41,214 bases of DNA from Bacteroidales bacterium (GTDB lineage: Bacteria; Bacteroidota; Bacteroidia; Bacteroidales; F082): the NCBI GenBank assembly GCA_017645245.1, contig JAGCPG010000117.1:1-41214 (forward strand), read 5' to 3'. Shown piece by piece: positions 1 through 41,214 of the stretch. The notes beneath the pieces were generated by a model, which saw only the letters and a list, made by a program, of their open reading frames with translations, was not told where the DNA came from and ran no database searches. Each line of letters begins with the position of its first letter. Position 1 is the stretch's first letter. Made by a program: the position numbers and the translations under genes.

Positions 1-402
1 GGCGGACTGGTCTCCGACGAGATCGTCGCCGCCATCATCGAGAAGAAGCTCTCCGAAAACCTCAACTCTCCCGGCTTCCTCTTCGACGGCTATCCACGTA
101 CCGTGAAGCAGGCAGAGATCCTCGACGAGATGATGAAAAAATACGGCATCGCCCTCTCTGGCGTGCTGAGTCTCGAAGTGCCTGAAAACCTGTTGATCGA
201 GCGCATGCTGGAGCGTGGCAAGGTCAGCGGTCGTGCCGACGACAACATCGATTCCATCAAGCATCGCTTTGTGGAATACGAGGCCAAGACCAAACCCGTT
301 TTAGCTTATTACAAGGCCAAGGGCAACCTCCATCCCGTCAACGGCGTTGGCGAGATCCCGGAGATTTTCAAGAAACTCTGTGTGGTGATTGATACATTTT
401 AA
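1..402 (+). CDS. adk: Adenylate kinase, 5'-truncated by window edge
   Basis: Adenylate kinase converts ATP + AMP to 2 ADP in the cytoplasm. The frame is open from base 1 and ends at TAA 400-402, giving the last 133 residues. About 55 N-terminal residues, including the P-loop, lie outside the window. Visible signatures are the AMP-binding FDGYPRT segment (bases 82-102) and the RMLERGKVSGRADDN stretch. The latter is the short LID form, without the four-Cys zinc-binding insertion. Tyr replaces the more usual Phe in GFPRT, a tolerated change. The gene converges on the acyltransferase at 496-1161, with a palindrome cluster between their ends. Identity is secure; the start cannot be seen. Confidence 0.93.
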   Translation, partial: GGLVSDEIVAAIIEKKLSENLNSPGFLFDGYPRTVKQAEILDEMMKKYGIALSGVLSLEVPENLLIERMLERGKVSGRADDNIDSIKHRFVEYEAKTKPVLAYYKAKGNLHPVNGVGEIPEIFKKLCVVIDTF

Positions 403-407
403 TTGAT

Positions 408-493
408 GCATCCCGTAGGGATGCTAGCTCTGTAGGAAACGGAATTATTATTATCTCGTATCCTACAGAGCTAGCATCCGCCAAGGCGGATGC
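408..493. repeat. Cluster of three nested/adjacent inverted repeats between convergent genes
   Basis: Three palindromes sit between the convergent stops of adk and the acyltransferase. GCATCCC-GTA-GGGATGC spans 408-424. A 22-bp inverted repeat with one mismatch has arms 420-441 and 457-478 around a 15-base AT-rich loop. GCATCCGCC-AA-GGCGGATGC spans 474-493. The small hairpins overlap the ends of the large stem, so alternative folds compete. No U-tract follows, but the position suits a bidirectional terminator or a REP-like dispersed element. No transposase is nearby. Confidence 0.8.
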
Positions 494-495
494 CC

Positions 496-1161
496 TTATG
501 TCGTTTTCCAAACAACGTCTCTCTTTAATATCGCCGGAGGATTCCCTCCAATAATCTGTTCCTCGCCGTGGAAAGCCGTCCGTAGGGCGGTTCCTGCGGC
601 GAGGATCGTGTTGTCAGGCAATTCGGCGCCTTTCAGCAACATGCACTTGCAGCCGATCCACACGTGATTGCCCACGACAATCGGGCGATCCTCGTTGATG
701 CGTTCACCTTCTTTATTATAAATGGGATGCTCGTCGCTGTCCATCACCAATACATCCCAGCTCACGAGACAGTCGTTGCCGAAACGGATCTCCTTGGCGC
801 ACACGACGGTGCTCTCCGCCGTGATGTTGAACTTGTCGCCCAATTCCAGCTTGCCTCGCACGGAGATTTTTGATCCATGGCCGATGGAGGCTTTGCCCTT
901 GAAATCGACCTCGCCGCTCACCTGCCAAATCGTCCGCGAACGCTTCCGATCGTAATGTCCTACATCGCCGAACCCAATCTTGATGTTGGCGGTCTCGGCG
1001 TTTTCAGGAAGGGTCACTTTGCCATGCATCTCCCTCAGATACACCCTTCTGGATACCATCACTGGGCACTTGATGGCCGTCTTGAAAGGAAAATAATGGA
1101 GGTTGAAGCGTAAGGTCTTCGGGATGGAGCAAAGGATATGGAATTTGTCGCTGAAGGTCAT
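496..1161 (-). CDS. Left-handed beta-helix (hexapeptide) acyltransferase
   Basis: Probable O-acyltransferase of the WbbJ/maltose-acetyltransferase type, usually transferring acetyl from acetyl-CoA to a surface sugar. The 221-residue protein has an N-terminal section of about 75 residues, then degenerate hexapeptide repeats (for example IGHGSKISVRGKLELGD and FGNDCLVSWDVLVMD). These are followed by SDEHPIYN, carrying the His expected at the active site, and IVVGNHVWIGCKCMLLKGAEL near the end. The terminal GNPPAILKRDV is typical of this group. A CAAAATTA (1185-1192), the reverse complement of TAATTTTG, lies about 24 bases upstream as a candidate -7 element. No other glycan genes adjoin it, so the acceptor is unknown; a capsule or O-antigen sugar is an inference. 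Confidence 0.85.
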   Translation of the reverse strand: MTFSDKFHILCSIPKTLRFNLHYFPFKTAIKCPVMVSRRVYLREMHGKVTLPENAETANIKIGFGDVGHYDRKRSRTIWQVSGEVDFKGKASIGHGSKISVRGKLELGDKFNITAESTVVCAKEIRFGNDCLVSWDVLVMDSDEHPIYNKEGERINEDRPIVVGNHVWIGCKCMLLKGAELPDNTILAAGTALRTAFHGEEQIIGGNPPAILKRDVVWKTT

Positions 1162-1184
1162 GGTGCATCAAGGTTTTATCAAGG

Positions 1185-1192
1185 CAAAATTA
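1185..1192 (-). promoter_or_regulatory. Candidate -7 element of the acyltransferase
   Basis: TAATTTTG on the minus strand fits the Bacteroidota TAnnTTTG consensus and predicts a start near 1180, about 19 bases before the ATG at 1161. No clear TTTG is seen at the usual upstream spacing, so support is partial. Confidence 0.45.
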
Positions 1193-1235
1193 AGAAATAA
1201 TTTTCAAAAAACTATGATAATTGCCGATGCAATGC

Positions 1236-1243
1236 TATCTTTG
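1236..1243 (+). promoter_or_regulatory. -7 element upstream of the small IscX-like gene
   Basis: TATCTTTG matches TAnnTTTG exactly. The predicted start is near 1248, leaving a leader of about 20 bases before the ATG at 1269. No good -33 TTTG was found at 19-21 bases. Confidence 0.55.
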
Positions 1244-1268
1244 CAACGAAAACTAAAGATAAAGTTAA

Positions 1269-1520
1269 ATGGCTGCTAATGAATATGGCTGGTTCGCTCT
1301 TCATTATTGGGCTGAAAAGTTGGAGAAAAAATACCCGAGGACAAACTTGATTGCTTTGTCCAATGGGAAATTGGCGCAGATGCTTTTGTCGCTGAAAGAA
1401 GCGGAAGGAATGCCTCCGTTGCCGAACGATAAAAGCTATTTCTATGCGTTGGTTTGCGCATGGATAGAAGTTCAACACGGAGGACCTGAGCCCAAGGCTA
1501 TTCCGGATGCGTATATTTGA
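1269..1520 (+). CDS. Small conserved-looking protein, faint IscX resemblance
   Basis: An 83-residue protein with no signal peptide or membrane segment, starting at an ATG just after a consensus -7 element. I do not recognise it with certainty. Its layout resembles IscX, the small acidic partner of IscS in iron-sulphur cluster assembly. It has a Trp near the N-terminus, a helix ending in KKYPRTN (IscX has YPD), a mid-section LAQMLLSL, and a C-terminal ALVCAWIE similar to the IscX EAIQxAWIE ending. It lacks the FDDDP acidic block of IscX. deoC follows after 25 bases and may be co-transcribed. No isc or suf genes are in view. The gene looks real; the family is tentative. Confidence 0.6.
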   Translation: MAANEYGWFALHYWAEKLEKKYPRTNLIALSNGKLAQMLLSLKEAEGMPPLPNDKSYFYALVCAWIEVQHGGPEPKAIPDAYI

Positions 1521-1545
1521 TTAATGTGAAAAAATAACAATCATC

Positions 1546-2385
1546 ATGAAATTTCAAACTTATAACCATAGCGAAGCCGCCCTCAACGAGCGCATCGCTC
1601 AGATCATCGATATTGAGAAAAAGCATGGCAGCGAGAAGGAAGCCTTGAAAACCATCTTCCAAAGTATTGACTTCACCACGCTGGAAGCCTTCGACAATGA
1701 AGAAAAAATCAACGACTTTTGCGCCAAGGCGCTGGACTTCCCGAAACATGCTCCGCATCTTTCCGTGCCTGCCATCTGTATCTATAGTCCCTTTGTCCGC
1801 CAGGCTAAAAAGTTGCTTGCTGGCAGCGGCATCCGCGTGGCTACCGTGGCTTGTTGCTTCCCTTCGGGACAGATGCCTTTCGACCTGAAAGTGAAAGAGG
1901 TGGAATATTGCGTCAACGAAGGCGCCGACGATGTCGACATGGTGATCTCCAGAGGCACGTTCTTGGCGGGCCGTTACGACGAAGTTTTCGATGAGATCAA
2001 GACCATCAAGGAAACTTGCGGCGACAAGGCTCACCTGAAGGTGATCCTTGAGACGGGGGAGCTGAAGACCGTGGAGAACATCCGCAAGGCTTCGGAATTG
2101 GCCATTTTGGCCGGTGCCGACTTCATTAAGACCTCGACGGGCAAGGTGCCGGTAGCCGCTACACCGTTGGCCGCCATCGTCATGATCGACACCATCAAGG
2201 AATATTATGAAGCCACAGGCAAGAAGGTCGGCTTTAAGCCTGCCGGAGGCATGAAGACTCCTGAAGATGCGCTTGTCTATTATTATTTGGTGAAACACGT
2301 CCTAGGCGACCAATGGCTTAACCCGAATCTCTTCAGGGTAGGCACCAGCCGCTTGGCAGGATTGATTTTGGATCTGATCAAATAA
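1546..2385 (+). CDS. deoC: Deoxyribose-phosphate aldolase
   Basis: Cleaves 2-deoxyribose 5-phosphate to glyceraldehyde 3-phosphate and acetaldehyde in deoxynucleoside catabolism. The 279-residue protein is slightly longer than E. coli DeoC. The Schiff-base lysine lies in ADFIKTSTGK (about residue 196), the second essential lysine in VGFKPAGGMKTPED, and the conserved Asp in ADDVDMVISRG. The ATG at 1546 follows the preceding small gene by 25 bases. The end is 3 bases from the end of the convergent SPOR gene, leaving no room for a separate terminator. No other deo genes are present. Confidence 0.96.
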   Translation: MKFQTYNHSEAALNERIAQIIDIEKKHGSEKEALKTIFQSIDFTTLEAFDNEEKINDFCAKALDFPKHAPHLSVPAICIYSPFVRQAKKLLAGSGIRVATVACCFPSGQMPFDLKVKEVEYCVNEGADDVDMVISRGTFLAGRYDEVFDEIKTIKETCGDKAHLKVILETGELKTVENIRKASELAILAGADFIKTSTGKVPVAATPLAAIVMIDTIKEYYEATGKKVGFKPAGGMKTPEDALVYYYLVKHVLGDQWLNPNLFRVGTSRLAGLILDLIK

Positions 2386-2388
2386 GGA

Positions 2389-2856
2389 CTATTCCTGGAA
2401 GTTTTCTCCGTTCTCCTCGCCCTGATCCTGTTCTTCTTCGATCTCGATGGGCTCAATCCTCGCTGGTGGGTTGATGACATCGGCCGTGACGAACGCCAAG
2501 TTGAACTGGGGCTTGATCAGGCGGAGGTATTTCTCGGCCTCGATGCGGTTGCGGAAGTCGCCCACACGCAGCCTGTAGAAGGGCTGTTCGTATGAAAGAT
2601 AGATGGGCAGCTCGGGGAAAATCTCCGTGAAATCCTTTTTCACCACTTCGGCATGGTCGACCGCCTCGTTGCCGACCTCCATGAAAATCTGCACACGGAA
2701 GCCGCTCATGGTGTTGCTCACGGCATAAACGTCGCGTTGGCGCTTCATAAGCCGCTCGACACGACTGTCTTGGTTAATGTGCAGTGAGCCTTTGTTTTGC
2801 GCGAATCCGCCGATGGCGAAAACAGAAAGTATGACGATCAACAAAAGTTTTTTCAT
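2389..2856 (-). CDS. Secreted SPOR-domain protein
   Basis: A 155-residue protein with a Sec signal peptide (MKKLLLIVILSVFAIGGFAQ) and a SPOR-type domain around residues 45-125. It contains GFRVQIFMEVGN, a helix, then YRLRVGDFRNRIEAEKYLRLI, the usual beta-alpha-beta pattern. SPOR domains bind denuded septal peptidoglycan, so a periplasmic cell-wall or division role is likely. The C-terminal tail is very acidic (EEEQDQGEENGENFQE). It is divergent from ruvB and converges with deoC. The cleavage site appears to fall around FAQ/N, with no lipobox, so it should be soluble in the periplasm. Confidence 0.85.
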   Translation of the reverse strand: MKKLLLIVILSVFAIGGFAQNKGSLHINQDSRVERLMKRQRDVYAVSNTMSGFRVQIFMEVGNEAVDHAEVVKKDFTEIFPELPIYLSYEQPFYRLRVGDFRNRIEAEKYLRLIKPQFNLAFVTADVINPPARIEPIEIEEEQDQGEENGENFQE

Positions 2857-2902
2857 TTTTCACAAGTCTGGATTGACGCTGCTAAATTACACATTTTTTT
2901 AT

Positions 2903-2910
2903 TATCTTTG
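2903..2910 (+). promoter_or_regulatory. -7 element of ruvB
   Basis: TATCTTTG matches TAnnTTTG and predicts a start near 2915. The ATG used is at 2929, so the leader is about 14 bases. Confidence 0.6.
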
Positions 2911-2928
2911 TAGCCTGAAAGAAATGTG

Positions 2929-3957
2929 ATGAACAGTAACCTCGATGCCAACGGCTCCCATCTCTCCAAGGCGGAAAAAGACTTGGAAAATGTCCTTCGT
3001 CCCGATGCGTTCAGCAGCTTTGCCGGACAGGAAAAGGTCGTGGAGAACCTGCGTGTCTTTGTAAGGGCCGCCGCCCAGCGTGGCGAGGCGCTTGACCACA
3101 CCCTTTTATATGGGCCGCCAGGACTGGGCAAGACTACTTTATCGCACATCATCGCCCATGAACTGGGGGTCAACATGAAAATGACTTCGGGACCGGTGCT
3201 TGACAAACCTGGCAACCTAGCTGGTCTGCTTACCAGTTTGGAGCCCAACGACGTCCTTTTCATCGATGAGATCCACAGGCTTAGCCCTGTAGTGGAGGAG
3301 TACCTCTATTCTGCCATGGAGGACTACCGCATCGACATCATGATTGAGACGGGACCCAATGCCCGCAGCATCCAAATTGCTCTCAACCCATTCACGTTGA
3401 TTGGTGCCACTACACGATCGGGTCAGCTCACGGCGCCGCTGCGTTCGCGTTTCGGTATCAAACAGCGTCTTGAGTATTATGATGCCAAGACGCTTTCACG
3501 CATTGTGAAACGCTCCGCAAGCATCTTGCAGGTGCCTATCGATGACAATGCGGCTTTTGAGATAGCCCGCCGTAGCCGTGGTACACCGCGTATTGCCAAC
3601 CTTCTGTTGCGCCGTATCCGTGATTTTGCCCAAATCAAAGGTGACGGAAACATCAACGTGGAGATTGCCCGTTTCGGTTTGTCCGCACTCAATGTGGATG
3701 AGCATGGCCTTGATGATATGGATAACAGGATTCTCAATACCATTATCGATAAGTTCAAGGGTGGCCCAGTGGGAGTCAAGACCATCGCCACGGCAGTGGG
3801 CGAAGACGCTGGCACCATCGAAGAGGTCTATGAGCCGTTCCTCATACAGGAAGGCTACCTCATGCGCACCCCGCGTGGCCGTGAATGTACGGATTTGGCT
3901 TATAAGCACTTGGGGAAAATTAGAGTTTCCAAAACAGGAGAAATAGAACTGTTCTAA
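2929..3957 (+). CDS. ruvB: Holliday junction branch migration ATPase RuvB
   Basis: RuvB is the AAA+ motor that drives branch migration with RuvA. The protein has 342 residues from the ATG at 2929; an in-frame GTG one codon earlier is less likely. Visible motifs are Walker [10 protein letters not shown], Walker [10 protein letters not shown], sensor [11 protein letters not shown] with the arginine finger in APLRSRFG, and the C-terminal winged helix ([16 protein letters not shown] through [17 protein letters not shown]). Length and motif order are normal. ruvA and ruvC are not adjacent, which is common in this phylum. The gene converges with rpoN, and a 68-base palindromic repeat separates them. 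Confidence 0.98.
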
Positions 3958-3987
3958 AAGTCATTGGAAGCAACCCCATAAAGTGAA

Positions 3988-4055
3988 CGAAGTACCCCAA
4001 AAGGCACCTTGCGTATCTCCTGTAGGGAGATATGCAGTGCCGTTGGGGTACTTCG
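3988..4055. repeat. 68-base palindromic element, copy A
   Basis: A near-continuous hairpin. The outer stem is CGAAGTACCCCAA with its exact complement (13 bp), then comes the GGCAC/GTGCC stem (5 bp), then the inner stem TGCGTATCTCC/GGAGATATGCA with one G-T pair and a TGTAG loop. It lies between the convergent ends of ruvB and rpoN. A second copy at 29531-29598 differs at 4 of 68 positions, and two of those form a compensatory pair. Confidence 0.9.
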
Positions 4056-4067
4056 TGAAGTTAATAC

Positions 4068-5606
4068 TTACAGCTCTTTCCTCAGCCTTGCTACTGGAAT
4101 GCCTAACTGTTCCCTATATTTCGCCACGGTGCGGCGGGCAATGGGATAGCCCTTCTCCTTCAACACGATCATCAGCTCCTCGTCGGTGAGCGGCTTGGCC
4201 TTGTTTTCGTCGGCCACGCAGTCTTGCAGGATCTTCTTGATCTCGCGAGTCGAGACCTCTTCGCCCTCCTCGTTGGTGATGCCTTCGCTAAAGAAGGTCT
4301 TCAAGAGGAAGGTGCCGTAAGGCGTCTGCACATACTTGCTGTTGGCCACCCGTGAGATGGTGGAGATGTCCAGTCCGACCTTCTCGGCGATATCTTTCAG
4401 GATCATGGGCTTCAGCTTGGTGTCGTCGCCAGTGAGGAAATACTCCTGCTGCATGTCCATGATGGCCTTCATGGTAATATATAAGGTGTGCTGGCGTTGG
4501 CGGATGGCGTCGATGAACCACTTGGCGCTGTCAATCTTCTGGCGCACGAAGGTGGCGGCCTCCTGCATGCTGCGCGATTCCTTGCTCTTCGAGAAGTCCT
4601 CAAGCATCTTCGTGTACTGCTTGTTGACTTTAAGGTCGGGGTTGTTGCGGCCGTCGAGCGAGAGCTCCAGCACGCCGTCCTTGATGTAGATGAAGAAATC
4701 GGGGGTGATGTAATGGCTGTTGCGGGCTCCCGAGGTGGATGAGTCACCGGGCTTGGGGTTAAGCTTGAGGATCTCATCCAAGGCGGCTTTCAGCTGACGG
4801 TTGCTGGCGCCGGTCTTCTTGGCGATCTTGTCGTAATGCTTCTTGGTGAACTCCTCGAAGCAGTCCTTGATGACGGTGATGCACAGCTTATAGTCGTTGT
4901 AGGGATTCTCCTCCTGAAGCCTTTGCAGCTGTATCAAGAGGCACTCCTGAAGGTCGCTTGCGCCGATGCCGGGAGGATCCAACTGGTGGATCACATTGAG
5001 CACCTTCTTCACTTCCTCTTCGGTGGTCTCGAGGTTCATGGTGAAAAGCAGGTCGTCGACGATGTTGGCGATGGGCCGGCTCAAGTAGCCGTTGTCGTCG
5101 AGGTTGCCGATGATGACTTCGCCGATGATCTCCTCTTCTTCTGTAAGATCATGATAACCAAGTTGTTGTATTAGATAATCCTGAAAAGATTCTTCGTGAA
5201 CGATAGGGGCTTGGTAGTCCTCGTCGTCGGCGCTGCGGTTGTTAACGTGCGACTTGTAGGCGTAGTCGTATTCGTCCTCGTCGGGCAGGTAGTCGTTCAG
5301 GTCGAAGCCTTCTTCCTTGCGGAGGTCGAAATCATCGTCGTTGTAGTCGTCATTCTCCCCGTTGTCATCGTCATTGTCGTCGAAGCCGCCGAGATCGTTA
5401 TCGTCGGTGTTGTCCCTTTCGTCAGCGGTTGACTCGCTCTCATCGCTGTTGATGTTGTCCTCCAAGGCGGGATTGGATTCAATCTCCTCCTTGATGCGCT
5501 GTTCAAGTTCAATCAATGGCAACTGCAGCAGTTTCATCAGTTGGATCTGCTGCGGTGAGAGCTTCAGCTCTTGGCGCTGAATCTGAGTCAATCGTTGGTC
5601 ACTCAT
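4068..5606 (-). CDS. rpoN: RNA polymerase sigma-54 factor
   Basis: Sigma-54 directs RNA polymerase to -24/-12 promoters and needs an AAA+ activator. The 512-residue protein has the Gln/Leu-rich activator-interacting region at residues 1-50 (QRQELKLSPQQIQLMKLLQL). An extremely acidic linker follows at about 55-135, with long runs of Asp, Asn and Glu. Then come the core-binding region, the helix-turn-helix region (LDISTISRVANSKYVQTPYG) and the C-terminal RpoN box ARRTVAKYRE. All regions are present. The start ATG overlaps the asnS stop by one base (TAATG), so translation is probably coupled to asnS. No sigma-54 activator is encoded in this window. Confidence 0.98.
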   Translation of the reverse strand: MSDQRLTQIQRQELKLSPQQIQLMKLLQLPLIELEQRIKEEIESNPALEDNINSDESESTADERDNTDDNDLGGFDDNDDDNGENDDYNDDDFDLRKEEGFDLNDYLPDEDEYDYAYKSHVNNRSADDEDYQAPIVHEESFQDYLIQQLGYHDLTEEEEIIGEVIIGNLDDNGYLSRPIANIVDDLLFTMNLETTEEEVKKVLNVIHQLDPPGIGASDLQECLLIQLQRLQEENPYNDYKLCITVIKDCFEEFTKKHYDKIAKKTGASNRQLKAALDEILKLNPKPGDSSTSGARNSHYITPDFFIYIKDGVLELSLDGRNNPDLKVNKQYTKMLEDFSKSKESRSMQEAATFVRQKIDSAKWFIDAIRQRQHTLYITMKAIMDMQQEYFLTGDDTKLKPMILKDIAEKVGLDISTISRVANSKYVQTPYGTFLLKTFFSEGITNEEGEEVSTREIKKILQDCVADENKAKPLTDEELMIVLKEKGYPIARRTVAKYREQLGIPVARLRKEL

Positions 5607-7045
5607 TAGTATAAGCAGTTTTTAGGAGTTCTTGGGAATGGAATGACGTCGCGGATGTTGCCCATGCCGGTGATGAAGAGCATCAGGCGCTCGAAACCGA
5701 GGCCATAGCCGGAGTGAGGCACGGAGCCGAAACGGCGGCTGTCGAGGTACCAGTTCATGGATTCCTCGGGGATGCCGACTTCATGCATGCGGTCAAGGAT
5801 CTTGTTGATGTCGGTCTCACGCTCGGAACCGCCGATGATCTCGCCGATGCCGGGGAAGAGCACGTCCATGGCGCGGACGGTCTTGCCGTCTTCGTTTTGC
5901 TTCATGTAGAAGGCCTTGATCTCCTTCGGGTAGTCGGTCAGGATGACGGGCTTCTTGAAGTGCTTCTCAACGAGGTAACGTTCGTGTTCGGATTGCAGGT
6001 CGACGCCCCAGCCGTTGACGGGATATTGGAACTTGCCCTTTTTGTTGTAATTGCAGTTGTGCAGAATGTCGATGGCCTCGGTGTAGGTCACTCGGGCAAA
6101 TTCATGCTCGAGCACAAAGTGCAACTTGCTGATGAGCTCCATGGATTTCTCCTCTTCCTTTTTGCCTTTCTCTTCGTCTTGGAGACGCTTGCTGAGGAAC
6201 TGAAGGTCGTCCATGTTGTTGTCCAATGCGTATTGGATCAAGTATTTGAGCATCTCCTCGGCGAGATCCATGTTGTCGTTGATGTCGTAGAAGGCCATCT
6301 CAGGCTCGATCATCCAGAACTCGGCCAGGTGGCGTGTGGTGTTGGAGTTCTCGGCTCGGAAAGTGGGGCCGAAGGTGTAGATCTTGCCCAGAGCCGTAGC
6401 CGCCAATTCGCCTTCGAGCTGACCGGAGACGGTGAGGTTGGTCGACTTGCCGAAGAAGTCCTGTTTATAGTCGATGTTGCCCTGCTCGTCGCGGGGGATG
6501 TTGTTGAGATCGAGAGTGGTCACCTGGAACATCTCGCCGGCACCTTCTGCGTCGGAAGCGGTGATCAGCGGGGTGTGGACGTTGTAGAAGCCCCGCTCGG
6601 TGAAGAACTTATGGATGCCGAACACCATGGCGTGACGCAGACGCATCACGGCGCCGAAGGTGTTGGTGCGGAAACGCAGATGGGCGATGTCGCGCAGGAA
6701 CTCCAACGAGTGTTTCTTGGGCTGCAGCGGGTATTCGTCGGGGTTGGCGGGACCGAAAAGTCCAATCTCCTTCACGGAAAGCTCCACGGCTTGACCACTG
6801 CCCATCGAGGCGACCAACACGCCCTTGGCCCACAGCGAGGCGCCAGCGTGCATCAAGGCCAGGTTCTCCTCGGGGATGACGTTCAGGTCGACGACCAGTT
6901 GAAGGTTGTTGATGGTGGAGCCGTCGTTCAAGGCGATGAAAGCTACGTTCTTGCTGCCGCGCTTGTTGCGCACCCAGCCCATTACGGTGATTTCTTCTTC
7001 CGAAGCCTGCATCTGCAAGGCTTGTTTGATCTCAATTCTTTTCAC
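5606..7045 (-). CDS. asnS: Asparaginyl-tRNA synthetase
   Basis: Class IIb synthetase charging tRNA-Asn. The 479-residue protein has the N-terminal OB-fold anticodon-binding domain (about 1-115, [23 protein letters not shown]). The catalytic core follows, with motif 2 around [25 protein letters not shown] and motif 3 in [29 protein letters not shown] near the C-terminus. The AENSNTTRH sequence marks AsnRS rather than AspRS. A highly charged segment near residues 280-300 ([16 protein letters not shown]) lies in the family's variable insertion. It heads the minus-strand pair with rpoN. A separate AsnRS implies direct charging rather than relying only on transamidation. Confidence 0.98.
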
Positions 7046-7125
7046 GGTATGATGTTTTTCTTGTTACCTAATTAATGAAACCGCAAAGTAACGAAAAAAA
7101 TTGCAATGTGGGTTTGAAATTGTTG

Positions 7126-7133
7126 TACTTTTG
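7126..7133 (+). promoter_or_regulatory. -7 element directly abutting the DAHP synthase start
   Basis: TACTTTTG matches TAnnTTTG. Only five bases separate it from the ATG at 7139, so the predicted transcription start falls at or next to the start codon, with no room for a ribosome-binding site. Confidence 0.6.
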
Positions 7134-7138
7134 CAAGC

Positions 7139-8182
7139 ATGAAAGATCCACTAATCATTGCAGGCCCTTGTAGCGTAGAGAGTGAGGAGCAAATCCTCGC
7201 CACGGCGCAAGCTCTGGCGCAGATCCCACAGGTCACCATGTTGCGAGGCGGCATCTGGAAACCCCGAACCCGCCCCGAAGCCTTCGAGGGCAGGGGAGAG
7301 CAGGGCCTCGTCTGGCTCCGTGAGGCAAAGCAGGCCACGGGCCTGCCCATCCTCACTGAGGTGGCCACACCCGAGCATGTTGAGTTGGCTCTGAAATATG
7401 AGGTCGACGCCTTGTGGGTGGGTGCCCGCACTGTCGTCAATCCCTTCTCGGTGCAACAGCTGGCCGATGCCTTGCGCGGCACCGACGTCCCTTTGTTCAT
7501 CAAAAACCCCGTCGCACCCGACCTGCAGCTTTGGATGGGTGCCTTTGAGCGTTTCCAAAAGGCCGGCGTGACTAAACTTTTTGCTATCCATCGCGGCTTC
7601 TCGTATTACAAGGAGACGCCTTACCGCAACTTCCCGATGTGGGAACTCCCCATCGAGCTCACTCAGAGGCTCAATGTGCCGCTGATCACCGATGTCAGCC
7701 ATATCTGTGGCAACCGTGAACTGTTGCTGCCGACGGCGCAAAAGGCCCTCGATCTCGCTACCGACGGCTTGATGATTGAATGTCACATCAACCCTGATGC
7801 CGCCTTGACGGACGCAAAGCAGCAAATCACGCCTGAAGCTTTGAAAACACTGCTTTCTCAACTGGTCTTTCGCAGCAAGGGAACGGGTAGCGTGGAACAC
7901 GATCTTGCCGAACTTCGAGGTGAGATCGACGACATCGACGGCGAGCTGTTGCAGCTGCTGTCGCGCCGCATGGAGGTCAGCGGCCGTATCGGCGAATACA
8001 AGAAGTGCCACAATGTAGCCGTAGTTCAGATGGATCGTTGGAAACAGATCCTTGCCGACCATATCGCCGTGGGCGGCAGTCTAAACCTTGATCAAGAGCT
8101 TGTGGAAGCTGTGTTTGAGGCCATTCACCAGGCCTCCATCCGTCGTCAAACTGATATCCTTGACGCTTGCGGAAATCAATAG
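7139..8182 (+). CDS. Bifunctional DAHP synthase / chorismate mutase
   Basis: Joins the first step of the shikimate pathway (phosphoenolpyruvate + erythrose 4-phosphate to DAHP) to chorismate mutase, which leads to Phe and Tyr. Residues 1 to about 260 form a type I-beta DAHP synthase: IIAGPCSVES, LRGGIWKPRTRPEAFEG, IKNPVAPD, FAIHRGFSYYK and DVSHICGNRE. Residues about 268-347 form an AroQ-type mutase helix bundle: LRGEIDDIDGELLQLLSRRMEVSGRIGEYK. This domain order is usual in Bacteroidota. The fused mutase may act as the feedback sensor (inference). The gene tail overlaps the convergent lipoprotein by 7 bases. The first codon lies 5 bases after a consensus -7 element. Confidence 0.96.
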   Translation: MKDPLIIAGPCSVESEEQILATAQALAQIPQVTMLRGGIWKPRTRPEAFEGRGEQGLVWLREAKQATGLPILTEVATPEHVELALKYEVDALWVGARTVVNPFSVQQLADALRGTDVPLFIKNPVAPDLQLWMGAFERFQKAGVTKLFAIHRGFSYYKETPYRNFPMWELPIELTQRLNVPLITDVSHICGNRELLLPTAQKALDLATDGLMIECHINPDAALTDAKQQITPEALKTLLSQLVFRSKGTGSVEHDLAELRGEIDDIDGELLQLLSRRMEVSGRIGEYKKCHNVAVVQMDRWKQILADHIAVGGSLNLDQELVEAVFEAIHQASIRRQTDILDACGNQ

Positions 8183-8637
8183 AAAGTGGTGATTCGCAAT
8201 GCTGATCCGTCATAAGTGAAATTGTACGGATACAGGCGGTATCCTTCGCCTCCTTCAAGGATCGTTCCGTCTAAAATACTGTAAATGATGTTGTTGCAGT
8301 TGTCTACAACCTCGAAGTCGTTTTCCACTACCAGGCGGGTACATTCGCCTTCCTCAGTGCAGCAGGTATTGGGTTTGTTGGGGGGCAGTCGGTCCCAAAC
8401 CCTGAAATCCTCCATGGAGACGCGATACACGATGATGCCGCGGCTATTGCTCTCAGGATCAGATGAGTAATACTTGAACCCACCGGGACTGTTGAGCTCA
8501 TATTCTCTGATGGAGTTGGGGTAGATGGTGAAGTCCACGATGGCGGTGAGTCGGTTTGGGTTTTCCCAAACGCTGTGGCAGCTCGGCAAACATCCCGAAA
8601 CCATCAGTAAAAAAGCGATGATAAATGACTTTTTCAT
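8176..8637 (-). CDS. Small lipoprotein with a degenerate Rieske-like domain
   Basis: From the ATG at 8637 the protein has 153 residues. The signal peptide MKKSFIIAFLLMVSGC carries a lipobox with Cys16, so it is probably membrane-anchored. The rest resembles Bacteroidota Rieske-like lipoproteins: GIIVYRVSMEDFRVWDRLPP, a Cys cluster (92, 93, 99), VDNCNNIIYSILDGTILEGG and YRLYPYNFTYDGSALRITTF. The cluster-binding pattern C-x-H...C-x-x-H is missing. The first motif reads PPN and the second retains Cys114 without its His, so a [2Fe-2S] cluster is unlikely. The tail overlaps the DAHP synthase gene by 7 bases. The ATG lies four bases after a consensus -7 element, suggesting a leaderless mRNA. The function is unknown. 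Confidence 0.75.
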   Translation of the reverse strand: MKKSFIIAFLLMVSGCLPSCHSVWENPNRLTAIVDFTIYPNSIREYELNSPGGFKYYSSDPESNSRGIIVYRVSMEDFRVWDRLPPNKPNTCCTEEGECTRLVVENDFEVVDNCNNIIYSILDGTILEGGEGYRLYPYNFTYDGSALRITTFY

Positions 8638-8641
8638 GTCG

Positions 8642-8649
8642 CAAAGGTA
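8642..8649 (-). promoter_or_regulatory. -7 element abutting the Rieske-like lipoprotein start
   Basis: TACCTTTG on the minus strand matches TAnnTTTG and is four bases from the ATG at 8637. It supports this start over an in-frame ATG 12 codons upstream and predicts a leaderless transcript. Confidence 0.6.
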
Positions 8650-8796
8650 ATGGTTTTTCTGAAATCTGGGCATCTAATTATTAATAGGTGTGGTTTTATC
8701 TCTTTTTTTCGGTCTTTCTAATTGGCTAATTTTCATATTGTTTAATAAATGTTAAATTTTTTATGATCAAAAAAATGTCATTAAAAGTCGAATTTT

Positions 8797-8828
8797 CTTG
8801 TGGGATTTCTAAAATGTTTATAATTTTG
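8797..8828 (+). promoter_or_regulatory. Promoter of the receptor / T9SS cargo / PorV-like operon
   Basis: CTTG (8797-8800), 20 bases, TAATTTTG (8821-8828) fits the Bacteroidota promoter layout. The predicted start near 8833 gives a leader of about 53 bases before the ATG at 8886. The region 8674-8885 is otherwise very AT-rich, with no other gene. Confidence 0.6.
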
Positions 8829-8885
8829 GAGTCTTTTTAATGCAAATTGAAATTAAAATGGAAGTATAACATAAAATCAAAAGGT

Positions 8886-11800
8886 ATGTTTAGAAATTTA
8901 CTAATGACCCTTGCAATTGTGATGGCAACCTGCACGTTAGCTTTCGCGCAGCAAGGACGACTCAAAGGAAAGGTTACCGATGAAACGGGAGAGCCCGTGT
9001 CATTCGCAAACATCGTCCTCGAAAAAGGTGGAACGATGATTGGCGGTGCTACTTCGGATTTCGATGGTAACTATGACATCAACCCCATTCCTCCGGGAAC
9101 GTATGATTTGAAGGCGAGCTTCGTCGGCTACAACAATTACGTCCTGAACGGCATTGTTATTCCAGCCAACAAGATCACCGATTGGAACATCAAGATGCAA
9201 AGTGGCGCCATCAGCTTGACGGAAGTCACGGTCATCGATTACGAAGTGCCTCTGATCTCAAAGGATAACACTACTTCCGGTGCATCCATCACGGCAGAGG
9301 AAATCGCTAAATTGCCGAACCGTTCAGCATCCGGCGTCGCATCCACCGTTGGTGGTGTGTATTCCGCTGACGGTGAGGTCGGTAGTATCCGTGGTTCCCG
9401 TGAAGGCGCCGTGACCTACATCGACGGTGTAAAGGTCATCGGTAACTCCAGCGTGCCCCAAGGCGCTATCGACCAAGTGGACGTCATCCTCGGCGGTACC
9501 CCCGCCATGTACGGTGACGCCATGGGCGGTATCATCAACGTGACCACTAAAGGCCCCAGCCGTACCTTCGGTGCCGGTGTCGAGGTTGAGGCTTCAGTCG
9601 AAGGTTACGGCCGTAACCGTTTGGGCTTTAGCCTCCAAGGACCGCTCATCAAGGGTAAGAACGCCGAAACTGCTCTGTTGGGCTTCTTCCTCGCTGGTGA
9701 CCTCGCCTACAACAAGGTAGGCGCCCTCTCGGCAACCGGTTTCTACACCGCTACCGACGAATGGTATAAGGCCATCACTGAGAACCCGCTCGTTCCTTCA
9801 GGCATCGGAAGCGGTACCTACCAAAAGGCTTCCTTCACCAAGAAGGACGACTTGGTCTACTCCAAGAAATCAACCAACACAAGCAACTACTCGATCAACC
9901 TCTCCGGTAACATCAACGTCCGTACCACCGAGACCATCAACCTCACCATCGGTGGATCGTACTATCGGGCCATGTATCACAACTTCGCCCGTTCGTACTC
10001 CTACTTCAACACCGCCAAGAACTCGATCGAGAAGGACAATACGATCCGTGGTTATGTCCGCTTCACCCAGCGCTTCCCCACGGCTCCTGAAAGCACCTCG
10101 CTGATCCGTAACTTCTACTATAGCATCCAAGCCGACTACACCAGATACAACAACGAAGAAGGCGACCCCGATCTGTGGGATAACCTCTTCGCTTACGGCA
10201 ACCTCGGTAAGTTCACCACCTACAAGATGGCAACCTACCAGCTTGGTGATGTCGATTCAGTCCTCATGGCTGACGGTTCCTACCAGAACTTCACCAACGT
10301 CATGGTGCTGAACTCTTGGGACTATGATACCTTGGTTACCTTCGAGGCCTCCGACTTCAACCCGCTGCTGGCCAAATACACAGAGAACGTATATGACCTT
10401 TATGGCATCTATGGCGCTCAAGGCTACTACAACAACTACACCAACCTCCAACTCAATGGCGGTCTGTTGAACGGTAGAAGCGCCCCGGCCATCTATGGTT
10501 TGTATGCCGCTCCCGGTACCTTGATGTCCAACTATAGCAAATATGTCAGCGACCAGATCTCACTCAACGTGAACGCCTCTATGACCATCGGTAAAGGTGA
10601 GAGCTCACACGAAGTGAAACTCGGTTTCCAATACGAACAGCGTAACAGCAGCGGCATGAGCTACAGCTCCGACTACTGGACCCTCATGCGTGGCTTGGTC
10701 AACGCTCATATTCAAGAGTTGGATATGGCCAACCCATACGCCATCTCCTACGGCGGATTTACCGATACGATTCGTTACAACAGATATTATGACGGCGACG
10801 CCCAGTATGTGTTCGACAAGAACTTGCGCGCCGCTATGGGTCTGCCGGTCAATGGAACGGAGTATATCCTCATCGACTCTTACAACTTTGATGACAACAC
10901 CATCCTTTACTACGATGCCACAGGCCACATGAAGAAAGCCACCGTCGAAGGCGGTCTCGATATCAGCATGTTCTCACCTGATGAGTTGACCCGCGACGGT
11001 AACCTCTATGTGTCATACTACGGCTTCACCTACGACGGTAAGAAGCACAAGTGGAACGAGCGTCCTACTCTCGACGACTTCTTCACCGAGGAGAAGACCG
11101 ACGACAACGGCAACACCTTCCTCGCACGTCCCGTCGCATCAAGCCAGCCGATCTACACTGCCGGTTACATCCAAGACAAGTTCGCTTTCAAGGATCTGAT
11201 CTTCCAAATCGGTGTCCGTGCTGACCGTTTCGATGCCAACCAGTTCGTGCTGAAAGATCCGTTCATCCTCTATCAGTATAAGACTGTCGGCGACTTGAGA
11301 AACAATGGCCAGATCCAGCTGCCTACCGGTGAATATGTCACTGTCCCGGGCAACATCGGTGATGATTACGCAGTCTACGTCAACAAGGTCACCGACATCA
11401 ACGAGATCGTCGGTTACCGTAAAGATAACGTCTGGTACAACGCCGACGGTGCCCTGATTTCCTCACCCACCGTGTTGGATAAGGGTTCAGGTATCTCCCC
11501 GTGGTTGGTTAAGGCCGATCAGCAGAGAGTCGACAAGGAGTCATTCGAAGACTATGAGCCCAGCTGGACCTTCATGCCTCGTATCTCCTTCTCATTCCCG
11601 ATTTCTGACGAAGCTTTGTTCTTCGCCCACTATGACGTGTTGACACAGCGTCCTTCCAGTAACTATTTCATTACCCCGCTCACCTATTATTATTTTAATG
11701 ATATCACCGGCACCATCGCCAATCCTAACTTGAAGCCGATGCAGACCGTTGACTATGAGCTCGGTTTCACCCAGAAGATCAACAACACATCATCATTCAC

Positions 11801-12647
11801 CATTACAGCTTACTATCGTGAGATCCGTAACATGATCCAGATGTACCGCCTCACAGGTGCTTATCCTAAGGACTACAACTCCTACAGCAACCTCGACTTC
11901 GGTACCACCAAGGGTCTCACCGCTGAATACGACCTCCGTAGAACGAAGAACATCCGTGTCCGTGCCAACTATACCTTGCAGTATGCAAACATGACCGGTG
12001 CTTCCACTACAACGGCTGCCGCTTTGATCAACGCTGGTGTGCCGAACCTGAGATCAACCTTCCCGACCGGTTTCGACCGTCGTCACGCACTCAGCCTCAC
12101 CGTTGACTATCGTTTCGGCTCAGGCAAGAAGTATGACGGCCCCGTCATTAATCGTGAGAAGTCAGGCAAGAGCCCGCTGCAAATTCTGGCTAACGCTGGT
12201 GTCGCCATGACCATTACCGGTGGTTCCGGTGCTCCTTACACGGCATCACGTACCGTTACCTCCCCGCTCTCCGGCGGTAACAGCTTGCTCGAAGGTACCT
12301 ACTTTGGTTCCAGAATGCCTGCTTCGTTCAAGATCGACCTCCGCGCCGACAAGGACTTCTACTTCACCTTGGGTGGCAAGAAGGAAGGCAAGACTGGTCA
12401 CGAGGCTTTCGTCAATGTCTATGTCAACATTACGAACCTCCTCAACTCCAAGAATATCCTGAATGTGTACAACGCTACCGGCGATCCTGATGATGATGGT
12501 TACCTTACCTCAACCAAATATGCTCAGGAAATCAATAACCAATTGGATCCGGAAGCCTTCATCGACATGTACCGCATTTATGTGAACAGCGGCGGCAACT
12601 ACTCGACTCCTCGTCAGATTAAGATTGGCGCTAGCTTTAACTTCTAA
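8886..12647 (+). CDS. TonB-dependent outer-membrane receptor with carboxypeptidase-like N-domain
   Basis: A protein of about 1253 residues. The ATG at 8886 is preferred because it begins a clean signal peptide (MFRNLLMTLAIVMATCTLAFAQ); a TTG 13 codons upstream adds only charged residues. Residues about 24-105 form a carboxypeptidase-D regulatory-like domain (LKGKVTDETGEPVSFANIVL). About 115-235 is the plug, with IRGSREGAVTYIDGVKV and GGTPAMYGDAMGGIINVTTKG. The rest is a 22-strand-type barrel ending in Phe (KIGASFNF). Such receptors take up substrates using TonB energy or act in T9SS-linked surface assemblies. No SusD partner follows. Codons are strongly biased to GGT, CGT, AAC and TAC, suggesting high expression. 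The stop is 38 bases before the cargo start. Confidence 0.92.
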   Translation: MFRNLLMTLAIVMATCTLAFAQQGRLKGKVTDETGEPVSFANIVLEKGGTMIGGATSDFDGNYDINPIPPGTYDLKASFVGYNNYVLNGIVIPANKITDWNIKMQSGAISLTEVTVIDYEVPLISKDNTTSGASITAEEIAKLPNRSASGVASTVGGVYSADGEVGSIRGSREGAVTYIDGVKVIGNSSVPQGAIDQVDVILGGTPAMYGDAMGGIINVTTKGPSRTFGAGVEVEASVEGYGRNRLGFSLQGPLIKGKNAETALLGFFLAGDLAYNKVGALSATGFYTATDEWYKAITENPLVPSGIGSGTYQKASFTKKDDLVYSKKSTNTSNYSINLSGNINVRTTETINLTIGGSYYRAMYHNFARSYSYFNTAKNSIEKDNTIRGYVRFTQRFPTAPESTSLIRNFYYSIQADYTRYNNEEGDPDLWDNLFAYGNLGKFTTYKMATYQLGDVDSVLMADGSYQNFTNVMVLNSWDYDTLVTFEASDFNPLLAKYTENVYDLYGIYGAQGYYNNYTNLQLNGGLLNGRSAPAIYGLYAAPGTLMSNYSKYVSDQISLNVNASMTIGKGESSHEVKLGFQYEQRNSSGMSYSSDYWTLMRGLVNAHIQELDMANPYAISYGGFTDTIRYNRYYDGDAQYVFDKNLRAAMGLPVNGTEYILIDSYNFDDNTILYYDATGHMKKATVEGGLDISMFSPDELTRDGNLYVSYYGFTYDGKKHKWNERPTLDDFFTEEKTDDNGNTFLARPVASSQPIYTAGYIQDKFAFKDLIFQIGVRADRFDANQFVLKDPFILYQYKTVGDLRNNGQIQLPTGEYVTVPGNIGDDYAVYVNKVTDINEIVGYRKDNVWYNADGALISSPTVLDKGSGISPWLVKADQQRVDKESFEDYEPSWTFMPRISFSFPISDEALFFAHYDVLTQRPSSNYFITPLTYYYFNDITGTIANPNLKPMQTVDYELGFTQKINNTSSFTITAYYREIRNMIQMYRLTGAYPKDYNSYSNLDFGTTKGLTAEYDLRRTKNIRVRANYTLQYANMTGASTTTAAALINAGVPNLRSTFPTGFDRRHALSLTVDYRFGSGKKYDGPVINREKSGKSPLQILANAGVAMTITGGSGAPYTASRTVTSPLSGGNSLLEGTYFGSRMPASFKIDLRADKDFYFTLGGKKEGKTGHEAFVNVYVNITNLLNSKNILNVYNATGDPDDDGYLTSTKYAQEINNQLDPEAFIDMYRIYVNSGGNYSTPRQIKIGASFNF

Positions 12648-12685
12648 TGCATGATGGTAGAACAATAAAGAAAATCACAGTTAAT

Positions 12686-15600
12686 ATGAAGAATATAGTA
12701 CGTCTATTGTTTGTCGCGCTCCTTATTGTGGGTGCCACAATTCCCGGAAAGGCTCACGTCTATGTAGGTGATGGTGAATCTGGAAGAGGTTCCAATGACC
12801 TGAAACAGACCACGGCCGGATGTTCTCCATCTTCCGCTTTTGAATGGCTGAACATCAACAACGTCAGATCTCGTTTTAATGCTGGTGGTGATATGTGGTG
12901 GGACCTCGGTAGTATCGGTGCCCAGTACTTCATCCCTGCCAACGGTTCTGCAACTTCCTTGTTCGCCGGTGCTCTTTGGATCGCCGGTGTCGACATCAAC
13001 AACCAGTTGAAATGCGCCGCCGTTCGTTTCCGCCAAGGTCCCGACCTCAAAGGTGGTAACGACTTCTGGACTGGTCCTCTGACTTTGGATGGTGCTTCCA
13101 TTGACGAAGTTACCTGCGCCCAGTGGGACCAAGTGTTTAAGATTACCCGCGCCGAAGTGGATGAATTCCTGAACTACTGCACCGGTCAACAACCTGCCGA
13201 AAACGCAAGGTATGGCGCCTTCGATAGAGATCGTGCCACCGCTGATGGCTATTCCATCCCCAAGATTATCACCGATTGGCCGGCTCACCCGGAAGTCGTC
13301 GGTGGTAACACCACCGGTATCAGCCATTATATGGCTCCTTTCTATGATAATGACTTGAATGGAGAGTATGATCCTATGATGGGTGACTTCCCATACTATG
13401 ACATCGAGAATGAACTCTGCCACACCAAGATCGCTACCATGGATGAACAATACGAAGGCAGCATGAAGGGCTCCATCCTCTCTGACCAAGTGTTGAAGGG
13501 CGACCAAACCCTGTGGTGGGTGTTCAACGATAAAGGTAATTCCCACACCGAATCACAAGGCGCTTCCATCGGTCTCGAAATCCGTGCCCAAGCCTTCGCT
13601 TTCGCCACCAACGATGAGATCAACAACATGTCGTTCTGCTCCTACGAAATCATCAACCGTTCAACATACGAACTCACTGGCACTTACTTCTGCCCTTGGA
13701 CTGACGTTGACCTCGGTTATGCAAAGGACGACTACGTGGGCTGCGACGTTGCCCGTGGTCTTGGTTACGGCTACAACGGCCGCGCCATCGACGGTAGCGG
13801 TGAACCTGAAGCCTACGGCGACCAGCCTCCAGCGGTAGGTATCGACTTCTTCCAGGGCCCCTACATGGATCCTGATGGCCTCGACAACCCGAAATACACC
13901 TATGAATATGACTACAGCCAATTCATTGGTTTCAGTCCAACTGGTGACTCCTTGTTCGCTGTTAAGGATTCAACCCAAATCTGCGACGTCTCCATCAACG
14001 GTGTGAACTTCGGTAACGGTATCGTCGATGACGAACGTTTCGGCATGCGCCGTTTCCTGTATCACAACAACGACAACTCCAACACTGGTGACCCGAAATA
14101 TGCAGCTGACTATTACCTGATGCTTCAAGGTATTTGGAAGGATGGTAATAAGATGATGTATGGCGGTAACGCTTATCCTGGTGTTACCGGTACTGTGGGT
14201 CCTGCCTGCGACTTCATGTTCCCTGGCGATACTGACCCGTGCAACTGGGGTACTGGTGGCAATCCTCCTGCGGAAGGCTACAACCAGAATGGTAAGTATT
14301 GGACCGACTCTGAGGCTGGCAACGAGCCTGCTGACCGTCGTTTCATGCAGTCCGCTGGTCCTTTCACCCTGAGACCAGGTGCCGTTAACTACATCACCTT
14401 CGGTGTGCCGTGGGCCCGCGCCACCTCTGGCGGCCCGCTCGCCTCTGTCGAACTCCTCCGCGTCACCGACGACAAGTGCCAGGCCTTGTTCGACAACTGC
14501 TTCAAAGTGATCGACGGTCCTAGCGCTCCTGACCTCACCATCCGTGAGCTGGATCAAAAACTCATCATCTACCTCTCCAATAGCGCTATTTCCAACAACT
14601 ATAAGGAAGGTTATGTGGAGCCTGATAATGAGATTGCTGAGTATTTCCCATGGGATACTGCTCATACCACCAAGCTCGATCGTGACTATCGCTTCGAAGG
14701 TTACAAGGTTTATCAGTTGGTCAACAACGAAGTTGGTGCCGACGAACTCGACAACAACGCCAAAGCCCGCTTGATCTTCCAGTGCGATATCAAGAACGGT
14801 GTTTCACGCCTTGTGAACTACACTCTGAACGATCAGATCGGCGCCATCGTCCCTGCCCTCAAGGTTGAAGGTGCTGATGCTGGTATCTCCCATAGCTTCG
14901 TCGTCACCGAAGACAAGTTCTCCGCTGGTGACAACCCAGCTTTGGTGAACCACAAGACCTATTACTTCATGGCTGTGGCTTATGCTTACAACAACTTCCT
15001 GACCTACTCACAGGAGCCCACCGACGAACATGGTCTCTACGGTCAAAAGAAGCCTTACCTCGAAGGTCGTAAGAACATCCAGATCTACTCCGGTGTGCCG
15101 CACAAGATTGTCAACGGTACTGTAATGCGCTGCGAATATGGCCAGAAGCCTGCTGTCCAACGTTTGGTCGGTCAAGGTAACGGCGCCAATGAACTCGAGC
15201 TTGCCGATGAATGTGTCAATGAACTCTTTACCAAGAAACTTGCCAATTCTATTGACGAAACAGGTAATAAGGTCGTCTTCGGTCACCCCGATTACCCGAT
15301 CATCTACCATCCTCAATATAAGGTTGGCTTTGGCCCATTGGATGTGAAGGTCATCGACCCGTTGAACGTGAAGACCGCCAGCTATGAGTTGTGGTTCGAC
15401 ACCTTGTTCGAGGCTGTCACTAAGAATGTCTCCACTAATAATAAGGTGTATATCCAAAACGAAAATGGCCAATATGTCCAAGGCAGTGAAGCTACCCGTA
15501 TGGTTTCCCACTGGTATATGAAAGACCTGGAGACTGGTGAGGTTGCTAAGAGCGATACCACTACAGCTTACGGCGACGAGAAGATGTTCATTGAAAGAGG

Positions 15601-17248
15601 TCTCTCTGTCACTGTCAATCAGCCCTACCTTGCTGGTCCTGTCAAGGTCGGTTACATGTATGATGACAACACTTGGAAGGTCGCCAAAGAGAACATTTCT
15701 CCGAAGAGCGGTTTGATCACCACAACGTTTACCTTCCAGGATAGTACGAAGAAATGGCTCGATGGTATCCGCGACTGCGATAACCCGCCTATTTCATCCT
15801 TGAACTGGATACGTGCCGGTAAGTACTTCGACAGGGAAAACCCCGCCTATAACGACTATGATCTGGCCGACAAGGTAACGGCAGTAGCTTACGACCCAAC
15901 TGAGTCGTTCGAAAAGATCGCCAATGGTACCTGGGCTCCGCTTTACCTTTCTGCTTGCGATGTCACCACGGTTTATCCTGTGCCGAACCCGAATATCTTC
16001 TCAAGCGTTGCTAACTATTACCCAAGACTCGCTAGTGTTGATATCGTGATGACAGCTGATAAGTCAAAATGGACTCGTTGCCCTGTTGTTGAAATGTGTA
16101 GGGACAATAAACTTTCAGAGAACAACGTGAAGACCTACTTCATGAGAAAGGCTCCGTCCATCGACAAGGATGGTAATCCTTACATGGTTCGTGACTCTGT
16201 GACCAATCAAATGGTTCCGTTCTCTGATTGGGATAACGCCGACGATCCAAAATACAGAAGCGACAATCCTGACGATCCTAACTTCATCTCCCCACAGGGT
16301 ATGGGCTGGTTCCCAGGCTATGTCATCGATATTGAAAGCGGTGCCCGTCTGAACCTCATCTACGGTGAGGATTCCTACCTTGCCGACTTGAACGGTCGCG
16401 ACATGCAGTTCAATCCTCCGATGCTGAGAAAGACCACGGTCGATTTAGGCAGCGAATTCCAAGTCCTTGATCCCGCCATCTATCGTCAAATCGACGCTGA
16501 GGAAGTGTTTGGTGGCCGTCACTATGTGTACGTTCTGGGCATGGATAACCCGACCGATATCGCTCCGTCAGTACCAATTCCACAGGCTGAGTTCTGCTGC
16601 CCCGCATACGATGGTGGTGCATACGCAGCCAACCTCTTCTTCAAGTTCCAGGCTAAACCCAACCAGGAGAGAGTCTTGAGTACCATGCTGTGGCGTCAAG
16701 TTCAATACGTCGGTATGCCGATGGGTGTCGAAGGCACCACATGGCTTGAACCTGGTAACGATGCTAAGATCCGCATCCGTGTGGGTCGCCCGTATGACCA
16801 AGGTTATTCATACATCCCGCTGGATTCCGTCTATCCTGGTTTGGACATCAACAACATGTATCCTAAGTACAAGTTCGCAATCGATGGTCTGAACCCAGTG
16901 CTCAACGATCCTGATAAGACCGAGACCGACCTCGACCTCATCACCGTCGTACCCAATCCTTACTACGCTTACTCAACCTACGAGAAGAACGCTCTTAACA
17001 ACACCGTTAAGATCACGAACCTCCCGAACAACTGTACGGTGACCATCTACAACTTGAGTGGTACCAAGATCCGTCAGTTCAAGAAGGATAACGAGGATGC
17101 CTCCATCGATTGGGATCTCACTAACTTCGCCAACACTCCTGTGGCCTCAGGCTTCTACCTGATCCACATCAAGGATAACGAGAGCGGTGGCGAACGCACG
17201 ATCAAGTTCTTCGGTGCAATGCGTCTAATTGACTTGAATACGTTCTAA
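12686..17248 (+). CDS. Very large T9SS-exported surface protein
   Basis: A protein of about 1520 residues. The ATG at 12686 begins a signal peptide (MKNIVRLLFVALLIVGATIPGKA); an earlier ATG at 12647 overlaps the receptor stop and adds a polar leader. No enzyme domain is recognised. The N-terminal half has LNINNVRSRFNAGGDMWWDLG, a Ca-loop-like DNDLNGEYDPMMGDFP near residue 219, and long Trp/Tyr/Asp-rich stretches such as QTLWWVFNDKGNSHTES. I associate this layout with a Bacteroidota family of T9SS-sorted proteins often found beside PorV/PorQ-like genes. The C-terminus (VVPNPYYAYS near 1423, then YNLSGTKIRQF and ASGFYLIHIKDN) is a type A-like sorting domain, but it runs on past the usual end with FFGAMRLIDLNTF. 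It is probably exported and attached at the cell surface; its ligand is unknown. Confidence 0.85.
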   Translation: MKNIVRLLFVALLIVGATIPGKAHVYVGDGESGRGSNDLKQTTAGCSPSSAFEWLNINNVRSRFNAGGDMWWDLGSIGAQYFIPANGSATSLFAGALWIAGVDINNQLKCAAVRFRQGPDLKGGNDFWTGPLTLDGASIDEVTCAQWDQVFKITRAEVDEFLNYCTGQQPAENARYGAFDRDRATADGYSIPKIITDWPAHPEVVGGNTTGISHYMAPFYDNDLNGEYDPMMGDFPYYDIENELCHTKIATMDEQYEGSMKGSILSDQVLKGDQTLWWVFNDKGNSHTESQGASIGLEIRAQAFAFATNDEINNMSFCSYEIINRSTYELTGTYFCPWTDVDLGYAKDDYVGCDVARGLGYGYNGRAIDGSGEPEAYGDQPPAVGIDFFQGPYMDPDGLDNPKYTYEYDYSQFIGFSPTGDSLFAVKDSTQICDVSINGVNFGNGIVDDERFGMRRFLYHNNDNSNTGDPKYAADYYLMLQGIWKDGNKMMYGGNAYPGVTGTVGPACDFMFPGDTDPCNWGTGGNPPAEGYNQNGKYWTDSEAGNEPADRRFMQSAGPFTLRPGAVNYITFGVPWARATSGGPLASVELLRVTDDKCQALFDNCFKVIDGPSAPDLTIRELDQKLIIYLSNSAISNNYKEGYVEPDNEIAEYFPWDTAHTTKLDRDYRFEGYKVYQLVNNEVGADELDNNAKARLIFQCDIKNGVSRLVNYTLNDQIGAIVPALKVEGADAGISHSFVVTEDKFSAGDNPALVNHKTYYFMAVAYAYNNFLTYSQEPTDEHGLYGQKKPYLEGRKNIQIYSGVPHKIVNGTVMRCEYGQKPAVQRLVGQGNGANELELADECVNELFTKKLANSIDETGNKVVFGHPDYPIIYHPQYKVGFGPLDVKVIDPLNVKTASYELWFDTLFEAVTKNVSTNNKVYIQNENGQYVQGSEATRMVSHWYMKDLETGEVAKSDTTTAYGDEKMFIERGLSVTVNQPYLAGPVKVGYMYDDNTWKVAKENISPKSGLITTTFTFQDSTKKWLDGIRDCDNPPISSLNWIRAGKYFDRENPAYNDYDLADKVTAVAYDPTESFEKIANGTWAPLYLSACDVTTVYPVPNPNIFSSVANYYPRLASVDIVMTADKSKWTRCPVVEMCRDNKLSENNVKTYFMRKAPSIDKDGNPYMVRDSVTNQMVPFSDWDNADDPKYRSDNPDDPNFISPQGMGWFPGYVIDIESGARLNLIYGEDSYLADLNGRDMQFNPPMLRKTTVDLGSEFQVLDPAIYRQIDAEEVFGGRHYVYVLGMDNPTDIAPSVPIPQAEFCCPAYDGGAYAANLFFKFQAKPNQERVLSTMLWRQVQYVGMPMGVEGTTWLEPGNDAKIRIRVGRPYDQGYSYIPLDSVYPGLDINNMYPKYKFAIDGLNPVLNDPDKTETDLDLITVVPNPYYAYSTYEKNALNNTVKITNLPNNCTVTIYNLSGTKIRQFKKDNEDASIDWDLTNFANTPVASGFYLIHIKDNESGGERTIKFFGAMRLIDLNTF

Positions 17249-17287
17249 TTTACTCGGATGAATGCTAACTTTAAAAATTTCAGAATC

Positions 17288-18358
17288 ATGAAGAAATCAT
17301 TTAGATATATAGTTTTGAGCCTTGTTCTCCTTCTCGGAGTCAGCGCTCCCAAGGCATTTGCAGGTAATGAGGACCGTTCTGGTCAAGCCGGTGCTCCCGA
17401 ATTGTTGATCAACCCCTTCGCCGCCTCGGCTGGCTGGGGCAATGCAGGCATGTCGTTTGTCAAAGGCGTTGAAGCCATGTTTGGCAACGTGGCCGGCATC
17501 TCGACCATCAATTCACTGGATGTCAACTTCTCACACACCGATTGGCTGAAAGGCTCCGACGTAAAAATCTCATCCTTCGGTCTGACTATCCGCGTTAGCG
17601 AATCAGGCGTTCTCGGTCTCTCCTTCTTCACCCTCAACCCGGGTACCATCAAAGAGACGACCACTGATAGCCCCGATGGCAATGGCGCCACCTTCAAACC
17701 GTCACTCATGCATATCGGTGTTGCCTACGCCAAGATGTTCTCCAACAGCATCAGCGGTGGCTTCAACCTGAAGATCATCAGCGAGTCAATCGCTAACATG
17801 AGCGCTACCGGTGTGGCACTCGACGCAGGTATCCAATATGTCACAGGTCCTTTCGACAACATCCATTTCGGTATCACCTTGAAGAACATTGGTCCTACCA
17901 TGACGTTCTCAGGCGACGGTCTGGCATTCAAGGCCTACTTCAACACCAACAGCTCACTCCAATGGACCGTTATCCAACGTGCCGACCAGTTTGAGCTTCC
18001 TACTCAGTTGAGTATCGCTGCCGCTTATGACTTCCACTTCGCCGAGACTCATCGTCTGACCCTGGCTGGCAACTTCATCTCCAACTCCTTCACCAGAGAC
18101 CAGTATGTTGCTGGTATCGAATACAGCTGGAGAGAATGGTTGCTGCTCCGTACCGGTTACGTCTTCGAGAGCGGTATCTTCAAAGGCGTCTTGGACGACG
18201 ACTGCATGAACCTCAACAAAGGCCTTCATGCCGGTTGCTCCATCCAAGTCCCGATCTCAAAGAAAGAGAACGCTCCTGTGATCGCAATCGACTATGCGTT
18301 CCGCCAGACCTACAGCTATCAAGGCTCGCACAGTGTAGGTGCTAGACTTATTTTCTAA
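17288..18358 (+). CDS. PorV/PorQ-family outer-membrane protein
   Basis: A 356-residue protein from the ATG at 17288, which starts the signal peptide MKKSFRYIVLSLVLLLGVSAPKAFA. The mature part begins with PELLINPFAASAGWGNAGMSFVKGVEAMFGNVAGI, the hallmark opening of the PorV/PorQ family. It continues as a FadL-like 14-strand barrel (FGLTIRVSESGVLGLSFFTL, ATGVALDAGIQYVTG) ending in aromatic-hydrophobic ARLIF. PorV binds T9SS cargo C-terminal domains and passes cargo to the attachment complex; PorQ acts with PorZ. This protein is a paralogue type, not clearly PorV itself. It is third in the operon, 39 bases after the large cargo gene, so it probably serves that cargo (inference). Confidence 0.88.
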   Translation: MKKSFRYIVLSLVLLLGVSAPKAFAGNEDRSGQAGAPELLINPFAASAGWGNAGMSFVKGVEAMFGNVAGISTINSLDVNFSHTDWLKGSDVKISSFGLTIRVSESGVLGLSFFTLNPGTIKETTTDSPDGNGATFKPSLMHIGVAYAKMFSNSISGGFNLKIISESIANMSATGVALDAGIQYVTGPFDNIHFGITLKNIGPTMTFSGDGLAFKAYFNTNSSLQWTVIQRADQFELPTQLSIAAAYDFHFAETHRLTLAGNFISNSFTRDQYVAGIEYSWREWLLLRTGYVFESGIFKGVLDDDCMNLNKGLHAGCSIQVPISKKENAPVIAIDYAFRQTYSYQGSHSVGARLIF

Positions 18359-18363
18359 AATGT

Positions 18364-18396
18364 TTTGCGACATTTAAGATATTTTTAGTATCTTTG
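18364..18396 (+). promoter_or_regulatory. Consensus promoter for greA
   Basis: TTTG (18364-18367), 21 bases, TATCTTTG (18389-18396) matches the Bacteroidota primary-sigma promoter exactly. The predicted start is near 18401, about 66 bases upstream of the greA ATG and just before a terminator-like hairpin. Confidence 0.75.
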
Positions 18397-18406
18397 CACG
18401 TTGAAC

Positions 18407-18446
18407 AAAAGGAAGACCCTTATTCCGGTAAGGGTCTCCTTTTTTC
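18407..18446 (+). terminator. Terminator-like hairpin in the greA leader (candidate attenuator)
   Basis: The stem AGACCCTTA/TAAGGGTCT closes a TTCCGG loop. It extends through a one-base bulge by GG/CC and an A-run pairing with the downstream T-run (18440-18445). It is an intrinsic terminator in form. It lies 48 bases after the PorV-like stop, but also downstream of the greA promoter, so transcripts from that promoter must read through it. It could end the upstream operon, attenuate greA, or both. Confidence 0.75.
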
Positions 18447-18466
18447 ACGTTTTAAAAACCAATATC

Positions 18467-18940
18467 ATGTCAGAAATCAAATACTTCACATCTGAAGGAT
18501 TGCAAAAACTGAAGGACGAACTTGACGACCTGATCCTTCGTGAACGTCCCCGTATCATCCAAGCCATCGCCGAAGCACGCGACAAGGGCGACCTGTCCGA
18601 AAATGCTGAATATGACGCCGCCAAGGAAGCCCAAGGCCTGCTCGAAGCTAAAATCGCCGATCTGCAAGACTTGATCTTCAATGCCCGTGTGCTCGATGAG
18701 TCAAAAATCGACACTTCAAAAGTCCTGCTGTATTCCACCGTGAAGATCAAGAATACCAAGACGAAGGCCTCTATGACCTATTCCATCGTCCCCGAAAAGG
18801 AAGCCGATTTCAAGTCGGGTAAGATCTCCATCAACTCGCCCATCGGCCAGGGCCTGCTAGGTAAGAAAGTCGGTGAGGTCGCCGAAATCATGGTGCCTGC
18901 GGGAAAAATGTTTTTCGAAGTCCTTGAAATCTCTAGATAA
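18467..18940 (+). CDS. greA: Transcription elongation factor GreA
   Basis: GreA stimulates RNA cleavage in backtracked RNA polymerase. The protein has 157 residues from the ATG at 18467; an in-frame ATG at 18401 would run through the hairpin and is rejected. The N-terminal coiled coil (residues 1-75) carries GLQKLKDELDDLILRERP and the tip DKGDLSENAEYDAAKEAQ, with the acidic residues needed for cleavage. The C-terminal FKBP-like domain ends with SINSPIGQGLLGKKVGEVAEIMVPAGKMFFEVLEI. The HIT gene follows after 8 bases. Expression probably depends on read-through of the leader hairpin. Confidence 0.97.
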   Translation: MSEIKYFTSEGLQKLKDELDDLILRERPRIIQAIAEARDKGDLSENAEYDAAKEAQGLLEAKIADLQDLIFNARVLDESKIDTSKVLLYSTVKIKNTKTKASMTYSIVPEKEADFKSGKISINSPIGQGLLGKKVGEVAEIMVPAGKMFFEVLEISR

Positions 18941-18948
18941 TCACGGTT

Positions 18949-19338
18949 ATGGCAACTATATTTTCCAGAATCATCAACGGTGAAATCCCGTGCTATAAGA
19001 TCGCTGAAAACGACCGCTTCTTCGCCTTCTTGGACATCAACCCGCTGACCAAGGGCCATACGCTAGTCGTCCCCAAGCATGAAACGGATTACATCTTCAA
19101 TATCGACGACGAGGAGCTGGGCCAAATGATGGTCTTCGCCAAGCATGTCGCCCAGTCCATCGAGAAGGCTATTCCCTGCAAGCGCATCGCTGTGGCCGTC
19201 ATCGGATTGGAAGTGCCCCATGCCCATATCCATCTCGTGCCCATCACCAAAGAGGGCGATCTCAACTTCAAGAACGAACACTTGAAACTGACTCCAGAGG
19301 AATTCCTCGATATCCAAAAGCGCATTACGCAGGCTTAA
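18949..19338 (+). CDS. HIT-family nucleotide hydrolase/transferase
   Basis: A 129-residue cytoplasmic HIT protein of the Hint branch (nucleoside phosphoramidase-like). The catalytic triad motif is PHAHIHLVP at about residues 89-97. The N-terminus TIFSRIINGEIPCYKIAENDRFFAFLDINPLTKGHTLVVPK is characteristic. It lies 8 bases after greA and 12 bases before the plug-type gene, so it belongs to one transcription unit. The physiological substrate of bacterial HIT proteins is usually unknown, and the neighbours do not resolve it. Confidence 0.94.
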   Translation: MATIFSRIINGEIPCYKIAENDRFFAFLDINPLTKGHTLVVPKHETDYIFNIDDEELGQMMVFAKHVAQSIEKAIPCKRIAVAVIGLEVPHAHIHLVPITKEGDLNFKNEHLKLTPEEFLDIQKRITQA

Positions 19339-19350
19339 CACGACCGGCGT

Positions 19351-20625
19351 ATGAAACACATCCTCCTGATCGTTGCCCTCTTCGTTTCCATGGCCGGCAT
19401 CGGCCAGGAATACGGATTGCCGTGCGCCGACCTCGACTACAAATCGGCCGTCGCATCGGTGTCGCTCTTCGCTGACGGCAACCAGACCAAGGAGCCGATG
19501 ATCCCTCTGGCCAGCCCCACCAAACGGCTCACCCTATGGTTCGACCTGCTGGGTTCCGAAGGTAAAGTGCTGAACTATACCTTCATCCATTGCACCAACG
19601 ATTGGTTCCCCACCGAAATCATGAGGAGCAACTACGCCTCGGGCTTCGATTATGGCCGGATCGACAACTATGATTTCTCCAGGAACACCCTCGTGGATTA
19701 TGTGCATTACGAGCTGCGCTTCCCCGAGGAGGAGATGCTCCCTATCCTCTCGGGCAACTACCTGCTCATCATTTATGAAGATGACCTCGATGAGGATCAC
19801 ATCTACTTTACCCGACGCTTCATGGTTATTGATGAGAAAGCTATCATCAATGCCTCGGTGCCACGCTATTGCGATGAGCTTTCGCTGAGCAACACGCATC
19901 AGCAAATCGACGTGAGCGTGTCCATGTCGAGCATCATGACAGGCAATGTGCAAGACTACGCCTCCCTGACCATCCGTCAGAATGGCCGCTGGGACAACGC
20001 TTCCATCGGCCTGAAGCCATCGTTCGTCTATCCCGACCGCATTTCCTACGAGCACAATCCCGCAACGGTGTTCGAAGGCGGAAACCAATACCGCCGCGTC
20101 AACTTCAGCAACTTCTATTTCCAATCGGAAAATATCGCCCGCATTTATCAAAGCGATGACTATTACGTGGTCGATTATGCCACCTGCGAGTCGAGGGCGA
20201 GAAAACCCTACATCACCTACGAGGATATCCATGGTGAGAAGTACATCTATATCGCCAACGAAGGCCGCGAAACCGCTACGGAGGCCGATTACGCTTGGGT
20301 CAACATCTTCCTTCGCTGGCCAGTGCCTTTGGCCGGTGAGGACGTCTACGTGATGGGCGCCGTCAATGACTGGCGCTTCGATGAGCGCAATCTAATGCAA
20401 TACGACTACAACCTCCATGGATACCTTTGCCAACTGCTGCTTAAACAAGGTTACTACAACTTCCTTCTGGTGACCGCCGACCGTAAGTCGGGTCAAGTCG
20501 TGACCGATCTTATCGAAGGCAACCACTGGGACACTGACAACCTCTATCGGATCTATTTCTATTACTTCAATGCCATCAAAGGCTATGACGAGCTGATTGG
20601 TTACACCACCGTGAACTCCCATTAA
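19351..20625 (+). CDS. Type IX secretion system plug-type protein (former DUF5103)
   Basis: A 424-residue secreted protein with signal peptide MKHILLIVALFVSMAGIGQ. The segments FIHCTNDWFPTEIMRSNYASGFDYGRIDNYDFSRNTLVDYVHYELRFP (read in pieces), GNYLLIIYEDDLDEDHIYFTRRFMVID and a C-terminal VYVMGAVNDWRFDERNLMQYD match the family first called DUF5103. That family is now linked to the Plug protein, which seals the periplasmic side of the SprA/Sov translocon when no cargo is bound. The C-terminal part resembles a carbohydrate-binding E-set fold. It lies between the HIT gene and priA. No other T9SS structural genes (sprA, gldK-N, porT) are in the window. Family recognition is from memory of the sequence pattern. 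Confidence 0.8.
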   Translation: MKHILLIVALFVSMAGIGQEYGLPCADLDYKSAVASVSLFADGNQTKEPMIPLASPTKRLTLWFDLLGSEGKVLNYTFIHCTNDWFPTEIMRSNYASGFDYGRIDNYDFSRNTLVDYVHYELRFPEEEMLPILSGNYLLIIYEDDLDEDHIYFTRRFMVIDEKAIINASVPRYCDELSLSNTHQQIDVSVSMSSIMTGNVQDYASLTIRQNGRWDNASIGLKPSFVYPDRISYEHNPATVFEGGNQYRRVNFSNFYFQSENIARIYQSDDYYVVDYATCESRARKPYITYEDIHGEKYIYIANEGRETATEADYAWVNIFLRWPVPLAGEDVYVMGAVNDWRFDERNLMQYDYNLHGYLCQLLLKQGYYNFLLVTADRKSGQVVTDLIEGNHWDTDNLYRIYFYYFNAIKGYDELIGYTTVNSH

Positions 20626-20653
20626 CTTTCACCTCTCACCTTTCACCTCTCAC
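20626..20653 (+). repeat. Two tandem 14-base polypyrimidine units before priA
   Basis: CTTTCACCTCTCAC is repeated twice without change between the plug-gene stop and the priA ATG (20659). The 33-base spacer contains almost no purines on this strand, so no Shine-Dalgarno sequence precedes priA. Confidence 0.85.
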
Positions 20654-20658
20654 CTCCC

Positions 20659-23136
20659 ATGGAAAGAATCACCTTGTTCGCAGAAGTGCTCCTGCCGATT
20701 CCGGTTCCAGGAACCTTCACCTACCGCGTGCCCTACGCCTTGAACGACGCTATCCGTGTCGGACAGCGGGTCGTGGTTCAGTTTGGCAAGACCAAGATCA
20801 TGTCGGGACTGGTCATCTCCCTGACGGAAAAGGTGCCCGAGGTAGAGGTGAAGTTCCTGACGGACATCCTCGACGACCAGCCATTGATCAACGCCACGCA
20901 GCTGAAGTTCTGGGATTGGATCAAGACCTATTATCTCTGCCATCTCGGCGAGGTGATGCAGTCGGCCCTGCCTTCCGCTTTGAAACTGAGCAGCGAGTCG
21001 ACCGTGACCTTATCGCATGATTTCACGCTCGACAGTATGGCGCTCAACGATTACGAATACATGATCGTGGAAGCCTTGCAGATCCAGCCGAAGATCGCCG
21101 TTAGTGAGGTGAGCAAAATCGTCGGGTTCAAGAAGGTGATGCCGCTGATTCATACCATGATGGAGAAAGGCATCCTTGTGATGGAGGAGGAGCTGTACGA
21201 GAAATACAAAGCCAAATACGAGCGATTTGTCCGCTTGACCTCCAACTATCGTGACGAAGCCAACCTGCAAGGATTGATGGACGCCCTCACCAAGCGCGCC
21301 TACAAGCAGCTTGAGGCGCTGCTGGCCTATCTTACTCTCGGTGGCAATTGTGATAACGACCTGAAAGCCGCTGATCTCTTGAAGAAAGCCAATGCCACCA
21401 GCACCGTCCTGAAAGCGATGGTCGACAAGGGTGTTTTCGAGGTTTATGAGCGTCAGGTGAGCCGCCTGAAGGATTTCAAGGCCCAGGTGGATGTGAACTC
21501 CATCCAGCTTACCCCTGCCCAGCAAAAGGCATTTCATCAGATCAAGGAAGGCTTTGAGGAACAAAAGCCGGTGCTGCTCCACGGTGTCACCTCAAGCGGC
21601 AAGACAGAGCTTTATATTAAGCTGATTCAGGAAGCCATCGACGAGGGGAAACAGGTGCTGTATCTCCTGCCTGAAATCGCGCTTACCGCCCAAATCATCA
21701 ACCGCCTGAAGCAGTATTTCGGCGACCGGCTGGGCGTGTATCACTCCCGCTATGGCGCCAACGAAAGGGTGGAAGTGTGGCAGCAAGTGCGAGACTTCGC
21801 ACAAAACAAGGGCACCCAACGGCAGATCATCATTGGGTCGCGATCGGCCATCTTCCTGCCGTATTCCGATATAGGCCTGATCATCGTTGATGAAGAGCAT
21901 GACAGCAGCTTCAAACAAATGGATCCAGCACCGCGTTACAACGCTCGCGACGCTGCCATCGTGCTGGGTGCCATGCATCATGCCAAGGTGTTGCTGGGCT
22001 CGGCAACGCCGTCCTACGAGAGCTATTACAACGCTCTCAACGGTCGCTATCGTCTTGTGGAGATCACGGAGCGCTTCGGCGGCGTGCAGATGCCAGAGAT
22101 CATCCTCAGCGACATGCGTGTGGAGAAGCGTCGCAAGACCATGCAGGCCGACTTCGGCAGCGTGTTGATTGATGCCATCAAGGAAACGCTGGAGGAGCAC
22201 AACCAAAGCATCTTGTTCCAGAACCGACGCGGTTTCTCGTTGCGCATCGAATGTGACGATTGCCATTACGTTCCCCAGTGCATCAACTGCGACGTAAGCC
22301 TGATCTACCACAAGAACCAGAACGTGATGCGGTGCCACTATTGCGGCTATACCACGAGCGTTCCCACTGAATGTCCCAGCTGCCATAGCACCAACATCAA
22401 GATGCACGGCTTTGGCACCGAGAAGGTGGAGGAAGACCTGCAAATCGTCCTGCCCAAGGCCAAAGTCGCCCGCCTTGACCTCGATACCACACGCTCGCGA
22501 AACGACTATCAAAGCATCCTTGAGGCTTTTCAGGACAAGGAAACTGATATCTTGGTGGGCACTCAGATGGTCACCAAAGGCCTGGACTTCGATTCGGTGA
22601 AGGTGGTGGGCATCCTCAACGCCGACAACATGCTCTCATTCCCTGATTTCCGCGCCCACGAGCGCAGCTTCCAGCTGATGGCTCAGGTGGCTGGGCGGGC
22701 TGGCCGCAAAGGCAAGCAGGGCAAGGTCATCATCCAAACCTACGAGCCCAACCATCCCGTGCTCCAAGACGTGTTGCGCAACGACTTCAAGGGCTTGTAC
22801 CAAAAGCAGATGCTGACACGGCGCCAATTCGGCTATCCACCCTATTACCGAATCGTCCTGATCCGTCTGAAACACAAGGACTACCAAAAACTGAATCCCG
22901 CTGCTACCGAGCTGGCCAGCCTGTTGCGCCCCATCTTCAAGCACGATCTGCTGGGACCTGAATACCCCATGGTTTCAAGGATTAAAAACCAGTATATCAA
23001 ACAGATGATGGTGAAGTTCAACCGTGAGCACAACGCCCAGCAGGTGAAGGAACTCATCATGAAGCAGGTGCATCTCTTCCAGCAGCTTCCCGATTTCAAG
23101 TCAGTCATCGTCCAAATCGACGTGGATCCGATGTGA
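20659..23136 (+). CDS. priA: Primosomal replication restart helicase PriA
   Basis: PriA recognises stalled forks and reloads the replicative helicase. The 825-residue protein begins with the 3'-DNA-binding domain (about 1-110, AEVLLPIPVPGTFTYRVP). Helicase Walker A GVTSSGKTE is near residue 309 and the DEEH box (IIVDEEHDSSFKQMDP) near 410. Eight cysteines bind two zinc ions (CDDCHYVPQCINC, CHYCGYTTSVPTECPSC; about 531-580). Motif VI is QVAGRAGRKGKQG. An unusually long region of about 110-290 separates the N-domain from the helicase, within family range. The start follows a polypyrimidine tandem repeat. A strong terminator follows at once. Confidence 0.97.
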   Translation: MERITLFAEVLLPIPVPGTFTYRVPYALNDAIRVGQRVVVQFGKTKIMSGLVISLTEKVPEVEVKFLTDILDDQPLINATQLKFWDWIKTYYLCHLGEVMQSALPSALKLSSESTVTLSHDFTLDSMALNDYEYMIVEALQIQPKIAVSEVSKIVGFKKVMPLIHTMMEKGILVMEEELYEKYKAKYERFVRLTSNYRDEANLQGLMDALTKRAYKQLEALLAYLTLGGNCDNDLKAADLLKKANATSTVLKAMVDKGVFEVYERQVSRLKDFKAQVDVNSIQLTPAQQKAFHQIKEGFEEQKPVLLHGVTSSGKTELYIKLIQEAIDEGKQVLYLLPEIALTAQIINRLKQYFGDRLGVYHSRYGANERVEVWQQVRDFAQNKGTQRQIIIGSRSAIFLPYSDIGLIIVDEEHDSSFKQMDPAPRYNARDAAIVLGAMHHAKVLLGSATPSYESYYNALNGRYRLVEITERFGGVQMPEIILSDMRVEKRRKTMQADFGSVLIDAIKETLEEHNQSILFQNRRGFSLRIECDDCHYVPQCINCDVSLIYHKNQNVMRCHYCGYTTSVPTECPSCHSTNIKMHGFGTEKVEEDLQIVLPKAKVARLDLDTTRSRNDYQSILEAFQDKETDILVGTQMVTKGLDFDSVKVVGILNADNMLSFPDFRAHERSFQLMAQVAGRAGRKGKQGKVIIQTYEPNHPVLQDVLRNDFKGLYQKQMLTRRQFGYPPYYRIVLIRLKHKDYQKLNPAATELASLLRPIFKHDLLGPEYPMVSRIKNQYIKQMMVKFNREHNAQQVKELIMKQVHLFQQLPDFKSVIVQIDVDPM

Positions 23137-23142
23137 TGGCAT

Positions 23143-23172
23143 AAAAAAAGGAGGCCGCAGCCTCCTTTTTTT
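23143..23172. terminator. Bidirectional intrinsic terminator after priA
   Basis: GGAGGC-CGCA-GCCTCC flanked by seven A on the left and seven T on the right. It can terminate priA and the convergent T9SS cargo gene ending at 23192. Confidence 0.92.
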
Positions 23173-23191
23173 AGTTGCCTAAAGTGTGTGA

Positions 23192-25237
23192 TTACTTCAC
23201 CACGAACTTCACGGTGTTGTTGAAGCCGTTAGCAGTGATGGTGCAGAAGTAAACGCCGCTCTTGAGGTCGATGTTGATGGCATTCTCACCCATGTGGAGG
23301 TTCTGGTTGAACTGCTTCACAGTTTGGCCAACGAGGTTGACGATGGTGATGGTGGCATCAGCATCCTGAGCTGACTTCACGTTCATGATGTTGCCAGTCA
23401 CAGGGTTGGGATAGATGTCGTAAACAACATTCTGGGCCTCGGTCTCAGGAACATTCACGAAATCAGGATTGGCAATAACCTTGCACACGTGGATGATGTT
23501 TTCTGTTCCTTCGGTTTGTGTGGCGCCTGATCCCCAGTAGAAGCCGATCTTATCGTCGCCTTGGTATGAGAACCAGAATTCACCAACATTTACGGTGTTG
23601 GCAACGGCGCTTGTGAAGACACCTTCAGTGTAGATGAGCATGAAGTCTTCCATGAGGTCGTCTTCCAATTGATGCCAGTAACCTTCTTCGACGTTCTTAT
23701 AACTTACCAAAATGGTTCTGCAGTAGTAGGTTGAACCAGCGCCTTGTGTGCCGGGACGGGCAGTGCAAGGTGTTGAGAAAGCGCAGGCGAGGTTGCCGTT
23801 AGGATCGCATGAGAGAGCCGGATGACCTGAAGCACCATAGAACTTGCTCACATATTCTGAGCCTGACATATAGTACATGTCGTTATCCCACTGAATCGGA
23901 GCACCGGAATTGTCATTGTACATCGGGATGTAACCAATCCATTTGGTTGAGTCGGAGAGCATGTGGACATAACCTGGATCATCGGCAATTGGCCACCATA
24001 AACGTGCAGCGTGGTGCTGGTTGGGCTGTGCAAAGTGAGCTTCGTAAGGAGTGCCAATATATTCTGGGTGCTCTGTGTCATGGATAGGATCTTGTGTGTC
24101 GTTCCAGTAAAGGATACCGTCAACGGAACGGCCATTCCAGTAAGTGTAATAACCAGGCTCGTTCTCCAAGGTGTGAGCCATCTCAAAAGTGTTGAGTGCA
24201 ACGTGGACAACACCGCTGTTGTCAATAACAATAGAGCCATTCATGGGCATGAACAGAGTGTCTTCCATTCCCCAAGAAGGATCTTCGTCAAATTCTCTTC
24301 CTTCGTATGGGTTTTCCCAAACTCTAGTGGGTTCCCATGTTGCACCGTCGTCGGTTGATTTGAACATCCAAACGCTGTTGGTCAAGCAACCTGAGTAGAG
24401 GAGGGCTACATTGTGACCGTTGGCAGCCATGCAGTAGTCATCAGCTGAGAATTGGTTGTGATCCCAAGGAGTGGCAAGATCGTGAAGAGGACCGTAGGTG
24501 ACTGTCCAGCTGTTGATGTCAGCAGGGTTTTCTGAACGCCACATCACAGTCTGGAGGTCGGTTTCGTCTTCACTGATGGTGTGCTGAAGAACAGCAACAG
24601 CAACAGCAATGTTATGGTTGTCACCGCAGGTGACGATTCTTGGCCATGTGGGATACTCAGTGGTGTAAGCATAGCCATCAGGATAATCCGGAAGAGCACC
24701 AACGTGAGTCCAGTCGCCTTCACCAGCAGTTGTTCTGATGAAGCACTGCATGTGACCATTACCGTGAGCGAGGAGGATTTCACCGTTTGAGCCAAACTGT
24801 GCGATGGAAGGCCAACCGGTCTTGAAAGGCTCAACACGTACTTCTGGCTGATCATCCCAATCGCTGCCATCGTAGAAGTTGTAACCGGTACCACGGTCCG
24901 AAGCGGTTTGGTTGTTTTCGTGTGACATGGTAGCAGTAACGGCTACTTCACCAGTGGGCAACTGATACATACGGTTGGCAACATACTGGTTCGACTGGAG
25001 GTCATAGTAGGTCCACATGGTCTCACCGTCTTCCATGTCTTCAAATCTGTTGACGACAACGCTGGTGGCGGTTTGAGGAGCGTAAGTGGCTGCCGAAGTG
25101 GCGGAAAGGTCTTTTCCAACAACGGCTTTCTTGCTGGAAGCGACACCCTGGCGAAGATCATTCTTCATGATTCTCTGCTGGGCAATTGCACTGAAACCTA
25201 ATACAAGGCTCAATGAGAGTAAAAGAACTTTTTTCAT
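23192..25237 (-). CDS. T9SS-exported Asp-box (BNR-like) surface protein
   Basis: A 681-residue protein with signal peptide MKKVLLLSLSLVLGFSAIAQ. It has a likely propeller-like body containing the Asp-box FKSTDDGATWEPTRVW and similar stretches (SGVVHVALNTFEMAH, NGNLACAFSTP). The C-terminus is a textbook type A sorting domain of about 75 residues: YDIYPNPVTGNIMNV, TITIVNLVGQTVKQF, and SGVYFCTITANGFNNTVKFVVK at the very end. Asp-box proteins include sialidases, but I see no Arg triad or catalytic Glu/Tyr set to support an enzyme, so binding or an unknown activity is equally possible. It is divergent from the GH92 gene and shares the priA terminator. Confidence 0.87.
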   Translation of the reverse strand: MKKVLLLSLSLVLGFSAIAQQRIMKNDLRQGVASSKKAVVGKDLSATSAATYAPQTATSVVVNRFEDMEDGETMWTYYDLQSNQYVANRMYQLPTGEVAVTATMSHENNQTASDRGTGYNFYDGSDWDDQPEVRVEPFKTGWPSIAQFGSNGEILLAHGNGHMQCFIRTTAGEGDWTHVGALPDYPDGYAYTTEYPTWPRIVTCGDNHNIAVAVAVLQHTISEDETDLQTVMWRSENPADINSWTVTYGPLHDLATPWDHNQFSADDYCMAANGHNVALLYSGCLTNSVWMFKSTDDGATWEPTRVWENPYEGREFDEDPSWGMEDTLFMPMNGSIVIDNSGVVHVALNTFEMAHTLENEPGYYTYWNGRSVDGILYWNDTQDPIHDTEHPEYIGTPYEAHFAQPNQHHAARLWWPIADDPGYVHMLSDSTKWIGYIPMYNDNSGAPIQWDNDMYYMSGSEYVSKFYGASGHPALSCDPNGNLACAFSTPCTARPGTQGAGSTYYCRTILVSYKNVEEGYWHQLEDDLMEDFMLIYTEGVFTSAVANTVNVGEFWFSYQGDDKIGFYWGSGATQTEGTENIIHVCKVIANPDFVNVPETEAQNVVYDIYPNPVTGNIMNVKSAQDADATITIVNLVGQTVKQFNQNLHMGENAINIDLKSGVYFCTITANGFNNTVKFVVK

Positions 25238-25292
25238 TTTTTTTGTGTTTTAGTTAATGATAGATTGCGTACAAATACATGAAAATTTGATG

Positions 25293-25300
25293 CAAAAATA
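25293..25300 (-). promoter_or_regulatory. Candidate -7 element of the Asp-box cargo gene
   Basis: TATTTTTG on the minus strand fits TAnnTTTG, predicting a leader of about 50 bases to the ATG at 25237. No -33 element is evident, and the AT-rich context raises the chance of coincidence. Confidence 0.4.
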
Positions 25301-25342
25301 ACAAAAGTTTTCTTTTGGCGCTTTATTATGTGTTTTTTTTCT

Positions 25343-25350
25343 TACTTTTG
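25343..25350 (+). promoter_or_regulatory. -7 element of the GH92 gene
   Basis: TACTTTTG matches TAnnTTTG. The predicted start near 25355 leaves a leader of about 14 bases and supports the ATG at 25369 over the earlier in-frame start at 25315, which lies upstream of the promoter. Confidence 0.6.
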
Positions 25351-25368
25351 ACAAACAAAAATCTTGCC

Positions 25369-28251
25369 ATGAATCGTACATTGTCTATCGTTTCTATCTT
25401 ATTGATGTTTTGCGCTGCCTGCCAGCCCTCGGCTCAGGAGCCGGCTTCGTTTGTGGATCCTTTCATCGGTACCGGAGGCCACGGACATACTTTCCCAGGT
25501 GCCACAGTGCCTTTCGGTATGATGCAGTTCAGCCCCGATACCCGCATGAACGACTGGGACGGCTGCTCGGGTTACCATACCTCCGACAACGCCATCCTCG
25601 GTTTCAGCACCACCCACCTCAGCGGTACGGGCTGCTCCGACTATGGCGACTTCCGCTTCACGCCCGCCGTCGGGGATAAGGTGTGCGCCGCGTTCCAACA
25701 TGAGAACGAGTGGGCCAAACCGGGCTATTACTGCGTGGCTTTCGACGATCCCCAGGTGATTGTGGCGTTGGCCGCCGGCGATCGGGTGGGTATCATGAGC
25801 TGTACCTTCCCCAAGTCGGATCAGGCCAAACTATTGCTGAACATGGTGCAAGGCGTCAACGACGAGTTTGTGTATGAATCCACACTCGATGTTGAATCGC
25901 CCACCGCTGTCACTGGCTTCCGCCGTACGCGCGACTGGGCCAACCAGCAGTACCTCTATTTCTACGCCGAGTTCTCCAAGCCCATGAAGACCTATACCAT
26001 CGATGAGCAGCATAATGCCTCATTCGTCTTCGATACCGAAGAAGGCGAGTCGGTCGTCATGCGCATCGCCATCTCCGCTGTCGATGCCGAGGGTGCCAAA
26101 AACAACCTGAAAACTGAACTTGCCGACGGCGACTTCGATATCGATGCTTTGGCCCGTAAGTCTTACGACAAATGGAACCATGAACTGAGCTGCATCAAGG
26201 TGCAAGGGAAGAACGAAGCCGATATCAGGGTGTTCTACACCAACATGTATCACGCCATGATCGCGCCCAATCTGTTTAGCGATGCTGATGGCCGCTACCG
26301 TGCACATGACCTCAAGATCTATCACTCCGACCGCCCCGTCTACACGGTCTTCTCACTGTGGGACACCTTCCGCAGCCTGCATCCGCTCTTCAGCCTTATC
26401 CAGCGTGAGCGCACCGTCGATTTCATCAATACCTTTATTAATAATTACGAGACCGACGAGGAACACATGCTGCCCATTTGGGAGCTGGCGGGTAACGAGA
26501 CGCACTGCATGATCGGCAACCACGCCATCCCCGTCATCGCTGACGCTTATTTCAGCGGCATCAAGGGATTCGACGCCGAGAAGGCCTTGGACGCTATGGT
26601 CAACTCCTCGCGTCAGGACCGTCGTGGCATGAGTGCCTACGTGAAATATGGCTTCATCCCCGTAGACGTTGAAGGCGAGGCTGTGTCCAAGACCTTGGAA
26701 TATGCCTTCGACGATTGGTGCGTGGCCCGCATGGCCGAAGCCATGGGCAAGGCTGACATCGCCGAGGAATTTTATCAGAGAGCTCAGGCTTACAAGAATC
26801 TTTACAATCCCAAGAACAAGTTCTTCCAAGGCCGTCGCAACGGTGGCTTCATGCAGCCGTTCGATCCTACTCAGGTCAACTTCACCCTGACCGAGGCCAA
26901 CACTTGGCAGTACAACTTCTTTGTACCTCAGGACATCAATACCCATATTGAAATGATGGGCGGCTGGGAGGAATACGGCAAGATGCTCGACGGCCTCTTT
27001 ACGGCACCGAGTAAGCTCACCGGTCGCGAACAGGTGGACATCACAGGCCTCATCGGTCAATATGCCCACGGCAATGAGCCGAGCCACAACACCGTCTACA
27101 TGTATAACTACATCGGTCAGCCTACCAAGACCCAGAAATACGTGAAACAGGTGATGGATGAGTTCTACACCGATGAGCGAGACGGCCTCTGCGGTAACGA
27201 AGACTGCGGCCAGATGTCGGCTTGGGGCGTGTTCTCCGCCATGGGCTTCTATCCGGCCACTCCGGCTTCAGGCCGTTATGTATTGGGTATCCCGCGCTTC
27301 AACAAGGTGACCATGAACCTCGACAACGGCAAGCAGTTTACGGTGAAGGCTAGAAACCTGAAACCAGAGAACTGCTATGTGGAGTCGGTGAAACTCAATG
27401 GACAGCCGCTGGAGCGCAGCTATATCACTTTCGACGAGATTTACAACGGTGGCACGTTGGAGTTCACCATGACCAACACGCCCGATTCACCTTGGGCTAC
27501 TCAACCTGAGAATTGCCCCGTGGTGCGCATCCTGGGTGAGAGCATCCTGGTGGTACCGGCCATCAACGCAGTGTCAAACACCTTCTTCGACAGCATCACT
27601 GTCACGATGAGCCATCCGCTCGAAGGCACAACCATCTATTATACACTTGATGGCACCGAACCTAACGAGAACAGCTTGGTCTATTCTGAGCCGCTCGTCC
27701 TGAGAAAGACCACCCAGATCCGTGCAGCTGCCTTGCAAAACGGCCGCTGGAGCCGTGCCATCGACGCCAATTTCCATCTGATTGATGCCAAACGCGCTGT
27801 GAAGTTGGAGCATCCTTATTCCAACCAATACGAGGCTGGCGGCTTGACGGCCTTGATTGACCATCAGCGTGGTGGCGACAACTTCCGCACTGGCGTGTGG
27901 CAAGGCTATCATGGCGTGGACCTTGTGGCTACAGTCGACCTTGGATCCAAGATGCGTGTGAACCGTTTGGCAGGCAGCTTCCTACAAGATCAGGGCTCAT
28001 GGATCTTCATGCCCAAGGAAGTAGAATTCTTCGTCAGCGACGACGGCAAGAATTTCCGTAGCGTCGGCAAGTCCACCAACTGGATCGACGAGAAAGAGGA
28101 GGATGCCTTAATCCAAGAACTGGGTGTTCGTCCCCGCTGCGATGCCCGTTACGTGAGGATGGCCGCCAAGACCATCGGCATCTGCCCCGACTGGCATGTC
28201 GGCGCCGGCCAACCCGCTTGGATCTTCTGCGACGAATTCATCATCGAATAA
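25369..28251 (+). CDS. GH92 alpha-mannosidase-type lipoprotein with C-terminal accessory domains
   Basis: GH92 enzymes are Ca-dependent exo-alpha-mannosidases acting on N-glycans or mannans. The 960-residue protein starts with a lipoprotein signal (LLMFCAAC, Cys18), placing it in a membrane. The catalytic region covers about residues 28-705: FVDPFIGTGGHGHTFPGATVPFG, TVFSLWDTFRSLHPL, GNEPSHNTVYMYNY with the candidate catalytic acid near 569, and GNEDCGQMSAW with the base near 608. About 734-804 resembles a chitobiase/hexosaminidase C-terminal fold (IYYTLDGTEPN), and about 810-955 an F5/8 type C (discoidin) module. No SusC/SusD pair adjoins it. Linkage specificity cannot be read from the sequence. 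Confidence 0.93.
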   Translation: MNRTLSIVSILLMFCAACQPSAQEPASFVDPFIGTGGHGHTFPGATVPFGMMQFSPDTRMNDWDGCSGYHTSDNAILGFSTTHLSGTGCSDYGDFRFTPAVGDKVCAAFQHENEWAKPGYYCVAFDDPQVIVALAAGDRVGIMSCTFPKSDQAKLLLNMVQGVNDEFVYESTLDVESPTAVTGFRRTRDWANQQYLYFYAEFSKPMKTYTIDEQHNASFVFDTEEGESVVMRIAISAVDAEGAKNNLKTELADGDFDIDALARKSYDKWNHELSCIKVQGKNEADIRVFYTNMYHAMIAPNLFSDADGRYRAHDLKIYHSDRPVYTVFSLWDTFRSLHPLFSLIQRERTVDFINTFINNYETDEEHMLPIWELAGNETHCMIGNHAIPVIADAYFSGIKGFDAEKALDAMVNSSRQDRRGMSAYVKYGFIPVDVEGEAVSKTLEYAFDDWCVARMAEAMGKADIAEEFYQRAQAYKNLYNPKNKFFQGRRNGGFMQPFDPTQVNFTLTEANTWQYNFFVPQDINTHIEMMGGWEEYGKMLDGLFTAPSKLTGREQVDITGLIGQYAHGNEPSHNTVYMYNYIGQPTKTQKYVKQVMDEFYTDERDGLCGNEDCGQMSAWGVFSAMGFYPATPASGRYVLGIPRFNKVTMNLDNGKQFTVKARNLKPENCYVESVKLNGQPLERSYITFDEIYNGGTLEFTMTNTPDSPWATQPENCPVVRILGESILVVPAINAVSNTFFDSITVTMSHPLEGTTIYYTLDGTEPNENSLVYSEPLVLRKTTQIRAAALQNGRWSRAIDANFHLIDAKRAVKLEHPYSNQYEAGGLTALIDHQRGGDNFRTGVWQGYHGVDLVATVDLGSKMRVNRLAGSFLQDQGSWIFMPKEVEFFVSDDGKNFRSVGKSTNWIDEKEEDALIQELGVRPRCDARYVRMAAKTIGICPDWHVGAGQPAWIFCDEFIIE

Positions 28252-28299
28252 CAATCTCTCCTAATAACGAAATCACGAAATAACGTAATAATAACGACT

Positions 28300-29517
28300 A
28301 TGAAAGATTCAATAGTAATTCTCGCCGGCGGCGGTCCGGCACCAGGCATCAACACGGTGATCAGCACTGTGGCCAAGACTTTCCTCAAGGACGGATACCG
28401 TGTGCTTGGCTTGCACGACGGCTACAAGAACCTGTTCAAGAAAGAAAAGGAACTGGAAGAAATCGACTTCATGTGGGCTGACGACATCCAGAAACAAGGT
28501 GGTTCGGCCTTGCGTATGAGCCGTTACAAACCGAAAAACGAGGAATTCAATCCCGATTTCTTTGTGGAGAACAATATCAAGCTGCTCGTCACCATTGGCG
28601 GCGACGACACCGCTTCGACGGCAAACCGCATCTCCAAATACTTGAACGAGAACAACGTGCCGATCCAGAACATCCATGTGCCCAAGACCATCGACAACGA
28701 CCTTCCGCTGCCCGATGGCAACCCGACCTTCGGCTACTATTCAGCTAAGGACGCCGCCGTGCATCTGGTGCAGACCGTCTACGAAGATGCCCGTACCTCT
28801 GGCAACTGGTTTGTGCTCTCTGCCATGGGTCGCGAGGCTGGTCACTTGGCTTTCGGCATGACTTCGGCCTGCCACTGCCCGATGGTGGTCATCCCCGAGA
28901 TGTTCAACAAGGCTGACGTCACCTTCGAAGCCATCATCAACTTGATGGTCAGCTCTATCGTCAAGCGTAAGCTGTTGGGTGTGGACTATGGAGTAGTCAT
29001 CATCAGCGAGGGCGTGTTCCACTTCATGACCGATGCCGAGATTGAGAAGTCAGGCGTGGCGTTCACCTACGACGAGCACGGCCATCCCGAGCTGGGCAAC
29101 GTGAGCAAGGCGCACATCTTCAACCTCTTGCTGCAACAACGCTTGAAACTGCTGGGCATCAGCGTGAAGAGCCGTCCGGTGGAGATCGGCTACGGCATCC
29201 GTTGCGTGCAACCCAACGGCTATGACCTCACCTACTGTTCCCTGCTGGGCTATGGCGTGAAGAAGCTCTTCCTGCAAGGCGTCACCGGTGCCATGGTCAC
29301 CACTAACCCGAAGGGCGAGATTATCCCGCTGTACTTGAAGGATGTGGAGGATGAGAACGGCAAGATCAAACCGCGTTTGGTCAACCTCAACGGTCCGAAG
29401 GCCGAATTGATCTTCAACGAGGGCTTGCAGTATCTCACGCCTGCCGACTACGAGGCAGCCAAGAAGTACCTCCCGAATCCTGAGGTTTACGACTTCAAGA
29501 GAATCTTAAACTGGTAA
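28300..29517 (+). CDS. Phosphofructokinase, pyrophosphate-dependent type by signature
   Basis: A 405-residue PFK-A superfamily enzyme phosphorylating fructose 6-phosphate. Motifs are AGGGPAPGINTVI (residues 9-21), TIGGDDTAS (Asp102, Asp103), PKTIDNDLP (Lys129) and AMGREAGHLAFG. ATP enzymes carry GGDGS and PGTIDND. The second Asp of GGDD and the Lys of PKTIDND are the residues linked to pyrophosphate use in family studies, so this enzyme should use PPi and run reversibly. It could replace ATP-PFK in glycolysis or serve gluconeogenesis. It is 48 bases after the GH92 gene; a clear promoter was not found in that spacer. A palindromic element follows its stop. Confidence 0.9.
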   Translation: MKDSIVILAGGGPAPGINTVISTVAKTFLKDGYRVLGLHDGYKNLFKKEKELEEIDFMWADDIQKQGGSALRMSRYKPKNEEFNPDFFVENNIKLLVTIGGDDTASTANRISKYLNENNVPIQNIHVPKTIDNDLPLPDGNPTFGYYSAKDAAVHLVQTVYEDARTSGNWFVLSAMGREAGHLAFGMTSACHCPMVVIPEMFNKADVTFEAIINLMVSSIVKRKLLGVDYGVVIISEGVFHFMTDAEIEKSGVAFTYDEHGHPELGNVSKAHIFNLLLQQRLKLLGISVKSRPVEIGYGIRCVQPNGYDLTYCSLLGYGVKKLFLQGVTGAMVTTNPKGEIIPLYLKDVEDENGKIKPRLVNLNGPKAELIFNEGLQYLTPADYEAAKKYLPNPEVYDFKRILNW

Positions 29518-29530
29518 TTCCTGAGAGAAG

Positions 29531-29598
29531 CGAAGTACCCCAAAAGGCGCCTTGCGTATCTCCCGCAGGGAGATATGCAGCGCCGTTGGGGTACTTCG
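29531..29598. repeat. 68-base palindromic element, copy B
   Basis: Same architecture as copy A (3988-4055): a 13-bp outer stem CGAAGTACCCCAA, then GGCGC/GCGCC, then the inner hairpin TGCGTATCTCCC-GCA-GGGAGATATGCA. The four differences from copy A include an A-T to G-C replacement of one stem pair and two loop changes. It again sits between convergent genes (PFK and a lipoprotein). Confidence 0.9.
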
Positions 29599-29612
29599 CG
29601 TATTTGGAGGTT

Positions 29613-30449
29613 TTATTGAATCTTTTGATAAAACATCTCCACCACCTTTTGCCGGGCGTCCTGTAGCAGGCTTTCATCGGTGGGGAAAGGCACTGGCTTT
29701 TGCTTGAGGTTCTCCAGGGTCTGTGCTGAGCAGGCTTCCTGCGGCCCTTCGACGGTAGAGTAGCTGTGCTCGAAGTTGGACGTCATCTTGAAAGGCAGTG
29801 AGAGCAACATCTTTTTGCTCCTCGGATCGATGAAATTCGCCTTGCCGTCAATGGTGGCGCTCTTGCTGAGCTTGTGGTCGGTCACTGTGGCGGTGAGGCT
29901 GCCGTTGGTCTCCTTGAACGATACGGACTCGTCGCGGTTAGGACCCACCTCATGGTGGAGCACCTCCACATGCATCAGCTTGTCAAGACCGCCAAAGCGC
30001 TTGGCCATCGATTTCAGCTTGAGGTCAGTGATGTGCGTGTTGTCGCGGTTGACGCGCTCCAAATCCTTGATCAGCTTGTCGACATGGTCGAGGTCGGGCG
30101 TCTCGCTGTCGAGTGTGTTGCTGATCTTGGCGGTTAGGTATGCCTCCGCCTTGTTGCGCGCGCCATTCAGCTCGTCGTCCACGTTGATCGGTCGGTAGTT
30201 GATCTGCTTCTTGACCTCAGGAGGGAAGTGTGACATCTCGTCGCTGCGGCCTTTAATGCTGCAGTAACGCTCGAAGACTTCGGGCCAGATGTCGGGGTTG
30301 CCCGTGGATTTCAAAGCCTGGATGCGCTCATGGTCGGCCTGGTTGGCCTGATGGAAGGCCATGCCGGTTTCATAGAGCCGTTTGTTGGTGTTGCACGAAG
30401 TGGCCAAAACACAGGCCAGCAGGGCTATCGGTAGGAGGAAACGTTTCAT
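29613..30449 (-). CDS. Lipoprotein of unknown function
   Basis: From the ATG at 30449 the protein has 278 residues. The signal MKRFLLPIALLACVLATSC has a lipobox ending at Cys19. The next region (RLYETGMAFHQANQADHERIQALKSTGNPDIWPEVFERYCSI) looks like one or two TPR-like helical pairs, and a helical middle is rich in Asp, Lys and Asn. A beta-strand-rich part follows near 170-240 (VEVLHHEVGPNRDESVSFKETNGSLTATVTDH). A final helix ends the protein. I do not recognise the family. An in-frame ATG 29 codons upstream would precede the signal peptide and is rejected. It is divergent from the polyprenyl synthase by 69 bases. Confidence 0.78.
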   Translation of the reverse strand: MKRFLLPIALLACVLATSCNTNKRLYETGMAFHQANQADHERIQALKSTGNPDIWPEVFERYCSIKGRSDEMSHFPPEVKKQINYRPINVDDELNGARNKAEAYLTAKISNTLDSETPDLDHVDKLIKDLERVNRDNTHITDLKLKSMAKRFGGLDKLMHVEVLHHEVGPNRDESVSFKETNGSLTATVTDHKLSKSATIDGKANFIDPRSKKMLLSLPFKMTSNFEHSYSTVEGPQEACSAQTLENLKQKPVPFPTDESLLQDARQKVVEMFYQKIQ

Positions 30450-30506
30450 GGTTGGTTGTTTTGTCACAAAAATGATTATTCTACAAATATCGCACCAAAT
30501 TTTTGT

Positions 30507-30514
30507 TATTTTTG
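30507..30514 (+). promoter_or_regulatory. -7 element abutting the polyprenyl synthase start
   Basis: TATTTTTG matches TAnnTTTG and ends four bases before the ATG at 30519, predicting a leaderless mRNA and excluding the longer in-frame start at 30456. Confidence 0.55.
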
Positions 30515-30518
30515 CCGT

Positions 30519-31490
30519 ATGGAAAAAATCAAACAACTACAGCGTGAATTCGCCGATTTCATGGAAACGGTGGAATTCGTCAAGGAGCCGAAGGGACTGT
30601 ACGAGCCCATCGCCTATACCGTGTTGCAAAAGGGCAAGCGCCTCCGTCCCATGCTTTGCCTGTTGGCCAACGACATGTTCGGAGGTGGCTTCGACGATGC
30701 CAAGTATCCCGCATTGGGACTGGAAACGGGGCATAACTTCTCCTTGATCCATGACGACATAATGGATCAGGCGCCTTTGCGCCGCGGCATGGAGACGGTG
30801 TATAAAAAATGGAACACCAACACGGCTATCCTCTCAGGCGACGTAACCCTGATGATGGCCAACCAGTTCGTGATGCGCACCACCAAACCCGTGGAGGCGG
30901 CGACCTTATTCAATAAGGTGATGATCGAGATCGGCGAAGGCCAGCAGTACGACATGAACTTTGAGACTCAACGGGTGGTGACCATCCCTGAGTATCTGGA
31001 GATGATCCGCCTGAAGACAGCCGTGCTGCTCGCATCCAGCTTGCAGATGGGTGCCATCATTGCGGGTGCCGATGAGGAAGACCAGAAAAACCTGTATGAC
31101 TTCGGCATTGCGCTGGGTATGGCATTCCAGTTGCAGGACGACATCCTGGACTGCTACAGCGATGTGGCGGTCTTTGGCAAGGTAACGGGTGGCGACATCA
31201 TGGAGAACAAGAAGACCTTGATGTACCTGAAAGCCTTGGAGCTGGCTCCTGCGGCGGATCGTGAACGGTTGGAGGCCTTGTTCTCAGGCGAGGTGGCCAT
31301 CAATCCGCAGAAAAAGATTGACGAGGTGATCGCGCTTTACGACCAATTGCATGTGCGTGAGGCCGTGGAGTTGCTGATGGCCGACTACTTCCGCCAGGCT
31401 GCGGCTTGTCTCGACGCGGTGAAGCTTCCCGAAGAACGGAAAGCACACCTCAGGCATTACGCCGACTTGCTTTCGGGTAGGGAGAAATAA
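30519..31490 (+). CDS. Polyprenyl (isoprenyl) diphosphate synthase
   Basis: Trans-prenyltransferase condensing isopentenyl diphosphate with allylic diphosphates. The 323-residue protein carries the substrate-binding GKRLRPML, the first Asp-rich motif FSLIHDDIMDQ and the second QLQDDILDC. The residue five places before the first motif is Phe. A bulky aromatic there usually caps the product at C15-C20, whereas long-chain quinone-type synthases have a small residue. The motif has the DDxxD spacing without the two-residue insertion of classic bacterial FPP synthases. Product length is therefore inferred as short, but not certain. The start is fixed by the -7 element four bases upstream. A bidirectional terminator follows. 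Confidence 0.93.
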   Translation: MEKIKQLQREFADFMETVEFVKEPKGLYEPIAYTVLQKGKRLRPMLCLLANDMFGGGFDDAKYPALGLETGHNFSLIHDDIMDQAPLRRGMETVYKKWNTNTAILSGDVTLMMANQFVMRTTKPVEAATLFNKVMIEIGEGQQYDMNFETQRVVTIPEYLEMIRLKTAVLLASSLQMGAIIAGADEEDQKNLYDFGIALGMAFQLQDDILDCYSDVAVFGKVTGGDIMENKKTLMYLKALELAPAADRERLEALFSGEVAINPQKKIDEVIALYDQLHVREAVELLMADYFRQAAACLDAVKLPEERKAHLRHYADLLSGREK

Positions 31491-31520
31491 AAAAAGCGGG
31501 TTAGAGACCCGCTTTTTTTT
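31491..31520. terminator. Bidirectional intrinsic terminator
   Basis: AGCGGGT-TAGAG-ACCCGCT with five A before and an eight-T run after. It serves the polyprenyl synthase and the convergent disordered-protein gene. Confidence 0.92.
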
Positions 31521-31533
31521 GGTTTGTCAATTC

Positions 31534-32187
31534 TTATTTGCTAGTTCCAGCTTTGGGAGTCTTGGAAGAAGTTTTTGCAGGCTTCTTGGTCTTTGGGGTC
31601 GGAGGAACGCCAATTTCTGGGGTCTTTTCCTTTTGGGATTGATCGAGTTCTTTACCTGCGTTAACTTGATTGGATGAAGCTTGAGCTGAGGTTTTGATTT
31701 CAGCCTTCTTGTTGCTCTTAGTTCTTACGGGTCTCTGAGTTGCATTTGTTCTGCTTCCACCTTTTTCGGTATCCCATGAAGCGGCACCTGGCTTCACAGT
31801 GTTGTCCTTTTCGTTAGTTGTGGCGGATTGAGCCGGAGTGTTAGTGGTAGGTTTTTGGGTTTTAAGGCCTTTTGGTGAGGCTGGTTTTGTGGTAGAGGTA
31901 GAAGTGTTTGTTGGGTTCGATGCAGCTCTGCCGGTGGGGGCTACTTCAGATCCGTTGTTGTTCTTTTGGGTGCTTGAAGCGGCAGCAGGAGTCACAGCGT
32001 TTTGTGTCTCCTTGGTAGTGACAGTTGTTTCAGGCTTGAGAGCGGCGGGTTTCACAGCTTTGGGCTTGTTTGAGTTGACGGTTGTGCCAGTTTTGTCCTC
32101 ATTTGGTTTCTGAGCGTTGACATTCTGAACGGTTGCGATGTTGATGGCGAAGAAGGCCAATGCACCAAGTACTAATGCTTTTTTCAT
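31534..32187 (-). CDS. Secreted low-complexity Thr/Lys/Pro/Ala-rich protein
   Basis: A 217-residue protein with signal peptide MKKALVLGALAFFAINIATVQNVNA. The mature part is almost free of hydrophobic residues. It is built from Thr, Lys, Pro, Ala, Ser, Asn and Gln (for example TSTSTTKPASPKGLKTQKP and PPTPKTKKPAKTSSKTPK), with a basic net charge. It should be intrinsically disordered. No T9SS sorting domain, lipobox or membrane segment is present, so the expected location is periplasmic or released. The AT-rich spacer 32188-32286 separates it from queA. No family is recognised. Its lower-GC codon use differs from the neighbours, partly because of composition. Confidence 0.75.
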   Translation of the reverse strand: MKKALVLGALAFFAINIATVQNVNAQKPNEDKTGTTVNSNKPKAVKPAALKPETTVTTKETQNAVTPAAASSTQKNNNGSEVAPTGRAASNPTNTSTSTTKPASPKGLKTQKPTTNTPAQSATTNEKDNTVKPGAASWDTEKGGSRTNATQRPVRTKSNKKAEIKTSAQASSNQVNAGKELDQSQKEKTPEIGVPPTPKTKKPAKTSSKTPKAGTSK

Positions 32188-32286
32188 AGTGTAAATGTTT
32201 TAATGGTTAATTGATTGTTTTACGAGTTATGTTCACTGGAAAAAGTATCAATTACCGTACCAAAATTTAAAATGGAGCAAAAAAAA

Positions 32287-33495
32287 TTATAAAAATAAAC
32301 AGCTGTCCCCATAACTAAGGAATCGGAAGCCGTTTTCAAGTGCAAATTGATAAGCTGTTTTCCATTGGTCGCCGATGAGAGCGGACACTAATAATAATAA
32401 GGTGCTTTTGGGTTGATGGAAGTTGGTGATCAGTCCTGTGATGACCTTCATGCGGTAGCTCGGGGCGATCATGAGGGCGGTGCTGGCTTCGAGTCGGGTC
32501 AGCTGATGGAGATCCAGATAGTCGAGGATGAGTTGCAGGGCATCGCGGGTGGAAAGGTCGGGATGGCTCTCGTAAGGATACCACTGGTCGACGTGGAGGT
32601 CTCTCAGCGCCAAGCCTTGTTCATGAAGCATCATGCCGATCCAGTAAAGGCTCTCCAGCGTGCGGGTACTGGTGGTGCCAACAGGGATGATATTGCCTCC
32701 AAGATGATTTATCAGATTTTGAATCAGTGATTTGCGAACGATGACGGTCTCGGAATGCATAGCATGTTCACCGATAGTAGGGGTGGCTACGGGACGGAAG
32801 GTACCGGCACCAACGTGCAAGGTGACTTCGTCAAGTTCGAAGCCTTCAGCTTTCAGCTGTTCCAACAAAGGCTTGGTGAAGTGCAATCCTGCCGTTGGAG
32901 CGGCCACTGAGCCATCATAGCGTGCAAACACGGTTTGGTAACGGTCGCGGTCCTCGGGTTCAGCGTCCCTATTTAAATAAGGTGGCAACGGTATTTCGCC
33001 CGCGACTTCGAGGATGGAGGCAAAGGGAAGCTCCGCCGGCGTCCACGAGAACTCGATCTCGGAATATTGGTCGTTTTTCTCCACCCTTTCGGCCGAAAGC
33101 ACTACTTCTTGGCCCTGGACATTCAGTTTCATCTGCAAAAGGCCTTCGCGCCAACGTTTGGAGTTGCCCACCAGACACTTCCACCGTACCGGCGAAGCGC
33201 TACTGAAAGCGATCTGATAGTCCTGTTCGGGCTCCAGGCAAAAGATCTCGATGTGCGATCCCGTTTCTTTCTGAAATTGCAGCCTAGCGCGGATGACCTT
33301 GGTCTCGTTGAAGACCAACAGGGCCTTGGGTGGCAGGAATTCGCCGATGTGCCTGAACTGAGAGGCCTGTAACTTGTTGTCCTTCAAAACCAGCAATTTG
33401 GAGGCGTCACGTTCCGCCAAGGGATACTTGGCAATGCGCTCTTCGGGCAGCGGGTAGTCGTATTCGTCAATGGAGAGGTTTTTAATGTCGGTCAT
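32287..33495 (-). CDS. queA: tRNA preQ1(34) S-adenosylmethionine ribosyltransferase-isomerase
   Basis: QueA transfers the ribosyl part of S-adenosylmethionine to preQ1 in tRNA, giving epoxyqueuosine. The 402-residue protein starts at the ATG at 33495; a TTG immediately before is not needed. Conserved segments are DYPLPEERIAKYPLAERDASKLLVL, PPKALLVFNETKVIRARL, EIPLPPYLNRDAEPEDRDRYQTVFA, GSVAAPTAGLHFT, VTLHVGAGTFRPV and the C-terminal NFHQPKSTLLLLVSAL. It is slightly longer than the E. coli enzyme. It is divergent from the beta-helix gene with interlocked promoters. Confidence 0.97.
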   Translation of the reverse strand: MTDIKNLSIDEYDYPLPEERIAKYPLAERDASKLLVLKDNKLQASQFRHIGEFLPPKALLVFNETKVIRARLQFQKETGSHIEIFCLEPEQDYQIAFSSASPVRWKCLVGNSKRWREGLLQMKLNVQGQEVVLSAERVEKNDQYSEIEFSWTPAELPFASILEVAGEIPLPPYLNRDAEPEDRDRYQTVFARYDGSVAAPTAGLHFTKPLLEQLKAEGFELDEVTLHVGAGTFRPVATPTIGEHAMHSETVIVRKSLIQNLINHLGGNIIPVGTTSTRTLESLYWIGMMLHEQGLALRDLHVDQWYPYESHPDLSTRDALQLILDYLDLHQLTRLEASTALMIAPSYRMKVITGLITNFHQPKSTLLLLVSALIGDQWKTAYQFALENGFRFLSYGDSCLFL

Positions 33496-33507
33496 CAATG
33501 AAAAATT

Positions 33508-33540
33508 TTTGCAAAAGTACTATTAGTTTGTCTATATTTG
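33508..33540 (+). promoter_or_regulatory. Consensus promoter of the beta-helix gene
   Basis: TTTG (33508-33511), 21 bases, TATATTTG (33533-33540). The predicted start is near 33545, about 19 bases before the ATG at 33564. It occupies the same DNA as the queA promoter. Confidence 0.7.
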
Positions 33541-33544
33541 CAAA
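33512..33544 (-). promoter_or_regulatory. Consensus promoter of queA
   Basis: On the minus strand: TTTG (33544-33541), 21 bases, TACTTTTG (33519-33512). The predicted start is near 33507, 12 bases before the ATG at 33495. Each promoter's -33 element abuts the other's -7 element. Confidence 0.7.
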
Positions 33545-33563
33545 TCCATTAACAGTAATCATC

Positions 33564-35135
33564 ATGAAAAAGTCTTTCCTTATCTTGCTTATAGCGGCAT
33601 GTTTCGCCGTTCAGGCTCAGACGATACATGTTAGCGGCGACCAGACTGGAGTTTGGGATGCCGACACGGTGTTGGTGACCGGCAATGTTTCGGTCATGGA
33701 CTCCTTGCGGATTTTGCCTGGTACGGTGGTTTTGTTTGACGGTTTTTATAAAATCGATGTCCGCAAGGGTTCTACCTTTGTGGCCCAAGGCACGGAGAGG
33801 GACAGCATCTTTTTTACGGTGGCCGACACTACCGGCTTCCACAATTATAACAGCAAAAAGGGTGGTTGGAATGGCATTCGACTCAGCAAAGCCGGCCATT
33901 TCCTGATGGATTACTGCGTGCTTGAGTACGGCAAGGCGTTTCTCGACTCTGTTTGGAACGGCGGTGCCTTAGATGTCGTCAATAGCGACGATGTGCATGT
34001 CCATCACAGCACGATGCACCATAATGCCGCCCACAAGAGAGGCGGTGCGGTAAGTGGCATTGATTCCAAGTTGGAGATGACGGATTGTTCGATGCATCAC
34101 AATACCGTGGTTGACACGATCGACTATTTCATTTATGGAGGTGCGGCCAGCTTCCTGAAGTGCGACGTGGAGTTGCGTGGAATCGAATTCCGTGCCAACG
34201 ACGGCTCATTGTGCGTTGGAGGCGCATTGAGTCTCGACAGCTGTTCGGTGGTGCTCGACAGGTCGGTCTTTGTGGATAATTTAGGCGTCAATGGAGGTGG
34301 GTTGTACCTCATGCGAAGCAACGATAGGGATTGTGAGTTCTCCAACCTCCTGTTCGACGACAATTATTCTGTGCATTTTGGGGGAGGTTTTGCCGTCTCT
34401 GACGCCGCTCCGGAAATCTCCAATATCTTGGTGATCAACAATAGGTCATACGGTGTGAGTTGCTGCGGTATCTTTTTCTATGGCCAATGTGAACCTGTGC
34501 TGAGGAATTGTATCGTTTATCATAATTATCCCGGTTATGACGATCCAATGACGGATACTACCCAGATGTGGGTGTGGACAACGGACGACTTCGGTCCTGA
34601 GTTCTACCATTGCCTTATTGAAGGAGGTTTGAGATATATCCATTCGCCAGAGAATGTCAAAGCGTTCGAAGACATTCTTGATGTCGATCCCATGTTTGTG
34701 AATGAGGAAATGCATGATTTCCACTTGGTTGAGGGAAGTCCCTGCATCAATGCCGGTGACCCGAACACGCCGCAATATGTGCTTGATGGCATGGATTTGG
34801 ACGGTTGGTATCGGGTGTCTAACCAACGAATTGACGTTGGTCCATACGAGTATTCGGGTGAAGCTGTATCCGAACTCTCGTCCGTTTCGTTTGCCAAGCT
34901 GATTGGCAATCCTTTGGGCGCTCACAGCCGCATTGAGTTCGACCGAGCCATGGAAGGGGAGGTGACGCTGTCGGTGTATGCCATCATTGGACGTTGCATG
35001 GTTGAGAAAACGCTGAATCTCAAGGGTTCACAAAGCTTTGCGATGGGCGAGCTTGCAGAGAAGTTGGTGCCAGGTGTCTATTTGATTGCGTTGAGGCACG
35101 GAAATGAAGTTTGTACTTTGAAAGCAGTAAAATAA
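33564..35135 (+). CDS. Secreted right-handed beta-helix protein with T9SS-like C-terminus
   Basis: From the ATG at 33564 the protein has 523 residues, beginning with signal peptide MKKSFLILLIAACFAVQAQ. The body has repeating parallel-beta-helix strands: GGALDVVNSDDVHVHHSTMHHN, GGAVSGIDSKLEMTDCSMHHN, GGALSLDSCSVVLDRSVFVDN and GGGLYLMRSN. This GGG/xxN rhythm is seen in Pmp-like proteins. A segment SPCINAGDPN...DVGPYEYSG matches the choice-of-anchor-Q ending. The last 85 residues (VTLSVYAIIGRCMVEKTLNL and VPGVYLIALRHGNEVCTLKAVK) resemble a type A T9SS sorting domain, but the usual YPNP opening reads IGNPLG. Surface location is likely. Ligand or enzyme activity is unknown. Confidence 0.83.
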   Translation: MKKSFLILLIAACFAVQAQTIHVSGDQTGVWDADTVLVTGNVSVMDSLRILPGTVVLFDGFYKIDVRKGSTFVAQGTERDSIFFTVADTTGFHNYNSKKGGWNGIRLSKAGHFLMDYCVLEYGKAFLDSVWNGGALDVVNSDDVHVHHSTMHHNAAHKRGGAVSGIDSKLEMTDCSMHHNTVVDTIDYFIYGGAASFLKCDVELRGIEFRANDGSLCVGGALSLDSCSVVLDRSVFVDNLGVNGGGLYLMRSNDRDCEFSNLLFDDNYSVHFGGGFAVSDAAPEISNILVINNRSYGVSCCGIFFYGQCEPVLRNCIVYHNYPGYDDPMTDTTQMWVWTTDDFGPEFYHCLIEGGLRYIHSPENVKAFEDILDVDPMFVNEEMHDFHLVEGSPCINAGDPNTPQYVLDGMDLDGWYRVSNQRIDVGPYEYSGEAVSELSSVSFAKLIGNPLGAHSRIEFDRAMEGEVTLSVYAIIGRCMVEKTLNLKGSQSFAMGELAEKLVPGVYLIALRHGNEVCTLKAVK

Positions 35136-35136
35136 A

Positions 35137-35844
35137 ATGGGCATAAAACAACATATTCCGAACACGATCACTTGCTGCAACCTGATCTCGGGCTGCTTCT
35201 CGATTCTGTTTTCCTTTTCGGGGATGCCAGTGGCGGCTACCATCATGATCTTTGTTGCCGGCCTGTTCGATTTCTTCGACGGTTTCACGGCTCGTCTGCT
35301 CAACGCCCATTCACCGATTGGCGGTGACTTGGACTCGCTGTCGGACGTGGTCTCTTTTGGCGTGGCGCCTGGTTTCATCATGTATCATGTGATGTATGAT
35401 TCGATGATTGAGGTGATTTGGCCTTTGGGCAACGTCTCCCTGTTTGCTTGCCTGGCTTTCTTGTTGCCGGTGTTTTCGGCGGTGCGTCTTGCGAAGTTCA
35501 ACGTGGATACGCGTCAAACTACCTCATTCATCGGGTTGCCCACGCCGCCCATGGCCATCTTCATGGCTTCGTTGCCGCTGGCGATGTGGCAGTTGGGTGT
35601 GTTGGGGCAACCGGTGTTGAATCCCTATCTCTGCTTGGGCATCGTCATCCTGTTCTCAGTGATGATGGTCTGCAACCTACAGTTCTTCTCGTTTAAGATG
35701 AAGAAAGCCAGCTGGAAGGGCAACGAGGTGCGCTGGATATTCCTTATTATAGCGGTGGCGGGCTTTGCCATCTTCCGTTTTGTGGCTTTGCCGTTCATCC
35801 TGCTGGTTTACATCCTGATGTCGGTGCTGTTTTATAGATCCTGA
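35137..35844 (+). CDS. pssA: CDP-diacylglycerol-serine O-phosphatidyltransferase
   Basis: Makes phosphatidylserine, the precursor of phosphatidylethanolamine, at the inner membrane. The 235-residue protein has the CDP-alcohol phosphotransferase signature [23 protein letters not shown] (positions 35279-35347), with all Asp residues present. It has about eight hydrophobic segments. The N-terminus [20 protein letters not shown] is typical of the PssA subgroup. It starts one base after the beta-helix stop. The 3' end overlaps the convergent lptB by 13 bases. psd is not in view. Confidence 0.92.
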
Positions 35845-36578
35845 AATACTTTTTTCTTGTATTCGAAATTGTGTCCGAGATAGACGTCGCGGACGTGGGG
35901 GTTGCTTGCCAGATCTTCGGGAGCGCCTGACATGAGCACCTTGCCGTCGGCAAGGATGTAGTCGTAATCGGTGATGGAAAGGGTCTCGTGGACGTTGTGG
36001 TCAGTGATGAGCACGCCGATATTTTTCTGTTTCAGCTTGACGATGATTTTCTGGATGTCCTCCACGGCGATGGGGTCGACACCGGCGAAGGGTTCGTCGA
36101 GCAGGATGAAGTTGGGGTCGACGGCTAGGGCTCGGGCGATTTCCGTACGGCGGCGCTCGCCACCCGAGAGCTGCACGCCCAGGTTCTTGCGCACGTGTTG
36201 CAAGCCGAATTCATCCAACAGGCTTTCCAGTTTCTTAACGCGGTCGGCTTTGGTCATGCCTTTCTTGAACTGCATGACGGAGTAAATGTTGTCCTCCACG
36301 GTCATCTGTCGGAACACGGAGGCTTCCTGGGCTAGGTAGCCGATGCCCATCTGGGCGCGTTTGTACATGGGCTCGGTGGTGATCTCCTGATCCTCGAGGA
36401 ACACCTGTCCCGCAAACGGCTTGATGAGTCCCACAATCATATAAAAGGTGGTGGTCTTGCCGGCGCCGTTGGGGCCCAACAGGCCTACGATCTCACCTTG
36501 CTGCAACTCCACGCTGACGTCGTTGACCACCGTGCGTTGCTTGTATTTCTTGATCAGATGTTGTGTCCAAAGTTTCAT
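35832..36578 (-). CDS. lptB: LPS export ABC transporter ATP-binding protein
   Basis: LptB powers extraction of LPS from the inner membrane by LptFG. The 248-residue ATPase has Walker [10 protein letters not shown], the Q-loop in [17 protein letters not shown], signature [15 protein letters not shown], Walker [17 protein letters not shown] and switch His in [11 protein letters not shown]. The [11 protein letters not shown] wording is characteristic of LptB. It overlaps kdsD by four bases (ATGA), so the two are translationally coupled, and its tail overlaps pssA. lptF, lptG, lptA and lptC are not in the window. Confidence 0.95.
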
Positions 36579-37540
36579 AATACTCCTTCTTTTAAGATGT
36601 CGTGAAGATGGATGACTCCCACATAGTTGCCGTCTTTGAGCACGGGCAGTTGGGTGATGCTGTGCTGGCGCATCTTGTGCAGTGCGTCGGCCACGAGGTC
36701 GTTCTCGTCGATGGTCCTGGGGTTGGGGGTCATGATCTCCTTGGCCTTGACGTGCTCGATGTCGGCGTGTTTGAGCAACATGCGGCGCAGGTCGCCATCG
36801 GTAATGATGCCTACCAGCTTGCCGTTGTCGGTGACGATGGCGGCGCCAAGGCGTTTCCGGGTCATCTCGATGATGACTTGTGCTAGGCTGTCGTCGGGAC
36901 CGACCTCAGGCTTCTCGTTGTTTTTATAGAGTTCGCTGACGCGGAGATAGAGCTGCTTGCCCAAAGCACCGCCCGGGTGGAACTTGGCGAAGTCGGCGTT
37001 GGAGAAGCCGCGGCATTTCATGAGGCAGAGGGCCAAAGCGTCGCCCATGACCAGCTGGGCGGTGGTGCTGCTTGTGGGTGCCAGGTTGTCGGGGATGCCC
37101 TCGCTGTCGACGGTGACGTCGAGGATGTAGTCCGATTGCTTGGCCAGATAGCTGTTGCGGTTGCCCACGATGGCGATGATCTTGTTGCCCCGCAGCTTGA
37201 TCAGCGGCACTAGTACCTTGATTTCAGGGGTCTCGCCGCTCTTCGAGAGCAGCACGACCAAGTCGTTCTCACGGATGATGCCCAAGTCGCCGTGGATGGC
37301 GTCGGCGGCATGCATAAACACCGAGGATGTGCCTGTGGAATTCATCGTCGCAGCGATTTTTTGGGCAATGATGGCGCTTTTTCCGATGCCTGAAAAGACG
37401 ATGTTTCCCTTATTGTTCAACATGAGTTGAACCACTTCGCTGAAGTTTTCGTCCAGCAACGGAATGAGGTTTTTTATTGCAGCAGCTTCATTTTCAATAA
37501 CTTGCACTGCGTTTTTATGAATATCTTCAAAAGAAAACAT
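36575..37540 (-). CDS. kdsD: Arabinose 5-phosphate isomerase (KpsF/GutQ family)
   Basis: Converts ribulose 5-phosphate to arabinose 5-phosphate, the first step to Kdo for LPS. The protein has 321 residues from the ATG at 37540; the long open upstream frame contains the promoter and is rejected. An N-terminal SIS domain (about 40-185) has [32 protein letters not shown] and [11 protein letters not shown]. Two CBS domains follow (about 205-321), with [22 protein letters not shown] and [22 protein letters not shown]. Pairing with lptB in an ATGA-overlapping operon supports the LPS assignment over GutQ-like sugar catabolism. Confidence 0.94.
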
Positions 37541-37557
37541 TTTTTCTGTGTTTTTTC

Positions 37558-37589
37558 TTGACAAATTAGGAGCAATTATTATAACTTTG
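37558..37589 (+). promoter_or_regulatory. Promoter of recQ
   Basis: TTG (37558-37560), 21 bases, TAACTTTG (37582-37589). The predicted start near 37594 gives a leader of about 69 bases that runs across the kdsD promoter. Confidence 0.6.
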
Positions 37590-37620
37590 TAACAATAACG
37601 AACGGATTCATTTGAGAGTG

Positions 37621-37652
37621 CAAATATACTTGAAAAGTTTGGATTAACCAAA
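37621..37652 (-). promoter_or_regulatory. Promoter of kdsD-lptB
   Basis: On the minus strand: TTTG (37652-37649), 20 bases, TATATTTG (37628-37621). The predicted start near 37616 gives a leader of about 76 bases that runs back across the recQ promoter. Confidence 0.6.
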
Positions 37653-37662
37653 ATGAGAACTT

Positions 37663-39867
37663 ATGGCTAAAAAAGAAGAGACATCGATCCACAAGTTGTT
37701 GAAGGAGGTTTTCGGGTTCGACCAGTTCAAAGGCAACCAGGAAGCCATCATCAAGAGCGTTATTGCGGGCAACAACACGTTTGTGCTGATGCCCACGGGT
37801 GGAGGCAAGTCCCTCTGCTATCAACTGCCTGCCCTGATGAAGGAAGGCACAGCCATCGTGGTCTCTCCCCTCATTGCCTTGATGAAGAATCAGGTGGACA
37901 TGATTCGCAACTTTGGTACCGAACTCGGTATCGCCCACGTGATGAATTCATCCTTGTCGAAGGCCGAGCTTCTGGAGGTGAAGGAGGATTTGAAGAGCGG
38001 AAAGACCAAGATGCTTTATGTGGCGCCTGAGTCGCTAACCAAAGAAGAAACCGTTGATTTTTTAAGGACCTTGAAAATTTCGTTCGTCGCGATCGACGAA
38101 GCGCATTGCATTTCCGAATGGGGGCACGACTTCCGACCGGAATACCGCCGGTTGCGCCCGATCATCAACGCCATTGGCAAGGACCTTCCCGTCATCGCCC
38201 TCACGGCGACGGCAACGGTAAAAGTGCAGCAGGACATCATGAAAAACTTGGAGATCATGGATGCCAAGGTCTTCAAGTCGTCGTTCGACCGCCCCAACCT
38301 GTATTACGAAGTGCGTCCCAAGACCAAGGACGTCATCAAGGATATCATCAAATACATCAAGCAGAACCCGGGCAAGTCGGGCATCGTGTACTGCCTTAGT
38401 CGCAAAAAGGTGGAGGAATTGGCCGAAACCCTCGTGGTCAATGGCATCAGGGCCTTGCCTTACCATGCAGGACTCGACAGCCAGACCCGTAAGGAGAATC
38501 AGGACAAGTTCCTGATGGAGGAGGTTGACGTCATTGTGGCCACTATCGCCTTCGGCATGGGCATCGACAAGCCTGACGTGCGCTTCGTGATCCATCACGA
38601 CATCCCCAAGAGCCTTGAAGGCTATTACCAAGAGACGGGTCGCGCCGGCCGTGACGGTGGCGAGGGCAACTGTATCGCCTTCTACGACTACGAGGACATC
38701 CATAAGCTCGAGAAATTCAACAAAGGCAAGAACGTCGCCGAGCAGGAGATCGCCCGCGAGCTGCTAAATGAGACGGTAACGTACGCTGAATCAGCAGTTT
38801 GCCGTCATAAGTTGCTGCTCCACTATTTCGGCGAGGAGTACGATAAGGACAACTGTGGATCGTGTGACAACTGCCGCTTCCCGAAAGAGAAATTCGACGG
38901 CAAGGAAGACATGAAGATGATCCTTGAGGCGGTGTTTGAGACCAAACAGCTCTTCAAGACAAAGCATATCGCCGAGTTGCTCGTCGGCAAGCTGACGGGC
39001 GACATTAAGGCGGCCAAGCAGGAAAACAGCGAGTTCTTCGGCGCTGGTGGCGATCACGATGAAAAATACTGGACCGCCATCATCCGTCAGGCTTTGGTGC
39101 ATAAGCTGCTGAGCAAGGACATCGAGAATTATGGCGTCCTGAAGATCACCAAAGAGGGCAAGGACTTCATCAAGAAGCCTTACACCCTTATGCTGGTCAA
39201 GGATCATGACTACGATGCCGCGGATGACGATGAAAGCGAAGCCATGGCAATGGGCATGAGCAAGGACAGCGGCACCGACCGTACTTTGTTCACCATGCTC
39301 AAGGATTTGCGCAAGACCATTGCCAAGCAGAACAACCTGCCTCCGTTCGTCATCTTCCAGGATCCTTCGCTGGAGGACATGGCTATCCAATACCCCATCA
39401 CCAAGGAGGAGATGACCCAGATTGCCGGTGTGGGCGCGGGCAAGGCCGAGAAGTTCGGCGAGCCGTTCATCAAGCTGATCAAGGAGTATGTTGAAGAGAA
39501 CGACATCACCCGTCCGAACGACATGGTGGTGAAGTCGGTGGTCAACAAGTCAGCGCTGAAGATTCACATCATCCAGAATATCGACAAGCGTATCCCGTTG
39601 GAGGACATCGCCTACGGCAAGGGTCTTTCGTTCGATGAGCTGCTGTCGGAGATTGAGAGCATCGTCTCCAGCGGCACCCGTCTCGACTTGAACTATTACA
39701 TTGAGGACAACATTGACATTTACCATCAGGAGGACATCCTCGACTACTTCAAGGAGGCTGAGTCGGACGATGTGCAACAGGCGCTCCGTGAGCTTGGCGA
39801 GGACGAATACAGTGAGGAAGAGGTCCGCTTGATGCGTATCAAATTCATGTCGGATGTCGGTAACTGA
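37663..39867 (+). CDS. recQ: ATP-dependent DNA helicase RecQ
   Basis: A 3'-5' helicase for recombination and fork repair. The 734-residue protein has Walker [17 protein letters not shown] (about residue 44), [20 protein letters not shown] (about 144), motif [12 protein letters not shown], and a zinc site [25 protein letters not shown] (read in pieces, about 379-404). An RQC winged helix follows. An HRDC domain spans about 545-615 ([24 protein letters not shown]), with a further C-terminal helix-turn-helix extension ([21 protein letters not shown]). It is longer than E. coli RecQ (about 610), as is usual for Bacteroidota. Confidence 0.96.
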
Positions 39868-39873
39868 TGCATT

Positions 39874-40212
39874 ATGAAAAAGGTGTGGTTGGTGGCGTCA
39901 CTTGCCTTGGCGCTTCTGGTGTCATGCAGCAATAAGAAAGAGCAGGAAAAGCCTGAAGGTTTGCTGAGCGAGCGGCAGATGATCGACGTGTTGACGGATG
40001 CCTATCTCATTGAGTCGGAGCTGAATTATAAGAGGACGTCCGGAGAGAATGTGGTTCCTTTGCAGAAGGCCTATTACGACCAGATGTTTGAGCATTATGG
40101 CATCACGGATTCCATCTTTGAGATGAACATGAACTACTATTCGCACGAGATGGCGACCTTGGAACGCATCATGGATTCGGTGACGCAACGGTTTGAAAAG
40201 GCCCAACGATAA
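39874..40212 (+). CDS. DUF4296-type lipoprotein
   Basis: A 112-residue lipoprotein. The signal MKKVWLVASLALALLVSC ends at Cys18. The mature part starts KPEGLLSERQMIDVLTDAYLIESELNY, the conserved opening of DUF4296, a Bacteroidota-only family. It ends with a helical YSHEMATLERIMDSVTQRFEKAQ. The function is unknown. It starts 6 bases after recQ and is probably co-transcribed with it. A bidirectional terminator follows immediately. Confidence 0.88.
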   Translation: MKKVWLVASLALALLVSCSNKKEQEKPEGLLSERQMIDVLTDAYLIESELNYKRTSGENVVPLQKAYYDQMFEHYGITDSIFEMNMNYYSHEMATLERIMDSVTQRFEKAQR

Positions 40213-40242
40213 AAAAATCCCCGTCGGCTGGCGGGGATTTTC
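40211..40242. terminator. Bidirectional intrinsic terminator
   Basis: ATCCCCG-TCGGCTGG-CGGGGAT preceded by an A-run and followed by TTTT. It lies between the convergent DUF4296 and DUF805 genes. Confidence 0.88.
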
Positions 40243-40260
40243 TGTGATATCAAAAACGGA

Positions 40261-40626
40261 TCAATCCACTTTGATTTCTTCCGGGACGGGACCGTAATTG
40301 TTGTCGGCTTTATCGCCTTCCTTAATCCACCAGATGATGAGGATGATCTCACCGATGAGCGGGATGAGAGCGATGAGCAACAGCCAGCCGCTCTTGTTGA
40401 TGTCGTGGAGACGACGGGCGCCCACACCCAAAGTGGGAAGCAACACGGCCAATGACCACACGATGGTGGCGATCAATCCGCCTTTGCCAGGGATGAAACC
40501 GATGAGGGTGCTGATGATGAAGTTGAATAGGAAGGAATACCAGAATTCCTTACGGTTGGCACGACCTTCGAAGCAAACGTATTTCTCCAAGAAGACACGT
40601 TTTACATAAGCTAGAAATTCGTTCAT
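40261..40626 (-). CDS. DUF805 membrane protein
   Basis: A 121-residue inner-membrane protein. The sequence opens with YVCFEGRANRKEFWYSFLFN and contains LLPTLGVGARRLHDINKSGW, both signatures of DUF805 (YhaH-like). Three hydrophobic segments are predicted at about 27-47, 53-70 and 80-100, followed by a charged tail. The function of the family is unknown. A minus-strand TATTTTTG (40671-40664) about 38 bases upstream could be its -7 element. Confidence 0.9.
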   Translation of the reverse strand: MNEFLAYVKRVFLEKYVCFEGRANRKEFWYSFLFNFIISTLIGFIPGKGGLIATIVWSLAVLLPTLGVGARRLHDINKSGWLLLIALIPLIGEIILIIWWIKEGDKADNNYGPVPEEIKVD

Positions 40627-40663
40627 AGTGAATTAGTTTTAAATGTTAAATGTTTCGAAAAAA

Positions 40664-40671
40664 CAAAAATA
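40664..40671 (-). promoter_or_regulatory. Candidate -7 element of the DUF805 gene
   Basis: TATTTTTG on the minus strand fits TAnnTTTG, predicting a leader of about 33 bases. No -33 element is clear. The rest of 40627-40757 is AT-rich. A plus-strand TAATTTTA (40708-40715, one mismatch) may serve the next gene. Confidence 0.4.
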
Positions 40672-40757
40672 GTAAAAAAAACAGATTGCCGATCTTAAAA
40701 TTTTTACTAATTTTACAGCGATAAGTTAAATTATGTTTTATTAAAACCTCAATCGTT

Positions 40758-41214
40758 ATGTTATTGGATATTTTTGTTTACGTCGCTTTGTTCGGAGGGG
40801 TGGGATTAGCCATATACTCCGTTTACAAAAGAGTCAAAAACCCCGATCCCTATGCGGCAGGTTATGTTTATAATGGAAAGACTTGGGTGACTTGGCTGTT
40901 TGTGATCACCGTCATCGCAATCCTGTTTTTCACCTTTATCATGCCCCTGCCCATTATCAGTGAACATAGACCGTACCGTCCGGAGTGGGGTGGCTTGGGC
41001 TTGCTGTTTTATGCGGTATTGCTTTACATTTGCTATTCTGTCATCGCTTTTGTTCCAGCTACTGCTGAAGAAGTCGAAGCGAGCAAAGAGGCTGGAAACA
41101 CCGTGATGGGTACTGTGGGAACCACAGCGTCTTCCGTATTCAAACTTATTTTGGCTACGATCGGTGCTATCCTTCTCGCTATTCCGAAGATGATCGGTGA
41201 AGCGTTGAATCCAA
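40758..41214 (+). CDS. Membrane protein of unknown function, 3'-truncated by window edge
   Basis: The frame is open from the ATG at 40758 to the end of the window (152 codons seen, no stop). The start MLLDIFVYVALFGGVGLAIYSVYK forms a first membrane segment. LFVITVIAILFFTFIMPLPII forms a second, and LGLLFYAVLLYICYSVIAFV a third. A soluble stretch rich in Glu, Ala and Lys follows (ATAEEVEASKEAGNTVMGTVG). Another hydrophobic stretch (FKLILATIGAILLAIPKMIG) lies near the cut. An uninterrupted frame this long with alternating hydrophobic segments supports a real gene. The family is not recognised. It might be functionally linked to the adjacent divergent DUF805 gene, but nothing proves it. Confidence 0.75.
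   Translation, partial: MLLDIFVYVALFGGVGLAIYSVYKRVKNPDPYAAGYVYNGKTWVTWLFVITVIAILFFTFIMPLPIISEHRPYRPEWGGLGLLFYAVLLYICYSVIAFVPATAEEVEASKEAGNTVMGTVGTTASSVFKLILATIGAILLAIPKMIGEALNP

Follow-up and report, generated by a model that had tools for sequence, protein, structure and literature searches.

The systems closest to the locus described here are the PorQ-PorZ and PorV-PorU pairs, the SprF/PorP barrels with their type B cargos, and the SusCD importers. In P. gingivalis, the sorting domains of PorZ and PorU stay on their proteins uncleaved, according to the available passages (PMC5562754). PorV is described, in the sections consulted, as docking on SprA with its loops in the SprA pore, binding the sorting domain there and leaving with it (PMC10994853), and every type A domain is recognized by PorV according to a 2025 abstract (PMC12618676). 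Type B cargos are handled, and in the excerpts apparently anchored, by PorP/SprF barrels (PMC9143113; PMC12618676). One possibility raised in an excerpt of a 2023 review is that PorV-like barrels shield the sorting domains of their cognate cargos from being cleaved (PMC10202324). The passages at hand report cleavage of ordinary type A domains, both long and short, in P. intermedia (PMC11969387), which counts against a reading in which the domain is retained. The passages of two papers from 2025 on the BAM complex of Bacteroidota (PMC12578637; PMC12611786) describe no module that adds a TonB-dependent receptor to such a barrel and cargo, and none was found in the titles, abstracts and passages returned by searches of open PubMed Central text.

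A locus in the window, the whole 41,214-nucleotide stretch of DNA that was analysed, appears, judging from its sequence, to encode a surface uptake machine of a kind not yet described. The source genome, a draft, comprises 2.44 Mb in 145 contigs. A TonB-dependent receptor, a T9SS cargo and a PorV/PorQ-family barrel are encoded one after another on the + strand with spacers of 38 and 39 bases (Table 1). The earlier note on this DNA had reported this layout and these gene identities; the coordinates and spacers are confirmed, and Pfam and NCBIfam profiles confirm the receptor, the cargo of about 1520 residues and the barrel.

Table 1. Features of the receptor-cargo-barrel locus, in window coordinates.
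Feature	Position	Strand	Basis
Promoter-like site upstream of the trio	8798..8828	+	Pattern scan
TonB-dependent receptor gene, with N-terminal carboxypeptidase-regulatory-like domain	8886..12647	+	Pfam/NCBIfam profile matches
T9SS cargo gene, 1520 residues	12686..17248	+	Profile matches, conserved linkage
Cargo N-terminal body domain (domain 1), about residues 23-610, limits approximate	12752..14515	+	Alignment, structure model (pLDDT 61), fold comparison
Cargo C-terminal sorting domain, module class	16913..17209	+	Profiles, model, structure comparison
12-residue C-terminal tail past the matched sorting domain	17210..17245	+	End of profile match, sequence comparison
PorV/PorQ-family barrel gene, third, module-associated branch	17288..18358	+	NF033709, trees
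Terminator-like hairpin with T run, 3' of the trio	18414..18437	+	Hairpin scan, folding z

The trio resembles each of the known systems in part. Like the PorQ-PorZ and PorV-PorU pairs, it sets a PorV-family barrel beside one surface protein, whose modelled sorting domain is nearest, among solved structures, to that of PorZ and then that of PorU; unlike them, it has a barrel that misses the cut-offs of both PorV and PorQ and forms a clade apart from them, a cargo body that is neither PorZ nor PorU, and a receptor in the unit. The SprF/PorP systems with type B cargos (SprB, PG1035) share a cargo gene adjoining the cognate FadL-type barrel that handles it and, in the excerpts, seems to anchor it, but the type B sorting domain and the PorP/SprF family gave no NCBIfam match at E 0.1 for the window's cargo or barrel, and the passages describe no receptor with those pairs. 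As in the SusCD importers, a TonB-dependent receptor is fixed to a large surface protein and modules have diversified within genomes; in the trio, however, a T9SS cargo and a barrel replace the lipoprotein. The distinction from SusCD drawn in the earlier note finds support in that the receptor has no SusC-named NCBIfam match at E 0.1 and the SusD family is absent among the ten neighbour genes scanned with Pfam, though a PDB search aligned the N-terminal domain of the receptor with that of a SusC homologue (E 4.7e-5).

The receptor (1253 aa) carries CarboxypepD_reg, plug and barrel domains that all exceed their Pfam cut-offs. The cargo has a signal peptide, judged by eye, and its C terminus meets the type A sorting-domain model TIGR04183 (25.1 bits vs. 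a cut-off of 23) while staying below the cut-off of the Pfam sorting-domain model. It is not PorZ: the PorZ model NF052228 gives 28.8 bits against a cut-off of 260, through the sorting domain only. Domain 1 of the body is modelled as a supersandwich (pLDDT 61), and a fold comparison over model residues 22-587 is one from which no function follows. For cargo and barrel, PDB sequence searches returned nothing above chance level. The genome has PorU, PorV (443 bits), PorQ (285.8 bits) and PorZ (614 bits) of its own, along with 110 sorting-domain matches including the cargo. It also encodes a 480-residue paralogue of domain 1 with no sorting domain by eye (L326:323-1762) and, directly before PorU, a second gene that looks PorU-like by eye (L327:1338-4712).

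The trio recurs across the phylum in one fixed order. A search for cargo relatives found 103, of which 80 were kept, all titled Bacteroidota or groups within it; 78 of them have the receptor and 77 the barrel, each of the five absences coincides with a contig end, and 75 loci are complete. Within the genus, 33 of 35 genomes have the barrel, and the two in which it was not found are drafts, 85% and 58% complete. More distant stretches were chosen rather than drawn at random: 40 from the top of the hit list, 20 from further down, 20 suspected copies outside a trio and 40 hits to the PorV family. The whole trio lies in 36 of the top 40 (one barrel cut by a contig end), the remainder being three loci cut by contig ends and one cargo alone (L197), and in 16 of the 20 lower in the list. 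The co-occurrence survey that the earlier note had called for therefore finds conserved linkage among relatives and phylum-wide, and linkage at both depths rejects a chance neighbourhood. Among 395 genomes sampled from the phylum, 127 have a match to a profile of domain 1. Whole-cargo matches in 207 of the 395 were rejected as a count of trios, many being partial, and in 15 picked genomes, 14 of them with a whole-cargo hit, the domain-1 profile matches only 2. Several domain-1 proteins also stand in rows with ordinary sorting-domain ends and no trio (L428, L446, L458, L459). Downstream, greA and a HIT gene follow the trio in all 76 loci that extend far enough to show it; behind these in the window, about 1 kb from the trio, lies a gene for a T9SS Plug protein (PF17116; 19351-20625), which 25 of 76 near loci have at a distance of up to 2.5 kb.

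The barrel (356 aa) is a member of NF033709, the PorV/PorQ family (134.9 bits vs. 90), whose name states no partner, operon or role. It is neither PorV (NF033710, 68.2 bits vs. 250) nor PorQ (NF033711, 60.4 bits vs. 220), and it forms a clade separate from both. In a tree of 126 proteins, where one of 29 'PorV' and four of 29 'PorQ' reference rows score below their own family cut-off, a branch with support 100 has the trio barrels as one of its sides, and PorV has support 99 and PorQ 100. Descent as a recent PorV copy is rejected by the trees. The 40 loci of other PorV-family members, taken from hits below the PorV cut-off, include one barrel of the trio clade (L470), one PorQ that then served as a control (L505) and one odd long branch within PorV (L486), leaving 37. 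A cargo-sized gene lies directly upstream of the barrel in 34 of these 37, with a receptor before the cargo in 31 of the 34; in the other three (L477, L478, L500), whose barrels form one clade inside the module branch, the receptor is directly upstream of the barrel with no cargo between. In a wider tree, the 34 cargo-linked and three receptor-only barrels join the trio barrels in a group of 73 rows (support 97), distinct from PorV (support 99) and PorQ (support 99). The window's trio thus belongs to a family of modules. Control loci are built otherwise: 21 of 29 PorV loci have a sorting-domain gene directly upstream (PorU by position) that is ordinary or intermediate, one of the 21 being classed as module-like, and none of 29 PorQ loci has a sorting-domain or receptor gene there. 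This third branch can be numerous, as in one sampled genome (G326) with 27 PorV-model matches at E 0.001, true PorV included.

The cargos of this branch have a sorting domain of their own class. The module-class domain is present in 34 of 34 branch cargos vs. 0 of 105 ordinary domains of the window's own genome, and the cut-off of TIGR04183 is reached by none of six module cargos taken from the 34 and scanned. The boundary is less sharp elsewhere. The module class is also favoured by nine of 41 domain-1 homologues without an adjoining barrel, including L188, which lacks the barrel because its contig ends, and among other domains from the same stretches 4 of 38 lean to the module model, including that of L470 and one that adjoins another barrel (L479). 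By count of rows, 17 of 21 PorU-position domains at PorV loci also lean that way, by small margins. The genome's own PorZ is a near tie (23.9 vs. 24.7 bits) and its PorU is ordinary (8.7 vs. 22.9 bits), and a clear placement of PorZ and PorU in the module class is rejected on these grounds. Given the receptor, the correlation of barrel with sorting domain is only 0.31, so that a direct pairing of the two is not singled out. The linkage is strong, as are barrel branch and sorting-domain class as coupled signatures, and the combination is undescribed as far as found. The separate barrel clade and the separate sorting-domain class likewise support the earlier note's suggestion that the PorV-like protein would be a dedicated partner.

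In the window's subfamily the sorting domain continues 12 residues past its last matched position and nine past the model end. For comparison, 107 of the 109 other matches in the genome were used, leaving out one cut by a contig end and one below the cut-off; two of the 107 stay open for 28 residues or more up to the limit of the fetched sequence, their ends unread, and among the 105 with a known end, 104 pass the end of the model by no more than one residue and one passes it by three. The tail is present in all 79 near cargos with a readable end. In distant genomes, at least nine extra residues are found in 54 of 54 cargos with a barrel vs. 6 of 36 domain-1 homologues without one, a set that left out 11 rows that were incomplete or had no sorting-domain match, five with too little downstream sequence and one ending in N. 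Among the six that have the tail but no barrel, L454 is probably a misalignment, because both its sister genes score 0. The bodies of these 90 proteins (54 + 36) interleave on a tree with 13 label changes. When 13 independent pairs are compared, tail and barrel agree in an average of 11 and conflict in none (median p 0.001). Body and sorting-domain type have thus been separated and rejoined several times, with the type tracking the barrel. The tail is rejected as a general mark of barrel-held cargos, since other modules lack it, and is not shared by the genome's own PorZ and PorU. The cargo that stands alone (L197:4425-10318) is tailed and has no adjoining receptor or barrel; on its upstream side are look-alikes, by eye, of ExbD, ExbD and ExbB.

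The reading preferred here, to which we give an even chance, is that the trio may be one surface machine, an importer like SusCD in which the T9SS delivers the surface subunit and a barrel of its own holds it. The cargo would pass Sec and then the T9SS translocon, using its own class of sorting domain, which would be collected by the neighbouring PorV-family barrel and not by general PorV. Held by the barrel, the sorting domain would stay uncleaved, as that of PorZ does with PorQ and that of PorU with PorV, and in the window's subfamily the extra tail might help to lock the domain in the barrel. The large cargo body would thereby be held over the TonB-dependent receptor, which would take up the ligand that the body captures, much as SusD serves SusC, with a secreted protein and a barrel replacing the lipoprotein. 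Docking in the own barrel, escape from PorU cleavage, receptor contact, capture and import are steps that we infer from the analysis, and the function assigned to the trio is a reasoned guess. That the third PorV-family branch consists of permanent surface anchors is an idea that falls somewhat short of even odds. Against the one-machine reading stand the three branch loci with receptor and barrel and no cargo between, the window's cargo still passing the ordinary type A cut-off, the other modules without the tail, and the 9 of 41 barrel-less homologues that lean to the module class. If the receptor does import what the cargo catches, a group of Bacteroidota nutrient systems has gone unnamed, in part because module cargos escape the usual sorting-domain model. 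The phylum-wide set of modules also offers material on which to test the idea of protection by a cognate barrel, as excerpted from the review cited above (PMC10202324).

That the window's cargo passes the type A cut-off fits an ordinary T9SS cargo for which the barrel merely adds PorV-like carrying capacity: PorU, which this genome has along with PorV, PorQ and PorZ, would cut the domain, the cargo would be linked to surface polysaccharide, and the receptor would merely be co-expressed. This we consider unlikely. A spare PorV would need no sorting-domain class of its own, yet class and branch travel together in diverse modules, and co-expression alone leaves one fixed order across families unexplained. 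Another rival is a static surface coat or adhesin, in which the barrel would anchor the cargo as SprF/PorP anchor type B cargos and the receptor would be a structural or signalling partner instead of an importer. Such anchoring is thought to occur with PorP/SprF barrels, in the passages available (PMC9143113; PMC12618676), and the cargo is large with codon adaptation above average; the TonB-dependent receptor, however, is a constant neighbour (31 of 34 modules, 78 of 80 named loci), and it diverges in step with the cargo body (r 0.96), so that we regard a coat as distinctly improbable.

The receptor-only loci would also fit a barrel that, like FadL, carries a hydrophobic ligand of its own, working in series with the receptor while general PorV carries the cargo. 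PorV-like barrels do belong to the FadL family, as the excerpts have it (PMC9143113; PMC12578637), but the upstream cargo's sorting domain switches class together with the barrel, and we hold this reading to be very improbable.

Putative signals for expression flank the trio. The scanned promoter pattern is what we take to be the Bacteroidota-type motif, and the window holds eight such sites vs. 0.8 in mononucleotide shuffles. Terminator-like hairpins show no overall excess in a whole-window scan (8 vs. 8.5 in shuffles); the one behind the trio has one of the two longest stems, the other being the same hairpin read on the - strand, and the segment 18360-18460 folds with a z of -5.1. A second promoter-like site (18365-18396), presumably for greA, precedes this hairpin, so the end of the trio operon is not certain. 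Promoter-like site and hairpin with T run together (18365-18460) could be a greA leader attenuator as well as a trio terminator. Codon adaptation to the EF-Tu fragment of the same genome is 0.523, 0.503 and 0.481 for receptor, cargo and barrel, against a median of 0.394 over 36 of the genome's ORFs, mostly T9SS cargo loci and including two loci of the window, one of them part of the trio cargo. The strong bias that the earlier note saw in all three genes thus holds relative to this median and is milder than claimed, as asparaginyl-tRNA synthetase (0.535) and greA (0.500) in the window match the trio. Further along, the window encodes another T9SS cargo with an unassigned body (23192-25237) and a GH92-family protein (25315-28251).
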